From contig NZ_CP016769.1 in the NCBI RefSeq assembly GCF_002287925.1, forward strand, positions 1,302,001-1,366,000: a stretch of 64,000 nucleotides of DNA, in the 5' to 3' direction. Positions 1 through 64,000 of this stretch are shown here, one piece after another. The translations under genes were made by a program, and so were the position numbers. Source of the stretch: Candidatus Planktophila lacus (GTDB lineage Bacteria; Actinomycetota; Actinomycetes; Nanopelagicales; Nanopelagicaceae). Positions within the stretch are counted from its first letter, which is position 1; every line of letters begins with the position of its first letter. The notes beneath the pieces are model-generated. The model was not told where the DNA came from and searched no databases. It saw nothing but the letters and a program-made list of their open reading frames with translations.

Positions 1-308
1 AAGCGCTAAGTCGCGAGACCAATTTGGTTATTGGAATCTTTGGCCATGCTGGCGATGGAAATATGCACCCAACAATTGTTCACGATCACGGAGATACAGC
101 AGCGGCTGATCGCGCTAAGCAAGCCTTTGCGCGGATCGTTGAAATCGCTCAATCACTAGGCGGAACGGCAAGTGGCGAACACGGAATTGGTTCGATTAAG
201 CAAGGCTTTGTGGCAAATGAAATATCGCCAAAAGTTGCAGCGCTACAGCGAGAAGTTAAGAAAACCTTTGACCCTAACGGGATTTTAAATCCCGGTAAGA
301 AGATTTAA
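1..308 (+). CDS. FAD-linked oxidase, C-terminal end (GlcD/lactate-dehydrogenase-like), partial
   Basis: This is the last ~100 codons of a gene that begins before the window. The frame is open from base 3. The protein has the motif GHAGDGNMHP and, near the end, SGEHGIGSIKQGF and FDPNGILNPGK, which are hallmarks of the C-terminal domain of FAD-dependent 2-hydroxyacid dehydrogenases such as glycolate oxidase GlcD and D-lactate dehydrogenase. These cytoplasmic or membrane-associated flavoproteins oxidise 2-hydroxyacids to 2-oxoacids. The substrate cannot be decided from this fragment. The gene converges on clpC with only 12 bases between the two stop codons. The truncation is due to the window edge and is not a sign of decay. 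Confidence 0.85.
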   Translation, partial: ALSRETNLVIGIFGHAGDGNMHPTIVHDHGDTAAADRAKQAFARIVEIAQSLGGTASGEHGIGSIKQGFVANEISPKVAALQREVKKTFDPNGILNPGKKI

Positions 309-311
309 TTA

Positions 312-328
312 CCAAATATTTTATTTGG
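312..328. terminator. Weak shared hairpin between convergent genes
   Basis: CCAAAT at 312-317 pairs with ATTTGG at 323-328 around a 5-base loop. It lies between the oxidase stop and the clpC stop, whose stop codon is inside the hairpin. The stem is short and AT-rich, so it is at best a weak bidirectional terminator. Confidence 0.25.
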
Positions 329-2825
329 CAGCTTCAGCTAGATCTTCTGGTGAATCAGGCAAGGTTGCCTTTGGTGATCCAGCAAAAGTGAACTTAGCTT
401 CAGCATCGACGCCTTCAACATCTACAACGATGATCTCGCCGGCCTTTAGCTCGCCGAAGAGAATTCGCTCTGAGAGTGAATCTTCGATCTCGCGCTGAAT
501 AACGCGACGCAAAGGACGCGCACCAAGAAGTGGATCGTAACCACGAGCAGCAAGGAGATCCTTAGCTGCTTGAGTAAGTTCGATACCCATATCTTTTGCC
601 TTCAAGCGATCATCAAGGTTTGCGATCATGAGATCAACGATTTGAATAATCTGATCCTTCGTCAACTGGTGGAAGACGATTACATCATCGATACGGTTTA
701 AGAACTCAGGGCGGAAGTGGTTCTTGAGTTCATCTTGAACCTTGCCCTTCATGCGATCGTAATTTGTTAGATCGTCATCAATGTTGGCAAAGCCAAGTCC
801 GAGGCTCTTAGAGATATCGCGAGTACCAAGGTTGGTAGTCATGATGATTACAGTGTTCTTAAAGTCAACGGTACGACCTTGTGAATCAGTTAGTCGACCA
901 TCTTCAAGTACTTGAAGAAGTGAGTTGAAGATATCTGGGTGCGCTTTTTCGATTTCATCGAAAAGCACAACGGAGAATGGGCGACGACGAACCTTTTCAG
1001 TTAGCTGTCCACCTTCGTCGTAACCGACATATCCTGGAGGTGCACCAAATAGTCGTGAGGCTGTGTGGCGCTCAGAGTATTCAGACATATCGAGTTGGAT
1101 AAGTGCGGTCTCATCACCAAATAAGAATGAGGCAAGAGTGCGAGAAAGTTCGGTCTTACCAACACCTGAAGGACCGGCGAAGATAAATGAACCACCAGGG
1201 CGCTTTGGATCTTTCAAGCCAGCGCGAGTACGGCGGATTGCTTGTGACAACGCCTTGATCGCTTGATCTTGTCCGATAACGCGACGGTGTAGTTCATCTT
1301 CCATACGAAGCAGACGTGCAGTCTCTTCTTCAGTTAACTTAAATACTGGGATACCAGTTGAGGCAGAGAGAACTTGTGCAATTAACTCTTCATCAACTTC
1401 GGTGACCTTATCGAGGTCAGTTGCCTTCCAATTCTTTTCAGCTTCTGCTTTCTCAGCGATAAGAGTCTTTTCCTTATCGCGAAGTGCGGCAGCGCCTTCA
1501 AAGTCTTGGCCATCAATCGCAGATTCTTTTGCTTTGCGCGCTTCGGCGATCTTGTCATCGAATTCGCGGAGTTCGGCAGGTGCGGTCATGCGCTTGATGC
1601 GAAGACGTGAACCGGCTTCATCAATTAGATCGATCGCTTTATCTGGCAAGAAGCGATCTGAAATGTAGCGATCTGCCATATTTGCAGCTGCAGCAAGTGC
1701 GCCATCGGTAATTGATACGCGGTGGTGGGTTTCGTAACGATCGCGAAGTCCCTTAAGAATTTCAATGGTGTGAGCAACTGATGGCTCTTTAACTTGAATT
1801 GGTTGGAAGCGACGTTCTAGAGCAGCATCTTTCTCAACATGCTTGCGGTATTCATCGAGAGTTGTTGCACCAATTGTCTGGAGCTCACCGCGAGCAAGCA
1901 TCGGCTTCAAGATGCTGGCAGCATCGATCGCACCTTCTGCAGCGCCTGCGCCTACAAGTGTGTGGATTTCATCGATAAACAAAATAATGTCGCCGCGAGT
2001 TTTGATCTCTTTCAAAACTTTCTTTAGGCGCTCTTCGAAGTCACCGCGGTAGCGGCTACCGGCGACGAGTGCGCCGAGATCGAGAGAGTAAAGCTGCTTA
2101 TCTTTAAGAGTTTCAGGAACATCGTTCTTGTAAATCGCCTGAGCAAGTCCTTCAACAACTGCTGTCTTTCCAACGCCTGGTTCGCCAATTAACACTGGGT
2201 TATTTTTGGTACGACGTGAAAGAACTTGCATAACGCGTTCGATTTCGGTTTCGCGACCGATTACTGGGTCGAGCTTTCCTTCGCGCGCTGCCTGTGTCAG
2301 GTTGCGACCGAATTGATCGAGAACAAGTGAAGTAGATGGTGTGCCTTCTGCAGGACCGCCAGATGTTGCAGTTTCTTTTCCTTGGTAACCGGAAAGCAAT
2401 TGGATGACTTGCTGACGAACGCGATTTAAATCAGCGCCGAGTTTTACAAGAACTTGTGCAGCAACGCCTTCGCCTTCGCGAATTAGGCCGAGCAAAATAT
2501 GTTCTGTGCCGATGTAGTTGTGGCCGAGTTGCAACGCTTCGCGAAGTGAGAGTTCAAGAACTTTCTTGGCGCGAGGTGTAAAAGGAATATGGCCGCTAGG
2601 TGCTTGTTGTCCTTGGCCGATAATTTCTTCAACTTGTGCGCGAACGCCTTCAAGTGAGATGCCGAGAGCTTCGAGGCCCTTTGCAGCGACGCCTTCACCT
2701 TCGTGGATGAGACCAAGGAGAATGTGTTCTGTGCCGATGTAGTTGTGATTGAGCATGCGTGCTTCTTCTTGAGCCAAGACAACAACGCGTCGGGCTCGAT
2801 CGGTAAAGCGCTCAAACATGGGCAA
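321..2825 (-). CDS. clpC: ATP-dependent Clp protease ATP-binding subunit ClpC
   Basis: This 834-residue AAA+ unfoldase feeds substrates to the ClpP peptidase. In order it has two Clp-N repeats (about 1-145, with the repeated [13 protein letters not shown] motif), a first AAA domain with Walker A GEPGVGKT near residue 215 and Walker B ILFIDEIH, a UVR-type coiled middle domain (about 425-460) that separates ClpC from ClpB, a second AAA domain with GPSGVGKT near residue 555, and a ClpB-D2-like C-terminal domain. Length and order are normal for actinobacterial ClpC. The ATG is preceded by AAGGAG at good spacing. In many actinomycetes lsr2 lies between clpC and lysS; here a GNAT gene occupies that place. 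Confidence 0.97.
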
Positions 2826-2963
2826 GGCTCCTTCTATTGGTTACTGCGTCAAGCCTATAACCCAACGCAGGGAAGACGCGAGGTGGATGGCTGGTACCCC
2901 TTAGAACCCCAGATTTAGCGGGGATATTCCCAATTAGGCCTACTTGTGGGGCTATTTGATGGA

Positions 2964-3458
2964 TTAGAGAGTCAGGAGCATGCGGGTATTGCCAAGGGTA
3001 TTTGGCTTTGCCGCTTCGAGATCCAAGAACTCAGCCACACCGGCATCGTAAGAACGAAGGAGCTCTTGATAAACATCTGGTGCAACTGGAGTTCCTTCAA
3101 TTTCAATAAATCCGTGGCTGCCGAAGAACTCGGTTCTAAATGTTAAACAGAAAATTCGTGCAACGCCAACTTCGCGGGCGCGTTCGATAATTTTTTCCAG
3201 GATTTGATGTCCAACGCCTTGGTTATGAAAACTTTTTTCAACGGCAACGGTACGAACTTCAGCTAGGTCATCCCACAAGACGTGGAGCGCACCACAACCA
3301 ATAACTTTTCCATCTACTTCAGCAACGGTAAATTCCTGAACGCTTTCATACAAAGTAACTGTCTCTTTAGAAAGCATCTGACCCGGGGCTGCATAAGAAT
3401 CTACTAACTGGCGAATTGCTTTTACATCGCTAGTGCGCGCCGGACGAATATTTACCAT
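2964..3458 (-). CDS. GNAT amino-acid N-acetyltransferase, short ArgA type (N-acetylglutamate synthase-like)
   Basis: This 164-residue single GNAT domain opens with NIRPARTSDVKAIRQLV. The acetyl-CoA binding motif A is VAVEKSFHNQGVGHQILEK (about 93-111), followed by FFGSHGFIEI. The overall pattern (GCGALHVLWDDLAEVRT, the PVAPDVYQELLRSYD stretch and a conserved C-terminal TLGNTRML) fits the short, kinase-less acetylglutamate synthases known from mycobacteria. Those acetylate glutamate or glutamine to start arginine synthesis. No other arginine genes are nearby, so the substrate is inferred from family resemblance alone. It lies 14 bases downstream of lysS on the same strand and is probably cotranscribed. 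Confidence 0.75.
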   Translation of the reverse strand: MVNIRPARTSDVKAIRQLVDSYAAPGQMLSKETVTLYESVQEFTVAEVDGKVIGCGALHVLWDDLAEVRTVAVEKSFHNQGVGHQILEKIIERAREVGVARIFCLTFRTEFFGSHGFIEIEGTPVAPDVYQELLRSYDAGVAEFLDLEAAKPNTLGNTRMLLTL

Positions 3459-3472
3459 GAGAAAACTTTGCG

Positions 3473-4981
3473 TTATTCGATTTCTGGCTTAACGAGTGGG
3501 AAGAGAATTGTTTCGCGAATACCAAGACCAGTAAGCGCCATCAGCAAACGATCAACGCCCATTCCCATTCCGCCCATTGGTGGCATCGCAAATTCCATCG
3601 CGCGCAAGAAATCTTCATCGACTTGCATCGCTTCTAAATCACCCTTGGCACCGAGCGTTGCTTGTTCTACTAAACGCTCGCGCTGAATAACTGGATCAAT
3701 TAATTCAGAGTAACCAGTTGCTAGTTCGAAGCCATCGACGTAGAGATCCCACTTTTCAGCAACTCCTGGAATTTCGCGATGTGCGCGAACAAGTGGTGAT
3801 GTATCAACTGGGAATCCCATGACAAATGTAGGCTCAATTAACTGATCTTTTGCCACGTGCTCAAAGATCTCTTCGGCTAATTTGCCAGTGATCCACTTCG
3901 GATCGATCTTCATACCGAGCTTGGTTGCAATCTTCTTTAGATCTTCAATTGGAGTAAGCGCTGTAACGGTTTCCCCAACGCCTGTTGAAATAGCGTCATA
4001 GAGCGAAATCTCTTTCCACTTTCCGCCAAGGTCAGCCTGGCGACCATCATGATGAGTAACAGTGTGCGAACCGGCAACTGCCATCGCAGCGTTCTGTACT
4101 AGTGAACGAGTTAAATCTGCGATCGAACGCCAGTCACCATATGCCTGATAGCTCTCGATCATTGCAAACTCAGGAGAGTGTGAAGAATCAGCGCCTTCAT
4201 TGCGGAAGTTACGGTTAATTTCAAATACGCGCTCGATGCCACCAACCACACAACGCTTCAAGAAAAGTTCTGGCGCAATACGCAGGAAGAGATCCATATC
4301 GTAAGCATTTGAGAAAGATTTGAAGGGACGAGCTGCTGCGCCACCGTGCATTACCTGCAACATCGGTGTTTCAACTTCAATGAAGTTCTCGTTATGGAAA
4401 GTCTCGCGCAGTGAACGCATTACCGCTGGACGCAGACGTGCATTAGAGCGCGCTTCTTCGCGAACAATGAGGTCTACATAACGCATGCGCACACGCGTTT
4501 CCTCAGACATTGGCTTGTGATCATTAGGCAACGGACGAAGTGACTTTGCTGCAATTGCATATGAGTTTGCCAAGATTGAAAGTTCACCGCGCTTTGAAGT
4601 GATGATCTCGCCAGTAACGCTGACGATATCTCCAAGATCGATATCGCTCTTCCAGGAATCTAAAACTTCTTGACCGACTTTGTCTAGAGAAAGCATCGCT
4701 TGAAGTTCAGTGCCATCGCCTTCGCGCAGAGTTGCAAAACAGAGCTTGCCGGTATCGCGCTTAAAAATTACGCGACCCGTAAGGCTTTGAATATCTCCGG
4801 TGGCTTTATCTATTTCGAGATCTACGTACTTAGCGCGGATATCAGCCAGTGATGAGGTGCGAGCAACAGCAACTGGGTAAGGCTCAACGCCTCGCTCGAT
4901 TAAGCCAGCGCGCTTTTCGCGACGGATGCGCAGTTGTTCTGGCAGATCGTCTTCGATTGGCGCTTGTGGTTCGTTGCTCAT
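3473..4981 (-). CDS. lysS: Lysine--tRNA ligase, class II
   Basis: This 502-residue enzyme charges tRNA-Lys with lysine in the cytoplasm. It has an N-terminal OB-fold (about 60-160, including [19 protein letters not shown]) and a class II catalytic core. Motif 2 is [20 protein letters not shown], and motif 3 is the [16 protein letters not shown] region near the C-terminus. Length is normal. A tRNA-Lys(UUU) gene is present in the same window at 31806-31878. coaX lies 19 bases upstream, so lysS may be the distal part of the panC-nadB-nadC-coaX unit or may have its own promoter. Confidence 0.98.
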
Positions 4982-5000
4982 AATGACGAGAGTCTACCTA

Positions 5001-5765
5001 TTAGATATTTCGCTCGTGGATCAGGCGCAGGCCAATTAGCGTGAGATCAGGCTCATGCTCATCAATAGTTTCGGCAACGCCAATAATTAGCGGGGCTAAT
5101 CCGCCGGTTGCAATAACTGTTGGTGCTTGGTCATAACTCTGCGCTAATTCGGCAGTAATGCGATCGACCAAACCATCTACTTGGCCAGCAAATCCAAAGA
5201 TAGTTCCAGATTGCAGCGCTTCAACGGTGTTCTTTCCGATAACGCTCTTTGGGCGAATCAACTCAACTTTGCGCAATTGGGCAGCGCGCGCAGCAAGGGC
5301 ATCAACTGAAATTTCAATACCGGGTGCAAGTGCGCCACCAAGAAATTCGCCCTTTGGTGAAACAACGTCGAGATTTGTAGAAGTTCCGAAATCAACCACG
5401 ATCGCTGGGCCAGCATAGAGAACATGTGCAGCCAAAGTATTAACAATGCGGTCTGCGCCAATTTCCTTTGGATTATCAACCAACAGCGGAACGCCGGTCT
5501 TGGTGCCAGGTTCAACAATTGTTGTTGGAATCTTTGAAAAGTAAGAGGCGATCATCGTGCGAAGTTCGCGCAATGTTGCTGGAACAGTCGAACAGATTGA
5601 TAGACCAGTAACTTCGTAATCTGCAACTAGCGCGTTGAACTGCAACCAGAGCTCATCAGCGGTTGTGCGTGGGTCGGTCTTTACGCGCCATGAGCGCACA
5701 AGTTCTTCGCCATCAAAGATTCCTAGGACCGTATTGGTATTTCCGACATCAACTGTTAACAACAT
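5001..5765 (-). CDS. coaX: Type III pantothenate kinase
   Basis: The 254-residue product phosphorylates pantothenate, the first step of coenzyme A synthesis. The N-terminus LLTVDVGNTNTVLGIFDG is the ASKHA phosphate-binding DxGNTN motif of CoaX. The inner PTTIVEPGTKTGVPLL region, GADRIVNTLAA and VVDFGTSTNLDVV are the other family motifs, and GGLAPLI sits near the end. It begins 2 bases after nadC ends and shares a transcript with panC, which makes its substrate. No type I kinase was seen in this window. Confidence 0.96.
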   Translation of the reverse strand: MLLTVDVGNTNTVLGIFDGEELVRSWRVKTDPRTTADELWLQFNALVADYEVTGLSICSTVPATLRELRTMIASYFSKIPTTIVEPGTKTGVPLLVDNPKEIGADRIVNTLAAHVLYAGPAIVVDFGTSTNLDVVSPKGEFLGGALAPGIEISVDALAARAAQLRKVELIRPKSVIGKNTVEALQSGTIFGFAGQVDGLVDRITAELAQSYDQAPTVIATGGLAPLIIGVAETIDEHEPDLTLIGLRLIHERNI

Positions 5766-5767
5766 AA

Positions 5768-6604
5768 CTACTCCGCTCTCAGATCTAGACCGATATCAAA
5801 AACTGGCGCTGAATGTGTAAGGGCTCCGATGGCGATGTAATCAACGCCGCTTTTGGCATAGGCACGTGCGTTCTCTAGTGAAATTCCACCTGATGCTTCG
5901 AGTTTGCAGACGCCGTTTACGATCGCAACTGCTTCAGTGCATTGTGCAGGGCTCATATTGTCGAGTAGAACTAAGTCAGGCTTTTGCGGTAAAACGTCAC
6001 GCAACTGATCGAGCGTATCTACTTCGATTTCAATCTCTGAATCTGGGTATAAAGCGCGCACTTTGGCAAAGGCTTCTACAACGCCGCCCGCTGCGGCAAT
6101 GTGATTATCTTTAATAAGCGCTGCATCACTTAGGTTCATACGATGATTTGTACCGCCACCCATGCGTACTGCGTATTTTTCAAGCACTCTCATACCTGGA
6201 GTTGTTTTGCGGGTATCGCGAACCTGGCACTTAGTTCCAGCAACTTCTTTAACCCAAGCACTCGTTAGCGTTGCTACTCCGCTTAATTGGCTAAAGAAGT
6301 TAAGTGCGGTGCGCTCGGCCAATAAAATTGCCCGGGTATTTCCAGAAACGCTGAGCAAAATATCTCCAGCGCTTACCTGATCACCATCGTTCTTTACTCG
6401 CTTAATTTCGGTAAGCCCGACTTCACGTAATACCGCTTCCGCAACTTCTATTCCAGCGATTACTCCGCTCTTGCGAGCAGTGAAATCAGCTTTCGCAGTT
6501 GCCTTTTCGTCAATGGTGGCAACGGAAGTTATATCTTCGCCGCCCGCCAAATCTTCAACGATAGCTGCTTTAATCAAATCAAAATCAGATTTAGAAAGTG
6601 TCAT
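5768..6604 (-). CDS. nadC: Nicotinate-nucleotide diphosphorylase (carboxylating)
   Basis: This 278-residue enzyme converts quinolinate and PRPP to nicotinate mononucleotide in de novo NAD synthesis. Recognisable motifs are DITSVAT at the N-terminus, the RDTRKTTPGMR substrate loop (about 131-141), the GGGTNHRMNL segment, IKDNHI, and EIEVDTLDQL followed by LLDNMSP and EASGGISLEN. The ATG overlaps the nadB stop by one base (TAATG), which indicates translational coupling with the preceding pathway enzyme. nadA, the quinolinate synthase that acts between NadB and NadC, is not in the window. Confidence 0.97.
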   Translation of the reverse strand: MTLSKSDFDLIKAAIVEDLAGGEDITSVATIDEKATAKADFTARKSGVIAGIEVAEAVLREVGLTEIKRVKNDGDQVSAGDILLSVSGNTRAILLAERTALNFFSQLSGVATLTSAWVKEVAGTKCQVRDTRKTTPGMRVLEKYAVRMGGGTNHRMNLSDAALIKDNHIAAAGGVVEAFAKVRALYPDSEIEIEVDTLDQLRDVLPQKPDLVLLDNMSPAQCTEAVAIVNGVCKLEASGGISLENARAYAKSGVDYIAIGALTHSAPVFDIGLDLRAE

Positions 6605-8214
6605 TACTTTCCTACCTCCTGATAGCTAGTAGTCCAATCGCCGCGATTATCTAGTTGCTGGACAATGCGCTTTCGCCAATTACTTTCAGTGTTTGGAAAA
6701 TCTTCTCGCCAATGCGAACCGCGGGTTTCTTGGCGGATCAACGCTGCTTTAAGAATCGCTTGCGCAAGTTGGAAGAGATTGGTGGTCTCCCAAGCTTCAA
6801 CACATGGATTCGAACTCGTGCGATCTTGAATACGAGTTAGATCAGCGCTGGTTTGCAGTAGTGAATCGGAAGAACGAAGTACACCGGCACCGCGGCTCAT
6901 GCTTAGCTGCAGCTCGCGACGAGTTTCTGGGTCTAGCAGAACGCTTTCGGAATTATTCTCAATAGGTTCGCTATGTTCGGGCAGATTGCCAGCGATATCT
7001 GCAGCAATTCGTGCGCTAAAAACCAAACCTTCAAGCAGAGAATTTGATGCCAAACGGTTGGCTCCGTGAACTCCAGAACAAGCGGTTTCACCGCAGGCAT
7101 AGAGGCCTTTAACGCTGGTGCGGCCATTTAAATCAACGCGAACTCCACCTGATGCGTAATGTGAAGCAGGAGCAACTGGGATTAAATCTTTTGCGGGATC
7201 AATTCCATTTGCAATACATGATGCGTAGATAGTTGGAAAGCGCGCTTCAAAACCACTTAAGTGTCGAACATCTAACCAGACGTGATGTGCACCGGTTTTA
7301 TTCATGGTGCGCATAGATGCGATTGCAACAACATCTCGTGGTGCAAGTTCGGCTAACGCATGTTCGGCAACCATAAAGCGCTCACCAGCATCGTTAAGTA
7401 GGTAAGCGCCTTCACCACGAACCGCTTCGCTAATTAGCGGTTGCTGACCTTGGGTATTATCGCCAAGCCATAAAACTGTGGGGTGGAATTGGATAAATTC
7501 CACGTCAGCAACTTTTGCACCAGCGCGAAGTGCCAGCGCGACTCCATCGCCAGTTGAGACTGATGGGTTTGTGGTTTGTGCGAAAACTTGTCCGAGGCCA
7601 CCAGTGGCAAGTACAACTGCTTTACCAAGTGCGCGTCCAACGCCATCACGGCTACCTGCACCGATTACGTGCAAGGTAACACCACAAACAGAACCACTGG
7701 CATCTTTAATTGCATCTAATACAAGTGCATGTTCAACAACTTCAATCTCTGGATCATCATGAACAGCAGCAAGAAGTGCGCGTGAAACTTCAGCACCTGT
7801 TGCATCTCCACCAGCGTGCAAGATGCGATTACGTAGATGACCACCTTCGCGAGTTAACGAGATTTCACCGCTTGCTTCAGTATCAAAGATTGCACCGCGT
7901 TCGATTAGCTTGCGAACGGCTTCTGGTCCCTCGGTAACAAGTACGCGGACAGCTTCTTCATCGCATAAATCTGCGCCTGCAACCAAGGTATCTTTTAGAT
8001 GTTGATCAGGTGTATCTCCTGGGCCAAGTGCTGCAGCGATACCGCCTTGCGCCCATTTGGTAGAGCCTTCATCGACCTTTGATTTAGTAACAATCAAAAC
8101 CGTAAGTCCATAAGTGCGCGCCTGTAGAGCGGTAGTTAACCCAGCGATTCCAGAACCAACAACAATGACATCTGCTTGGGCGGTCCAGCCAGGAGCGGGC
8201 GCTAACAACTTCAT
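6604..8214 (-). CDS. nadB: L-aspartate oxidase
   Basis: This flavoprotein oxidises aspartate to iminoaspartate for quinolinate synthesis. The FAD-binding dinucleotide motif VIVVGSGIAGLTTAL lies near residue 15. STKWAQGGIAA, the REGGHLRNRILHAGGDATG active-site region, EFIQFHPT and GLYACGETACSGVHGANRLASN are typical of NadB. I place the start at 8214 (536 residues), not at a longer in-frame start at 8271. The ATG at 8214 overlaps the panC stop as ATGA and has AGGAG 7 bases upstream. The longer form would overlap panC by 61 bases. The C-terminal helical domain is complete. Confidence 0.95.
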   Translation of the reverse strand: MKLLAPAPGWTAQADVIVVGSGIAGLTTALQARTYGLTVLIVTKSKVDEGSTKWAQGGIAAALGPGDTPDQHLKDTLVAGADLCDEEAVRVLVTEGPEAVRKLIERGAIFDTEASGEISLTREGGHLRNRILHAGGDATGAEVSRALLAAVHDDPEIEVVEHALVLDAIKDASGSVCGVTLHVIGAGSRDGVGRALGKAVVLATGGLGQVFAQTTNPSVSTGDGVALALRAGAKVADVEFIQFHPTVLWLGDNTQGQQPLISEAVRGEGAYLLNDAGERFMVAEHALAELAPRDVVAIASMRTMNKTGAHHVWLDVRHLSGFEARFPTIYASCIANGIDPAKDLIPVAPASHYASGGVRVDLNGRTSVKGLYACGETACSGVHGANRLASNSLLEGLVFSARIAADIAGNLPEHSEPIENNSESVLLDPETRRELQLSMSRGAGVLRSSDSLLQTSADLTRIQDRTSSNPCVEAWETTNLFQLAQAILKAALIRQETRGSHWREDFPNTESNWRKRIVQQLDNRGDWTTSYQEVGK

Positions 8215-9020
8215 CGCACAGCTCCTAACTTCATCTCCATATTGTCGATCAAACGCACCCCATTTAGCCAACCGGCGATAATCGCACGCTTATTTGCCGT
8301 CGCATCTATCGCCTTTGAAAAATCCTTCTCATCGATGATCTCGGCGTAATCCAGAGTAAAACCTGCTGCCGATTTTGCCACAGTGGTTAACGCTGCCTGC
8401 GCTGCTGATAAATCAGGAGAATCCGCTGCAGCATTTAGTGCACTGTAGAGAACTTGTGCTTGCTCGCGCGCTTTTTCATCCAATCGCACATTGCGAGATG
8501 ACATCGCAAGTCCATCAGCTTCACGGATTGTTGGTGCGGCAACAATTTCAATATCTGATTTGAGCTCTGTGATGAGCTTTCGAATAAGTGTTAACTGCTG
8601 AAAATCTTTCTCACCAAAAATCGCAGTTTTTGGTCTAACCAATTGAAATAACCTTGCAACAACCGTAACAACGCCATCAAAGTGTCCAGAACGAGAAGCG
8701 CCCTCATAGAGATCTCCTAAAGCGCCAGCAGAACGCTTTGCAAAGCCTGCTGGATAAATCTCTTCGTAGGTAGGTAACCAGAGATGAGTAACGCCAGATT
8801 CTTTAGCTAAATCAATATCCCGATCTGGCGTTTTAGGATATTTGGTTAACTCTTCTTGATCTTCAAATTGCAGTGGATTTACAAAGATGCTGGCGACAAC
8901 AAAATCAGATTTTTCACGCGCTAATTTAAATAGCGAAGCATGGCCTTGATGAAGCGCGCCCATCGTCGGAACAAATGCGCAGCCGTAAGCGAGTTCGGTA
9001 GAACTAGTGACTATCTTCAT
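8211..9020 (-). CDS. panC: Pantothenate synthetase
   Basis: The 269-residue product joins pantoate and beta-alanine, using ATP, to make pantothenate. VPTMGALHQGHASL (about 17-30) holds the HxGH nucleotide-binding signature. FVNPLQFEDQEEL, GEKDFQQLTLI and the SSRN near residue 174 are the other conserved parts of the fold. It leads a unit panC-nadB-nadC-coaX. Its ATG is preceded by GGAG, and a -10-like TATAGT lies about 40 bases upstream. panB and panD, needed for the precursors, are not nearby. In many actinobacteria panD follows panC; here the NAD genes take that place. Confidence 0.97.
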   Translation of the reverse strand: MKIVTSSTELAYGCAFVPTMGALHQGHASLFKLAREKSDFVVASIFVNPLQFEDQEELTKYPKTPDRDIDLAKESGVTHLWLPTYEEIYPAGFAKRSAGALGDLYEGASRSGHFDGVVTVVARLFQLVRPKTAIFGEKDFQQLTLIRKLITELKSDIEIVAAPTIREADGLAMSSRNVRLDEKAREQAQVLYSALNAAADSPDLSAAQAALTTVAKSAAGFTLDYAEIIDEKDFSKAIDATANKRAIIAGWLNGVRLIDNMEMKLGAVR

Positions 9021-9059
9021 GATCTTGGCTCCAGTCCTTTCAGGTACCGGGCGGTGATG

Positions 9060-9065
9060 ACTATA
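9060..9065 (-). promoter_or_regulatory. Candidate -10 element of panC-nadB-nadC-coaX
   Basis: TATAGT on the minus strand lies in the 56-base gap between folK and panC. It would give a leader of roughly 30 bases that carries the GGAG ribosome binding site. No clear -35 box is visible. Confidence 0.35.
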
Positions 9066-9076
9066 AGTTTAAGGCT

Positions 9077-9523
9077 TTACGGCAATTGCACCAAAAGCTC
9101 AGAAATCTTGCCGTGGGTAAGAAGAATTGCCTCAGGGTCAATCGAAACCCAGGGTTCAAGTACGAAACGCCTCTCATGTGCGCGCGGGTGCGGCAGCTTT
9201 AATTCATCAGCAGAACTTAAAAGTGATCCGTATTGAATCAAATCTAAATCAATAGTGCGTGGTCCCCATTTTTCTAGGCGCTGTCTGCCAAGTGCTTTTT
9301 CGATGCCATGAAGTAAAGAGAGTAAATCCATCGCAGGCAGTTCACTTTCAACGATACAGACCGCATTTAGATAATCAGGTTGCTCGATATCGCTGACGGG
9401 TTTTGTGGAGAAATACTCAGAAACAGAGATTACATCCGTGGCCTCGCGCAACATCGCTACCGCTAAATCCATCTGTGCTTTGGGATCTCCAATATTTGCA
9501 CCTAGCGCGATTACCGCTTTCAT
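9077..9523 (-). CDS. folK: 2-amino-4-hydroxy-6-hydroxymethyldihydropteridine diphosphokinase
   Basis: The 148-residue protein transfers pyrophosphate from ATP to hydroxymethyl-dihydropterin in folate synthesis. ALGANIGDPKAQM at the N-terminus and the signature GPRTIDLDLIQYG (about 88-100) followed by LPHPRAHERRFVLEPW are diagnostic. It overlaps folB by four bases (ATGA). It is the last gene of the ftsH-folE-folP-folB-folK series. Length is close to the single-domain norm. Confidence 0.95.
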   Translation of the reverse strand: MKAVIALGANIGDPKAQMDLAVAMLREATDVISVSEYFSTKPVSDIEQPDYLNAVCIVESELPAMDLLSLLHGIEKALGRQRLEKWGPRTIDLDLIQYGSLLSSADELKLPHPRAHERRFVLEPWVSIDPEAILLTHGKISELLVQLP

Positions 9524-9876
9524 CGTGAGATGGTGACCGAGATGTCTTTTACTTCAGCCGCAACTGGCGCTTGTGGTTTATGAACAGTGACAGTTACTCG
9601 TGCTGCTTGAGCAAATGTAATCTTGATTCGTTCTGCAATACGACCGGCCAGTTTTTCAATTAGTGAAACTGGATTTGTGGTGATCTCTTCAACAACTAAA
9701 TCGATGACTTCCGCGTAGTTAATTGTGTCTTTCACATCATCGCTAACGCTGGCGCGGGTCAGATCAACTTCCAGTTCTACATCGACATAGAAATCTTGGC
9801 CGTTGGCGCGTTCTGCCTCAAAGACTCCGTGATAACCAAAGCCTTTAATTCCAGTGATGCGAATTAGATCAGCCAT
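9520..9876 (-). CDS. folB: Dihydroneopterin aldolase
   Basis: This 118-residue enzyme cleaves dihydroneopterin to hydroxymethyl-dihydropterin and glycolaldehyde. The pattern RITGIKGFGYHGVFEAER at the start, DFYVDVELEVDL, the INYAEVIDLV stretch and SLIEKLAGRIAERI match FolB. The conserved lysine of HKPQAPV near the C-terminus is present. Its start lies inside the end of folP (8-base overlap), so the folate genes are tightly coupled. Confidence 0.95.
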   Translation of the reverse strand: MADLIRITGIKGFGYHGVFEAERANGQDFYVDVELEVDLTRASVSDDVKDTINYAEVIDLVVEEITTNPVSLIEKLAGRIAERIKITFAQAARVTVTVHKPQAPVAAEVKDISVTISR

Positions 9877-10630
9877 GGTTTACAACTAAATCTTTATGTG
9901 GTTTCACGCTATGAACTCTAACTGCCCAAATACTTTTATCAAGTAAAGATTTGGTGAGCGCTATCGTCGCTTCTTCACGCTCATCAGGAGTGCTGCCCCC
10001 AAGGAAACGTTTGCGCGATCCTCCAATTAGCACTGGATATCCAAGTTCAGTGAATTCACCTATGCGATTTAAGATCTCCCAGTTATGTTCGGCCTCTTTA
10101 GAAAAACCTAAGCCTGGATCAATTATCAAGTTATTGCGGGCAATTCCAGCCTTTAACGCTAGATCGATCTGCAACTGCATTTCTGCAATTACTTCACTTA
10201 CTACATCGCCGTATGTCGCAAGCGAATTCATATCTTTGGAATGACTGCGCCAATGCATCAAAACATATGGGCAACCCATTTCGGCAACGCTTTCATGCAT
10301 CAGGTCATCAGCAAGCCCGCCACTTACATCGTTGACGATGCTTGCACCTGCTTCAATTGCTAGCGCTGCTGTTTCGGCGCGCATTGTGTCGATACTTATG
10401 GGAACTCCGGTTTGCGAAAGTTTTTTTATAACTGGCAAGACTCGAGATTGTTCTTCTGCGGCGGATACCCGATCCGCACCCGGCCGAGTTGATTCGCCGC
10501 CAATATCGATTATGTCTACGCCTTCGGCGATCATCTCTAAACCGCGAGCAACCGCCTTTTCGTAAGTGTCATGCTTGCCGCCATCTGCAAATGAATCAGG
10601 TGTGACATTTAAAATGCCCATGATCTTCAT
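9869..10630 (-). CDS. folP: Dihydropteroate synthase
   Basis: This 253-residue TIM-barrel enzyme, the sulfonamide target, condenses hydroxymethyl-dihydropterin pyrophosphate with p-aminobenzoate. GILNVTPDSFADGG (about 5-18), DIGGESTRPGA (about 41-51), SIDTMRAE, NDVSGG, DPGLGFSKEAEHN and GGSRKRFLG are the conserved loops in the right order. It lies 26 bases after folE, across a short triplicated 11-12-base repeat. Confidence 0.95.
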   Translation of the reverse strand: MKIMGILNVTPDSFADGGKHDTYEKAVARGLEMIAEGVDIIDIGGESTRPGADRVSAAEEQSRVLPVIKKLSQTGVPISIDTMRAETAALAIEAGASIVNDVSGGLADDLMHESVAEMGCPYVLMHWRSHSKDMNSLATYGDVVSEVIAEMQLQIDLALKAGIARNNLIIDPGLGFSKEAEHNWEILNRIGEFTELGYPVLIGGSRKRFLGGSTPDEREEATIALTKSLLDKSIWAVRVHSVKPHKDLVVNHG

Positions 10631-10640
10631 GATTTATGGA

Positions 10641-10675
10641 TTGGTTAATCGGTTGGTTATCGGTTGGTGATCAGG
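10641..10675. repeat. Triplicated 11-12-base direct repeat at the folE/folP junction
   Basis: Three near-identical units (TTGGTTAATCGG, TTGGTTATCGG and TTGGTGATCAGG on the plus strand) run head to tail across the folE stop codon and the folE-folP gap. They may be slippage products or a binding site. Their function is unknown. Confidence 0.5.
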
Positions 10676-11268
10676 CTGATCGCTTCAGCTCGTGTTGCTG
10701 GATCGCGCAGAACACCACGTACCGCGCTTGTGGTTGTGCGCGCTTGTGATTTGCGAACCCCACGCATCGACATACATAAATGTTCGCAATCAATAATGAC
10801 AATCACGCCCATCGGATCGAGAATCTTCACCATCGCATCAGCAATCTGAGTTGTTAAACGCTCTTGCACCTGTGGGCGACGGGCAAATAAATCAACTAGG
10901 CGAGCAACCTTTGAAAGTCCGGTGATCTTGCCGCGTGGGATATATCCAACATGTGCGACTCCGTGGAATGGAGTTAAGTGGTGTTCGCAATGTGAAAATA
11001 CTTCGATATCGCGAATGATTACCAACTCTTCATGGCCGATATCAAAGGTAGTTGTTAATACCTCTTCTGGCGCCTTCCATAGTCCTTCAAAGTTCTCTTT
11101 AAAGGCGCGGGCAACGCGCGCTGGAGTCTCTTTTAAACCTTCGCGATCTGGATCTTCACCGAGAGCTAGAAGAAGTTCGCGAACTGCAGCAGTTGCGCGC
11201 GCTTCATCGTATGGGTGCAGAGCGCGCCCATCTTCAGGTCCCATTGAAACCGGAGTTACATCGTTCAC
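10657..11268 (-). CDS. folE: GTP cyclohydrolase I
   Basis: The 203-residue enzyme converts GTP to dihydroneopterin triphosphate, the first step of folate synthesis. The zinc and active-site motifs are present: [21 protein letters not shown] (about 91-111), [23 protein letters not shown], and the final zinc ligand in [10 protein letters not shown]. The start is a GTG that overlaps the ftsH stop as GTGA, so translation is coupled to ftsH. This ftsH-folE order is a known actinobacterial arrangement. Confidence 0.97.
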
Positions 11269-13343
11269 TCTTGATCGGAATCTTTCTTTGCGCTCTTGCG
11301 AACTCGTGAAGGTTTCTTTTCAGATTCTGGTTCGATGACAATACGTTCTGGAACATCAACCGGTGGTTGCTGTGAAGGAATACGCGTTGCTGAACCTGTC
11401 CAGGCCGGACGGCGTGGCCAAGAGTTAACTTTCTTAAAGATCTTTGCAATTTCTTCTTTATTGAGAGTCTCTTTCTCAAGAAGCTGCAGCACCATCGCAT
11501 CTAAAGTCACGCGGTTTTCAACCAAGATATCAAAGGCTTCTTGGTGCGCATTTTCAATAAATTTACGGATCTCAGCATCAACGGTTGCCGCAACGTTTTC
11601 AGAGTAATCACGTTGGTGACCATAATCGCGACCCATAAATGGTTCTGATGCATCTGCGCCGAGCTTGATGGCACCAATAGTTTCGGTCATTCCGTATTGC
11701 GTAACCATAGCGCGGGCTAGTGCGGTTGCCTTTTCAATATCATTTGATGCGCCAGTTGATGGGTCATGGAAGATTAACTCTTCAGCAGCACGTCCTCCGA
11801 GTGAGTAAGCAAGTTGATCTAACAACTGATTACGAGTTGTTGAGTACTTGTCATCATCTGGCAGAACCATTGTGTAACCAAGTGCGCGACCGCGCGGCAT
11901 GATCGTAATCTTGTGAACTGGATCAGTATGTGGAAGTGCATGCGCAACAAGTGCGTGGCCAGCTTCGTGATAAGCGGTAACGCGACGTTCATCATCAGAC
12001 ATAATCCTTGATTTACGCTGCGGACCAGCCATTACGCGATCAATTGCTTCATCGATCTGGCTATTTGAAATTACCTTCTTCTCCTCGCGTGCGGCAAGAA
12101 GCGCAGCTTCGTTAAGAACGTTTGCTAGATCTGCACCAGTAAATCCTGGAGTACGACGTGCATAAGTAATTAGATCTACTTCATCTGAAAGTGGTTTGGT
12201 CTTGGCATGCACTTTGAGAATTTCTTCGCGACCCTTTAGATCTGGGCGATCAACTGCGATCTGGCGATCGAAACGACCTGGACGCAATAGCGCAGGATCA
12301 AGTACATCTGGGCGGTTAGTTGCTGCGATCAAGATAACTTGACCACCAGTTTCAAATCCATCCATCTCGACAAGAAGTTGGTTAAGAGTTTGTTCGCGTT
12401 CGTCGTGACCGCCACCCATACCGGCGCCGCGCTGGCGACCAACTGCATCAATTTCATCTACGAAGACAATTGCGGGTGCATTGGTCTTTGCCTGCGCAAA
12501 TAAATCGCGAACTCGCGCTGCACCAACACCAACGAACATTTCAACAAAATCTGAACCAGAGATTGAATAGAAAGGAACTTGCGCTTCTCCTGCTACTGCG
12601 CGAGCAAGAAGTGTCTTACCGGTTCCGGGAGGGCCGTAGAGAAGGACGCCTTTAGGAATCTTCGCGCCAAGGAGTGCGTACTTAGGTGGGTTAGCGAGAA
12701 AGTCTTTTATCTCTTCTAGTTCAGCGATCGCTTCATCAGCGCCAGCTACATCGGCGAAGGTATTTTGTGGAACATCGTTATCTTGTAATTTGGCGCGAGA
12801 TTTTCCAAATGAGAAGACGCGATTTCCACCTTGCGCGCGGCTCATCAAGAAGAAGAACAGGAAGCCAATTAAGAGAATTGGGAATATTGAGAATAGAAAA
12901 GAAAGAAATAGCGATTGTGATGGAACTTCAACGGTCCAGCCTTTTACAGGAGAGTTCGCGCTTAAAGCATCGATAAGCGTTGGCTCTTGGCGGGCAATAT
13001 ATGAAGCTTCGACTTTGCTATCGCCTTTGATTAATACACCTGGCTTTAGGATCAAACGAATCTTTTGTGATCGATCAACCAAGACCGCAGATTCAACTTC
13101 GGATTGTGAAATTGCAGCGAGTGCGCGTGAAGTATCGATTTGGGTATAACGATTACCGGCGCCGGTAACTTGTCCGAAGATGGTGACGGCCAAGATCGCT
13201 GCGACTATCCAGAAGAGTGGACCGCGAAAAATCTTTCCAGCGCGGGAAGTCGGCGCCTTCTTGGGGGTCTTCTTATCGCTCTTTGGCGCTGTAGAACTTT
13301 TCTTCTTCAGCAAATTCTTGCCAGCAATTTTCTTCTTTTCCAT
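11265..13343 (-). CDS. ftsH: ATP-dependent zinc metalloprotease FtsH
   Basis: This 692-residue membrane-anchored AAA+ protease degrades membrane and short-lived cytoplasmic proteins. A lysine-rich N-terminus precedes the first membrane segment (about 43-62), then an extracytoplasmic loop, then a second segment (about 145-168, very rich in Phe and Leu). The AAA module has Walker A GPPGTGKT, Walker B VFVDEIDA and the SRH arginines ([20 protein letters not shown]). The zinc site is HEAGH in the protease domain. The last ~50 residues are charged and variable. It follows hpt by 17 bases. Confidence 0.97.
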
Positions 13344-13360
13344 TAGCGAGAGCGCCGTCC

Positions 13361-13912
13361 CTACGAATACATGTGCTTTGCGAGCACACCGATAAAGGAG
13401 AGGTTGCGATACTTCTCGTCAAAATCAAGTCCATAGCCAACTACGAAATCTTTAGGAATATCAAAGCCGACGTATTTGCAATCAACTTCTACTTTCGCTG
13501 CCTCTGGTTTACGCAGAATCGCGAGAATTTCAACACTGGCTGCGCCTCGTGACATTAGGTTTGCGCGAAGCCAAGAAAGCGTGAGACCAGAATCAACAAT
13601 GTCTTCAACGATCAAGATATTGCGGCCAGTGATATCGCGATCTAGATCTTTCAAGATACGAACAACGCCGCTGGACTTTGTGCCAGATCCATAGGAAGAA
13701 ACTGCCATCCAATCCATTTCAATATGGCGTTGCATCGCGCGAGTAAGATCTGCCATCGCCATGATTGCACCTTTAAGAACTCCTACAAGAAGTAAGTCGC
13801 GGTCTTTGTAATCTGCATCAACGCGTGCTGCAAGCTCCGCAACTTTTTCGCGAAGTTGATCTTCGGTAACGATTACGCGTTCTACATCTGTGCCGACTGC
13901 AGCTAGATCCAC
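13361..13912 (-). CDS. hpt: Hypoxanthine phosphoribosyltransferase
   Basis: This 183-residue purine-salvage enzyme converts hypoxanthine or guanine and PRPP to IMP or GMP. The PRPP-binding loop is ILIVEDIVDSGLTLSWL (about 99-115). LLLVGVLKGAIMAMADL precedes it, and VGYGLDFDEKYRNL lies near the C-terminus. The start is GTG with AAGGAG 8 bases upstream. The tilS-hpt-ftsH order is standard for actinobacteria. Confidence 0.96.
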   Translation of the reverse strand: MDLAAVGTDVERVIVTEDQLREKVAELAARVDADYKDRDLLLVGVLKGAIMAMADLTRAMQRHIEMDWMAVSSYGSGTKSSGVVRILKDLDRDITGRNILIVEDIVDSGLTLSWLRANLMSRGAASVEILAILRKPEAAKVEVDCKYVGFDIPKDFVVGYGLDFDEKYRNLSFIGVLAKHMYS

Positions 13913-13943
13913 TTAAGGACTCCTTCATGTGGTTATGAGGTGA

Positions 13944-14909
13944 TCAATTTGGACGGGCCAAGAGCGAAAGTCTGCCCGAAATCCGGGCAACCTTCACACC
14001 ACCCGGCAGGCTCGCCTCCCCTTGTCCGTGCCAAGAAGTGACCAGCGCCTCAACGGCAGCGAGGTGATCTGCGCTTATTGAGCCACCTGGAGCCCCTGCT
14101 GCATAGATCGCAGCCCTCAAAATCCGAGAACGGATCGCTCTGGGAAGTTCGGCAAGGGCTGCGCAATCTAGATCTTTGAGGTCAACTCGAGAGATAACTG
14201 CTTGCGCCATCTCATCTAAAGCATCAGCATCATCGCGCAAGATCGCTGCACTGCGGGAAAGCGCTGCAGCAATTCCTGGGCCGATCTCTGTTTCCATAAT
14301 TGGCAAAACTTTATTGCGCACTTTAACGCGCGTGAACTTTTCATTTTCATTATGTGGATCGTTCCAGGGTTTCAGATCTGCTTCGGTGCATGCAGCAACT
14401 GTTTGTTCACGAGTAAGGCTTAAAAGCGGTCGTGCGTACTTTCCATTAACAACTGCCATTCCGGAAAGTGAACGTGTGCCAGAACCGCGCGCTAACCCGA
14501 GTAAAACTGTTTCGGCCTGATCATCGCGAGTATGTCCCAAGAAAATTTGAGAAGCGCCAAATGCATGTGCAGCAGAATCAAGAGCGGCATATCGTGCAGC
14601 GCGCGCATCGGCTTCTAATCCGGATTTTTCGACAATATCTACTTTTTCAATTAATACTTCTTGATAACCCATATCTTTTAAAGTGCTTTGTACTTTTTTA
14701 GCTTGATCTGCCGAACCGCTTTGTAATTGATGATCAACGGTTACGCCAATTAAGGTGATTGCTAAAGCTGGCGCTTCTTTAATAAGGGCATAAGCAAGCG
14801 CAAGTGAATCTGCACCACCGGAAACCGCGACTAGCGCACAATCACCAGCGGTTAGGTTTTCTAAAAATGGTCGGACAGCGTTTCGTAGGTCAACGAGCGC
14901 GCTGGTCAT
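13944..14909 (-). CDS. tilS: tRNA(Ile)-lysidine synthase
   Basis: The 321-residue protein attaches lysine to C34 of tRNA-Ile(CAU), which lets it read AUA codons. The PP-loop ATPase motif AVSGGADSLALAYAL lies near residue 28, with GHTRDDQAETVLLGLARGSGTRSLSGM downstream, typical of TilS. It is shorter than E. coli TilS because it lacks the long C-terminal domains, as in other actinobacteria. A -10-like TAGAGT sits exactly 6 bases before the ATG, which suggests a leaderless mRNA. Confidence 0.94.
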   Translation of the reverse strand: MTSALVDLRNAVRPFLENLTAGDCALVAVSGGADSLALAYALIKEAPALAITLIGVTVDHQLQSGSADQAKKVQSTLKDMGYQEVLIEKVDIVEKSGLEADARAARYAALDSAAHAFGASQIFLGHTRDDQAETVLLGLARGSGTRSLSGMAVVNGKYARPLLSLTREQTVAACTEADLKPWNDPHNENEKFTRVKVRNKVLPIMETEIGPGIAAALSRSAAILRDDADALDEMAQAVISRVDLKDLDCAALAELPRAIRSRILRAAIYAAGAPGGSISADHLAAVEALVTSWHGQGEASLPGGVKVARISGRLSLLARPN

Positions 14910-14915
14910 GCGCTA

Positions 14916-14921
14916 ACTCTA
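14916..14921 (-). promoter_or_regulatory. Leaderless -10 of tilS
   Basis: TAGAGT on the minus strand, six bases before the tilS ATG and overlapping the stop codon of the upstream NlpC/P60 gene. The hexamer and spacing match those before the SpoU gene at 24797. Confidence 0.5.
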
Positions 14922-16124
14922 GACCCGACCACCAAATGGCATAAGTCCTTTAATGCTGTAGATATTCGAGTAGAGCAGGCCTTTCCCCTTTGAATTGGCC
15001 TCCCACATCATTCCGTTACCAGCATAAATAGTGATGTGGTGGATCGATGAAATTGTTCCTTTATATGAATAGAACAATAGATCGCCTGGAACAAGTTCAT
15101 TTAAAGAGACATGTTTGGTATATCCCGCATAAAGCGCTGAGTTTAGGCGATCCCAATTTGGCCAACCGAGTCCTGCCGCTTTATATGCGGCGTAAACCAA
15201 GCCAGAACAATCAAATGAGTTTGGTCCTTCTGAACCCCAAATGTATGGCTTGCGCGCTAAAACTTGCTTCTTTGCGAAAGCGACCGCAACTGCGCGTTGT
15301 TCTTCAGTTGTGCGGATTGTTGAACGTCCCTTAAACCCGGTATCTGCCCAAACCTTTTTCTGGCCCGCAGTATTAGCCGCGGTATTAGCAAGGCTTTCTT
15401 CAAGGAGTGCAAGTGCGCGTTGCTGTTCTAGCGTAATTCGGACTCGCTTTGCGCTGGCAAGTTCGCGCGCTAACTTATCCTGAATCGCTTGCAACTTATC
15501 TACTTCTTTTTGTTGTAGCGCTTTTGCATCATCTGCAACTTTTTTAGCCCCCGCAACTTTTGCAGTTGCGGTTTCTTGCACAACCTTTGCCGCATCGGCC
15601 TTTACCTTTGCCTCGCGCGCCACAATTTCCGCAGCTTTGTAGCGATCAAGCGCCATTGTGTTCTGTACGCCCAACTTATCTAAAGTTGAAATCTGATCAA
15701 TTAAATCTTGTGGGCCGTTAGCGCTAAGTAGTGGTTCGATATCTGTCATCGATCCACCCATAATGTATGCATTCGCTGCTAGTTTTCCGATTACACGATG
15801 TGCTTGTGCAACTGCCTCTTGTGTCTCGCGAGCATATTCCGCGGCAGCTACCGCAGCAGCAGTTGCTACAGCGAGTTCACGCTTTGCCTTTACATATAAC
15901 GCCTGTGCTGCATTTGCTTTGGCGGTTAAGGTTCGAAGAGTTTGATTGGCTGCTGCTAATTTCTTCGCGGCTACATCGGCGGCTTTTTTCTTCGCGGCTT
16001 CAGCTTTCTTCGCCGCCTCAATCTGCGCCAGAGTTGGTTTCGGAGTTGCTGCGATGGCAGGAGTAATCGGTAGCGCGAGCCCAAAAATCAAGGCTAGCGC
16101 TAGCGCTTTTCTGCGATGCAACAC
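14919..16124 (-). CDS. Secreted NlpC/P60 peptidoglycan endopeptidase with coiled-coil N-terminus
   Basis: Probably a cell-wall hydrolase of the RipA/RipC type that cuts stem peptides during growth or division. The N-terminus is a signal peptide (basic HRRK, then a hydrophobic core ending in AIAA). Next comes a long Ala/Lys-rich coiled coil (about 30-270). The C-terminal NlpC/P60 domain has the catalytic Cys in SFDCSGLVYAAYK, with the catalytic His in the HHITIYAG stretch. I prefer the GTG at 16124 (401 residues), which puts the signal peptide at the very start and has a G-rich sequence upstream. A TTG at 16163 is also possible. A -10-like TATTCT is seen at 16149-16154. Confidence 0.9.
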   Translation of the reverse strand: MLHRRKALALALIFGLALPITPAIAATPKPTLAQIEAAKKAEAAKKKAADVAAKKLAAANQTLRTLTAKANAAQALYVKAKRELAVATAAAVAAAEYARETQEAVAQAHRVIGKLAANAYIMGGSMTDIEPLLSANGPQDLIDQISTLDKLGVQNTMALDRYKAAEIVAREAKVKADAAKVVQETATAKVAGAKKVADDAKALQQKEVDKLQAIQDKLARELASAKRVRITLEQQRALALLEESLANTAANTAGQKKVWADTGFKGRSTIRTTEEQRAVAVAFAKKQVLARKPYIWGSEGPNSFDCSGLVYAAYKAAGLGWPNWDRLNSALYAGYTKHVSLNELVPGDLLFYSYKGTISSIHHITIYAGNGMMWEANSKGKGLLYSNIYSIKGLMPFGGRV

Positions 16125-16197
16125 AAAACCCCCAAGTGTTAAGCCCCCAGAATAAGTGAGCAACCTGTGGAACTCCGTTAAAAGGTGGTGAGTGTCG

Positions 16198-17001
16198 CTA
16201 GTTGGCTACATCTCGTTTTGTGAATAGAACGGTTGCGATAACCAATGCGATTCCCACGTAAATCCCAGAAAGCGAAAGTGCATGGGTATAACTAATTGTC
16301 TCGGTTCCACCGGCAGCAACTGTTGCCAACTGACTTCCGGGCAACCATTCCAAAGTGCTGGATTTAACTGCGCCCACAATATTTTCTACAATCAATAGCC
16401 ACAGTACGCCAAGTGAAATTGAGCTAATTGGTGAGCGGAAGAGAATTCCCAGAACCATGCCGATGATTCCAAAGCCTAAGATCGAGATGAATACATTTAG
16501 CAGTGTTTTCGCTATTTCGATACGTCCATCGCTATTGAACCAAAGCGTGGTGCTGACATCTTTACTTCCGGCGAGAATGTAAGAGAGACCGATTGAAATT
16601 ACAGCTCCGACCAAAGTCATAATGACTGCAAAGGCTTTCATCGATGCCAATTTGCCGATCAATAAGCGGATACGGCCAGGTTGGCGCACCAAAAGATTGC
16701 GCAGCGTTCCGAGTGAGTATTCCTGAGCGGTTTGGGCCGCAAATACACAGAGTGCGATGATTCCGAGCAGGTTGCCAATACTCGTAAATGCTTGTGTAGA
16801 ACCACTTGGTAAGGCGAGCATTTCGCGGGTAATTCTTACACCGCGATCGCCATTGCCTTGTGGGGAATCGATAAGTAAGAAGAGAAGTGAAGAAACCAAG
16901 ACGCTAAAGAATGCAACTGCTCCCATTGTGCCCAGTAGCAAGGTAGGACGTCGTAATTTGCGCCATTCGGCAAAGAAGATTCTCGTTAGGCTGCGGATCA
17001 T
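16198..17001 (-). CDS. ABC-2 type transporter permease (intact copy)
   Basis: This 267-residue integral membrane protein has about six predicted segments (near 20-43, 74-94, 117-140, 170-193, 200-220 and 241-262). It has the layout of ABC-2 permeases that pair with drug or lipid exporter ATPases. The stretch AQEYSLGTLRNLLVRQPGR after the second segment is the typical cytoplasmic coupling helix region. The ATG overlaps the stop of the ATPase gene (16998-17906) by four bases, so both are one operon. Its first ~178 codons also occur at 17964-18503 in a tandem duplication. The substrate is unknown. Confidence 0.88.
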   Translation of the reverse strand: MIRSLTRIFFAEWRKLRRPTLLLGTMGAVAFFSVLVSSLLFLLIDSPQGNGDRGVRITREMLALPSGSTQAFTSIGNLLGIIALCVFAAQTAQEYSLGTLRNLLVRQPGRIRLLIGKLASMKAFAVIMTLVGAVISIGLSYILAGSKDVSTTLWFNSDGRIEIAKTLLNVFISILGFGIIGMVLGILFRSPISSISLGVLWLLIVENIVGAVKSSTLEWLPGSQLATVAAGGTETISYTHALSLSGIYVGIALVIATVLFTKRDVAN

Positions 17002-17906
17002 TTCTGATCTCCTGTCATTTCAAAGAATGTCTCTTCTAGGTTGGGTAGTTGTGGTGAAAGCTGGGTAAGTAATATTCCGGCCTCAAACGCCAACTTATTT
17101 AGAACTCCCGCCCATTCTGCAGGTCCTTCAATATGTGCAACTCCATCGCGAATATGTGCTTTATGCCCAGCGCCTTCGGCAAGAGAAATAATTTTTTCTA
17201 AATCGCTTAACTTTTCAGTCTTAACCAGCATAAATGGTTGCTGCGCATCGAAAAGGTCTTGCATTGCGCCTGCAAAAACTACTTCTCCCTTTCGCAACAT
17301 AACCAAATACTCGCTAATGATTTCTAACTCTGAAAGTAAATGTGATGAAACAAATACTGTTGTACCGCCATCTGCCAGCGAACGAAGAAGTTGGCGAATC
17401 TCTTGAATTCCTTCAGGATCTAATCCATTAGTTGGTTCATCTAAAATCAAAAGCTTTGGATTTGGCAGAAGTGCAGCTGCGATACCCAAGCGCTGTTTCA
17501 TACCAAGTGAGTAAGTTTTGTACTTTGATTTTCCGCGATCAGCGAGCCCTACTTGTGCGAGTAATTGATCTACACGTTCAAGGGGAAAGCCTCCAAGGGT
17601 TGCTAGAACTTTTAGATTCTCAGCGCCAGATAGAGCTGGATAGAAAGCAGGGCCTTCGATCATCGCCCCTACTTGAGAGAGATATTTCTCTGGAGATGTA
17701 ATGGGCTCACCCAAGATGCGCCCAGTGCCACCGCTAGGTGAGATTAGTCCGAGCAACATGCGGATCGTCGTTGTCTTGCCAGCGCCATTTGGGCCAACAA
17801 ATCCGCAGATCGTTCCGGCTGGTACCTGAAAATTGGTATGTGAAACGGCAAAGCCAGAGTCATATTTCTTACTTAAATCGCTAACGGATATCGCTAATTG
17901 AGGCAT
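16998..17906 (-). CDS. ABC transporter ATP-binding protein (copy 1)
   Basis: This 302-residue ATPase powers the ABC-2 permease downstream. Walker A is GPNGAGKTT (about 39-47), the signature is YSLGMKQRLGIAAAL (about 134-148), Walker B is LLILDEPTNGLDPEG (about 155-169) and the H-loop is VSSHLLSE. A C-terminal ~80-residue extension is typical of exporter ATPases of the NatA/BcrA kind. The protein is identical to the product at 18500-19408. A TATATT hexamer 6 bases before the ATG suggests a leaderless transcript. It is the first gene of the complete ATPase-permease pair. Confidence 0.93.
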   Translation of the reverse strand: MPQLAISVSDLSKKYDSGFAVSHTNFQVPAGTICGFVGPNGAGKTTTIRMLLGLISPSGGTGRILGEPITSPEKYLSQVGAMIEGPAFYPALSGAENLKVLATLGGFPLERVDQLLAQVGLADRGKSKYKTYSLGMKQRLGIAAALLPNPKLLILDEPTNGLDPEGIQEIRQLLRSLADGGTTVFVSSHLLSELEIISEYLVMLRKGEVVFAGAMQDLFDAQQPFMLVKTEKLSDLEKIISLAEGAGHKAHIRDGVAHIEGPAEWAGVLNKLAFEAGILLTQLSPQLPNLEETFFEMTGDQK

Positions 17907-17912
17907 GTACTC

Positions 17913-17918
17913 AATATA
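17913..17918 (-). promoter_or_regulatory. Leaderless -10 of ATPase copy 1
   Basis: TATATT on the minus strand with 6 bases to the ATG. It is an exact duplicate of the element at 19415-19420. Confidence 0.45.
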
Positions 17919-17930
17919 GCAATTGCACCT

Positions 17931-17936
17931 TAGAAT
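17931..17936 (+). promoter_or_regulatory. Orphan duplicate of the metZ promoter
   Basis: TAGAAT, followed 7 bases later by a GTG at 17944. It copies the metZ promoter at 19433-19438 but now faces the truncated permease fragment from its antisense side. Confidence 0.45.
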
Positions 17937-17943
17937 TCTCGGT

Positions 17944-18084
17944 GTGAGTAATGAGATCTGGGGTTACCAACCAAAGCCTAAGATCGAGATGAATACATTT
18001 AGCAGTGTTTTCGCTATTTCGATACGTCCATCGCTATTGAACCAAAGCGTGGTGCTGACATCTTTACTTCCGGCGAGAATGTAA
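17944..18084 (+). other. Chimeric 46-codon ORF made at the duplication junction
   Basis: It starts at the duplicated metZ GTG, keeps the first ten codons of metZ (start then SNEIWGYQP), crosses the CCAA junction and continues in the antisense of the permease fragment until a TAA at 18082-18084. It could be transcribed from the orphan promoter. It is an accidental product and a function is unlikely. Confidence 0.4.
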
Positions 18085-18503
18085 GAGAGACCGATTGAAA
18101 TTACAGCTCCGACCAAAGTCATAATGACTGCAAAGGCTTTCATCGATGCCAATTTGCCGATCAATAAGCGGATACGGCCAGGTTGGCGCACCAAAAGATT
18201 GCGCAGCGTTCCGAGTGAGTATTCCTGAGCGGTTTGGGCCGCAAATACACAGAGTGCGATGATTCCGAGCAGGTTGCCAATACTCGTAAATGCTTGTGTA
18301 GAACCACTTGGTAAGGCGAGCATTTCGCGGGTAATTCTTACACCGCGATCGCCATTGCCTTGTGGGGAATCGATAAGTAAGAAGAGAAGTGAAGAAACCA
18401 AGACGCTAAAGAATGCAACTGCTCCCATTGTGCCCAGTAGCAAGGTAGGACGTCGTAATTTGCGCCATTCGGCAAAGAAGATTCTCGTTAGGCTGCGGAT
18501 CAT
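17964..18503 (-). pseudogene. ABC-2 permease, truncated duplicate
   Basis: The first ~178 codons are identical to the permease at 16198-17001. The reading frame then crosses the duplication junction, adds one tryptophan codon and stops (179 residues in all). It keeps about three membrane segments and the start of the fourth and lacks the C-terminal third. It still overlaps the ATPase copy at 18500 by four bases. It is unlikely to form a working permease, but could be expressed as a stub. Confidence 0.85.
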
Positions 18504-19408
18504 TTCTGATCTCCTGTCATTTCAAAGAATGTCTCTTCTAGGTTGGGTAGTTGTGGTGAAAGCTGGGTAAGTAATATTCCGGCCTCAAACGCCAACTTAT
18601 TTAGAACTCCCGCCCATTCTGCAGGTCCTTCAATATGTGCAACTCCATCGCGAATATGTGCTTTATGCCCAGCGCCTTCGGCAAGAGAAATAATTTTTTC
18701 TAAATCGCTTAACTTTTCAGTCTTAACCAGCATAAATGGTTGCTGCGCATCGAAAAGGTCTTGCATTGCGCCTGCAAAAACTACTTCTCCCTTTCGCAAC
18801 ATAACCAAATACTCGCTAATGATTTCTAACTCTGAAAGTAAATGTGATGAAACAAATACTGTTGTACCGCCATCTGCCAGCGAACGAAGAAGTTGGCGAA
18901 TCTCTTGAATTCCTTCAGGATCTAATCCATTAGTTGGTTCATCTAAAATCAAAAGCTTTGGATTTGGCAGAAGTGCAGCTGCGATACCCAAGCGCTGTTT
19001 CATACCAAGTGAGTAAGTTTTGTACTTTGATTTTCCGCGATCAGCGAGCCCTACTTGTGCGAGTAATTGATCTACACGTTCAAGGGGAAAGCCTCCAAGG
19101 GTTGCTAGAACTTTTAGATTCTCAGCGCCAGATAGAGCTGGATAGAAAGCAGGGCCTTCGATCATCGCCCCTACTTGAGAGAGATATTTCTCTGGAGATG
19201 TAATGGGCTCACCCAAGATGCGCCCAGTGCCACCGCTAGGTGAGATTAGTCCGAGCAACATGCGGATCGTCGTTGTCTTGCCAGCGCCATTTGGGCCAAC
19301 AAATCCGCAGATCGTTCCGGCTGGTACCTGAAAATTGGTATGTGAAACGGCAAAGCCAGAGTCATATTTCTTACTTAAATCGCTAACGGATATCGCTAAT
19401 TGAGGCAT
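18500..19408 (-). CDS. ABC transporter ATP-binding protein (copy 2)
   Basis: This 302-residue ATPase has the same sequence as the product of 16998-17906, including Walker A GPNGAGKTT, the SLGMKQR signature and Walker B LLILDEPTNGLDP. It keeps its own promoter (TATATT, 6 bases before ATG). Its partner gene downstream is truncated, so any function would need the permease from copy 1. The duplication could raise the ATPase dose relative to permease. Confidence 0.92.
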   Translation of the reverse strand: MPQLAISVSDLSKKYDSGFAVSHTNFQVPAGTICGFVGPNGAGKTTTIRMLLGLISPSGGTGRILGEPITSPEKYLSQVGAMIEGPAFYPALSGAENLKVLATLGGFPLERVDQLLAQVGLADRGKSKYKTYSLGMKQRLGIAAALLPNPKLLILDEPTNGLDPEGIQEIRQLLRSLADGGTTVFVSSHLLSELEIISEYLVMLRKGEVVFAGAMQDLFDAQQPFMLVKTEKLSDLEKIISLAEGAGHKAHIRDGVAHIEGPAEWAGVLNKLAFEAGILLTQLSPQLPNLEETFFEMTGDQK

Positions 19409-19414
19409 GTACTC

Positions 19415-19420
19415 AATATA
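19415..19420 (-). promoter_or_regulatory. Leaderless -10 of ATPase copy 2
   Basis: TATATT on the minus strand ends 6 bases before the ATG at 19408. It is divergent from the metZ -10 at 19433-19438, with 12 bases between the two hexamers. Confidence 0.45.
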
Positions 19421-19432
19421 GCAATTGCACCT

Positions 19433-19438
19433 TAGAAT
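19433..19438 (+). promoter_or_regulatory. Leaderless -10 of metZ
   Basis: TAGAAT (five of six bases of TATAAT) lies 7 bases before the GTG at 19446. There is no Shine-Dalgarno sequence. Confidence 0.5.
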
Positions 19439-19445
19439 TCTCGGT

Positions 19446-20669
19446 GTGAGTAATGAGATCTGGGGTTACCAACCAACCAATCAACGGCCTGCACCAGATT
19501 GGGAAATCAACCCTCAAACTGCAGCAGTGCGTGCCGGTCTTGCTCGTTCTGGTTTTGGCGAAACATCTGAGGCCCTTTATTTAAATAGTGGCTTTACATA
19601 TTCCTCCGCTCAAGAAGCATTTGATGCATTCGCTGATGAGACAGATCATTACTTGTATAGCCGTTTCCATAATCCCACAGTGCAGATGTTTGAAAAGCGT
19701 TTGGCTGCAATTGAAGGCGCAGAATATTGCGTTGCAACAGGTTCTGGAATGTCCGCCATGTTCGCATCTGTCGCCTGTCTTGTTAAAGCTGGAGATCACG
19801 TAGTCGCATCAGCTGCGATGTTTAGTTCTTGCCACGTTGTGTTAACTGAGATATTGCCCAAGTGGGGCGTTACCGTAGAGCTTGTAAAAGGAAATGACTC
19901 AACAGTTTGGGCTGCAGCGTTAAGCAAACCGACAAAAGTCGTCTTTATCGAATCTCCAAGTAATCCTTTAATGGAAATAGTTGATATCCGTATGGTTAGC
20001 GATCTGGCTCATAAAGTTGGCGCCACTGTGATCGTTGATAACGTTATGGCTTCTCCGGTTTTGCAGAAACCCCTTGAACTCGGTGCAGATGTAGTTATGT
20101 ACTCCGCAACAAAACATATTGACGGTCAAGGGCGCGTACTTGCTGGAGCAGTTCTTGGTTCCTTCTCCTATATTCACGAACATTTAATTCCATTTAATCG
20201 CCACACTGGTCCATCACTAAGTCCTTTTAACGCCTGGGTGCTTTTAAAATCTTTAGAAACTATGGAGATGCGCGTTCAACGTATGTGTGAAAATGCCCAT
20301 GCGATTGCTGAATTTCTAGAGACTCGCAAAGAGATTAAATCTGTTAAATACCCTGGGCTAAAGTCGCATCCAGATTATGTAACTGTTCAGAAGCAAATGA
20401 CTGGCGGCGGAAGCACAATCGGGATCGAATTTGCTGGCAGCCAAAAAGATGCTTTCGCCTTTATGGATGCTCTGCGAATTATTGATATCTCTAACAATTT
20501 AGGCGATAGCAAATCACTTATTACCCACCCATCTTCTACAACTCATCGCCGTTTAGCGCCAGATGTTCAAGCCGAGATGGGTATTACTCCTTCAGTGCTT
20601 CGCCTGTCAGTTGGGCTAGAGCATGTAGATGATTTGATAAAGGATTTAACTCAAGCCTTTAAAAGTTGA
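19446..20669 (+). CDS. metZ: O-succinylhomoserine sulfhydrylase / cystathionine gamma-synthase family
   Basis: This 407-residue PLP enzyme of the Cys/Met metabolism family probably makes homocysteine from an activated homoserine and sulfide. Motifs are YSRFHNPTVQMFEKRLAAIEGAE, GSGMSAMFA, the FIESPSNPLMEI stretch, and the PLP lysine in YSATKHIDGQGR (near residue 213). The overall shape fits MetZ better than MetB or MetC. I chose the GTG at 19446 over a TTG at 19425 because TAGAAT lies 7 bases before it. Its stop overlaps the ctaB gene on the other strand by 19 bases. lysC and asd at 61031-63393 supply the same amino-acid family. Confidence 0.9.
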   Translation: MSNEIWGYQPTNQRPAPDWEINPQTAAVRAGLARSGFGETSEALYLNSGFTYSSAQEAFDAFADETDHYLYSRFHNPTVQMFEKRLAAIEGAEYCVATGSGMSAMFASVACLVKAGDHVVASAAMFSSCHVVLTEILPKWGVTVELVKGNDSTVWAAALSKPTKVVFIESPSNPLMEIVDIRMVSDLAHKVGATVIVDNVMASPVLQKPLELGADVVMYSATKHIDGQGRVLAGAVLGSFSYIHEHLIPFNRHTGPSLSPFNAWVLLKSLETMEMRVQRMCENAHAIAEFLETRKEIKSVKYPGLKSHPDYVTVQKQMTGGGSTIGIEFAGSQKDAFAFMDALRIIDISNNLGDSKSLITHPSSTTHRRLAPDVQAEMGITPSVLRLSVGLEHVDDLIKDLTQAFKS

Positions 20670-21547
20670 GCCGCAACAAGCAAAACAGATAGCAGGCTCA
20701 AGTAAGTAATAGACCATTGAAAAATTTTTCCTGCAGTTTTCTCATAATTTACTGATTTTTCATTTAAGCCACGGAGTTGAGCGGCGAAAACTAATCCCAG
20801 TGCAACCGTAACCGCCATCGCCCAGTTCTGTAGCTCTGCATTAATTATTAGCGCTACTGACGAAGCAATCATGGCAATTGTATAGATCCACATCTGACGA
20901 AGTAGATGTGTCTTACTGGCTACAACTGGCAGCATTGGAATATGCGCGGCAGCGTAGTCATCCTTATATTTAATTGCTAAAGCCCAAAAATGAGGCGGTG
21001 TCCAGAAGAAGATAACTAGGAAAAAAGACCACGCGGTAACCGAGAGCGAATTTGTAACAGCAGCCCAACCGATTAGCGCTGGCATACATCCTGCTGCCCC
21101 GCCCCAAACAATATTCTGCGGAGTGCGCTTCTTTAGCAAAATTGTGTAAACCCAAACGTAGAAAACAATTGCAGTTGCAGTTAGTGCGGTTGTTAGCGCG
21201 TTTGTATATACCGCAAAAATTAGAAGTGATATCAAGCCAATTAAAGTTGCAAAGATTAGCGCTTCGGCTTTTGTAAGTACACCAGTTGCAAGTGGCCGCT
21301 TTGCCGTGCGCTTCATTAACTTATCTGATTCGGATTCGATCACCATGTTAAATGCATTTGCACTTCCGGCAGCGAGGGTTCCACCAATTAAAGTTGCCAT
21401 GGTTAAGGTGAGTGAAGGCAGACCTTCATTTGCTAAGACCATCGAAGGAAGAGTTGAAACCAATAAAAGCTCGACTACGCGTAACTTCATGAGGTCTACA
21501 AATCCGCGAACCTTTACAGAAGGTTTTACGCGTGAATTCGTGGACAC
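20651..21547 (-). CDS. ctaB: Protoheme IX farnesyltransferase (heme O synthase)
   Basis: This integral membrane prenyltransferase attaches a farnesyl group to heme b for cytochrome oxidase. It has several hydrophobic segments and the first Asp-rich region in NMVIESESDKLMKRTAKRPL (about residues 65-84). There the usual Asp-x-x-hydrophobic-Asp core reads E-S-E-S-D, a mild departure from the common form. FWTPPHFWALAIKYKDDYAAA is the second conserved region. The GTG at 21547 (298 residues) is preferred over a TTG at 21553 because TAATCT lies exactly 6 bases before the GTG. No cox genes are adjacent. Confidence 0.92.
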   Translation of the reverse strand: MSTNSRVKPSVKVRGFVDLMKLRVVELLLVSTLPSMVLANEGLPSLTLTMATLIGGTLAAGSANAFNMVIESESDKLMKRTAKRPLATGVLTKAEALIFATLIGLISLLIFAVYTNALTTALTATAIVFYVWVYTILLKKRTPQNIVWGGAAGCMPALIGWAAVTNSLSVTAWSFFLVIFFWTPPHFWALAIKYKDDYAAAHIPMLPVVASKTHLLRQMWIYTIAMIASSVALIINAELQNWAMAVTVALGLVFAAQLRGLNEKSVNYEKTAGKIFQWSITYLSLLSVLLVAAQLLKA

Positions 21548-21553
21548 AGGCAA

Positions 21554-21559
21554 AGATTA
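21554..21559 (-). promoter_or_regulatory. Leaderless -10 of ctaB
   Basis: TAATCT on the minus strand with 6 bases to the GTG at 21547. It decides the start codon. Confidence 0.45.
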
Positions 21560-21658
21560 CTCAGCATTAATGTGCCGCGTTCTCATGGTCCTCTAAGGAA
21601 GGACGCCTATTGTGCGTATTGACGCTAAAACTTGCTATCAAAGATAGGGATATGACCA

Positions 21659-22099
21659 ATGACACCTCCAAAGAAGCCTGACTGGATCGAGATCGCCGAA
21701 AACGATGGCGGTTTAAATCAACCAGCACCTAAGGCAAAGAAGAGCCGTCCAGTACTTATTGCTGCGACTGCATTGGTTCTGACTTTCGGTGGCGCTGTTG
21801 TAGCCCAAACAAATCAAGGTGGGACTGGGGATACTCAGCAGCCTCAATTGGTGCAGGCATCGCAATCAGCCACAATGGCGACTCCGGCGCTAAGCGCCGT
21901 AACGCCACAATCAACATCTCCAAATTTATCTAGTTCTGTGCAATCACCGTCGATAAAAGCTCCTTCAATTGGCAAAAACACTCTTCCGGCCATTGCTACC
22001 CCACCAAATATGAATGGCGGAGATGACGATGATGAAGATGAGGACGAAGATGAGGACGAAGGTGATGACGAAGATGATGACGACCGTGACGATCATTAA
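21659..22099 (+). CDS. Single-pass membrane protein with a highly acidic C-terminal tail
   Basis: I do not recognise this 146-residue protein. It has a short cytoplasmic N-terminus (KKPDWIEIAEN), basic residues, one membrane segment at about 31-50, a Ser/Thr/Pro/Gln-rich linker (about 51-117) and a tail of ~28 residues that are almost all Asp or Glu, ending in RDDH. If the positive-inside rule holds, the acidic tail is outside the cell, where it could bind cations. AGGGA lies 8 bases before the ATG. A 5-base-stem palindrome (CTATC, AAA, GATAG) at 21636-21648 lies just upstream. A beta-propeller gene follows by 18 bases on the same strand. Confidence 0.75.
   Translation: MTPPKKPDWIEIAENDGGLNQPAPKAKKSRPVLIAATALVLTFGGAVVAQTNQGGTGDTQQPQLVQASQSATMATPALSAVTPQSTSPNLSSSVQSPSIKAPSIGKNTLPAIATPPNMNGGDDDDEDEDEDEDEGDDEDDDDRDDH
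22021..22096 (+). repeat. Low-complexity GAT/GAC/GAA/GAG codon tract
   Basis: A run of Asp and Glu codons with few interruptions (Gly, Arg) that encodes the acidic tail. Different synonymous codons alternate. It probably varies in length between strains. Confidence 0.7.
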
Positions 22100-22105
22100 T
22101 GCCAG

Positions 22106-22111
22106 TAAAGT
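22106..22111 (+). promoter_or_regulatory. Leaderless -10 of the beta-propeller gene
   Basis: TAAAGT, then exactly 6 bases, then the GTG at 22118. No Shine-Dalgarno sequence is seen. Confidence 0.5.
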
Positions 22112-22117
22112 TAGCGA

Positions 22118-23218
22118 GTGCCTCGCAAACTAGTTAAGAAGATTTCACTGGCAGTTACTTGTCTGCTCCTAACTGGCATCGCTAGCCCGATTAGCCAGGC
22201 GAATAGCCAAGATCTTTCTGCTTCGAAAAAGATCGTTTTAGTAAAAACCATTAACGGTGCGATTGCACCTAAATCGGTTGAGGCATCAAATAGCGGGCTA
22301 GTCAGCGCCCATAACATGATGTATCGCCATAGCGTGACCCTTTATAACGCGCAGACGATGGAGCTTGAAGCTACGATTCCTGATTCGGTAAAACTCTCAG
22401 ATTTTGGCTACTCGAAATATTCTGGAACATATAAAGGCTCACCTGTAGAAGGCGCCTTCTCTCCTGATGGCAATTATCTTTACTTCACAAATTATGCGAT
22501 GTATGGCAAAGGCTTTAACAGAGAAGGAACCGACACTTGTTCTCCTAGCGATAACTACGATAAAAGTTTTCTATCGCGCGTAGAACTTTCAACTAAGAAA
22601 ATTGATGCGATCTATCCTGTCGGTTCAGTTCCTAAGGTTGTTAAAGTCTCACCGGATAATAAATATATTCTTATATCGAATTGGTGTTCCTACACAGTCA
22701 CAATCATTTCTGTAGAAACTCAACAGGTAGTAAAAACTATAAAAATTGGTCGATATCCGCGGGGCATTGCAATCACCAGCGATAGCAAATTCGCTTATGT
22801 TGCCGAAATGGGTGGAAACCGAATCCACCAGATCAACCTGGAAGATTTCTCAGTTAACTACATACCAATTGGATCAAACCCTCGTGCAATTGTGCTCTCC
22901 CCAGATAACACAAAACTTTATGCAACTTTGAATATCTCGGGAAAAGTTATCGCTTGGGACTTAGCTACAAATAAGGCGATTAAGAGCGTGGCTACTGGAA
23001 AATCCGCACGTAGTTTGGCGATCTCAACAGATGGCTCAGCGCTTTATGTAGTCAATTTTAGAAGCGGGACTTTATCTGTCGTCAGTACAGAAACAATGAA
23101 AGTCTTGCAGAACGTCAAGGTTTGTAGCGAACCTATCGGAGTTACTTACGATCAAACCGAATCAAAGACCTGGGTGGCTTGTTACGGCGGTTCAATTAAA
23201 GTATTTGCACCTCAGTAA
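22118..23218 (+). CDS. Secreted YVTN-type beta-propeller protein
   Basis: This 366-residue protein has a signal peptide (MPRKLVKKIS, then a hydrophobic core, cleavage near SQANS). At least six repeats carry the pattern of YVTN/surface-layer propellers, for example VKVSPDNKYILISN, IAITSDSKFAYVAEMGGN, IVLSPDNTKLYATLN and LAISTDGSALYVVNFRSGT. Four cysteines in the mature region could form disulfides. Such propellers serve in cell-surface binding or as lyase-like scaffolds, and no catalytic site was identified. It follows the acidic membrane protein but has its own -10, and its end overlaps dacB by 23 bases on the opposite strand. Confidence 0.82.
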   Translation: MPRKLVKKISLAVTCLLLTGIASPISQANSQDLSASKKIVLVKTINGAIAPKSVEASNSGLVSAHNMMYRHSVTLYNAQTMELEATIPDSVKLSDFGYSKYSGTYKGSPVEGAFSPDGNYLYFTNYAMYGKGFNREGTDTCSPSDNYDKSFLSRVELSTKKIDAIYPVGSVPKVVKVSPDNKYILISNWCSYTVTIISVETQQVVKTIKIGRYPRGIAITSDSKFAYVAEMGGNRIHQINLEDFSVNYIPIGSNPRAIVLSPDNTKLYATLNISGKVIAWDLATNKAIKSVATGKSARSLAISTDGSALYVVNFRSGTLSVVSTETMKVLQNVKVCSEPIGVTYDQTESKTWVACYGGSIKVFAPQ

Positions 23219-24389
23219 CAACAGTTGCGCTTTCCGGTGCAGGAATAGCCAACGGCGCAGCAATCTTGGCTAGATAACGATCTAAAGTCTTGCGTGCACG
23301 ATCACTTGCTGAATTAGTTCTACGAATCTTGTCGGCGATGATTACAAATGCGTATTCACGATCGCCAGATTGCACATAGCCAGCCAGGCTTACGGTTCCG
23401 GTAAGCGTGCCAGTCTTTGCCTTAACCAAACCAACCGCATCCGGAGCCGTCTCGATATAGCGATTTCGCAGCGTTCCACTTTCTCCACCGACCGGAAGAC
23501 TCTCAATCAACCTTGAAAGAACTGGATCGGAATGAATTTTGTAGAGCAGTTGTGCAAGTACGTGTGCAGTTATTTTATTCTGTCGAGATAAACCACTGGC
23601 ATCAATAACGACTATCTGCGCTGGATTTATCCCAAATGAAATCAAAATCTCTGCGAAGGTAACTGCTACGCCTTCATCGTTAAATTCATTGCCAGCATAC
23701 TTTGCGGCGATCTTAGCCATGCGTTCTGAAAGTTGGTTATCACTCCAAAGCAAGAACCAATCAAGCATCTTTATAACTTGTGGTGATTCTGAAGTTAAAA
23801 TCTCTTCGCTAACTAATGAAGTAGCCTTTTCATCGCTTACCTTGATAAATGCAGCGGTAACTCCACGTTTCTTGTAGAAGGCTTTATAACTTGCAACTTC
23901 GTTGGCATAGATACCGTTGTAATAAACCTTTAACTTCTTTATCGAACCGCCTGAGCTCTCTTTAACTTTACTAAGGCTATTAAAGGCAATCCGTGGAAAA
24001 GAGGTGCGCTTCATCTTTGTTGCAACCCGATGATCCATCGAAATCCAAGGATCAAACTCGCCATCGATAACAATTGAATCAGGAACCGTGCCGAGTGAAA
24101 CTCGAGTTGTAAAGACTTGGTCAGGCTGTAAGTGTTTTAAGGTGGCCGCGGCTGCAAGAATCTTCATTGTCGAAGCGGGCTTGCGTTGTGAAAATGCATT
24201 TGATTCAAAGACGATCTCGCCGGTGCTTACATCAATTAACGACACCGATGGATTACTTAACTCTGGCTCTACCGCTAGACGCGAGAAAACGCTGGCTGCT
24301 GAGATGGGATCAAATGCAGAAGCGCTAGGAGTGATAGCCAATACCGCTGCGGTCAGCAGCGCAGAGCGCCTAACAAAACTATTAAACAA
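23196..24389 (-). CDS. dacB: D-alanyl-D-alanine carboxypeptidase/endopeptidase (PBP4, S13 family)
   Basis: The 397-residue penicillin-binding protein trims peptidoglycan stem peptides outside the membrane. After a signal peptide (ending SASAF) come the three active-site motifs: SxxK as ASTMK near residue 72, SxN as SDN in LLWSDNQLSE, and KTG in VKAKTGTLTGTVSLAG. The start is a TTG, with no better start upstream. The gene lies 8 bases after a small membrane-protein gene. A dacB-type gene near hpt and tilS is usual in actinobacteria, and here it is about 9 kb away. Confidence 0.93.
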   Translation of the reverse strand: MFNSFVRRSALLTAAVLAITPSASAFDPISAASVFSRLAVEPELSNPSVSLIDVSTGEIVFESNAFSQRKPASTMKILAAAATLKHLQPDQVFTTRVSLGTVPDSIVIDGEFDPWISMDHRVATKMKRTSFPRIAFNSLSKVKESSGGSIKKLKVYYNGIYANEVASYKAFYKKRGVTAAFIKVSDEKATSLVSEEILTSESPQVIKMLDWFLLWSDNQLSERMAKIAAKYAGNEFNDEGVAVTFAEILISFGINPAQIVVIDASGLSRQNKITAHVLAQLLYKIHSDPVLSRLIESLPVGGESGTLRNRYIETAPDAVGLVKAKTGTLTGTVSLAGYVQSGDREYAFVIIADKIRRTNSASDRARKTLDRYLAKIAAPLAIPAPESATVVTEVQIL

Positions 24390-24397
24390 GCGCTGTG

Positions 24398-24745
24398 TTA
24401 CCCAACTGTGGCGATAAGAATATTGAGAACTGTTAGGCCAATTAACGTTAGCCAGATGCTCTTCTTTAATTCGCTCTTCTTCGCGTTTATGTAGCTAAGT
24501 ACCAGAATGGCTAGGACTACCAAGAGCTTTATTCCAACTTTGGTGTGATCTAAGGTCTCATCTGGTTTTGCCGATGAATAAGTACCAACCATCACAAGAC
24601 CTGCCAATAGCGCAGTCGCTGCGGAATGCATTACACCTTTAGAAAGTTTGCGAGGGCTTTTATTCCATTGCATAAGAAGCAGAATAAGAATTCCAGCGAT
24701 CGCCAACATATGTGCGATATATGCGATCAGAAATACAGTCTCCAT
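24398..24745 (-). CDS. Small integral membrane protein, unknown function
   Basis: The 115-residue protein has about four hydrophobic segments (near 4-25, 40-57, 71-88 and 94-113) separated by short basic or polar loops (KSPRKLSKG, SAKPDETLDHTK, NAKKSELKK). I do not recognise the family. It lies just upstream of dacB on the same strand and is probably cotranscribed. Upstream on the minus strand are a -10-like TAATAT (24775-24780) and a duplicated GAAAGG/CTAGAAA sequence before the ATG. Confidence 0.75.
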   Translation of the reverse strand: METVFLIAYIAHMLAIAGILILLLMQWNKSPRKLSKGVMHSAATALLAGLVMVGTYSSAKPDETLDHTKVGIKLLVVLAILVLSYINAKKSELKKSIWLTLIGLTVLNILIATVG

Positions 24746-24784
24746 AGTTTCTAGCCCTTTCTAGCCTTTCTTGCATATTAAGTT

Positions 24785-24790
24785 TAGAGT
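24785..24790 (+). promoter_or_regulatory. Leaderless -10 of the SpoU methyltransferase gene
   Basis: TAGAGT followed by 6 bases and the ATG at 24797, with no Shine-Dalgarno sequence. It is divergent from a TAATAT at 24775-24780. Confidence 0.5.
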
Positions 24791-24796
24791 GCGCAC

Positions 24797-25441
24797 ATGG
24801 AAATAAATACACCTGCCACGATCGGCCCAGGAGAATTTTTTCCTGTTGTAGGTGTTGGTCCTCATGAAAAACCTTGGCCAACAGGTGCTCAATATGACTC
24901 AGAATTGCTTGAGAATGGTGATCGTCGCAATGTTCTAGATCACTATCGCTATTGGTCCGTTGAAGCAATTGTTGCTGATCTCAATACTAAGCGCCATAAA
25001 CTGCATATCGCTATTGAAAATTGGCAACATGACTTAAATATCGGTTCAGTTGTTCGAACTGCAAATGCCTTTAATGTTTCGGCCGTACATATCGTTGGAA
25101 AGCGTGACTGGAATAAGCGTGGCGCAATGGTTACAGATAGATACCTAACCGTTATTCATCACCCCACAATCGCCGACTTTGCAACTTGGTGTAAAGAAAA
25201 TAACCTGCCGATTATCGGAATCGATAACGTCCCGACTTCTAAACAACTTGAAGGAGCGCAATTACCTGAATCATGTGTGCTTTTATTCGGACAAGAAGGC
25301 GCCGGAATGTCAGATGAAGGTATTGAAGTCTGCGAAGTGCTCTATGAGATACGCCAATATGGATCTACTCGTTCCATGAACGCTTCAGCTGCTGGCGCGA
25401 TAGCGATGTATCACTGGGCGCTGCAACACCTACCTCGTTAA
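24797..25441 (+). CDS. TrmH/SpoU family RNA 2'-O-methyltransferase
   Basis: This 214-residue SPOUT-fold enzyme uses S-adenosylmethionine to methylate a ribose of tRNA or rRNA. The three knot motifs are HDLNIGSVVRTANAF (about 78-92), VLLFGQEGAGMSDEGIE, and IRQYGSTRSMNASAAGAIAMY near the C-terminus. An N-terminal ~55-residue extension precedes the catalytic domain. The target nucleotide cannot be told from sequence. Its end overlaps the phosphatase gene on the opposite strand by 12 bases. Confidence 0.9.
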   Translation: MEINTPATIGPGEFFPVVGVGPHEKPWPTGAQYDSELLENGDRRNVLDHYRYWSVEAIVADLNTKRHKLHIAIENWQHDLNIGSVVRTANAFNVSAVHIVGKRDWNKRGAMVTDRYLTVIHHPTIADFATWCKENNLPIIGIDNVPTSKQLEGAQLPESCVLLFGQEGAGMSDEGIEVCEVLYEIRQYGSTRSMNASAAGAIAMYHWALQHLPR

Positions 25442-25927
25442 CTCCTGCAGCAAACCATCTATCGCACGTTCCACCATTCCGAGAACTTCTTCGAATGCCG
25501 AATCAGGTAGCGAATAAGGATCTGGAACTTCGCGATCGCCAGCAATTGTGTAATCAAAGTCGCGCAAGAAATGAACTTTACCGTGCAGTTCTTGATTTTC
25601 AGTAAGCGACAAAACATTTCGGTGGTTGCTGCGATCCATCACCAAAATCAAATCAGATTTCTCCATTCGTGCAGCAGTCATTTCCGACGCGATGTGATCG
25701 AACTTGTAACCTGCTGCTTCCCAAGTTTTCTTGGAAGGTGGATTTGGACCTTCACCTACATGCCAATTTGAAGTTCCCGCACTATCGACCAGAATTTTCG
25801 GTGCGCTCCAAGTAGAAGTTCTATTTGCTAAAACCGCTGCCGCCATTGGAGAACGACAAATATTTCCTAGACAGACCATGGTGATTAAAAGTTCATCGCG
25901 ATTTCGCAGATGAGATAAATCAGGCAC
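25430..25927 (-). CDS. Low-molecular-weight protein-tyrosine phosphatase
   Basis: The 165-residue enzyme has the catalytic P-loop CLGNICRSPMA (about 19-29), the DSAGTSNWHVGE region, MDRSNHRNV, and the general-acid loop VPDPY (about 133-137). Such enzymes remove phosphate from tyrosines of kinases or exported factors. The start is GTG, 7 bases after the TPR gene stop. No tyrosine kinase is nearby. Confidence 0.93.
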   Translation of the reverse strand: MPDLSHLRNRDELLITMVCLGNICRSPMAAAVLANRTSTWSAPKILVDSAGTSNWHVGEGPNPPSKKTWEAAGYKFDHIASEMTAARMEKSDLILVMDRSNHRNVLSLTENQELHGKVHFLRDFDYTIAGDREVPDPYSLPDSAFEEVLGMVERAIDGLLQELTR

Positions 25928-25934
25928 GAGTTAT

Positions 25935-26888
25935 TTAGTCGCCTAAATCATCCGAGACGGGGACATCTTCCATCGCCTCGCGCACAGCAACCAAGCGGCG
26001 GTCGATTTCATCTGCTTCAGCCATACGACCAAGAGCGCGAAGCACTTTGGTCATACGGGTTTCGATATCAACAATTAGTTCGAAATCCTTTGGTTCTTCT
26101 TCAGAAATAATCTGCAGAACACCATCTAACGTCGCCAGACCTTCATCGAGTTTTCCGAGTAGAACTTCGGCTTTTCCGTATTCGTAGAGCGCAAAGGTTT
26201 CACGGCGGTGATCATGGCCGGTTTCAAAGACATCGATCGCCTTGCGAGCAGCTTCGATCGCTTTTTCGCCATCGCCGAGTTCGACATAGCAAGATGCGAT
26301 CTTCTGATCACAGCGTGCAACTTGAATAACTTCTTTTTCGGTCTTAAAAATCAAACGAGCTTCTTTAAAGGTAGTAATTGCCTGGTCGTACTGCTTTAGC
26401 TCGCGATATGCGCAACCAAGCAAATGGAGATCATTAGCGGCACCGATTTGATTTCCATCAACTAAATGCTCTTGCGCACATTCATCCATGATCTCGACAA
26501 CTTTTACAAAGTTCTTCGAGGCATACCACCACTCACCCAATGTGCAGGCAAGTTCTAATGAGAGTGGAGATTTGCTCTCGCGCAAAATTTCCACAGCTTT
26601 GCTCATGGCAGTGGCCGCTTCATCCATACGCTTTAACTGATTTAAGTTATAACCAATTGCAGAGTAAGCCTGCGCAAGTCCTTCGCTAGATTCAGCAGCG
26701 CCGAGTTCAGAGAAGATATCGCGCGCGGTTTCGGCAAGTGCTAAAGCTTCGTCGTACTGTCCGCGTGCAAAAATTCGCGCACTTAATTCGTAATATGTAT
26801 TTGCACGATCTGCGCCATGGACCTCTGGAATTCGATCCCAGAGCATCTCTTCGGTTACGAGCTCGTCCTGGCTTTCATCATCGCTCAT
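25935..26888 (-). CDS. Tetratricopeptide-repeat protein
   Basis: The 317-residue cytoplasmic protein has about six TPR-like helical pairs with typical Ala/Gly/Tyr spacing, for example ARGQYDEALALAETARDIFSE, LKQYDQAITTFKEARLIFK and LGDGEKAIEAARKAIDVFE. It is acidic at both ends. TPRs mediate protein contacts and no catalytic part is seen. TAATCT lies 7 bases before the ATG, so a leaderless mRNA is likely. The phosphatase gene follows by 7 bases, so the two may be functionally linked. Confidence 0.85.
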   Translation of the reverse strand: MSDDESQDELVTEEMLWDRIPEVHGADRANTYYELSARIFARGQYDEALALAETARDIFSELGAAESSEGLAQAYSAIGYNLNQLKRMDEAATAMSKAVEILRESKSPLSLELACTLGEWWYASKNFVKVVEIMDECAQEHLVDGNQIGAANDLHLLGCAYRELKQYDQAITTFKEARLIFKTEKEVIQVARCDQKIASCYVELGDGEKAIEAARKAIDVFETGHDHRRETFALYEYGKAEVLLGKLDEGLATLDGVLQIISEEEPKDFELIVDIETRMTKVLRALGRMAEADEIDRRLVAVREAMEDVPVSDDLGD

Positions 26889-26895
26889 GGCGGCG

Positions 26896-26901
26896 AGATT
26901 A
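26896..26901 (-). promoter_or_regulatory. Leaderless -10 of the TPR gene
   Basis: TAATCT on the minus strand with 7 bases to the ATG at 26888. Confidence 0.45.
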
Positions 26902-26912
26902 CTCTTAAATAA

Positions 26913-28268
26913 TTAGGAAGGCGCGTTATATTGTGTAAACGCCATGCGCCAATTTCCCAACGGGCCAAGCGCTGCGCCTTTCAAAATATTCTCAGTTACT
27001 GCACGGATTTGCCGTTGGGTCGCCTTATCGAAGCGGTGTCCCCATGGGCAGCGATCTTCCATCGCACAAACCCAGCCATTTGTAGCCATATTCAGGGCGC
27101 CCGCACCGGATGGGCGGGTGTAATAAGTGGCCATTGATGGGACGGATTTTTCAAAAGGCAGAATTGAAGATCGCGCGATCGTCTCAACTGGCGGACCGTT
27201 AAATGTAATCGGAGTATCGGCTTCATAACCAACGACGCCTTTGATAACTGCCCCAGGTTTTAATACATCAAAAGGCCAGAGGCTGGTTTCAACGACCATA
27301 TCTCGTTTAAAACCGAGTGAAAGATATTGCGAACCTAAGAGCGTGACTTCTGGTCGGCCTAAATCACGCCAAGGTGTAACGCCAGAAATCGTTTCGCCAT
27401 TTATATCAATCCGGTTATAGGCGGTATTGCCACCAAGGACAATTAGATTAACTCCACGGTCAACCGCTGCTTCAACTGCATTGCGCATTTGCGTTGTCCA
27501 GTATTCGCTGTGTCCACCAAAGACCAGTGCCTTGGTCTTACTTGTTAAATCAGGGTTGCGATCTAAATCAAAGTCGGTGGCATAGTTAATGGAAAGACCT
27601 AGCTTTTCTGCTGCTTTTATTACGGGGTATTCCATGTAGCGGAACTGCCCCGATCCATCACCATCGTAAGGACGCGCAAAGGAAACTTCGCTGGCGCGAG
27701 TTTCGCGTTTTCCGTCAGGGCCTTTATAAAGGCTGTATCCACCCCACTGGTTGTAAGTCTGCCAAGTTATAACTGATGAGATAAAAGTTAAATCACTTTC
27801 AACGTCAGGATTGTTTATGACTAGCGGAATAAAAGTTGCTTCGCGATTTGGAGCCTGTAACTTAAACAAATATTGACCAGGCAGATACTTTTCAGAGGCG
27901 ACAAAATTCCAACCATCTCTTGCAGATAAAGATGCAAAACGGCGAGCGCCAATGCCGTCGTAGTAACCCATGCGATAGATAGTGACCTTGGCTTTTTCAC
28001 TTTCAACAAGGGTTAACTTCGCACTTTCTCCGCAACGAAGTGAGGTGGTATCGAAATAACCTTCTGCGCGATCAATTGCCTTGCGCCTTGAGAAATCTGC
28101 GCTGAGGCGAAATGGCACACCCTTGCTCCAGGTGGGATCGCCCTTTCGAGCGTTCTCAGATTGAACCCATCCCTGCCCCGGCTGCGAGCAGCTTTGTGCA
28201 CGAGCAGGCGTTGCCATAGCTGTCGCTCCAGCAAGGACTACAAGGACGCTAACGATCAATTTACGCAT
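26913..28268 (-). CDS. Secreted protein with N,N-dimethylformamidase large-subunit-like domain
   Basis: This ~451-residue exported protein has a signal peptide (MRKLIVSVLVVLAG, ending in PARAQSC). Motifs ITWQTYNQWGGYSLYKG, SFARPYDGDGSGQF, ATDFDLDRNPDL, VFGGHSEYWTTQMRNAVE and LGGNTAYNRI are shared with the C-terminal region of N,N-dimethylformamidase large subunits and a wide group of actinobacterial secreted relatives. The real substrate is unknown, since most family members are not amidases of proven function. I prefer the ATG at 28268 because the signal peptide then starts at residue 1. A TTG at 28316 is possible. It is divergent from cbiM. Confidence 0.8.
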   Translation of the reverse strand: MRKLIVSVLVVLAGATAMATPARAQSCSQPGQGWVQSENARKGDPTWSKGVPFRLSADFSRRKAIDRAEGYFDTTSLRCGESAKLTLVESEKAKVTIYRMGYYDGIGARRFASLSARDGWNFVASEKYLPGQYLFKLQAPNREATFIPLVINNPDVESDLTFISSVITWQTYNQWGGYSLYKGPDGKRETRASEVSFARPYDGDGSGQFRYMEYPVIKAAEKLGLSINYATDFDLDRNPDLTSKTKALVFGGHSEYWTTQMRNAVEAAVDRGVNLIVLGGNTAYNRIDINGETISGVTPWRDLGRPEVTLLGSQYLSLGFKRDMVVETSLWPFDVLKPGAVIKGVVGYEADTPITFNGPPVETIARSSILPFEKSVPSMATYYTRPSGAGALNMATNGWVCAMEDRCPWGHRFDKATQRQIRAVTENILKGAALGPLGNWRMAFTQYNAPS

Positions 28269-28329
28269 GATGTGCGAAAGGATAGGCGCCCTTATTGGGT
28301 AGCGCCTGTGAGCCAACCAAGGATTTTGC

Positions 28330-28350
28330 AGATGCGAATGATTTGCATCT
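28330..28350. promoter_or_regulatory. Fur-family-type operator palindrome upstream of cbiM
   Basis: A 10-1-10 inverted repeat with one mismatch (AGATGCGAAT, G, ATTTGCATCT). The inner 15 bases form the 7-1-7 layout with the AAT-G-ATT centre that is typical of Fur, Zur and related boxes. It covers the -35 position of the cbiM promoter, so repressor binding there would block transcription. No Fur-family gene is in the window. Confidence 0.55.
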
Positions 28351-28354
28351 GGCT

Positions 28355-28360
28355 TACAAT
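28355..28360 (+). promoter_or_regulatory. Leaderless -10 of cbiMNQO
   Basis: TACAAT lies exactly 6 bases before the ATG at 28367. The palindrome ends 4 bases upstream. Confidence 0.55.
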
Positions 28361-28366
28361 TTACGC

Positions 28367-29041
28367 ATGCATATCCCTGATGGCTTTATCGACCTGCCCA
28401 CCTCTGCCGCCTTCGCCGCGGTAGCCGCAGCAGGCGTTGCCATCTCCATCCGTGGCGCAAAATCTTCGCTTGATGAGAAGACCGCGCCGTTAGCCGGACT
28501 TACTGCAACCTTTATCTTTGCGGTGCAGATGCTCAATTTTCCGGTCGCTGCCGGAACTAGCGGACACTTACTTGGCGCAGGACTTGCTGCAGTATTGATT
28601 GGTCCTTATGCAGCAACTTTGGCGATAACAATTGTTTTGATCTTGCAAGCCCTGCTCTTTGCAGACGGTGGATTAAGCGCACTTGGCTTAAGTATCTTTA
28701 ATATGTCACTCGTTGCCGTCTGGTTTGGTTACGGCGTCTTTCTCTTGGTTAAGAAGATTGCACCGAAGAAGAAACTTTCAATCAGCATCGCAGCGGCAAT
28801 CGCAGCGTTGTTATCTGTACCAGCTGCTGCCGCAGGATTTGTTCTGCAATATGCAATCGGTGCCAATGCCACTTTCTCAGTCTCTGCAGTCTTCACTGCG
28901 ATGATCGGTACACACTTCCTTATCGGAATCGGTGAAGCGCTAATTACCTTCTTCGCCGTTGGTGCAGTACTAGCCAGTCGCTCAGATTTGGTTTACGGAT
29001 ATAAGAACGAGAGTTCCAAACTAGAGATTCGTGCCAACTAA
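28367..29041 (+). CDS. cbiM: ECF-type cobalt/nickel transporter substrate-binding component CbiM
   Basis: This 224-residue membrane protein starts with MHIPDGF. In CbiM/NikM proteins the N-terminal Met-His amines and imidazole are part of the metal site, so the start is well fixed at 28367. Other motifs are the PVAAGTSGHLLGAGLAAVLIGP segment with its conserved His, the LFADGGLSALG loop, and GTHFLIGIGEALITFF near the C-terminus. About seven membrane segments are seen. The metal could be cobalt or nickel, and sequence alone does not decide. It is the first gene of cbiMNQO. Confidence 0.92.
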   Translation: MHIPDGFIDLPTSAAFAAVAAAGVAISIRGAKSSLDEKTAPLAGLTATFIFAVQMLNFPVAAGTSGHLLGAGLAAVLIGPYAATLAITIVLILQALLFADGGLSALGLSIFNMSLVAVWFGYGVFLLVKKIAPKKKLSISIAAAIAALLSVPAAAAGFVLQYAIGANATFSVSAVFTAMIGTHFLIGIGEALITFFAVGAVLASRSDLVYGYKNESSKLEIRAN

Positions 29042-29343
29042 TGAAGCAGAAAACATTTTTGATCACGGGGTTTATTGCCTCACTATTTCTTGCAGGAATT
29101 GTTTCGTTCTACGCATCGTCCAATCCTGATGGCCTAGAAAAGGTTGCTGGTGACATTGGTTTTATTGATACGGCGAAAGAGAACACCAATAGCGAAGGAA
29201 TACTTGCTGACTATGGCGTCAAGGGCGTAGATAACCAGCGTCTTTCAACAGGTGCAGCAGGTGTAATTGGTGTTGTTGCCACGGGAGCAATTTCAACTGG
29301 ACTCTTCTTCTTAATTCGCCGTAAATCTGGTGACAAAAAATAA
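29041..29343 (+). CDS. cbiN: CbiN-like PDGLE-domain component
   Basis: The 100-residue protein has two membrane segments (about 7-24 and 70-92) with an extracytoplasmic loop. Its NPDGLEKVAGDIGF is the PDGLE motif of CbiN-like small subunits, which are required with CbiM for metal uptake. ATG and the cbiM stop share one base (TAATG), so translation is coupled. Confidence 0.88.
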   Translation: MKQKTFLITGFIASLFLAGIVSFYASSNPDGLEKVAGDIGFIDTAKENTNSEGILADYGVKGVDNQRLSTGAAGVIGVVATGAISTGLFFLIRRKSGDKK

Positions 29344-29402
29344 AACTTCAGACCACAGAACTTGATCTCGTACATACCCATGGCCACCACCACGGCCACG
29401 AT
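29340..29402 (+). other. In-frame His-rich extension upstream of the annotated cbiQ start
   Basis: The 21 codons before the GTG at 29403 are open and read KLQTTELDLVHTHGHHHGHD after an initial ATA. They hold six histidines, similar to the His-rich N-termini found in many actinobacterial CbiQ proteins. No ATG, GTG or TTG lies in frame. An ATA at 29340-29342 overlaps the cbiN stop and has GGTGA 6 bases upstream. Confidence 0.4.
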
Positions 29403-30158
29403 GTGGGCGAGCGACTTTATCTACACCGCCATTCAGTAACGCATTCACTGCCCTCACACGTAAAGATTCTGACCGTTCTTGTCTTCATCTCAGTCTCTGT
29501 TGCAACGCCAATTACTCGCTGGCCTGCATTTATCGCCTTTTTTAGCCTGCTTATCTTCACAGCAGTTATGAGCAAGATTCCGATTCTTCTGCTCTTTAAG
29601 CGTGCGTTAATTGAGATTCCATTTGTCTTCTTTGCAATCCTGATGCCATTTTTTGGTGAAGGTGAAAAGTTCTCCATCTTTGGCGTAATGGTTTATCGCG
29701 ATGGTTTATTGGCTGGAACTTCTATTGTGGTTAAGGGAACGCTTGGCGTTCTAGCCGCGGTGATTCTTTCAACTACAACAACGGCGCGCGAAATCCTGCG
29801 GGGCTTAGAAAAACTCAAACTTCCAATGATCATGGTTCAGATCGCCTCATTTATGTTGCGCTATATCAATGTGATTAGCGATGAGATGGAGCGGATGAAA
29901 GTTGCCCGCGAGTCACGTGGCTTTATTGCAACTGGGATCAAACATTGGAAAGTTTTAGCAACCGCAGCAGCTGCTCTCTTTATTCGCTCTTACGAGCGCG
30001 GTGAACGAGTTCACTTAGCGATGCTCTCTCGCGGCTTCGATGGCGCACTTCCATCGCTAGATTCTCATTCCGTAACTACACGTGAATGGTTCACTGCGCT
30101 ATCAATTCCAGGCCTCGCCTTAATTGCTTCAATAACCGCATCACTGATTGGTTGGTAG
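29403..30158 (+). CDS. cbiQ: ECF transporter transmembrane protein CbiQ
   Basis: This 251-residue membrane T-component couples CbiM to the ATPase. It has about five hydrophobic segments and the two cytoplasmic Ala-Arg-Gly-type coupling helices, seen here as RMKVARESRGF and RVHLAMLSRGFDG. The GTG start at 29403 lacks a Shine-Dalgarno sequence, and the true N-terminus may be upstream (see the His-rich extension). Confidence 0.9.
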   Translation: MGERLYLHRHSVTHSLPSHVKILTVLVFISVSVATPITRWPAFIAFFSLLIFTAVMSKIPILLLFKRALIEIPFVFFAILMPFFGEGEKFSIFGVMVYRDGLLAGTSIVVKGTLGVLAAVILSTTTTAREILRGLEKLKLPMIMVQIASFMLRYINVISDEMERMKVARESRGFIATGIKHWKVLATAAAALFIRSYERGERVHLAMLSRGFDGALPSLDSHSVTTREWFTALSIPGLALIASITASLIGW

Positions 30159-30160
30159 AA

Positions 30161-30907
30161 ATGTCTAACGTCCCAAGCTTGCAGATCACCGAATTGGCAT
30201 TTGCTTATCCCGATGGCAACCAGGCGTTGTATGGCGTAAATCTGACAATCCAAAAGGGTGAGCGCGTTGCACTACTAGGTCCTAACGGTGCCGGCAAGAC
30301 AACACTGGTTATGCATATGAATGGAATTCACCCAACAATGCAGGGTGAAGTACGTATTTCAGGCGAGCTAGTCGATAGCAAAAATAAAGAGTCTCTAAAA
30401 GCGATTCGCTCCAAAGTAGGAATCGTCTTTCAAGATCCAGATGATCAACTATTTATGCCTACCGTTGGAGAAGATGTCGCCTTTGGACCGTACAACATGG
30501 GGCTCCGCGGTGAAGCGCTAGATAAAGTTGTTCAAGAAGCGTTAACCCAGGTTGGCATGTTGGATTTCATCGATCGCCCACCGCACCATTTATCTTTCGG
30601 ACAACGTCGCCGTGTTGCTGTTGCAACAGTGCTTGCGATGAAGCCTGAGATCTTGGTCCTTGATGAACCATCTTCTAACTTAGATCCTGCTAGCAGGCGC
30701 GAACTTGCAGATATCTTGCGTTCGTTAGATATCACTATCGTCATGGTTACTCACGATCTGCCCTATGCCTTTGAACTCTGTGAGCGTTCGGTAATTCTCT
30801 CTGGCGGCATCATCGTTGCAGATGGCAAGACAGGCCAAATTCTCAACGATGAGAAGTTACTGAAGTCGCATCGCCTAGAACTACCGGTTGGGTTTTCATT
30901 TAACTAG
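30161..30907 (+). CDS. cbiO: ECF transporter ATPase CbiO
   Basis: The 248-residue ATPase has Walker A GPNGAGKTT, the Q-loop IVFQDPDDQLFMPTVGEDVAFGP that is characteristic of ECF ATPases, signature LSFGQRRRVAVA, and Walker B ILVLDEPSSNLDPASR followed by the H-loop VTHDL. I start at the ATG at 30161, 2 bases after the cbiQ stop; the longer frame would overlap cbiQ by ~70 bases. Its stop overlaps the end of the DMT gene on the other strand by 12 bases. Confidence 0.94.
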   Translation: MSNVPSLQITELAFAYPDGNQALYGVNLTIQKGERVALLGPNGAGKTTLVMHMNGIHPTMQGEVRISGELVDSKNKESLKAIRSKVGIVFQDPDDQLFMPTVGEDVAFGPYNMGLRGEALDKVVQEALTQVGMLDFIDRPPHHLSFGQRRRVAVATVLAMKPEILVLDEPSSNLDPASRRELADILRSLDITIVMVTHDLPYAFELCERSVILSGGIIVADGKTGQILNDEKLLKSHRLELPVGFSFN

Positions 30908-31804
30908 CCGAAGTTTGATGCGATTTTGACCGATTGCAGCGCCCAGTAAAACAATGAGTGCTCCAACTGGTTCATACCAATGAATCTTCTCTTGTAAGAA
31001 GATCACACCAACAATCACCGCTACAACTGGCGTTAAATACGTGACGCTGCTCGCTATTGCACTTCCTGCCAGCGCCATAACTTTAAAGTTCCAAATGTAT
31101 GCAAACCCGCTACCAAATACGCCAAGTGCGATCATCGCAAAAACAGGAGCTGCTTTGTATTCGTATGTATCAATACCGTTGTAGATAAAGAAGGGAAGCA
31201 AGGTGAGCGCACCAAGAGTTACTTGCCCAGCTGCAATAGATTCTGGCGCCAATTTATGCGGTAGAACGAAGCGGCGTGAATAAGGAAATGAAAACCCATA
31301 ACAAGTAACAGCAGCAAGCAAAATTAGAATTGCCCAGAGCGGATTGTCACCAAGACCTTTCCAAGCACCTAAAACAGTTAATACTCCAGTAAACCCAATC
31401 AAGATACCTACTACCTGATGAAGTTTCGGTTTCTCTTTTCGCGTAACAACCATAATTGCTAGCAAAGTCATTAGAGGTGTTACCGCGTTAATAATTCCCG
31501 CTAGAACAGAAGTGACTTCCGTTTCGGCTAGCGCGAAGAAGACCCCTGGAATAACATTTAAAAGTAGTGAAACAACCCAAAGGTGAAATAGAACCTTCTT
31601 TGATTCGGGAAGTGCAATTCCTTTGTACTTAGCCCATGCCAGCAAAGTCAGCGCACCAAGTGCACAGCGACCAAAGGCAACTCCAAATGGAGTTAGAAAT
31701 TCAAGGCCCAATTTGATAAATATGAATGAACAGCCCCAGACAACTCCTAAGGCTAGGTAGATCGGTAGCCACGAACTATCTTTCTGTGGCTGCGAGGATG
31801 ACAC
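30896..31804 (-). CDS. EamA/DMT-family transporter
   Basis: This membrane protein of about 302 residues has ten predicted segments in two EamA repeats. The first is YLALGVVWGCSFIFIKLGLE, and the second contains SYLTPVVAVIVGVIFLQEK. It is probably an exporter of a small metabolite, with unknown substrate. A longer frame from 31837 would run through the tRNA-Lys gene. The only sensible start is the GTG at 31804, a single base after the tRNA 3' end. The mRNA is therefore probably made by 3' processing of the tRNA precursor. Confidence 0.88.
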   Translation of the reverse strand: MSSSQPQKDSSWLPIYLALGVVWGCSFIFIKLGLEFLTPFGVAFGRCALGALTLLAWAKYKGIALPESKKVLFHLWVVSLLLNVIPGVFFALAETEVTSVLAGIINAVTPLMTLLAIMVVTRKEKPKLHQVVGILIGFTGVLTVLGAWKGLGDNPLWAILILLAAVTCYGFSFPYSRRFVLPHKLAPESIAAGQVTLGALTLLPFFIYNGIDTYEYKAAPVFAMIALGVFGSGFAYIWNFKVMALAGSAIASSVTYLTPVVAVIVGVIFLQEKIHWYEPVGALIVLLGAAIGQNRIKLRLVK

Positions 31805-31805
31805 G

Positions 31806-31878
31806 TGGGCCCTGTCGGGCTCGAACCGACGACCCACGGATTAAAAGTCCGTTGCTCTACCGACTGAGCTAAAGGCCC
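31806..31878 (-). tRNA. tRNA-Lys(UUU)
   Basis: 73 bases with a 7-bp acceptor stem (GGGCCTT with AGGGCCC, one G-U pair), D-loop AGCTCAGTCGGTAGAGC, anticodon loop CTTTTAA (anticodon TTT) and T-arm GTCGGTTCGAGCCCGAC. The CCA end is not encoded. The GTG of the DMT gene follows after one base. Confidence 0.96.
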
Positions 31879-31934
31879 CACTGTATTTCGGCGAAAGTAG
31901 CACCGAACACTCGCCGTATCTTAGCGGAGTTTTA

Positions 31935-32798
31935 TCACCGTCTAACAGCTTTATAGGTGCTAAGTGAGGTGCCACCGAGATCATCCCCGTCATCGGGTGC
32001 AACGTGGAGAAAAAGATCTTCTCCTGTAATCGACAGGGAAAATGGATTTCTGGTGAGCACATGCCCAGCCTTTGTGTGCGAATAGATCGGTATTTCATGA
32101 ACTATTTTTTTGGTTTTAAAATCTAGTAAGGCTAGGCCGCCAAGTTCTGATGCCATTTGTTTTTCAGCTTCTTCATTGGATAAGAGTACTGAAATCCCAC
32201 TAGCGATCACTTCACCAGAATTGAGAAAAATCGCGTCTTGATAATCAACGAAGTGGCTGGGGTTTTTCCATTGTTCAATTTCTTCACCTTTTTGATTCCA
32301 CACATAAAGCACACGGGATCCCCAATTGCCTCCATAAATCAATGATTTTTCTGGGTCTGGCACAGCCCAGCCAATGGAATCATTTATACGAAAAACTTCA
32401 CGAATTGAAAAATCAAATGCATTAACTGCAACAACCATGCTGCGTGCATGAGGTCTATATTCTCCAACTGGAATCCAAATATCTTCTCCATCAAAATCTA
32501 TTCCACCCGGATGGTACATAGATCCTTCACCGATAATCAGGTCTTTTATTAGCGACCCAGACCGATTCGCAATAAATAGGTGACCAACACCGCTACCCGG
32601 TGTTGATTTATTTGGATCAAAAACATTTTGTGGGGGCTCATTAACTTCAACAGATGAGAGAAAGACATAATTTTCTGTAACAACTAAGCCTTGCGGATGA
32701 TATGTAGGAAACTTAAATGAAATTGAATCTTCAAGTTGCCACTGGGTAGTGCGATCGCAGGCTAGGAAACTTTCACGTATTTCTTGACTGTTACGCAT
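31935..32798 (-). CDS. Conserved hypothetical protein, DUF6454-like (propeller-type fold)
   Basis: This ~287-residue protein has features such as YHPQGLVVTENYVFLSSVEV, GSGVGHLFIANRSG, EGSMYHPGGIDFDGEDIWIPVGEYRP, GGNWGSRVLYVWN, HFVDYQDA and a C-terminal TRNPFSLSITGEDLFLHV. From memory these resemble the DUF6454 family; I could not check this by search. No signal peptide is seen. It looks like a cytoplasmic beta-rich, possibly sugar-acting protein. I take the ATG at 32798, with TAGGCT 7 bases before it. Other starts (32834 ATG, 32849 GTG) are possible. Confidence 0.65.
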   Translation of the reverse strand: MRNSQEIRESFLACDRTTQWQLEDSISFKFPTYHPQGLVVTENYVFLSSVEVNEPPQNVFDPNKSTPGSGVGHLFIANRSGSLIKDLIIGEGSMYHPGGIDFDGEDIWIPVGEYRPHARSMVVAVNAFDFSIREVFRINDSIGWAVPDPEKSLIYGGNWGSRVLYVWNQKGEEIEQWKNPSHFVDYQDAIFLNSGEVIASGISVLLSNEEAEKQMASELGGLALLDFKTKKIVHEIPIYSHTKAGHVLTRNPFSLSITGEDLFLHVAPDDGDDLGGTSLSTYKAVRR

Positions 32799-32885
32799 AG
32801 CCGAAAGCCTACCAACCTGATTTACGAAAACCATATTTATTTTGATCACTAGACCTACGCAAAATCTTCATGTTCCAAAAGAGTT

Positions 32886-33851
32886 CTATCTCCCCTTTGA
32901 CGCTCGCAATAAGCGGTCGCGGATGGCGAGGGCCAATCCATTGCCAGTTGGCTCTTGAACTACAACAGTTTTGAGGCCTTTTTTATCAGCTTCGCGAAGT
33001 GCTGAGTAAATAACGCGTGCGAATTCTTCTACTGTTTTTGGTGAAGCTAAACGAATAACACTTTCGGGTGTTTCAAATTCTGCGAGAGCAATAAAACCTT
33101 CTGTGGCAATTGGTGTTCGATTTAATTCAACGGTTGCACTTGGCGCGTAATGGTTTTCAAGCGATCCACTAACACGGATATCTGTTGCCTCGGTTAGAAC
33201 TTTCAATCCAGTGACTTCTTCAATCATCTCGGTTGTGATTGCTCCTGGGCGCAAGATACGAGGAGCGGTAGATGTGCAATCGATGATCGTTGATTCAACT
33301 CCTACCGATGATGAACCGCCATCGAGGATTTGATCGGTTGGCGCTAGATAGTTAGCAAGCTCTTCGCGCACTGCATCTGCAGTCGTTGGCGAAACATGGC
33401 CAAAGCGATTGGCACTGGGCGCAGCAATTCCTTTGCCGCCAATCTTTTCAAAAGCAGATAGCAAGGCAAGTGCAACAACGTGGTCAGGTACTCGTAAACC
33501 AACTGTTGGTTGGCCACCAGTTACAAAATCTTCGGCGAGTATTGAGCGCTTTAGAACTAGCGTCATCGGACCCGGCCAGAAGTTGCGAGCAAGTGCGATT
33601 GCGTAGTCAGGGATTTCATCTGCCCACTCACCTATTGCTTGCATTGAATGGATATGAACAATTAGCGGATGATCTGCGGGGCGACCTTTTGCTTGATAAA
33701 TGCGAGCAACGGCTGCAGCGTTTGTGGCATCGGCGCCAAGGCCATAAACAGTTTCGGTGGGAAAAGCGACAAGGCCACCGTCTTTAACCAACTGGGCTGC
33801 TGTTGTTAGAGCGTCAGCGGTGCAATTTGAGACGAATTCACCACTGGTCAT
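32886..33851 (-). CDS. Threonylcarbamoyl-AMP synthase (Sua5/YrdC/YwlC)
   Basis: The protein makes threonylcarbamoyl-AMP for the t6A modification at position 37 of tRNAs reading ANN codons. The YrdC domain has GLVAFPTETVYGLGADA, AKGRPADHPLIVH, WPGPMTLVLKR, VGLRVPDH, PSANRFGHVSPTTA and VESTIIDC. A ~110-residue C-terminal Sua5 domain follows. The ATG at 33851 (321 residues) has GATAAT 7 bases upstream, so I prefer it over the longer start at 33890, which would overlap the opposite glycosyltransferase. Confidence 0.93.
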   Translation of the reverse strand: MTSGEFVSNCTADALTTAAQLVKDGGLVAFPTETVYGLGADATNAAAVARIYQAKGRPADHPLIVHIHSMQAIGEWADEIPDYAIALARNFWPGPMTLVLKRSILAEDFVTGGQPTVGLRVPDHVVALALLSAFEKIGGKGIAAPSANRFGHVSPTTADAVREELANYLAPTDQILDGGSSSVGVESTIIDCTSTAPRILRPGAITTEMIEEVTGLKVLTEATDIRVSGSLENHYAPSATVELNRTPIATEGFIALAEFETPESVIRLASPKTVEEFARVIYSALREADKKGLKTVVVQEPTGNGLALAIRDRLLRASKGR

Positions 33852-33858
33852 GTGCGCA

Positions 33859-33864
33859 ATTATC
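33859..33864 (-). promoter_or_regulatory. Leaderless -10 of sua5
   Basis: GATAAT on the minus strand ends 7 bases before the ATG at 33851. A weaker GAAGAT at 33879-33884 is placed 6 bases before the ATG of the divergent glycosyltransferase. Confidence 0.4.
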
Positions 33865-33890
33865 GCGCCTTTTTGCGAGAAGATAACCAC

Positions 33891-35021
33891 ATGGCCGCGC
33901 AGGTAAAGGTAATGCAGATAATCGCCCGCATGAATGTGGGTGGTCCTGCTGTGATCGTGGCCGAACTCATGCGCGGGCTAGATAAAAGCCAGTTCGAGCA
34001 AATCTTGGTAACTGGTTATTGCGATGAGAATGAAGCAGATTATTTAGATACCGTTGCCAAAGATGTTAAAGCGACGCGCATTGCAGGTTTGGGGCGATCA
34101 GTTTCTTTGATTGCTGACCTCAAAGCATTTTTTGGTCTGGTTTCACTAATTCGTAAATACAAACCAGATGTAATTCATACCCACACCGCTAAAGCCGGAG
34201 TGCTGGGTCGATTGGCATCTTTGTTAGGGGGTCGCGGAGCAGTGCGCGTTCATACATTCCACGGACACTTACTGCATGGGTATTTCAGTTCTGCGTTAAC
34301 TAAATTAGTTATATTGATTGAGAAGTTCCTTGCCGCGCGCACCAGCGTGTTAATCGCAATTGGCAGCAAAGTAAAAGAAGATCTATTGGCAGCCGGAATT
34401 GGTCGCGCCCATAAGTACCGAGTCTTCTTCCCCGGTTTGCCTGCGCCAAAGACTGGTTCTAAAGCAGCGGCCCAGAGCGCGCTAGGTATTTCTTCTGAAG
34501 TCTTGTACTGCACTTTCGTTGGTCGCTTAACGCAGATTAAACGCCCCGATCGTTTATTAGATGTGGCCGCTGAATGTAAGCGCCGTGGAATTGATCTTCG
34601 TTTCTTGGTTGCCGGCGAAGGCGAACTATTTGAGAGTTCAAAGCAGCGCGCACTGAAAGATCAATTAAATGTGACCTTCTTTGGCTGGCGCAGTGATATC
34701 GATCAGATATTTGCGTCAAGTGATATCGCGATTCTGACTTCAGATAATGAAGGTATTCCACTTACTTTGATCCAAGCAGCACAAGCTGGTCTACCAATTG
34801 TTGCGACAAACGTTGGTTCGATCTCGGATATCGTCATAAATGAGAGCACGGGCTATCTCACCGCAACAACTGCCACAGAAATGGCTGATGCGATTGAGAA
34901 ATTGGTGCGTGACCCACAACTTCGCCAAATGATGGGCGCTGCAGGAAAAGCACATGCCGAGCGCTATTTCTCGCTAGATCGCATGATCAAAGACCACTCA
35001 GATCTATATCGCTCGCTATAA
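33891..35021 (+). CDS. Glycosyltransferase family 4
   Basis: The 376-residue GT-B enzyme transfers a sugar from a nucleotide donor and retains configuration. The N-terminal Rossmann half has ARMNVGGPAVIVAELM (about 10-25) and the donor half contains FVGRLTQIKRPD, GEGEL and SDIAILTSDNEGIPLTLIQAAQAGLPIVA, which holds the E-x(7)-E-like motif of GT4. The acceptor is not known; neighbours suggest envelope glycans. The ATG at 33891 is better than the GTG at 33852, which overlaps the sua5 promoter. Confidence 0.87.
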   Translation: MAAQVKVMQIIARMNVGGPAVIVAELMRGLDKSQFEQILVTGYCDENEADYLDTVAKDVKATRIAGLGRSVSLIADLKAFFGLVSLIRKYKPDVIHTHTAKAGVLGRLASLLGGRGAVRVHTFHGHLLHGYFSSALTKLVILIEKFLAARTSVLIAIGSKVKEDLLAAGIGRAHKYRVFFPGLPAPKTGSKAAAQSALGISSEVLYCTFVGRLTQIKRPDRLLDVAAECKRRGIDLRFLVAGEGELFESSKQRALKDQLNVTFFGWRSDIDQIFASSDIAILTSDNEGIPLTLIQAAQAGLPIVATNVGSISDIVINESTGYLTATTATEMADAIEKLVRDPQLRQMMGAAGKAHAERYFSLDRMIKDHSDLYRSL

Positions 35022-35082
35022 ATCACACCTTTTTCACAGAACCTCCACAGTCACGTATAACTAAATAGGAGATACTTATCCC

Positions 35083-35808
35083 ATGATAACTACACGTACT
35101 CGCAAAATAGCCGCCGCACTAATCGCACTGACATTAGTTGGGGGAATTGCAGCTTCACTTCCCGCAGAGGCAGCAACCACTGCTACTCGCTATGTCACCG
35201 TTAACTCTGATGGATCTGTAAAGGTCACTCCAGATGCGGTTCGCCTAAATGCGAATGTAAGCGTTGTCGCAGGATCAAATAAAGAAGCGCTGGCAAAGAC
35301 CTCAACTTCAGCAGCTGCTGTTCGCGCTGCTTTAACTGCTGCAGGTATTGCTAAGGCAGATATCGCAACCCAGAGCATCAGCGTCTATCCCGAGTACAAC
35401 TACACCCAAGATAAAGGTTCAGTTCTAATCGGCTACCGCGGATCACAAGGTTTTGTCGTAACTATTAAGAACGCTGAAAACGCTGGTGCAGTTGTAGATG
35501 CTGTAGTTGCAGCTGGTGGAGATAACTTGCAGATTCAAGGCGTAACTCCATTTGTTCTCGATTCATCAAAGGCAACAGAATCAGCGCGTGCAAATGCGGT
35601 GAAGAACGCCAAGGCGAAGGCTGCTTCATATGCGAAGTTGCTCGATACAAAACTTGGTCGCGTTAATTACTTAGTTGAGAACTCAAGCCCAGTTAACTAT
35701 CCACCAGTAATGGCGATGGCAAAGGCTGCAGATTCAGAAGCGACTGTTGTTGATTTAGGTCAGCAAGATGTAACTGTCTCAATCACTATTCAGTGGGCGC
35801 TTCTTTAA
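35083..35808 (+). CDS. Secreted SIMPL-domain (DUF541) protein
   Basis: This 241-residue protein has a signal peptide ending in AEAATT and a SIMPL domain throughout the rest: TVNSDGSVKVTPDAVRLNANVSV, SQSISVYPEYNY-like and VTIKNAENAGAVVDAVVAAGGD patterns. SIMPL proteins are periplasmic or surface proteins, some linked to stress or channel-forming roles; the function here is unknown. GGAG lies about 11 bases before the ATG, and TATAAC precedes it, so it has a short leader, unlike many neighbours. Confidence 0.88.
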   Translation: MITTRTRKIAAALIALTLVGGIAASLPAEAATTATRYVTVNSDGSVKVTPDAVRLNANVSVVAGSNKEALAKTSTSAAAVRAALTAAGIAKADIATQSISVYPEYNYTQDKGSVLIGYRGSQGFVVTIKNAENAGAVVDAVVAAGGDNLQIQGVTPFVLDSSKATESARANAVKNAKAKAASYAKLLDTKLGRVNYLVENSSPVNYPPVMAMAKAADSEATVVDLGQQDVTVSITIQWALL

Positions 35809-35864
35809 AATACATCGCCTTTTCTCGCTGTAATTCGCGCTTTTGCGCGGGCATTTAACCAATT

Positions 35865-35893
35865 TGGGTTAGCGCCCCTCTAACGGGTACGAT
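35865..35893 (+). promoter_or_regulatory. Promoter of the tRNA-Glu-Asp cluster
   Basis: TTGGGT (35865-35870), a 17-base spacer, then TACGAT (35888-35893). Transcription would begin about 9 bases before tRNA-Glu. Spacing is ideal for a housekeeping sigma factor. Confidence 0.55.
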
Positions 35894-35908
35894 TTGCGAG
35901 CCTCAAAC

Positions 35909-35981
35909 GTCCCCATCGTCTAGGGGCCTAGGACATCGCCCTTTCACGGCGGTAACACGGGTTCGAATCCCGTTGGGGGCA
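35909..35981 (+). tRNA. tRNA-Glu(UUC)
   Basis: 73 bases with acceptor GTCCCCA paired with TGGGGGC, anticodon loop CTTTCAC (anticodon TTC), and T-arm ACGGGTTCGAATCCCGT. CCA is not encoded. Confidence 0.96.
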
Positions 35982-36052
35982 CGCAAGGCCGAATTTATTC
36001 GGTGCAACGGCTTTAAGGTGACATAAGAGCCACTTATGTTTTCATTCTTTAA

Positions 36053-36126
36053 GGCCCGGTAGCGCAGTTGGTTAGCGCGCCGCCCTGTCACGGCGGAGGT
36101 CGCGGGTTCAAGTCCCGTCCGGGTCG
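36053..36126 (+). tRNA. tRNA-Asp(GUC)
   Basis: 74 bases with acceptor GGCCCGG paired with CCGGGTC, anticodon loop CTGTCAC (anticodon GTC), and T-arm GCGGGTTCAAGTCCCGT. CCA is not encoded. Confidence 0.96.
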
Positions 36127-36128
36127 CG

Positions 36129-36162
36129 AGAAGAGAGTGTCCACACACTCTCTTCTTTTTTA
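36129..36162 (+). terminator. Strong Rho-independent terminator after tRNA-Asp
   Basis: A perfect 12-bp stem (AGAAGAGAGTGT at 36129-36140 and its complement at 36145-36156) with a CCAC loop, followed by T6. It ends the Glu-Asp transcript, so tRNA-Phe needs its own promoter. Confidence 0.85.
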
Positions 36163-36197
36163 ATAGTTTTTAACTATTGAAATCACAATTGAATATT

Positions 36198-36271
36198 GGC
36201 TCGGTAGCTCAGTTGGTACGAGCGCGCGACTGAAAATCGTGAGGTCGACAGTTCGATCCTGTCCCGAGCCA
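36198..36271 (+). tRNA. tRNA-Phe(GAA)
   Basis: 74 bases with acceptor GGCTCGG paired with CCGAGCC, anticodon loop CTGAAAA (anticodon GAA), and T-arm GACAGTTCGATCCTGTC. It lies after a terminator and near an AT-rich palindrome at 36162-36178. Confidence 0.96.
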
Positions 36272-36276
36272 CAAGA

Positions 36277-37812
36277 TTATTTTTTAAGTTTAAATCCCGC
36301 AGGGCACTTGGGGTTAGATCCAGAAACCTTTTTGCTTTTATTTCCTTTTTTGCAGGTAATTGATTTAGTTGCGACTTTTGCTGCTTTGTTGATCAGTTTT
36401 ATCTTTATCTCGGGTGCAGAGAACGTAAAGCCACTGGCATCGAAGTAGATCCAGTCCTTCGAAGTTCTTAGCGAACTTACAGCAATATTCCGAGTACCTT
36501 CAGAATTGGTAATGCTGATAGTCGCTGATGCTCTTGTAGTATCAAAGTTCCAAAGGCAATCAGCCTTCTTTTTTGAGATAGCCAAGCTGTAGCTACCTTT
36601 ATTTACATTACCGTTTCTGTCCAAGTGAGTAGATGCGATCCGGTAGCTAAGCGTGCTGGTCTGTTTATCCCATACAGGCGGATTTACTGAATACAACATT
36701 GCATTGCTAGTTGCGAAACTGAAACTCTTTGGATCGGCGCAGGAATCCAACTTATTACTATTCTTAGCATTGGAAAATGTCCATCGTTCTAATTCGCCGT
36801 TTTGAATTACGGATTCCTCAGTTGCATCAAAAAGTGCTAAGGCGACTTCATCGTTTGAGTTGGTGAAAAACATGGAGCTTCCTAAAGTGCAAATTTCGGG
36901 TGCTCTCGGAAAAAACTTGGACATTACTGAACTGATTTTTGTTAGACATTCTTCTTGAGACTCAAGCATTGAAAATCCCATGGGATAAACCACAGGTCTT
37001 CCCGATATTGTGAGTTTTTCTGCTTTGAAATCAACCGTGGGTTTTTCTAATCTTCCGACTGCCCAGGTCCCAATTCTTGAGGACAAGAAATCTGTTCTAA
37101 TTGTCATTCTGAACTCAGAATCTTGAGGAAAGCTAAAAATAGAAGCTCCCAGTTCAACTCCAAGGGAATCGCAATTGAAACCCATTTCAGCACATTTCCA
37201 TGACCAGGGTTGAATCATTCCGTTTAGCTCTGAAAAGCCTAACTCTGGATTGAAGGCGATGCGTTCATTTATAAGGGAACTTTTGAATTGGACGATCGCT
37301 AAGTAGCTAACTCCATCTCTGTGAGGATTAGCTGGAAAGTCCCAAGATGAGGCGACGCCGCCTGCAGCCATCTGCGACAACTTGTCCGCAGGCCATGTTC
37401 CATATTCAAATTCACGTGGAAATCTACTTTGAGAGATTTGCAGTTTTTTTACATCTAGTTGGTATGTAGAAAGGGTTCCCTTGGTCCAGGTTCCTTCGCC
37501 AACTTTTCTACTTTCAACAGATTCAATACATGTTTGATCTGATGGCTTGAGGCATGCCGGCAAAATTGCTTGATAGTGCGGCAGGGATCTTGTGGGGTCA
37601 ACATCTTCGCTGGGTCTAACGCGATAACTGTAACGCTCGCCAAAAAAACCATCTGCTGATTGATTGAAAGTTATTTGGAACTGGCCTTTTTTAGGCGGTA
37701 GAAGTTTTCCATTCAACACATTCTTCGAATCTTCTGCAGTCGCACCAGATGCACCAGCGATTGAAAAAACGAGAAGAATTGCAAAAAGTTTAGGAGCTTT
37801 AAAACTTTTCAC
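36277..37812 (-). CDS. Secreted protein of unknown function with basic Cys-containing C-terminal motif
   Basis: This 511-residue protein has a signal peptide (KSFKAPKLFAILLVF, cleavage near ATAED), about ten cysteines and a long body that I cannot assign to a known family. It ends with a segment (about 482-511) of two cysteines in a Lys/Gly/Pro-rich context, reading TCKKGNKSKKVSG then PKCPAGFKLKK. From memory similar tails occur on other secreted proteins of these actinobacteria. The start is GTG. It follows directly after the tRNA-Phe gene on the opposite strand. Its codon choice looks less uniform than its neighbours, so it could be an accessory gene, which I only infer. Confidence 0.72.
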   Translation of the reverse strand: MKSFKAPKLFAILLVFSIAGASGATAEDSKNVLNGKLLPPKKGQFQITFNQSADGFFGERYSYRVRPSEDVDPTRSLPHYQAILPACLKPSDQTCIESVESRKVGEGTWTKGTLSTYQLDVKKLQISQSRFPREFEYGTWPADKLSQMAAGGVASSWDFPANPHRDGVSYLAIVQFKSSLINERIAFNPELGFSELNGMIQPWSWKCAEMGFNCDSLGVELGASIFSFPQDSEFRMTIRTDFLSSRIGTWAVGRLEKPTVDFKAEKLTISGRPVVYPMGFSMLESQEECLTKISSVMSKFFPRAPEICTLGSSMFFTNSNDEVALALFDATEESVIQNGELERWTFSNAKNSNKLDSCADPKSFSFATSNAMLYSVNPPVWDKQTSTLSYRIASTHLDRNGNVNKGSYSLAISKKKADCLWNFDTTRASATISITNSEGTRNIAVSSLRTSKDWIYFDASGFTFSAPEIKIKLINKAAKVATKSITCKKGNKSKKVSGSNPKCPAGFKLKK

Positions 37813-37830
37813 TTGAAAATTAAGCGGGAA

Positions 37831-38019
37831 TTAACCAGCAGATCCTGAACCAGATGGTCCAGCTTTGCGCTGAACTTGTGGGGCGCCGCCGCTGCGTTGA
37901 CCACCACGAATCTTGGAACCGCCCTCGGCGTGAGTCTGTGTTCCTGGTGCGCCCTTTTTACCTTTTTTCGCTTCAAGGGCAGCGAGCATTCTCGCCTTTA
38001 CGTCGTCGTTGTTAGCCAT
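37831..38019 (-). CDS. Small DUF5302-like protein
   Basis: The 62-residue basic protein has DDVKARMLAALEAKK at the start and a Gly/Lys/Arg-rich rest (KIRGGQRSGG, VQRKAGPSG) in the pattern of the actinobacterial DUF5302 family, which has no known function. TAGACT lies exactly 6 bases before the ATG, inside the end of the WecA-like gene, so it is probably leaderless. The secreted-protein gene at 37812 follows 18 bases later. Confidence 0.75.
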   Translation of the reverse strand: MANNDDVKARMLAALEAKKGKKGAPGTQTHAEGGSKIRGGQRSGGAPQVQRKAGPSGSGSAG

Positions 38020-38025
38020 GTGTGC

Positions 38026-38031
38026 AGTCTA
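38026..38031 (-). promoter_or_regulatory. Leaderless -10 of the DUF5302-like gene
   Basis: TAGACT on the minus strand with 6 bases to the ATG at 38019. It is the same hexamer and spacing as before fcl. Confidence 0.45.
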
Positions 38032-39069
38032 CCCCTCAGATGGAATACGTAAGAAGTAAACCAATTTAACGAGCCAAGCAACTCCACCAAGTGCCATTAA
38101 TTGATAACCCAAGGTATCTGGCCAGGTGTAGATAGCGAGTGCGAGTGCGCCATAGAAGGCGGCAAATCCCCACAAAGTAAATGCAGTTGCCCGACGTTGT
38201 AAGCCAGCGCGCATTAGGCGATGTGAAAGGTGATCGGTACCGCCTTGAAACGGTGAAATACCACGATAAATGCGCGAAGTGACAGCCACAGTTGTATCCA
38301 AGATCGGAACTGCCATTAGCGCCAATGGAATCGCAAAAGATTTAATCTGCGGAACAACGCCTGGGCTGAGGCGAATAGTTAAAACCGAGATGATGATTCC
38401 GAGAAAGAGCGCGCCAGCATCGCCCATATAGATCTTGGCTGGAGCACGGTTCCACATAAGAAATCCTGCTGTGGCGCCTGCGGTAACTATTGCAAGGGCG
38501 CTCACCAAAATCTGTTGGCGGTCATATGCAATAAAGAATAGGAAGAAGGTAATAACTGCAACTGTGCCTGCAGCTCCACCGTCTAGGTTGTCGAAGAAGT
38601 TAATTGAGTTACAAACACCAACAATCCAGAGAACAGAGACTGCATAGTTTAGAAAAGTATTATTGAAGGCTACGCCCATGGTGTCGGTCGAAGTCAGAAT
38701 CACCGCAACGATTACACCGGTTGCAGTTTGTGCTATTAAACGCGGCCATGGTTCTAAGCCTTTTAGATCATCAATTAATCCCATAAGCGAAATTGCCATC
38801 GCTGGAACCAATACGAAACTTGCTAAGCGAAAAGTCTCCATTGAAAAATCGACTGCAAGCAGAGAACCGTAAGAAGCCCCGACAACGCCAATCGCGATTG
38901 CAACGCCACCTAAATAGGGAACTGGCTCCTTCTGAGATTTACGTGCCAAGTTGGGGGCATCGACTGCGCCAACGCTAATTGCGATCTTGCGCATCAGCGG
39001 CGTAATTGCACCAACAAAGATAAATGTGAGCGCGCCAAGTAAAAGGAATTGCGAAACTGAATATTCCAT
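38029..39069 (-). CDS. WecA/MraY-family undecaprenyl-phosphate sugar-1-phosphate transferase
   Basis: This 346-residue membrane enzyme transfers a sugar phosphate to undecaprenyl phosphate to start a surface glycan. It has about eleven membrane segments. The conserved cytoplasmic loops include LMGLIDDLKGLEPWPRL (DDxxG-type), NFFDNLDGGAAGT and IYMGDAGALFLG, with HLSHRLMRAGLQRR as the His loop. Length and motifs suit the WecA/TagO branch. It lies 8 bases after bldC and may be cotranscribed with it. Confidence 0.9.
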   Translation of the reverse strand: MEYSVSQFLLLGALTFIFVGAITPLMRKIAISVGAVDAPNLARKSQKEPVPYLGGVAIAIGVVGASYGSLLAVDFSMETFRLASFVLVPAMAISLMGLIDDLKGLEPWPRLIAQTATGVIVAVILTSTDTMGVAFNNTFLNYAVSVLWIVGVCNSINFFDNLDGGAAGTVAVITFFLFFIAYDRQQILVSALAIVTAGATAGFLMWNRAPAKIYMGDAGALFLGIIISVLTIRLSPGVVPQIKSFAIPLALMAVPILDTTVAVTSRIYRGISPFQGGTDHLSHRLMRAGLQRRATAFTLWGFAAFYGALALAIYTWPDTLGYQLMALGGVAWLVKLVYFLRIPSEG

Positions 39070-39077
39070 CTGGTTAG

Positions 39078-39278
39078 TTACTTATCTTCACTCTTAAAAT
39101 AGTTATTACGAAGATCATCTACTTCGGATTTGCGGAATCTGCGATGGCCGCCGAGTGTGCGGATCGAAGTTAACTTGCCGGCTTTTGCCCAACGTGTAAC
39201 TGTCTTTGGATCAACACCGAATAGTTCAGCAACTTCGCGTGGGGTGAGCAAGATTTCCGCATCTGGCAGACGATTCAT
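39078..39278 (-). CDS. bldC: BldC-like MerR-type DNA-binding protein
   Basis: The 66-residue protein is nearly all a winged helix-turn-helix. LLTPREVAELFGVDPKTVTRWAKAGKLTSIRTLGGHRRF is the highly conserved core of actinobacterial BldC, a small regulator of development and gene expression that binds direct repeats cooperatively. AAAGGTG precedes the ATG. The BldC target and the role in a unicellular organism are not known. In Streptomyces bldC is also near purM and a DUF3073 gene, as here. Confidence 0.93.
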   Translation of the reverse strand: MNRLPDAEILLTPREVAELFGVDPKTVTRWAKAGKLTSIRTLGGHRRFRKSEVDDLRNNYFKSEDK

Positions 39279-39389
39279 AACGCACCTTTTCCACTAGCTC
39301 AGGCAACGCTTAAAGGCGATGTCCGATTTGTAACGAGTGTCGGAAGTATCCGCCAAAGTGAGCGTAAATAGCAATAGCCAGAAGTGCGG

Positions 39390-40208
39390 CTAGATTGCCG
39401 ATTCGAAGCCTTGAACCATGCGCCAGCGCGTGACTAAACGTTCGTAGCCCTGACCTGCCATCTGTCCATCGCCTGCAGCAAGGCCAGAGAGTGAGTGCAA
39501 GACATCTTCAACTGAAGTATCTGCTTCGATGCCAGTTTCTTCTCCCGCTAATTTCATTCCGAGATCGAGATATCCAGCTAGCCCGCCGTAATCGAGTTCA
39601 ACGAGCGATTTTTGATGGAACATCTCAAGCCATTCCAGTAAATGTTCGATCTCCGCTTCTACTGATCCTTCGCCAAATGCGCCCAAGACTGTTTGGTGGG
39701 CAACTTGGGTACGAGCAATCGCATCAGAAAGCTTGGCGCGCATAATGCAGAAAGGTCCATCTTGATCAACACCGCGCGCACGTTCTTCTGGCATAAACAT
39801 CGAGAACCAGCGTGGAGGAATAAGCCAATTTTCGGTGATGATATGCGGAACGCGATCTTCCATCAGATCAACACCAGCGGTGATTACATCCTCTAAATTC
39901 TGCGGCAAGAAAAATGGTGTGACAGAGGATGGAAGTGAATCTTTGAAATCATCGAGTGCTGCCCAACAACGAGTTGCCGTCGACCAGGGAGATACATAAC
40001 GAACGCCATCGATATCTAAAATATGTGCGCCATCGGGGCGACCGGCAGGAGGTTCTGGAAAAACTAAACGGCGCAAGGCTAACTTTTGTTCATTGCGAGT
40101 TGAATTTTCATCTGCAACTAAATCTTGCCAGCGCAAACGATCTGCTGGTTCGAATGCAGAAAGTGGTTCGTAGATTCGAAGTGATGCTACGTACGGAGTT
40201 GGTCTCAA
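39390..40208 (-). CDS. Conserved actinobacterial hypothetical protein
   Basis: The 272-residue protein has no signal peptide or membrane segments. It is acidic, with EPLSAFEPADRLRW, FPEPPAGRPDGAHILDIDGVRYVSPWSTATRCWAALDDF, ITENWLIPPRWFSMFMPEERA and a helical C-terminal half. From its position near bldC and purM, and its sequence style, it belongs to a protein conserved in actinobacteria without known function. The start is a TTG with TAAAGT 7 bases before it, so possibly leaderless. Confidence 0.75.
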   Translation of the reverse strand: MRPTPYVASLRIYEPLSAFEPADRLRWQDLVADENSTRNEQKLALRRLVFPEPPAGRPDGAHILDIDGVRYVSPWSTATRCWAALDDFKDSLPSSVTPFFLPQNLEDVITAGVDLMEDRVPHIITENWLIPPRWFSMFMPEERARGVDQDGPFCIMRAKLSDAIARTQVAHQTVLGAFGEGSVEAEIEHLLEWLEMFHQKSLVELDYGGLAGYLDLGMKLAGEETGIEADTSVEDVLHSLSGLAAGDGQMAGQGYERLVTRWRMVQGFESAI

Positions 40209-40215
40209 GGCTTTT

Positions 40216-40221
40216 ACTTTA
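40216..40221 (-). promoter_or_regulatory. Leaderless -10 of the gene starting at 40208
   Basis: TAAAGT on the minus strand with 7 bases to a TTG. The same hexamer precedes the beta-propeller gene. Confidence 0.4.
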
Positions 40222-40232
40222 CCCGCGAGAAA

Positions 40233-40409
40233 TTAAGCACGCGGAATATAATTTCCTTCAGCAAAGGGATCTTCGTCATCGCGAGATTTATTTGCAGGAT
40301 CTTCGCCATGGAGTTCTTTCGCAAGACGATCGAGGTCCATCTCCTGAGAGTTGTACTTGAGATCTCTGGCGACTTTTGTCTGTTTAGCTTTTGCACGGCC
40401 GCGACCCAT
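40233..40409 (-). CDS. DUF3073 small protein
   Basis: A 58-residue protein. It begins MGRGRAKAKQTKVARDLKY, has LDRLAKELHGEDP and ends acidic (DDEDPFAEGNYIPRA). The basic start and acidic end are the layout of DUF3073, a short actinobacterial protein that lies next to purM in many genomes. Function is unknown. AAGGAGG lies 8 bases before the ATG, one of the strongest ribosome binding sites in this window. It follows purM on the same strand. Confidence 0.88.
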   Translation of the reverse strand: MGRGRAKAKQTKVARDLKYNSQEMDLDRLAKELHGEDPANKSRDDEDPFAEGNYIPRA

Positions 40410-40443
40410 AGGGCGACCTCCTTACCAAAGTGAAATTCGTCAA

Positions 40444-40463
40444 GACGCGAAGGTTATCGCGTC
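40444..40463 (-). terminator. Hairpin overlapping the purM stop codon
   Basis: A perfect 7-bp GC-rich stem (GACGCGA at 40444-40450 and TCGCGTC at 40457-40463) with a 6-base loop that contains the purM stop. The bases after it on the minus strand are not a clear T-run, so termination is uncertain. It could separate the purine operon from the DUF3073 gene or protect the transcript. Confidence 0.35.
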
Positions 40464-41509
40464 CTGTAGTTACCTTCCAAAGCAGCGGCGCCGGGGCCGT
40501 TTTGAGCGTGAATTGAGCCTGCCACCCAGGCATTCATGCCACGGGCGGCAAGTGAACGGATGGTCAGATCGGCGATAGCGGGGTCGACGATGGCGACCAT
40601 ACCGATGCCGACGTTCCAGGTGCGCTCGAGATCGGGCTGTGGAACTCCGGCGATTTTTGCCATGAAATCCATTTCGGCAGGAAGTGCCCAAGTACTGCGG
40701 TCGTACTTTGCAATCAAACCATCTGGAATAACGCGTGCGGTGTTATCGGCTAAACCGCCACCAGTGATGTGAGAAAAAGTGCGAAGGTTTTCTTGCTGCG
40801 CTCTGATTAACGCTAAACAATCCAAGGTATAAATCTCGGTTGGCGTAAGAAGTATTTCACCAAGCGATTTTGTTAAACCTTCATAAGTTTTATTGAGATC
40901 CAGTTTCTGTGTGGCCAGGATATGGCGTACCAAAGAATAACCATTGGCATGGAAACCACTTGCCGGCATCGCAATGATTGCATCTCCTGCTTTAACACGA
41001 TGAGATTCAAGTTGCTTATCAGCATCAACTACACCAGTTGCCGCCCCTGCAATGTCGAATTCATCTTCTTTAAGTAAACCTGGATGTTCTGCAGTTTCGC
41101 CACCGATTAACGCGGTATTGGCCTTAATACAACCGCGTGCAATACCGCCAACAATTTCAGCTATGCGTTCCGGAATCACTTTGCCAACTGCGATGTAATC
41201 AGTCATGAAAAGTGGTTCTGCGCCACAAACAACTAGATCATCGACAACCATCGCAACTAAATCTTCGCCGATGGTGTCGTACTTGCCCATCAAACGTGCA
41301 ATCTCAGTTTTGGTTCCAACACCATCAGTTGATGTTGCAAGAAGTGGCTTCTTATAATTCTTTAGCGCGCTGGCATCAAATAAACCAGCAAATCCCCCAA
41401 TGCCACCTTGCACTTCAGGACGTGTGGCTTTTGCGATCGAAGCTTTCATCAATTCAACGGCGCGATCTCCAGCATCGATATCGACGCCTGAATCTTTATA
41501 TGTGCTCAT
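40454..41509 (-). CDS. purM: Phosphoribosylformylglycinamidine cyclo-ligase
   Basis: This 351-residue ATP-dependent AIR synthetase closes the imidazole ring in step five of purine synthesis. The N-terminal YKDSGVDIDAGDRAVELMK, the ATSTDGVGTKTEIA segment, ALIGGETAEHPGLL and the C-terminal THITGGGLADNTARV are conserved. Its start overlaps the purF end by 14 bases. It is the last enzyme gene of the cluster. Confidence 0.97.
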   Translation of the reverse strand: MSTYKDSGVDIDAGDRAVELMKASIAKATRPEVQGGIGGFAGLFDASALKNYKKPLLATSTDGVGTKTEIARLMGKYDTIGEDLVAMVVDDLVVCGAEPLFMTDYIAVGKVIPERIAEIVGGIARGCIKANTALIGGETAEHPGLLKEDEFDIAGAATGVVDADKQLESHRVKAGDAIIAMPASGFHANGYSLVRHILATQKLDLNKTYEGLTKSLGEILLTPTEIYTLDCLALIRAQQENLRTFSHITGGGLADNTARVIPDGLIAKYDRSTWALPAEMDFMAKIAGVPQPDLERTWNVGIGMVAIVDPAIADLTIRSLAARGMNAWVAGSIHAQNGPGAAALEGNYRTR

Positions 41510-42983
41510 GGTTTTTCACCACCTCGGTGACTTCAAGGCGCATCTTTCCTTCTGACATATCTGCAGGTACTGCAATCGGGTATTTGCCTGTAAAACAAGC
41601 GGTGCAGAGCTTATTTTCATCGATGGTTGTTGCAGCAATTAAGCCTTCCATCGATACATAACTCAGCGAATCTGAGCCAATGGAGCGGCGAATCTCTTCG
41701 ATTTCTAGACCGCTCGCAATTAATTCAGCACGGGAAGCGAAATCTATTCCGTAATAACAAGGCCATTCAACTGGCGGGCTAGAGATACGAACGTGAATTT
41801 CTAGGGCTCCGGCTTCGCGCAGCATTCGCACAATTGCGCGTTGGGTATTTCCGCGAACAATCGAATCATCTACAACCACAATGCGCTTGCCTTCAATAAT
41901 TTCACGTAGTGGATTTAACTTAAGACGAATGCCAAGCTGGCGAATAGTTTGTGAAGGTTGAATAAAGGTGCGACCAACATAAGAGTTCTTAACTAAACCA
42001 AGACCGTATGGAATTCCTGATTGTTGTGCGTAACCAATCGCAGCTGGCGTTCCGGATTCAGGAACTGGAATAACTAAATCGGCTTCAACTGGCGCTTCGA
42101 TTGCTAAGCGCTTGCCGATCCGGACGCGAGTTGCATGAACGCCTTGGCCCGCAATAGAAGTATCTGGGCGTGCTAAATAAACATATTCGAAGATGCAGCC
42201 TTTGGGATCTGGTGTAGCCCACATCTGCGAACGAATTCCATCTTCATTAATTGCTAAGAACTCACCGGGTTCAACTTCGCGCACAAATGCAGCGCCGACA
42301 ATATCCAGCGCTGCAGTTTCAGAGGCAACTACCCAGCCGCGTTCTAGTTTTCCGATTACCAGTGGGCGAACACCGTGACGATCACGAGCGGCATATAAAG
42401 TCTTTTCATCCATAAAGACAAGCGAGAAAGCGCCTTCTAGCTTTGGCAGCACAGCAATTGCACTTGCTTCAACGTTCTTCTCATCCTGCAAACCAATCAA
42501 CGCGGTCATGATCTCGGTATCAGTTGTGGCACCGCGTCCGGTTTTGGCGTTCTCGCCTTCGAGCTTCTGCACCATTTCGGCGAGATCGCCAGTGTTGGTG
42601 AGATTGCCGTTGTGGGCTAACGCCAAAGTGCCGTATTTAGTGGGTCTTAGCGTTGGTTGTGCGTTAACCCAGGTGCTTGATCCAGTGGTGCTGTAACGGC
42701 AGTGGCCAATTGCTAGATCACCAGTGAGTGATGCTAAATCGGTTTCGGTAAAGACCTGCGATACCAGACCCATATCTTTGTAGATCAAAATGCGTTCGCC
42801 ATCAGATGCTGCGATACCTGCAGATTCTTGCCCGCGATGTTGCAGCGCATAAAGTCCATAGAAAGTTAACTTGGCAACTTCTTCGCTAGGTGCCCAAACA
42901 CCAAATACTCCGCAAGCATCTTGTGGGGCTTTATCGTCATCTAAAACGTTGTGATTGAGCAAACCATCAGGGCGACGAGTCAT
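41496..42983 (-). CDS. purF: Amidophosphoribosyltransferase
   Basis: The 495-residue enzyme commits PRPP and glutamine to purine synthesis. The catalytic cysteine is in DACGVFGVWAP after a ~23-residue N-terminal segment that would be a propeptide in the Bacillus-type enzyme. The glutaminase domain has LQHRGQESAGIA, and the PRTase loop is VVVDDSIVRGNTQRAIVRML. Cysteines in the C-terminus (KLCTACFTGKYP) could be iron-sulfur ligands. ATGA overlap with the SCP gene upstream. Confidence 0.97.
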   Translation of the reverse strand: MTRRPDGLLNHNVLDDDKAPQDACGVFGVWAPSEEVAKLTFYGLYALQHRGQESAGIAASDGERILIYKDMGLVSQVFTETDLASLTGDLAIGHCRYSTTGSSTWVNAQPTLRPTKYGTLALAHNGNLTNTGDLAEMVQKLEGENAKTGRGATTDTEIMTALIGLQDEKNVEASAIAVLPKLEGAFSLVFMDEKTLYAARDRHGVRPLVIGKLERGWVVASETAALDIVGAAFVREVEPGEFLAINEDGIRSQMWATPDPKGCIFEYVYLARPDTSIAGQGVHATRVRIGKRLAIEAPVEADLVIPVPESGTPAAIGYAQQSGIPYGLGLVKNSYVGRTFIQPSQTIRQLGIRLKLNPLREIIEGKRIVVVDDSIVRGNTQRAIVRMLREAGALEIHVRISSPPVEWPCYYGIDFASRAELIASGLEIEEIRRSIGSDSLSYVSMEGLIAATTIDENKLCTACFTGKYPIAVPADMSEGKMRLEVTEVVKNHEHI

Positions 42984-43276
42984 GACTTCACCTCCAACGG
43001 CAATAGTTCAGTTAAATCTGCGCGAACACCAGATGCGCAAATCAAACCAGCAGACATGGCATCTGCCCAGCTGCGCTCACCGCTGGCAAGTGCCAACCAA
43101 GTTTCCGCGTTCATCTCGATCACATTAGGTGGTGTGCCACGTGTATGAGTCGGACCATCTCCGCACTGCACCGCGGCATATGGCGGAATACGGACTTCGA
43201 TTGCGCGACCCGGTGCGCGTTCGGTTAAGAGCGCAAGGCTCTCTTTAACCGCTTCGAGGATTTTAGGATCGCGCAT
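42980..43276 (-). CDS. Sterol-carrier-family small protein in the pur cluster
   Basis: The 98-residue protein has the bacterial SCP-like fold pattern, with VRIPPYAAVQCGDGPTHTRGTPPNVIEMNAETWLALASG in the middle. A protein of this type lies between purL and purF in many actinobacteria; its function is unknown. It overlaps purF as ATGA and is 3 bases from purL, so expression is tied to purine synthesis. A ligand-binding role is only a guess. Confidence 0.85.
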   Translation of the reverse strand: MRDPKILEAVKESLALLTERAPGRAIEVRIPPYAAVQCGDGPTHTRGTPPNVIEMNAETWLALASGERSWADAMSAGLICASGVRADLTELLPLEVKS

Positions 43277-43279
43277 TTT

Positions 43280-45511
43280 TTATCCAAACAACTTTGGGAA
43301 AGTTTCGGTATGAGCCTTACGCAGTTCGGTAAGAGAAATCTTTGCGTCATTTATCTCCAACGCATCTCCCCCAGTTGATCCGATCTTGGTAATCGCAATT
43401 GAGTGCTTATTTGCTAGCGCAGTAAGTGCAGAAGCCTGGCTTGGATCAACTGCAACAACTACGCGACCTGGAGTCTCACTAATTAGTGCAACGCCCACAT
43501 TTTCCAAAGTTACTTTGGCACCTACGTTATGGCGCAAGACCATCTCAGTAAGCGTTGCTGATAAACCACCTTGGCTTAAATCATGTGCGGCGATGAAAAT
43601 CTTCTCGGTACGCCCTGCAACCAAGACTTCAATAAGGCGCATTTCACGCTGTAAATCAGCGATTGGTGCAGATCCTCCGCGTTGTCCGTGGATGTATGCC
43701 CATTCGCTGCCAGCGATATCTGCTTTGGTTTCACCAAGTAGATAAAGATCAAGCCCTGCTTTATCAAAACTCATCGGCGTGCGGGTGCGCACATCATCGA
43801 TTACGCCAAGTACGCCAATAACTGGCGTAGGCAAGATCGCAACTGCACCTGTTTGGTTATAGAAAGAAACGTTTCCACCTGTAACAGGTAGGCCCATCTC
43901 TAAACAGCCATCAGCTAATCCGCGCACAGATTCAGCGAATTGCCACATTACACCTGGATCTTCAGGAGAACCAAAGTTAAGACAGTTGGTGACAGCAAGT
44001 GGCTTAGCGCCAGCAGTTGCAATATTGCGGGCGGCTTCAGCAAGCGCCAACTTCGCACCTTCATATGGATTTAGGTAAGACCAGTTTGCGTTGGCATCTG
44101 TTGCTACAGCAACGCCTAGATGTGTCTTCTCATCAATGCGTACCATTCCAGAATCATCCGGTTGTGCCTGAATTGTGTTGCCTTGTACATAGCGATCGTA
44201 TTGTGATGTCACCCAAGATTTATCTGCCAAGTTTGGCGTTGCAGCCAACTTCAAAACCGCAGCTTTAATTTCATCTCCATTGCTTGGAAGCGCCACATCA
44301 ACAACTTCAGCGTTAACGCGATCAATGTAATCAGGCTTGGCAAGGGGGCGGTTATAAACTGGTCCATCGTGCGCCACGGTGCGTGGTGGTACATCAACGA
44401 TCAAATCTCCATGCCAGGTAATTTCTAGGCGGTCTCCATCAGTAACTTCACCAATAACCGTGACCGTGACATCCCATTTCTTACAGATTTCCAGGAAGCG
44501 ATCGATGTGCTTTGGCTCGACAATTGCGCACATGCGTTCTTGTGATTCAGACATCAAGATTTCTTCAGGTGAAAGCGTGGCATCGCGCAACGGAACGCGA
44601 TCGAGTTCTACCTTCATGCCGCCGCTGCCGCCAGAGGCGAGCTCGCTGGTAGCGCAAGATAAGCCTGCCCCGCCAAGGTCTTGGATGCCTACAACTAAAT
44701 CTTCGGCGAAAATTTCTAGCGAACATTCAATTAGTACTTTTTCAACAAATGGATCTCCGACTTGAACCGCTGGACGCTTTGCAGGACCGGTTGATTCAAA
44801 TGTTTCCGATGCAAGGACGGATACGCCACCGATTCCATCGCCACCAGTTTTTGCGCCATATAAAACAACTAGATTTCCGGCACCCGCAGCTTTAGCAAGT
44901 TTGATATCGCTATGTTTCATAACGCCAACGCAGAGTGCGTTAACAAGTGGGTTACCTAAGTAAGTCTGATCAAAGACAACTTCGCCACCGATATTTGGCA
45001 GACCTAAGCAGTTTCCATAACCACCAACGCCAGCGATAACGCCAGGCAAGACGCGACGCGTATCTGGATGATCTGCCGGTCCAAAGCGAAGTGGATCCAT
45101 AACTGCAATTGGGCGCGCACCCATCGTCAAAATATCGCGAACGATTCCACCGACGCCGGTTGCAGCGCCTTGATACGGCTCAATAAAAGATGGGTGGTTA
45201 TGTGATTCGATTTTAAAAGTAACGGCATATCCCTGGCCAACATCGACAACGCCCGCATTTTCACCGATGCCAACTAAAAGCGCATCGGTCTTAACTGCCT
45301 TGTCGCCGAATTGTTTTAAATGAACTTTCGATGATTTATAAGAACAGTGCTCAGACCACATAACTGAATACATCGCGAGCTCGGAAGAAGTTGGGCGACG
45401 CCCCAAAATCTCTTTAATGCGCGCATATTCATCGGGCTTCAATCCAAGTTCAGCGAAAGGTTGGGTTGTTTCAGAGTTTGCAGTTGCAATCGCGACGGTA
45501 TCGAGAGCCAT
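43280..45511 (-). CDS. purL: Phosphoribosylformylglycinamidine synthase subunit PurL
   Basis: The 743-residue small-type PurL catalyses the ATP-dependent synthesis of FGAM with PurQ and PurS. Motifs include [12 protein letters not shown] near residue 49, [57 protein letters not shown] and, in the second half, [14 protein letters not shown] and [15 protein letters not shown]. It pairs with purQ and purS just upstream (start 1 base after purQ). Confidence 0.97.
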
Positions 45512-46180
45512 CTATTTCACCATCGCATTTAATACAGAGGTAAAGAAGCCAAGACCATCTGCGGTTGGGCCGGTTAACGTGTCTATCGCGTGTTCTGGGT
45601 GGGGCATAAGGCCGACCACGTTGCCGCGTTCATTGGTAATACCGGCGATTTTATTGCGTGAACCATTGGGATTTTCACCTACATAGCGCGCAATGATGCG
45701 GCCTTCGCCTTCAAGTTTGGCCAGCGTTGCATCATCACATTGGAAGGAGCCTTCACCGTTTTTTAGCGGGATCACAATCTCTTGCCCCACTTGGTAAGAA
45801 GATGTCCAAGCAGTGGTGTTATTTGTGATCTCTAACTTCTGATCACGACATAAGAAGTGAAGCTCGTGGTTGCGAGTCAACGCACCTGGAAGCAAATGCG
45901 CTTCGCATAAGACTTGGAAACCATTACAGATTCCGAGTAAAGGCATTCCGCCATTTGCAGCATCGATGATTTTTTCCATCACTGGCGCAAAACGTGAGAT
46001 TGCACCACAGCGCAGGTAATCACCGTAAGAAAATCCGCCAGGCAAGATGACCGCATCAACGCCTTTGAGATCAGCGTCTCCGTGCCAAAGCGAAACCGCA
46101 GTTGTGCCGGCATGTGTTGCCGCGCGCGCAGCATCGCGATCATCTAGCGTACCCGGAAAAGTTACAACGCCAACTTTCAT
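45512..46180 (-). CDS. purQ: Phosphoribosylformylglycinamidine synthase subunit PurQ (glutaminase)
   Basis: This 222-residue class I glutamine amidotransferase supplies ammonia to PurL. The nucleophile Cys is in [19 protein letters not shown], with [16 protein letters not shown] before it; the catalytic His-x-Glu is MPHPEHAID near the C-terminus. It is directly adjacent to purS and purL. Confidence 0.97.
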
Positions 46181-46426
46181 TTACTTCTCAACTCTTACTG
46201 TGAAAGTTTCGATAACTGGGTTTGCAAGAAGTGTTTCGGCTGCCTTCTCAACTTCTGCAAGCTGTGCAGGAGTTGGCTCGCCATCTACTTCAATTTCAAA
46301 GCGCTTTCCTTGGCGCACGCTCTTGGCAAAGTTAAAGCCCAGGCGAGGAAGTGCAGCAGATACGGCAACACCTTGTGGGTCGAGGATCTCTGGCTTAAGC
46401 ATTACATCAACCACGATCTTTGCCAT
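46181..46426 (-). CDS. purS: Phosphoribosylformylglycinamidine synthase subunit PurS
   Basis: The 81-residue structural subunit bridges PurQ and PurL. It has VDVMLKPEILDPQGVAVSAALPRLGF, RQGKRFEIEVDG and a C-terminal NPVIETFTV. AAAGGAG lies before the ATG. It is the first of purS-Q-L. Confidence 0.96.
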   Translation of the reverse strand: MAKIVVDVMLKPEILDPQGVAVSAALPRLGFNFAKSVRQGKRFEIEVDGEPTPAQLAEVEKAAETLLANPVIETFTVRVEK

Positions 46427-46450
46427 CTTTATCTCCTTTTAGAACTTGGA

Positions 46451-47332
46451 TTAGAACTTGCTGCCGGTGATTCGGAAATACGCTTCTTCATATCGCGCAG
46501 CAGTTTTTTCTACGATCTCTGCCGGCAATTCTGGTGGTGGGCTCTTCTTATCCCAGCCGCTTTGAGTGAGGAAATCTCTAACGAATTGTTTATCAAATGA
46601 GCCCTGTGCGCTACCCGGTTGCCAGGTTGATAACTCCCAGAAACGCGAAGAATCAGGAGTTAGCGCTTCATCTCCAAGGGTTATTGCGCCTTTAGCATCG
46701 CGACCGAATTCGAATTTGGTATCGGCCAAGATGATGCCGCGGCTGCGGGCAAAGTCGGCAGCGGTTTCATAAAGCGAAAGAGTTAAGTCGCGAAGTTTGG
46801 CGGCATCGTCTGCACCAACAATCTTCGCCGCTTGGTCGAAATCAATATTTATATCGTGATCGCCGATTTCTGCCTTCGTTGCTGGTGTGAAAATGCTATT
46901 TGGAAGTTCTGATCCATCAACTAAGCCAGCCGGCAGAGCATTCCCGCATACTGCCTGGTTGCTTTTATATTCTGTTAATCCGCTGCCAGTTAGATAACCG
47001 CGCGCTACACATTCGATCTCAAACATATCAAGTGGTTTAACAATTACTGCACGGTCTGCAACTTGATCTGGAACATCATCACTGATGATGTGGTTAGGGA
47101 CGATATCTTCAAGGAGTTCAAACCAGAAAAGCGATAACTGAGTAAGGATCGCGCCTTTATTTGGAATTGTGGTCGGCAGTACCCAATCGAATGCCGAGAT
47201 GCGATCTGAAGCAACTAGCAAGATTTCATTAGAATCGTTCGTATAAAGATCGCGTACTTTTCCTGTGCGTAGGTGTTGCCAACCTTTGATAGTTGGTGCT
47301 GGCGGTGCGCCAGCTACGCCGAAGCCGCTCAC
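46451..47332 (-). CDS. purC: Phosphoribosylaminoimidazole-succinocarboxamide synthase
   Basis: This 293-residue SAICAR synthetase joins aspartate to CAIR. Motifs are GKVRDLYTNDSNEILLVASDRISAFDWVLP, IPNKGAILTQLSLFWFE, VECVARGYLTGSGLTEYK-like (IECVARGYLTGSG) and a C-terminal LADTKFEFGRD. The start is a GTG that overlaps the purB stop as GTGA. Confidence 0.97.
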   Translation of the reverse strand: MSGFGVAGAPPAPTIKGWQHLRTGKVRDLYTNDSNEILLVASDRISAFDWVLPTTIPNKGAILTQLSLFWFELLEDIVPNHIISDDVPDQVADRAVIVKPLDMFEIECVARGYLTGSGLTEYKSNQAVCGNALPAGLVDGSELPNSIFTPATKAEIGDHDINIDFDQAAKIVGADDAAKLRDLTLSLYETAADFARSRGIILADTKFEFGRDAKGAITLGDEALTPDSSRFWELSTWQPGSAQGSFDKQFVRDFLTQSGWDKKSPPPELPAEIVEKTAARYEEAYFRITGSKF

Positions 47333-48750
47333 CGGATCGAGTGCGGTTTGTACTGCGCCGCGGCAGGGTGCGCGGATGTAATCGCATCGATGCGATCTAC
47401 AACTCGAGCTATTTGTTGGCGAGCATCGCCAGTAAATTCTATTGGTTGGCTAATCAACGCATCAAGAGCAGCGCGATCAAGCGGTAAGCGCTCATCTGCA
47501 GCGAGTGCATCGAGCAGTGTGTTTGCCTTACCTTCGCGCATCAACAACGCGGCCTTTACGGCGTGCTCCTTAATAACTTCATGTGCAACTTCGCGACCAA
47601 TGCCAGATTTAACTGAAGCCATCAAGATCTTGGTTGTCGCTAAGAAAGGTAGATAACGATCGAGTTCTGCAGCGATTACTGCAGGGAAAGCACCGAATTC
47701 GCTAAGGACTGTGAGCGTTGTTTCAAGCAAGCCATCGATTGCGTAAAACGCATCAGGAAGTGCAACGCGGCGAACCACGCTGCAAGAGACATCGCCTTCG
47801 TTCCATTGATCGCCGGCAAGTTCTGAAACCATCGATGCATATCCGCGCAAGATCACGCTTAAACCATTGATGCGTTCGCAAGAGCGAGTGTTCATCTTGT
47901 GCGGCATGGCAGATGAACCAACTTGTCCGGCTTTAAATCCTTCGGTGACAAGTTCGGCACCAGCCATCAAGCGGATTGAAGTCGCAAGTGACGATGGGCT
48001 AGCAGCAAGTTGTACAAGAGTTGTCACAACATCGTAATCAAAAGAACGTGGATAAATCTGACCAGTTGAATCAAGAACACGGTTAAAGCCAAGTTCGTTA
48101 GCGATCTCGAGTTCCAGGCTGTGATGCGCTTTCGATGAACCAAGCAGGTCAATTGAATCTTGTGATGTACCAACTGGGCCCTTGATGCCACGCATTGGAT
48201 AGCGATCTTGCAGTGATGCTAAACGCTCGTATGCGAAGAGCAGTTCTTCAGCAGCAGATGCAAAGCGCTTTCCTAGCGTTGTGATCTGCGCGGGCACATT
48301 GTGCGAACGACCGGCAATTGCTTGATCTGAATACTGCGCCGATTTGTCAGCAAGCTGTGCCAGAACTGCAACAACTTTGTCGTGGACAATCGCTAAACCG
48401 TTTTTGATTTGTAGCGCTTCAATATTTTCAGTCAAGTCACGGCTAGTCATGCCGGCGTGGATTGCTTCGTGGCCAGCTAGTGCGTTGAACTCTTCAATGC
48501 GCGCCTTCACATCGTGACGAGTCTGTTTTTCGCGAGCATCGATAGAAGCCAAATCAACTTTAGTGATTACCTTCTCGTAATCGGCGATGACTGCATCTGA
48601 AATCGCATGGCCCAACTTGTTCTGGGCGCGTGCCACAGCAAGCCATAAACGGCGCTCGGCGATGATCTTCTCTTCAGGTGCGAAGATGGCGCGCATTGCA
48701 GTTGATGCATAACGATCAGCAAGGACGCTCACTGGCTTATTCTCCCCCAT
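47329..48750 (-). CDS. purB: Adenylosuccinate lyase
   Basis: The 473-residue enzyme of the fumarase/aspartase group splits fumarate from SAICAR and adenylosuccinate. It has the signature SSAMPHKMNTRSCERI (about 280-295) and an N-terminal HDVKARIEEFNALAGHEAIHAGMTSRDLTENIE. It is directly adjacent to purD. Its length is above the short bacterial form but within the family range. Confidence 0.96.
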   Translation of the reverse strand: MGENKPVSVLADRYASTAMRAIFAPEEKIIAERRLWLAVARAQNKLGHAISDAVIADYEKVITKVDLASIDAREKQTRHDVKARIEEFNALAGHEAIHAGMTSRDLTENIEALQIKNGLAIVHDKVVAVLAQLADKSAQYSDQAIAGRSHNVPAQITTLGKRFASAAEELLFAYERLASLQDRYPMRGIKGPVGTSQDSIDLLGSSKAHHSLELEIANELGFNRVLDSTGQIYPRSFDYDVVTTLVQLAASPSSLATSIRLMAGAELVTEGFKAGQVGSSAMPHKMNTRSCERINGLSVILRGYASMVSELAGDQWNEGDVSCSVVRRVALPDAFYAIDGLLETTLTVLSEFGAFPAVIAAELDRYLPFLATTKILMASVKSGIGREVAHEVIKEHAVKAALLMREGKANTLLDALAADERLPLDRAALDALISQPIEFTGDARQQIARVVDRIDAITSAHPAAAQYKPHSIR

Positions 48751-49995
48751 TTAATTGCCCTTCTCAGCGACCGACGCATTGAAAGCGATATCGCTGCGAT
48801 AGAAAGAGCCTTCGAGTTCAATCTGTGAGATTGCGAGGTATGCACGATCGCGGGCTTCGGTTAGATCTGAACCTAGCCCAGTCACTGTTAATACACGACC
48901 GCCACTAGAAATTAAACCAACGCCATTAAGGGAAGTTCCAGCATGAAAAACTTGCGTCTTTGAAATCGCTGGAATATTTGTAATCGCGCCTTTGGTCTTT
49001 GGAGATTCTGGATATCCCTGCGCTGCAAGCACAACAGTTACCGCGCTTTCATCGCGCCAAGAAAGAGCAACATCATCAAGTGAATCAGTTGCTGCTTTGT
49101 AGAGTAATTGTGCAAGCGGTGTTGCAAGTCGCGGAATCAAAACTTGTGTTTCGGGATCTCCAAATCGCGCATTGAATTCGATAACGCGTAATCCGTGATC
49201 AGTTAAAGCTAAGCCTGCGTAGAGAAGTCCAACAAATGGTGTTCCACGTGCAGCCATTTCGGCTATGACTGGCGCCAATACTTTTTCGTAAGTTTCTTCC
49301 ATGATGTCATCGGGTGCCCAAGGCAGCGGTGAATACGCACCCATGCCACCAGTGTTTGGGCCTTCATCGCGATCGTAGGCGCGTTTGAAATCTTGCGCTG
49401 GTTGCATCGGCAGAACATTGCGCCCATCTGAAATTCCAAATAATGAAATCTCTGGGCCGTTTAGAAATTCTTCAATCACAACACGCTTACATGCAAGGGC
49501 ATGTTCTAGCGCCTTTGCGCGATCGTCAGTGACAACAACGCCTTTACCTGCGGCGAGACCATCATCTTTAACAACGTATGGAGCGCCGAAAGCATCGAGA
49601 GCGTTTTCAATTTCTACTTGAGTTTCGCAGGTAAAGCTGCGCGCTGTTGGAACGCCGGCATCGCGCATGACACCTTTTGCAAAATTCTTAGATCCTTCAA
49701 GTTGTGCTGCCGCTTTTGATGGGCCAAAGACAGCCAATCCCGCTGCTCTCAGCTCATCTGCTACGCCATTAACTAGCGGAACTTCAGGACCAATTACAAC
49801 GAGATCAACGGATAACTTCTTGGCGAGTTCAACTATTGCACTGTTATCTGTGATTGCAATTGGATGAAGCGTTGCAATTTCTGCGATACCTGGATTTCCA
49901 GGTGCGCAATGAAGTTCGGTACAACTTGGATCTGCTTGTAACCCTAGTGCGAGTGCGTGTTCACGACCGCCGCTTCCGACTAGGAGGATTTTCAT
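48751..49995 (-). CDS. purD: Phosphoribosylamine--glycine ligase
   Basis: The 414-residue ATP-grasp enzyme makes GAR from phosphoribosylamine and glycine. It starts with [18 protein letters not shown], has [47 protein letters not shown] and [16 protein letters not shown]. It is 3 bases downstream of purA. Confidence 0.97.
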
Positions 49996-49998
49996 GGT

Positions 49999-51303
<1,305 letters not shown>

Positions 51304-51318
51304 TTAACGATTATTACT

Positions 51319-52353
51319 TTACTTTTTAAGTGATGTGCCGGTTGAACGAAGATCTTCGCAAGCATGTGCAACGCGAGCTGCCATTCCTGCTTCAGCAGCC
51401 TTACCCCACGCACGTGGATCGTAAGTCTTCTTATTTCCAACTTCGCCATCAATCTTTAGAACGCCGTCATAGTTCTTAAACATGTGATCAACGACTGGAC
51501 GGGTAAATGCGTACTGAGTATCGGTATCGATATTCATCTTAATTACGCCGTAATCAAGTGAGTCACGGATCTCTGAGAGAAGTGAGCCCGAACCACCGTG
51601 GAATACGAGATCCATTGGCTTGCTACCTGCCGCAAGGCCCTTCTTGGCAACAACTGCATCTTGCAGAGTCTGCAAAATCTTTGGCTGCAAGACAACGTTG
51701 CCTGGCTTGTAAACGCCGTGCACGTTACCGAATGTTGCAGCAACCATGTAGCGACCGCGTTCTCCGAGTCCAAGAGTTTCGATAGTCATCAGCGCATCTT
51801 CAGGAGTCGAGTACAACTTTGCATCGTGCTTGGCTTCGACGCCATCTTCTTCGCCACCGACAACGCCGATTTCGATTTCAAGGATTGTGCGCGCAGCAAC
51901 TGACTTTGTTAGAAGTTCATCTGCGATCTTCATGTTTTCATTCATATCAACTGCTGAGCCATCCCACATATGTGAGTTAAAGAGTGGTGCTTGGCCGTTC
52001 TTGATGCGCTGTGCGCCAATTTCAAGAAGCGGACGCATATAGCCATCTAGTTTTTCTGCTGGGCAGTGATCTGTGTGGATTGCAATATTTACGTTGTAGT
52101 TCTTTGCAACAACGTGTGCGAACTCAGCGAGCGCAACTGCACCATCAACCATGTTCTTTACTGTTGAGCCAGATGCGTATTCCGCACCGCCCCATGAAAA
52201 TTGGATGATTCCATCTGATTCGGCTTCGGCGAAACCACGAAGCGCGGCGATGATGGTTGAAGATGATGAAACGTTAATTGCGGGATATGCGAATGCGCCG
52301 GCTTTCGCGCGATCAAGCATCTCTGCGTAAATTTCAGGGGTTGCAATGGCCAT
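51319..52353 (-). CDS. fba: Fructose-bisphosphate aldolase, class II
   Basis: This 344-residue zinc aldolase of glycolysis and gluconeogenesis has the IAIHTDHCPAEKLDGYMRPLLE zinc region, DGSAVDMNENMKIADELL, EIEIGVVGGEEDG and VFHGGSGSLLSEIRDSLDYGVIKMNIDTDTQYA with conserved Gly-Gly-Ser. A GGAG sits 8 bases before the ATG. It is the first gene of the fba-purA-purD series; the two are not biochemically linked, so the adjacency may be only positional. Confidence 0.97.
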   Translation of the reverse strand: MAIATPEIYAEMLDRAKAGAFAYPAINVSSSSTIIAALRGFAEAESDGIIQFSWGGAEYASGSTVKNMVDGAVALAEFAHVVAKNYNVNIAIHTDHCPAEKLDGYMRPLLEIGAQRIKNGQAPLFNSHMWDGSAVDMNENMKIADELLTKSVAARTILEIEIGVVGGEEDGVEAKHDAKLYSTPEDALMTIETLGLGERGRYMVAATFGNVHGVYKPGNVVLQPKILQTLQDAVVAKKGLAAGSKPMDLVFHGGSGSLLSEIRDSLDYGVIKMNIDTDTQYAFTRPVVDHMFKNYDGVLKIDGEVGNKKTYDPRAWGKAAEAGMAARVAHACEDLRSTGTSLKK

Positions 52354-52450
52354 GATGACTCCAAATTATCTCGGGGCGTAATCCCTGACCGAGCGCTTCA
52401 TTGGGCCGCATTCAGGCTTACGCCTAATCCAACCACCTCTGCGGGCGGAT

Positions 52451-52490
52451 GAAAAATCGCCATCCCCTTTACGCGTAAGAAATGGCGATT
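52451..52490 (-). terminator. Rho-independent terminator of the 32-codon ORF
   Basis: A perfect 9-bp stem (AATCGCCAT at 52455-52463 and ATGGCGATT at 52482-52490) with an 18-base loop. On the minus strand it is followed by a T-run. It lies 34 bases after the stop of the small ORF. Confidence 0.7.
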
Positions 52491-52523
52491 CTCCAGCCCG
52501 ATTAGAGCAATTGGGGATGGCCT

Positions 52524-52622
52524 TTATGGATTGAGGGTCTTCTGCAGGAAGGCGATTAGGCCAGCTAGCAGAGCAGGGCTGCTGATGATTTTTAGTAAGA
52601 GCGCCAGAAACGTTGTAAGCAT
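52524..52622 (-). CDS. Hydrophobic 32-residue small peptide
   Basis: I do not recognise this gene. The peptide has one membrane-spanning helix (about residues 4-26, rich in Leu, Ile and Ala), with Lys-11, Ser-14 and Ser-15 inside, a Pro-16 kink and a short polar end (LQKTLNP). AAAAGGAG lies 5 bases before the ATG, so it is probably translated. A terminator follows 34 bases after the stop. The transcript would be ~170 bases and is monocistronic. It could be a small membrane regulator or a type I toxin-like peptide; both are inference. It lies alone in the 391-base gap between fba and acs. Confidence 0.6.
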   Translation of the reverse strand: MLTTFLALLLKIISSPALLAGLIAFLQKTLNP

Positions 52623-52744
52623 TTTTCTCCTTTTCTTAAATAGTTCTTATCTTGTTCTCGAGACTGGGGATCATCCCTCTTATCTTCTTTGCCACATCGC
52701 TGAAGCCTTCCGCCTGTTGATATTCACGGGTAATCTGCTGAGTT

Positions 52745-54727
52745 ATGAGCAACCCATCAACCGGTGATTCCAGCGGCGATTCAATAGAAAACCTCTCCCA
52801 AGAAAATCGCCACTTTCCTCCGAGCCCAGCCTTTGCAGCTCAGGCCAATGCCAAATCTGATTTATATGCACATGCTGAAAAAGATCGACTTGCTTTCTGG
52901 GAAGAACAAGCGCGCGAACTTACTTGGGATAAAAGTTGGGAGACAGTTCTTGAGTGGAACTCTCCGTATGCAAAATGGTTTGTCGGCGGAAAGATAAATG
53001 CTTCAGTAAATGCACTCGATCGTCATGTTGCAGCAGGTCGTGGAGATCGCGTTGCATTTCATTTTGAAGGCGAACCTGGCGATACTCGAACAATCACTTA
53101 TGCGCAGATGTTGGCAGATGTCAGCAAAGCTGCACATGCCTTAACGCAAATCGGAATTAAAGCCGGCGATCGCGTTGCGATTTATATGCCGATGATTCCT
53201 GAAGCAGCGGTTGCGATGTTGGCATGTGCGCGAATCGGTGCAGTGCATTCAGTTGTCTTCGGTGGGTTTTCCGCTGACGCTCTTCTTTCAAGAATTCAAG
53301 ATGCAGATGCAAAATTGGTAATCACCGCAGATGGTGGATTTCGCAAAGGTGCTGCTTTTGCGCTTAAGCCCGCAGTTGATGAAGCGCTAAAGGGAAAACA
53401 TAACGTTGAAAAAGTTTTAGTTGTAAAGCGCACTGGACAAGAAACTGCGTGGAACTCAGATCGCGATATCTGGTGGCACGAGCTCGTTGATAGCCAAAGC
53501 AGTGAGCACACACCTGAATTTTTCGATAGCGAGCACCCGCTCTTTATTCTCTATACCTCTGGCACAACCGCTAAACCAAAGGGAATTTTCCATACAACAG
53601 GTGGTTATTTAACGCAGGCGGCATACACACATCGCGTGGTATTTGATATCAAGCCCGAGAAAGATGTTTATTGGTGCACCGCAGACGTTGGTTGGATTAC
53701 CGGGCACTCATATGTTGTCTATGGTCCGCTAATCAATGGTGCAACTCAAGTTATGTATGAAGGAACACCTGATACGCCGCATAAAGGACGTATGTTTGAG
53801 ATCGTTGCAAAGTACGGCGTAACTATTTTGTACACCGCACCAACCTTGATCCGCACCTGGATGAAATGGGGAGATGAATTTCCTAAGGCGCACAAGTTGT
53901 CTTCGCTTCGTTTGCTTGGTTCAGTTGGTGAACCAATTAACCCTGAAGCATGGATGTGGTACCGAGAAGTTATCGGTGCCAACAATTGTCCGATTGTTGA
54001 TACTTGGTGGCAGACCGAAACTGGTGCGATCATGATTTCGCCACTGCCTGGTGTTACATCCACTAAACCAGGATCTGCGATGAAAGCGATCCCAGGTATT
54101 AGCGCTGTTGTTGTAGATGACAACGCAAACCCTGTACCAAATGGACATGGTGGTTTCTTGATTTTAGATAAGCCTTGGCCTTCTATGTTGCGTGGCGTTT
54201 GGGGCGAGGATGAGCGTTACAAAGAAACCTACTGGTCGCGCTTTAAAGGAATTTACTTTGCAGGAGATGGCGCAAAGTTAGATGACGAAGGTGCGATCTG
54301 GTTGATGGGTCGAGTCGACGACGTCATGAACGTTTCTGGACACCGTATTTCAACAACAGAAGTTGAATCTGCACTTGTTTCACATGAAGCAGTTGCAGAG
54401 GCAGCTGTTGTAGGCGCCGCAGATGAGATGACCGGACAAGGAATTGTTGCCTTCGTTATCTTGCGCGGCGGTATTCCTCACGCTGGCGGTGAAGAGTTAG
54501 TGAAAGAGCTTCGCGCCCATGTAACTAAGGAAATTGGCGCTATTGCCCGTCCACGTCAGATCATGGTTGTTGCAGAATTGCCGAAGACTCGTAGCGGCAA
54601 AATTATGCGCCGTTTACTCAAAGATGTCGCTGAAAATCGCGCAGTTGGCGATGCCACAACTTTGGCAGATCCAAATGTTATGAAGTTGATTTCCGAAGGT
54701 TTAAATTCTTCTAAAGACGAAGATTAA
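52745..54727 (+). CDS. acs: Acetyl-coenzyme A synthetase
   Basis: The 660-residue ANL-superfamily enzyme makes acetyl-CoA from acetate, ATP and CoA. Motifs are FILYTSGTTAKPKGIFHTTGG (P-loop), WWQTETGAIMISPLPG (A5), GLMGRVDDVMNVSGHR and the catalytic/acetylatable lysine in PKTRSGKIMRRLL. TAATCT at 52731-52736 lies 8 bases before the ATG, and there is no Shine-Dalgarno sequence, so a near-leaderless start is possible. Its end overlaps cvpA on the other strand by 17 bases. No pat or cobB gene is nearby. Confidence 0.97.
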   Translation: MSNPSTGDSSGDSIENLSQENRHFPPSPAFAAQANAKSDLYAHAEKDRLAFWEEQARELTWDKSWETVLEWNSPYAKWFVGGKINASVNALDRHVAAGRGDRVAFHFEGEPGDTRTITYAQMLADVSKAAHALTQIGIKAGDRVAIYMPMIPEAAVAMLACARIGAVHSVVFGGFSADALLSRIQDADAKLVITADGGFRKGAAFALKPAVDEALKGKHNVEKVLVVKRTGQETAWNSDRDIWWHELVDSQSSEHTPEFFDSEHPLFILYTSGTTAKPKGIFHTTGGYLTQAAYTHRVVFDIKPEKDVYWCTADVGWITGHSYVVYGPLINGATQVMYEGTPDTPHKGRMFEIVAKYGVTILYTAPTLIRTWMKWGDEFPKAHKLSSLRLLGSVGEPINPEAWMWYREVIGANNCPIVDTWWQTETGAIMISPLPGVTSTKPGSAMKAIPGISAVVVDDNANPVPNGHGGFLILDKPWPSMLRGVWGEDERYKETYWSRFKGIYFAGDGAKLDDEGAIWLMGRVDDVMNVSGHRISTTEVESALVSHEAVAEAAVVGAADEMTGQGIVAFVILRGGIPHAGGEELVKELRAHVTKEIGAIARPRQIMVVAELPKTRSGKIMRRLLKDVAENRAVGDATTLADPNVMKLISEGLNSSKDED

Positions 54728-55205
54728 GAAACTCTTCCTTAACCCAATCATTTGCTTGGGTGATTAGCCCTGGAATGTAAGGCTGAACTTTGGGAAGTAT
54801 TTGGCTATCTGTGATCTGATTTTGCGCTGCCTGCCATGGTGACCAGAGCAGAACCGTTGCGATCAAGTAAAGCGCGATTACGGTGCGCGCGATTTCCAGA
54901 AGAGCACCAGCAACTGAATCTAAGAAAGCAATTGGGCCACGAAAAATTGAGGCCCGCAGACCCTTGGCTAGCGCTCCTGCGATAAATGAACATAGGTAGC
55001 CACCGCCAACAATTGATGCGATAACAAAGCCAATTCGCTTTATATCCAGCGACCAATCGTGTGAGAACTTAAGGGAAAGGTAGATTCCAAGAACTCCGCC
55101 TGCAACAAATCCGACAAATTTAAAGAGGGTGCGGATCAAGCCATTGCGGTAGCCAATAATTGTTGAAAAAATTAGCGCTACGATAATTACTAAGTCAGCA
55201 ACCAT
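54711..55205 (-). CDS. CvpA-family membrane protein
   Basis: The 164-residue protein has about four hydrophobic segments (near 4-20, 27-44, 63-84 and 100-122), with the CvpA start pattern DLVIIVALIFSTIIGYRNGLIRTLFKFVGF. CvpA proteins are linked to membrane and envelope stress in other bacteria. Its start meets the stop of the TlpA gene. It may form a unit with tlpA and nth. Confidence 0.82.
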   Translation of the reverse strand: MVADLVIIVALIFSTIIGYRNGLIRTLFKFVGFVAGGVLGIYLSLKFSHDWSLDIKRIGFVIASIVGGGYLCSFIAGALAKGLRASIFRGPIAFLDSVAGALLEIARTVIALYLIATVLLWSPWQAAQNQITDSQILPKVQPYIPGLITQANDWVKEEFLNLRL

Positions 55206-55735
55206 TAAATCTTCACTCCTAGATGTTTCTCGGTTAAATCTATTAACTCTTGCTCAGATTTTACTTCGCCGATCTTCTTAAAGGTTACTTTTCCAGCAGC
55301 ATCGATAAACCAAGTCACAGGAACGCCCATTCCGAAGTAACTACGTGTTTTATTCTCGCGGTCATAGAAGTTAGGCCAGGTCATGCCGTTTTCTATTATG
55401 AATTTACGAGAATTATCAGGGGAAGATTCCTCAACAGCGACGCCGACTAACTGAACTTTGCCTTTAGCTTTCTTATAAAAGCTAACAAATTCAGGTGTTT
55501 CGGCCAAACAAGTTGAACACCAAGAACCCCAAATGTTGATGATCATCGGACCGCGGAGAGATTCCATGCTGGCACCGGCCGTGCCATCTAGACATTCAAT
55601 AGTTGCGCCTTTGGTAATTGATTTATCGAAAGTAATTGACGCACAGGAAATTACTTCGCCTTTTATCGCAACGGGTTCTGGTGAAGAACATCCAGTAAGA
55701 ATTAGCGCTGCGACAACAAATAAGGCGCGCTTCAT
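55205..55735 (-). CDS. TlpA-like thiol-disulfide lipoprotein
   Basis: The 176-residue protein has a lipoprotein signal (basic start, lipobox LTGC at about 12-15) and then a thioredoxin-like fold. The CxxC active site is WGSWCSTCLAETPEF (about 71-85), the cis-Pro loop is GVPVTWFID. It probably reduces disulfides at the outer face of the membrane, for example of cytochromes. Its ATG overlaps the nth stop by four bases. Confidence 0.9.
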   Translation of the reverse strand: MKRALFVVAALILTGCSSPEPVAIKGEVISCASITFDKSITKGATIECLDGTAGASMESLRGPMIINIWGSWCSTCLAETPEFVSFYKKAKGKVQLVGVAVEESSPDNSRKFIIENGMTWPNFYDRENKTRSYFGMGVPVTWFIDAAGKVTFKKIGEVKSEQELIDLTEKHLGVKI

Positions 55736-56430
55736 CGGAAATCCTCATCGCTTTTAACCAAAGCCTTGGCTTTTATTTTATCCATTTCGCCAATTCCAAA
55801 TGAAGGACAAATTTTTGCCACAGGACATGCTCCACACGCTGGTTTGCGTGAATGGCAGATGCGCCGCCCGTGCCAGATCATCCGTTGCGACAAATTAGTC
55901 CATTCTTCTTGAGGGATTAACTCTCCCACTTCGAATTCAACTTTAACGGGATCTTTCGATTCGCTCCACTCAAATCTTCGAGAAAGGCGACCGAAATGGG
56001 TATCGACTGTAATTCCGGGAATATCAAAGGCATGTCCTAGAACAACATTGGCAGTCTTTCGACCTACACCGGGCAGAGTGATTAACTCTTCCAAAGTTTG
56101 TGGAACGTCACCGTCAAAATCCTCGATGATCTTTACAGCAAGGCCCTGAATGTGACGAGCCTTGGCTCGAAAGAAACCGGTTGTATAAATCAAATCTTCA
56201 ATATCGTTTAGCGAAGCTTTGGCGTAAGCGCGCACGTTCCTATATTTTTTGAAGAGCGCTGGTGTAACCGCATTGACTCGCCTATCAGTGCACTGCGCAG
56301 ATAAAACTGTTGCAATCGTGAGTTCTAATGGGTTGGAGAAATCTAGTTCGCAGCGCACATTGGGATAAGTTTTGGTCAATATTCGATATATAGCCCTTGC
56401 GCTTTTACGAGTTTCGCTATCGGGGGCCAT
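55732..56430 (-). CDS. nth: Endonuclease III
   Basis: This 232-residue base-excision DNA glycosylase/AP lyase has LSAQCTDRRVNAVTPALF, the HhH region ELITLPGVGRKTANVVLGHAF with catalytic Lys, the catalytic Asp in VDTHFGRLSRR and the 4Fe-4S ligands C-x6-C-x2-C-x5-C in CHSRKPACGACPVAKIC. The ATG is preceded by TAGTTT 6 bases away on the minus strand, overlapping the crp -10. tlpA and cvpA follow. Confidence 0.96.
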   Translation of the reverse strand: MAPDSETRKSARAIYRILTKTYPNVRCELDFSNPLELTIATVLSAQCTDRRVNAVTPALFKKYRNVRAYAKASLNDIEDLIYTTGFFRAKARHIQGLAVKIIEDFDGDVPQTLEELITLPGVGRKTANVVLGHAFDIPGITVDTHFGRLSRRFEWSESKDPVKVEFEVGELIPQEEWTNLSQRMIWHGRRICHSRKPACGACPVAKICPSFGIGEMDKIKAKALVKSDEDFR

Positions 56431-56435
56431 GCGAG

Positions 56436-56442
56436 TAAACTA
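56436..56442. promoter_or_regulatory. Overlapping divergent -10 elements of nth and crp
   Basis: The plus strand has TAAACT (56436-56441) exactly 6 bases before the crp GTG. The minus strand has TAGTTT (56442-56437) exactly 6 bases before the nth ATG. The two hexamers share five positions, so RNA polymerase could not open both promoters at once. Confidence 0.6.
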
Positions 56443-56447
56443 CCCAC

Positions 56448-57131
56448 GTGCCTCAAGAAGATGAAGTCGTACGCAGAGCCCCGCTCTTTACCGCCCTCGA
56501 TGACGCTGCCGCAGTATCCCTGCGCGCCTCGATGGATACTGTAAAGATCGCGAAGGGTTCAATCCTCTTTAAAGAAGGCGATGACGGCGAGCACCTTTAT
56601 GTAATTATCGAAGGCAAGCTAAAGCTCGGAACCTCCAGCGGAGACGGTCGCGAAAACTTGCTCTCTATCCTCGGGCCTGGCGAAATGTTTGGCGAACTTT
56701 CACTCTTTGATCCCGGCCCACGCACTTCAACTGCAACTGCAGTGACCGATGCAAAATTACTTTCACTTAGCCATGAAAAAGTTATTCCTTGGCTTAAGCA
56801 GAACCCAGAAGTTTCACTGCAATTGCTTGCACGTTTGGCACAGCGCCTACGTCGCACCAATGAAGCGGTCGGCGATTTAGTTTTCTCTGATGTTCCAGGT
56901 CGCGTTGCTAAAGCCCTGATCGATCTCGGTGATCGCTTTGGAAAGACTACTGCTGAAGGTTTGCTCGTTAACCACGATCTAACTCAAGAAGAACTTGCAC
57001 AGCTTGTTGGCGCATCACGCGAAACAGTAAATAAGGCTCTCGCCGATTTTGCTGGTCGCGGATGGCTAAAGCTTGACGGTCGCTCAGTGCTAATTACTGA
57101 TGTCGAACGTCTGAGCAAGCGCTCTCGCTAA
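56448..57131 (+). CDS. crp: Crp/Fnr-family transcriptional regulator
   Basis: The 227-residue protein has an N-terminal cyclic-nucleotide-binding beta-roll (GSILFKEGDDGEHLYVIIEGKLKL, then GEMFGELSLFDPGPRTSTATAVTDAKLL with the conserved Arg-Thr-Ser-Thr-Ala phosphate contact), a long dimer helix and a C-terminal winged HTH (LTQEELAQLVGASRETVNKALADFAGRGWL). This is the actinobacterial Crp/GlxR type that binds cAMP. Its GTG start is 6 bases after TAAACT. It is divergent from nth, as in Mycobacterium. Confidence 0.95.
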   Translation: MPQEDEVVRRAPLFTALDDAAAVSLRASMDTVKIAKGSILFKEGDDGEHLYVIIEGKLKLGTSSGDGRENLLSILGPGEMFGELSLFDPGPRTSTATAVTDAKLLSLSHEKVIPWLKQNPEVSLQLLARLAQRLRRTNEAVGDLVFSDVPGRVAKALIDLGDRFGKTTAEGLLVNHDLTQEELAQLVGASRETVNKALADFAGRGWLKLDGRSVLITDVERLSKRSR

Positions 57132-57148
57132 GTAATTAGCTAAATTAA

Positions 57149-57610
57149 CTAAGCAACTTCAACGGTGAGTTCAACCTCAACCGGTGAATTCAAAGGAAGC
57201 TCTGCAACGCCAAGTGCGCTACGTGCAGCAATTCCTGGTTCTCCCCAGATATGCATAAATAACTCTGAAGCTCCGTTTGCAACAAATGGTTGGCTGATAA
57301 ATCCTGGGGAGCCATTTACATAACAAACTATGCGAACAATCTTGACGATTGAATCAACTGGTGCCACTAACTCAACTGCTGCTAAACAATTAAGTGCACA
57401 GATTTCTGCAAGCTCTTTTGCTCGTTCTTGAGTAATTTCAGCGCCAACTTTTCCTGTATCAGCCATTGATCCATCAACGAGAGGCAACTGGCCTGCGGTG
57501 AAAACTATATTTCCGGTGCGTACTGCAGGGACATATGCAGCTACTGGCTTTGCTGCAACTGGAAGTGTTAAACCTTTTTCGGCCAACTTGGCGCGGACAT
57601 CAACTGCCAT
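57149..57610 (-). CDS. RidA-family protein
   Basis: The 153-residue protein belongs to the Rid/YjgF group, which hydrolyses reactive enamine or imine intermediates of amino-acid metabolism. It has VRTGNIVFTAGQLPLVDG, an internal LNCLAAVELV, NGSPGFISQPFVANGASELFMHIWGEPGIAARSALGVAELPLNSPVEVE. The typical Arg in the IAARSALGVAELP motif is present. It is next to a DUF4177 gene, as in many actinobacteria near nth/crp. Confidence 0.9.
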   Translation of the reverse strand: MAVDVRAKLAEKGLTLPVAAKPVAAYVPAVRTGNIVFTAGQLPLVDGSMADTGKVGAEITQERAKELAEICALNCLAAVELVAPVDSIVKIVRIVCYVNGSPGFISQPFVANGASELFMHIWGEPGIAARSALGVAELPLNSPVEVELTVEVA

Positions 57611-57612
57611 TT

Positions 57613-57765
57613 TTACTTAACCTCTCGCTTCATGTAAGCAACGAGTTGTTCGCCGCCTGGTGCTGGAATAACTGTGACTAGTTCCCATCCATCAGAACCC
57701 CAAGTATCGAGAATCTGCTTAGTTGCGTGAGATAGAAGTGGGACGGTTGCATATTCGAATTTCAT
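57613..57765 (-). CDS. DUF4177-like small protein
   Basis: A 50-residue protein. It reads KFEYATVPLLSHATKQILD, then WGSDGWELVTVIP and a lysine-rich end (MKREVK). The WGxDGWELV core and length fit DUF4177. It is directly between ridA (2 bases) and yqeY (TAATG, one-base overlap), so all three form one transcript. Function is unknown. Confidence 0.85.
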   Translation of the reverse strand: MKFEYATVPLLSHATKQILDTWGSDGWELVTVIPAPGGEQLVAYMKREVK

Positions 57766-58223
57766 TAATTTCCTCCGGCTAGCGATGCTTTAACAAGTGA
57801 TGAAACCATTGAGCCATCTGCTTTTCCTGCGATCTGTGGCTTGATCGCGCCCATTACCTTGCCCATATCGGCAGGTCCGGCAGCTCCTGTTGATGCAATC
57901 GCTGCAGCAATCAACTTCTTAACATCATCTTCTGAAAGTTGAGCAGGTAAATACTTTGCGATTACTTCGCCTTCGGCCTTTTCTTCTGCAGCTTTTTCCG
58001 GGCGGTTACCTTTTGCAAATTCTTCAGCAGCTTCGCGACGCTTCTTTGCCTCACGCGATAGAACCGCGATGATCTCGTCTTCGCTAAGTGTGCGCGCTTC
58101 TTTGCCAGAAACTTCTTCATTGGTGATCGCGGTCAAGACCATGCGGATCGTGCCTGATACAACCTTGTCGCTGCTGCGAATCGCCTCAGTTAGGTCGCTC
58201 TTAAGTGTCTCTTTGAGTCCCAC
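57765..58223 (-). CDS. GatB/YqeY domain-containing protein
   Basis: The 152-residue helical protein has the YqeY pattern: LKETLKSDLTEAIRSSDKVVSGTIRMVLTAI, EDEIIAVLSREAKKRREAAEEF-like and KYLPAQLSEDDVKKLI, with MGKVMGAIKPQIAGKADGSMVSSLVK at the end. It resembles the C-terminal RNA-binding part of GatB and is linked in other species to tRNA-related roles. The start is GTG, with GGAG about 11 bases upstream. Two copies of TTGAATTGC lie upstream (58244-58252 and 58261-58269). Confidence 0.9.
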   Translation of the reverse strand: MGLKETLKSDLTEAIRSSDKVVSGTIRMVLTAITNEEVSGKEARTLSEDEIIAVLSREAKKRREAAEEFAKGNRPEKAAEEKAEGEVIAKYLPAQLSEDDVKKLIAAAIASTGAAGPADMGKVMGAIKPQIAGKADGSMVSSLVKASLAGGN

Positions 58224-58290
58224 TTGATTGTTGCTCCAAACCTTTGAATTGCTCGAACCCTTGAATTGCCTAGGTGTATCTTCTCATGCA

Positions 58291-59106
58291 ATGAGTTATC
58301 AACTTCGCCAGGCCGAGATCCCAATCCTGCCCACTGGCCACGCACCGATCCGCGTTCTGCACTTCTCGGATCTGCACCTGACCCCTGCGCGCAAGACCGA
58401 GATAGCCGATATCAAATCCTTTATCGATCTATCCCCCGATTTAGTTATCTCGACCGGTGATTTCTTAGCTCATATGCAAGCCGTTCCCGTGGCACTCGAT
58501 GCCCTTGATGCACTACTAAACCTTCCTGGTTTATTCGTCTTCGGTTCTAACGATTATTACGCACCAAAGCCAAAGAACCCACTTAAGTACTTACTGCCAA
58601 ATCACGGAAAAAGAATTCACGGTGAAGATCTACCTTGGCCAGATCTAGATAAAGGTCTGCAATCGCGGGGGTGGATAAATCTAAATCGCTCACGTGCCAC
58701 AATAAAAATTAAAGATACAACTATCGAAACTCGCGGCACCGATGATGCCCACCTTGAGTTTGATGATTACTCACTAGTTGCTGGAAAACCTGGTCCGTGT
58801 GACATTGCGATCGGCGTAACGCATGCACCTTATTTAAGAATTCTTGAAGGAATGACTCGTGATGGTTTAGATGCAATATTTGCAGGCCACACACATGGCG
58901 GACAAGTTCGTCTGCCGATGCCTGGTGGTTCACGTGCACTAACAACTAACTGTGACTTACCAACTTGGCGCGCACGCGGGTTAACAAAGTTTGGAAGCGA
59001 GCCTTACCTACATGTTTCAGCAGGAATGGGAACAAGTCCCTTTGCACGTATTCGTGTTGCTAGTCCGCCAGAAGTAAGTTTAGTAACGCTTACTGCAAAG
59101 CTTTAA
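58291..59106 (+). CDS. Metallophosphoesterase
   Basis: The 271-residue calcineurin-like phosphoesterase has the metal motifs [11 protein letters not shown] (about 22-32), STGDFLA (about 51-57), GSNDYY in place of GNHD, and [10 protein letters not shown] and [14 protein letters not shown]. The GSND form of the third motif is a known variation. It is of the YkuE/LpxH-like group; substrate unknown. I start at the ATG at 58291 and not at 58228, because the longer form overlaps the yqeY upstream region and reads an unlikely sequence. A TATCTT lies 8 bases before the ATG. It ends 17 bases inside gmd on the opposite strand. Confidence 0.88.
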
Positions 59107-60070
59107 TGTCAGCGTCAACCATTAATTCAGCCAACTCTTTCCAATGAGTTGTGGCTTTCCAACCAAGGGCTTTGGTTGCCTTTGATGGATCTCCGATAAG
59201 TGCATCTACTTCTGTTGGGCGGATGTACTTCTTATCGGTCTCAACGTGGTCTTGCCAATTTAAACCTGCGCGTGAAAATGCTGCTTCAGCAAAGTCTTTA
59301 ACTTTCGCGCCAACACCTGTAGCAACTACGTAATCTGAAGGCTTATCTTGCTGCAACATCAGCCACATAGATTCAACGTATTCCTTGGCATAGCCCCAGT
59401 CGCGAACCGCATCGAGATTTCCGAGGAATAACTTGTCCTGCTTGCCAGCTTTGATCGCCGCAACTGCGCGAGTGATCTTGCGAGTTACGAATGTTTCTCC
59501 GCGACGCGGTGATTCGTGGTTAAACAAAATTCCGTTTGTCGCGTGCATGCCATAGCCATCGCGGTAGTTAACGGTGCACCAGTAAGCCATTAGCTTTGCT
59601 GCTGCATATGGAGATTGTGGGCGGAACATAGAAAGTTCGTTCTGTGGTGGTGGAGTTGAACCAAAGAGTTCAGATGTTGATGCTTGGTAGAAACGGGTAT
59701 CGATATCTGCAGAGCGAATCGCTTCAAGGAGACCAACTGCGCCAACCGCATCTACCTGTCCGGTGTACTGCGGCATCGTGAATGAAACCTGCACGTGTGA
59801 CTGTGCGCCAAGGTTATAAACCTCAGTTGGTTTGATTTCACGGATTAAATTTGTAAGTCCAACGCCATCAATTAGATCTCCGTAGTGCAAGAAGAGCTTT
59901 GGATTTTTAGCGTGTGGATCTTCATAGATATGGTCGATACGAGAGGTGTTAAACGTTGAAGAACGGCGGATAAGTCCGTGTACTTCATAGCCTTTAGCTA
60001 GCAAGAACTCTGCAAGGTATGAACCGTCTTGGCCGGTAACACCAGTTATGAAGGCAACTTTTTTACTCAT
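59090..60070 (-). CDS. gmd: GDP-mannose 4,6-dehydratase
   Basis: This 326-residue SDR enzyme makes GDP-4-keto-6-deoxymannose. The NAD-binding start is [21 protein letters not shown], with the YxxxK catalytic pair in [23 protein letters not shown] and [24 protein letters not shown]. It starts at the ATG at 60070, which overlaps the fcl stop as ATGA; a longer frame from 60157 would run into fcl. With fcl it makes GDP-L-fucose for a surface glycan. Confidence 0.95.
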
Positions 60071-60999
60071 CGTCGACTTACTCCCTTTGCAGTTGCATCG
60101 ATGTACCACTCGATTGTTGAAGCGATTCCGTCTCTTAGCGAGATCGCAGGTGACCAACCTAGCGATTTAACCTTCGTAACATCAAGAACCTTGCGTGGCG
60201 TTCCGTCAGGTTTCGATGAATCCCAAGCGATTTCGCCAGTAAAACCCGCAACTTCAGCGACTAATTCAGCCAAAGCCTTGATCGTTAGATCTTCGCCGCT
60301 GCCGATATTTAAGTGCTGCGCAGAATCATATTTTTCACCCGCGAGAACAACTGCAGAAGCCAAATCATCAACGTGTAAGAACTCGCGCATTGGTGAACCA
60401 GTGCCCCATAAAGTTTCTTTAGCGCGACCAGACTCTTTCGCTTCAACAAAGCGGCGGATAAATGCTGGCAGTACGTGCGAACCTTGAAGCTCAAAATTAT
60501 CTTTCGGACCGTAAAGATTTGTTGGCATTAGTGAGATCCACTTGCGGTCATACTCTTTACGGAAAGACTTGATTAACTCGATGCCGGCAATCTTGGCGAT
60601 TGCATATGCAGAGTTTGTTTCTTCCAGCGGACCAGTTAATAAATACTCTTCTTTGATTGGCTGTGCGCAATCGCGTGGATAGATACAACTTGATCCAAGG
60701 AAGATGAATTTTTCTACATCTGCCGCATGTGCAGCTTCCATAAGATTGCTTTGAATTCGCACGTTATCGGCCAGGAACTCAACTGGAAAAGCGTTATTGG
60801 CTCCGATGCCGCCAACCTTGGCTGCAGCATCGACAACGATCGCAGGCTTAGCCTTCTTAATGAAATCAATAGTGGCATCGCGGTCGAGAAGATCGCAGAC
60901 GCTGCGATTAATGCCGATAACCTTTTCACCAGTTTTTTCGTAGGCGCGTACGATTGCTGAACCAGCAAGACCGGTGGCACCTGCGACAACGATGGTCAT
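60067..60999 (-). CDS. fcl: GDP-L-fucose synthase
   Basis: The 310-residue epimerase-reductase turns GDP-4-keto-6-deoxymannose into GDP-L-fucose. It has [17 protein letters not shown] at the start, [16 protein letters not shown], the [14 protein letters not shown] catalytic Yxxx[12 protein letters not shown] and [15 protein letters not shown] is 6 bases before the ATG, so it may be leaderless. gmd follows with a four-base overlap. Confidence 0.95.
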
Positions 61000-61005
61000 G
61001 AAGTG

Positions 61006-61011
61006 AGTCTA
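61006..61011 (-). promoter_or_regulatory. Leaderless -10 of fcl-gmd
   Basis: TAGACT on the minus strand, 6 bases before the ATG at 60999. It separates this operon from lysC-asd, which ends 20 bases further upstream. Confidence 0.5.
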
Positions 61012-61030
61012 CAGGCGAAGCGTTGTGGAA

Positions 61031-62125
61031 TTAGCGAGTGAATTCAGCGGCAACGAGCTCTGCGATTTGTGCAGTATTTAACGCTGCACCCTTACGCAAG
61101 TTATCGCCGCAGACAAATAAATCAATCGCTTTAGGATTATCCAAAGATTGGCGCACGCGACCGACCCAAGTTGGATCAGTACCTACGACATCAGCAGGAG
61201 TTGGAAATTCCTTCTTCTCTGGATTGTCGTAAAGGAGAACGCCCTCAGCTTTTTTCAGTGCGGCTTGTGCAGCTTTACGTGTAATTGTCTTTGAGAAGAC
61301 GGCATGCACGGTAAGTGAGTGAGTAGTGATTACAGGTACACGCACGCAAGTCACAGCGACTTTTAGTTTAGGCATACCGAGAATCTTGCGTGATTCATTG
61401 CGAACCTTAAGTTCTTCAGATGAATAACCATCTTCCTTAAGCGAACCTGCCCATGGAATAACATTCATAGCGAGTGGTGCTGGGAACGGTCCAAGATCTT
61501 TGACAACGGTGCGGAGATCGCCTGCGACATCACCTAAACCTTTACCGGCAACCTGATCAATTTGCGCACGTAGGCTGTCGATTCCTGGTTGTCCGGCGCC
61601 TGATGCTGCTTGGTAAGACGAAACAACAAGTTCCTTTAGACCGAACTTCTTATCTAGCGCACCCATCGCAACGATCATAGAAAGTGTTGTGCAATTTGGG
61701 TTAGAGATAATTCCCTTAGGGCGCTTCTTAATATCTTTTGGATTTACCTCTGGAACAACCAAAGGAACTTTCTTATCCATGCGGAACGCGCCAGAATTAT
61801 CGACAACTACTGCGCCACGAGCTGCGGCAATTGGCGCCCATTCGGCAGAGATCTCATCTGGGACATCGAACATCGCGATATCGATACCATCGAATGCTTC
61901 AGGAGAAAGTGCGACAACAGTTAGCTCTTCACCGCGGCAAACCAATTTCTTACCAGCGCTACGAGCTGATGCAATAAGACGGATTTCACCATAAACATTT
62001 TTGCGCTTGCTCAAGATATCGAGCATCACGGTTCCGACGGCGCCGGTTGCACCGACTACTGCTAATGATGGAAGTTTCTTCGCTGACTTTGCTTTCTTAG
62101 CGACCTTGGCTTTTTTCTGAGTCAT
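61031..62125 (-). CDS. asd: Aspartate-semialdehyde dehydrogenase
   Basis: The 364-residue enzyme reduces aspartyl phosphate to aspartate semialdehyde. The NADP motif is [16 protein letters not shown] and the catalytic cysteine is in [16 protein letters not shown]. An unusual lysine/alanine-rich N-terminal segment of ~20 residues ([15 protein letters not shown]) precedes the domain. ATG overlaps the lysC stop as ATGA, so it is translated with lysC. Confidence 0.95.
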
Positions 62126-63393
62126 CGACCTGTTCCTCCATATACGACTGCTTCGACTTGATCGGCATCTAATCCGAAGGCGGTATGCGCTGCGCGAACA
62201 CCCTTTTCGAGATCGCTTTCGCGACAGATGATTGAGATTCGGATTTCAGATGTTGAAATCATTTCAATATTGAGCCCTGCTTCAGCCATTGCTGCAAAGA
62301 ACGTTGCAGTTACGCCTGGGTGCGAACGCATTCCGGCGCCAACAAGTGAGAGTTTGCCGATGGAATCGTCATATTGAATTGAGGCGAAACCGACTTCTCC
62401 CTGAATGCGCTTCAAAATCGCAGTTGCGTTAGCGCCTTCTGCCTTTGGAACTGTAAATGAAATATCCGTTAGGCCGGTTGCTGCAGCAGATACGTTCTGC
62501 ACGATCATGTCGATGTTGATATCGGCATCAGCGATGGCCTGGAAGATGCGTGCAGCAATACCGGTGCGATCAGGTACGCCAACGATGGTGATCTTGGCTT
62601 CGGATTTATCGTGTGCGATACCCGAGATGATTGCTTGCTCCATGTTTCCTCCTTCAGGATGGTTTTCAACCACCCAGGTTCCTTCGTTTGGTGAAAATGA
62701 TGAACGGACGTGAATTGGTAAGTTGTAACGACGTGCGTATTCGACGCAACGCAAGTGCAGAACTTTTGCACCAGCTGCAGCAAGTTCAAGCATTTCTTCA
62801 TATGTAACAGTCTTTAATTTGCGTGCTGCAGGAACAACGCGTGGGTCAGAGCTAAAGACTCCATCAACATCTGTGTAAATTTCACAGACATCGGCATCGA
62901 GCGCTGCAGCAAGTGCAACCGCAGTTGTATCTGAACCACCGCGACCTAAAGTTGTAATGTCTTTTGTATCTTGCGAAATTCCCTGGAAGCCGGCAACGAT
63001 TGCAATCGCACCGTCGGCGAGCGCTTCTTGAATTCTTCCCGGTGTTACATCGATGATGCGTGCGCGACCATGTGCAGAATCTGTAATCACTCCGGCTTGT
63101 GAACCAGTAAAAGAACGAGCTTCATGTCCCAAATTTGAAATTGCCATTGCAAGTAGCGCCATTGAAATGCGCTCACCGGCAGTCAGCAACATATCTAGTT
63201 CGCGGCCACCAGGAATTGGGGTAACAGCGTTGGCTAAATCGATTAGTTCGTCAGTGGTATCGCCCATCGCGCTGACGACGACAACGACCTGATTGCCATC
63301 CTTCTTCGCCGCCACGATGCGAGCGGCAACGCGCTTCATGCCCTCGGCATCGGCTACGGAGGATCCGCCATATTTCTGAACGATTAGTCCCAT
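62122..63393 (-). CDS. lysC: Aspartate kinase
   Basis: The 423-residue kinase phosphorylates aspartate, the entry to lysine, threonine and methionine synthesis. It starts with [21 protein letters not shown], has [37 protein letters not shown] and two C-terminal ACT domains for feedback control. In many actinobacteria an internal start makes a regulatory beta subunit; I cannot confirm one. A weak CAATAT lies 6 bases before the ATG. It heads the lysC-asd operon. Confidence 0.96.
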
Positions 63394-63485
63394 GGCTCAA
63401 TATTGAACTAATTTGGCGCTGCTTTCCACCCGATTAGGGAAAATCTCAATATATGAAACAGCCATTCGATCAAATAGTGAGACGA

Positions 63486-64000
63486 TCAGCTTTCTACGTT
63501 ACGACGGCCTTCAAAAGCGCGACCAAGGGTTACTTCATCTGCATATTCGAGATCTCCGCCGACCGGTAGCCCGCTGGCTAGGCGTGAGACGTTGATGCCG
63601 AGTGGCTTAATCAAGCGAGCTAAGTAAGTAGCCGTTGCTTCGCCTTCCAGGTTCGGGTCGGTCGCCAAGATGACTTCAGTGATATTTGAATCAGATAAAC
63701 GAACCATTAATTCGCGTATGCGAAGTTGGTCAGGGCCAATTCCATCGATCGGACTAATGGCTCCGCCGAGTACGTGATACTTCCCGCGGAATTCGCGGGT
63801 GCGCTCGATTGCGATTACATCTTTACTTTCTTCAACAACACAAATTTGTGCAGGATCGCGACGTGGATCGCGACAGATGCGACATTCGGTTTCTTCAGAA
63901 ACGTTTCCGCATTGGCTGCAAAACTTAACGCGTTCTTTAACGGTGCGAATCGCATCTACAAGTGCAAGGGCTGCATCTCCGTCAGTTTGCAAAATATGGA
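63486..64000 (-). CDS. recR: Recombination protein RecR, partial (N-terminus beyond the window)
   Basis: This part of RecR (~170 residues) acts with RecO and RecF in gap repair. It has the four-cysteine zinc motif FCSQCGN and [10 protein letters not shown], then the Toprim domain with [14 protein letters not shown] and [16 protein letters not shown]. The start lies outside the window, since the frame stays open to base 64000. The N-terminal helix-hairpin-helix is therefore missing from view only. It is next to lysC, as in many actinobacteria. Confidence 0.93.

Follow-up and report, generated by a model that had tools for sequence, protein, structure and literature searches.

A perfect 1,502-bp tandem duplication with CCAA at its boundaries in an ABC exporter locus of the Candidatus Planktophila lacus assembly

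Genes at the duplicated locus

The window, which is the whole 64-kb stretch of Candidatus Planktophila lacus DNA analysed here, carries a 1,502-bp unit twice, in direct tandem. Unit 1 is at 16469-17970 and unit 2 is at 17971-19472; they are 100% identical, and no strand is assigned to either. Each unit consists of an ABC exporter ATPase gene, a 37-bp gap, the first codons of a divergent sulfhydrylase gene, and 177 permease codons. In the open reading frame list, the inner ATPase gene (16998-17906, minus strand), which adjoins the complete permease gene, encodes 302 aa and matches Pfam ABC_tran with an E value of 1e-27. The outer duplicate (18500-19408, minus strand) encodes an identical product of 302 aa. 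The claim of the original prediction that the ATPase gene is doubled is therefore upheld in the assembly.

The complete ABC-2 permease (16198-17001, minus strand, 267 aa) is matched by Pfam ABC2_membrane_4 at 32.8 bits against a cut-off of 27, and has no NCBIfam match. The truncated permease (17964-18503, minus strand, 179 aa) ends at the junction of the two units and is still matched by ABC2_membrane_4, at 35.7 bits against the same cut-off of 27. Its reading frame closes no more than two codons from the edge of the unit, at a TAA (17964-17966) supplied by antisense sulfhydrylase sequence. A simple hydrophobicity scan places this end in approximately hydrophobic segment four, with those near residues 194-212 and 242-260 missing. 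One complete permease and one that stops at the junction had been predicted, and this is what the two reading frames are. Since the unit wholly contains only the first 177 of the 267 permease codons, the gene set added by the duplication is the ATPase gene and a truncated permease gene. The duplication thus doubles the ATPase and not the complete exporter. The original ATPase-permease pair remains whole, as does the sulfhydrylase gene.

The sulfhydrylase gene (19446-20669, plus strand) encodes an O-succinylhomoserine sulfhydrylase (NCBIfam TIGR01325, 544 bits against a cut-off of 510.05). The GTG at 19446, inside unit 2, was chosen by us as its likely start. The start of this gene is also repeated at the end of unit 1, where a stub (17944-18084, plus strand) comprises the first 10 codons and then runs into antisense permease sequence, with 46 codons to the stop. 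The 37 bp that separate the ATPase start from the divergent sulfhydrylase start are likewise present twice, at 17907-17943 and 19409-19445 (no strand), and are a putative promoter region by their position only. The repetition of the sulfhydrylase start and of the 37-bp gap was absent from the original prediction. In a promoter scan of 16100-19600, no consensus promoter was found in the 37-bp divergent gap. The scan gave one promoter-like site in the region against a shuffled mean of 4.7, and three terminator-like sites were found there against a shuffled mean of 3.2; both counts are uninformative.

As for the exporter family, the best solved relative of the ATPase by sequence is NosF (E 1.4e-46). 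The locus has in common with NosF and with the DrrA-type and lantibiotic-protection ABC-2 exporters a broadly similar ATPase adjoining an ABC-2 permease. Unlike the named NCBIfam exporters, however, the ATPase in the window does not reach the curated cut-offs, with 219.5 against 309.75 for TIGR03740 (lantibiotic-protection) and 195.3 against 312.45 for TIGR01188 (DrrA), and no substrate can thus be assigned.

Two further genes lie close to the duplicated region. Downstream of the permease, an NlpC/P60 protein is encoded at 14919-16163, for which the nearest NCBIfam model is RipC (107.5 bits against a cut-off of 425); it is present in 76 of 80 relative loci. A predicted protein of 146 aa with a very acidic Asp/Glu tail is encoded at 21659-22099.

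Identity of the copies and the single-copy state in relatives

A base-by-base comparison at a period of 1,502 gave unbroken identity between 16469-17974 and 17971-19476, with 1,506 of 1,506 positions matched and zero mismatches. When the 64-kb window was compared with itself by BLAST (word 16, E up to 1e-3), the same coordinates were obtained, and a repeat search of the window returned the same start and spacing. The perfect 1,502-bp tandem duplication that had been predicted at 16469-19476 is therefore confirmed. The two units are also found in the source genome, at G000:C1:1318469-1319970 and 1319971-1321472, on one contig of 1,460,061 bases, and the assembly has no copies beyond two. The only other self-BLAST pair in the window is a direct repeat of approximately 70 bp with 84% identity (2453-2522 and 2679-2747). 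With only this one further self-match, the 1.5-kb repeat is not due to chance.

The close comparison was made with two genomes, the nearest relatives among those compared: G003 of the same species and G004, which is listed under the same genus. By BLAST, each has one unit, and the window flanks are matched on both sides. When one unit was left out, the source genome, G003 and G004 could be aligned without any difference in length across 12,498 columns. It should be mentioned that the BLAST match to G003 from unit 2 rightward has four gap openings, despite this gap-free alignment.

Within the unit, the source genome differs from the relatives at 45 sites. At all 45, G003 and G004 agree with each other, and both copies in the window carry the letter of the source genome; between the copies, none of the 1,502 sites differs. 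The sharing of these 45 differences by two otherwise indistinguishable copies indicates that the duplication arose after the two alleles had separated, or that the copies have since been kept uniform by recombination between them. Import of a second allele as the source of the second copy is unsupported, because both copies carry one allele. The zero differences between the copies and the single copies in G003 and G004 fit the very recent event that the original prediction had proposed.

A wider comparison with related genomes, which had been suggested as a check, gave a similar picture. The junction pattern (22 bases, up to two mismatches, by which distant alleles would be missed) was found in the source genome only, among 135 genomes of the genus that include the source genome itself. 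Assembly from short reads often merges perfect tandem repeats into one copy, and many of the 135 genomes are fragmented; the absence of the junction from the others is therefore weak evidence. The locus was matched in 131 of the 135, and among the matches listed, two adjacent near-identical matches occur only in the source genome. Of 267 related stretches found in named genome records, 80 loci were examined, and every one has a single ATPase gene by a criterion of more than 60% identity and 150 residues, although the length of some loci is no more than 3-5 kb and a duplication could escape notice in fragmented assemblies. All five neighbours (the NlpC/P60 protein, permease, ATPase, sulfhydrylase and UbiA) are present in 65 of the 80 loci, and one or two are missing in the other 15. 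A duplication common to the genus is unsupported on these counts of junctions and ATPase genes.

Several other features of the relatives were observed. The records JAPOHK and CANHRM have two loci each, on different contigs, so that some bins contain another gene related to that of the ATPase and unlinked to it. In L006 and L035, which by their length (17,871 bases) are the same contig of a metagenome-assembled genome, approximately 50 bp of the ATPase gene corresponding to window 17300-17350 is missing, owing either to a genuine short deletion or to faulty assembly.

Divergence from G003 and G004 over 12001-26000, taken in 300-bp bins, is mosaic, and the nearer relative switches from block to block. 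There are 3 differences in the 3,000 bases of 19803-22802, and approximately 5-9% divergence at 15001-15900 and 16501-17100. Such a mosaic is the pattern expected from recombination in the population. The 21 differences from G003 in bin 24603 may be an alignment shift.

Boundaries of the units and the route of duplication

The tetranucleotide CCAA lies at all three boundaries, at 16469, 17971 and 19473, as had been predicted. At the left boundary, CCAA (16469-16472, no strand) is within the intact permease gene and is also found in G003 and G004. At the novel junction, CCAA (17971-17974, no strand) forms the 4-bp microhomology. At the right boundary, CCAA (19473-19476, no strand) is in the 5' part of the sulfhydrylase gene, in a run that, by alignments of 16 loci, is CCAACCAACCAA in the source genome versus TCAACCAACCAA in G003 and G004. 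Exactly these 4 bp are common at the join. In the single-copy state of the window, at least 4 bp are shared by chance in 2.0% of joins at the same spacing and in 1.9% at random spacings. No inverted repeats of at least 7 bp and up to 60 bp apart were found in the 200 bp around each boundary. Hairpins or long flanking repeats are accordingly unsupported as the cause, since no such inverted repeats were seen and the one other self-match of the window lies outside the unit.

These features would be accounted for as follows. While the start of the sulfhydrylase gene was being copied, the growing 3' end most probably paired through CCAA (4 bp) with the CCAA approximately 1.5 kb back in the permease gene. 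The stretch between them would then be copied again by template switch or slippage, for which long homology is unnecessary. This would leave the locus with an additional ATPase gene, which has a separate copy of the upstream gap, and with a permease shortened to 179 aa.

RecA is present in the source genome, and no match to Ku (PF02735) was found there; as a control, the same search gave a match in one of 14 genomes, that of Bacillus subtilis. Ku-type end joining is not favoured, given this absence of a Ku match. The 4-bp microhomology, the lack of inverted repeats, and the presence of RecA without Ku seem to favour template switch or slippage over Ku-type end joining. The original prediction had named slippage or end-joining; the microhomology fits the former, together with template switch, and end joining of the Ku type is unlikely. 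In Escherichia coli, microhomology was present at all 40 amplification junctions sequenced, according to an excerpt of PMC3161906. In our judgement, the locus is probably the product of a recent spontaneous duplication of 1,502 bp in one Planktophila species lineage, by template switch or slippage at microhomology.

An artefact of assembly or amplification is the less likely explanation of the second copy, though one to be weighed seriously; the original prediction had also raised an assembly error. The second copy might have come from contig ends whose overlap was left untrimmed before a later rotation, or from a chimera formed in whole-genome amplification, and both the zero differences between the copies and the single copy in G003 and G004 would be expected from such an origin. 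No BLAST match is common to the first and the last 20 kb of the contig, and an earlier rotated assembly stays compatible with this. However, an untrimmed overlap would join anywhere, and the chance of sharing at least 4 bp is approximately 2%. In addition, a short-read assembler, as is generally known, normally collapses a perfect 1.5-kb repeat and does not invent one. Whole-genome amplification can give chimeras. Four complete acI genomes of another study were made after MDA whole-genome amplification (PMC5301498, in part). Cut-offs between chimeras and real junctions of 7, 9 and 8 bp in three datasets, and of 11 bp after duplications had been verified, are given in a portion of PMC3411829. 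The 4-bp join falls under all of these, which counts against a real junction, and the junction is known from one assembly. If the second copy is an artefact, the record contains a spurious ATPase gene. The repeated DNA is probably real.

Selection, persistence and significance

The duplication had also been proposed as an early step of gene amplification under selection. Export would then be raised by a larger amount of ATPase, or by transcription that starts in the second upstream gap and reads through into the ATPase-permease pair that is intact. Both ATPase copies are intact and each has its upstream gap, and short tandem duplications can amplify, as stated in an excerpt of PMC12607827. On the other hand, the complete permease is not doubled, the assembly stops at two copies, none of the 80 relative loci examined has a parallel duplication, and neutral persistence would suffice (PMC12607827, in part). 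The proposal is thus unsupported, what is doubled being the ATPase and not the whole exporter, and selection is considered very improbable.

In a growing culture of S. typhimurium, duplication-bearing cells were put at 10% or more in an earlier estimate and deduced to be approximately 20%, in the part of PMC3411829 that deals with this. Duplications of 2.6 kb and 3.3 kb persist without selection, and that of 2.6 kb is lost at a rate of approximately 1e-4 per generation (PMC12607827, excerpt). On these figures, the locus can be explained without selection. Founding of the strain from one or a few cells would have allowed a duplication like this to become fixed by chance, and it seems to be neutral.

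The duplication in the window resembles the spontaneous short-junction duplications of bacteria in excerpts of PMC3411829 and PMC3161906, which are also direct tandem copies with few shared bases at the join and a single copy in relatives. The size and the join are 1.5 kb and 4 bp in the window, whereas the duplications verified in PMC3411829 (five of eight tested) have 11-27 bp at the join in the passage concerned. With the Pseudomonas aeruginosa duplications of PMC12607827, as far as its excerpt goes, it has in common that the tandem copies are short, and those of P. aeruginosa can persist without selection. They differ in that they span 2.6-497 kb and were engineered with a marker at the join, whereas the one in the window is natural and shorter. 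The excerpts of PMC11039613 and PMC12381374 contain nothing on the duplicated locus.

Short duplications were proposed as a genetic memory in part of PMC12607827. For the present locus, it is highly doubtful that a streamlined free-living bacterium is here in the opening stage of an adaptive shift in copy number, in which the ATPase is doubled, a second upstream region is added, and re-expansion would be possible under stress. A young tandem duplication bounded by microhomology is an ordinary event of an already known kind, and no general view is changed whether the second copy is real or an artefact. If it is real, the locus would be a clean case of a very young, microhomology-bounded duplication in a freshwater actinobacterium with a small genome, for which the close relatives fix the ancestral state.
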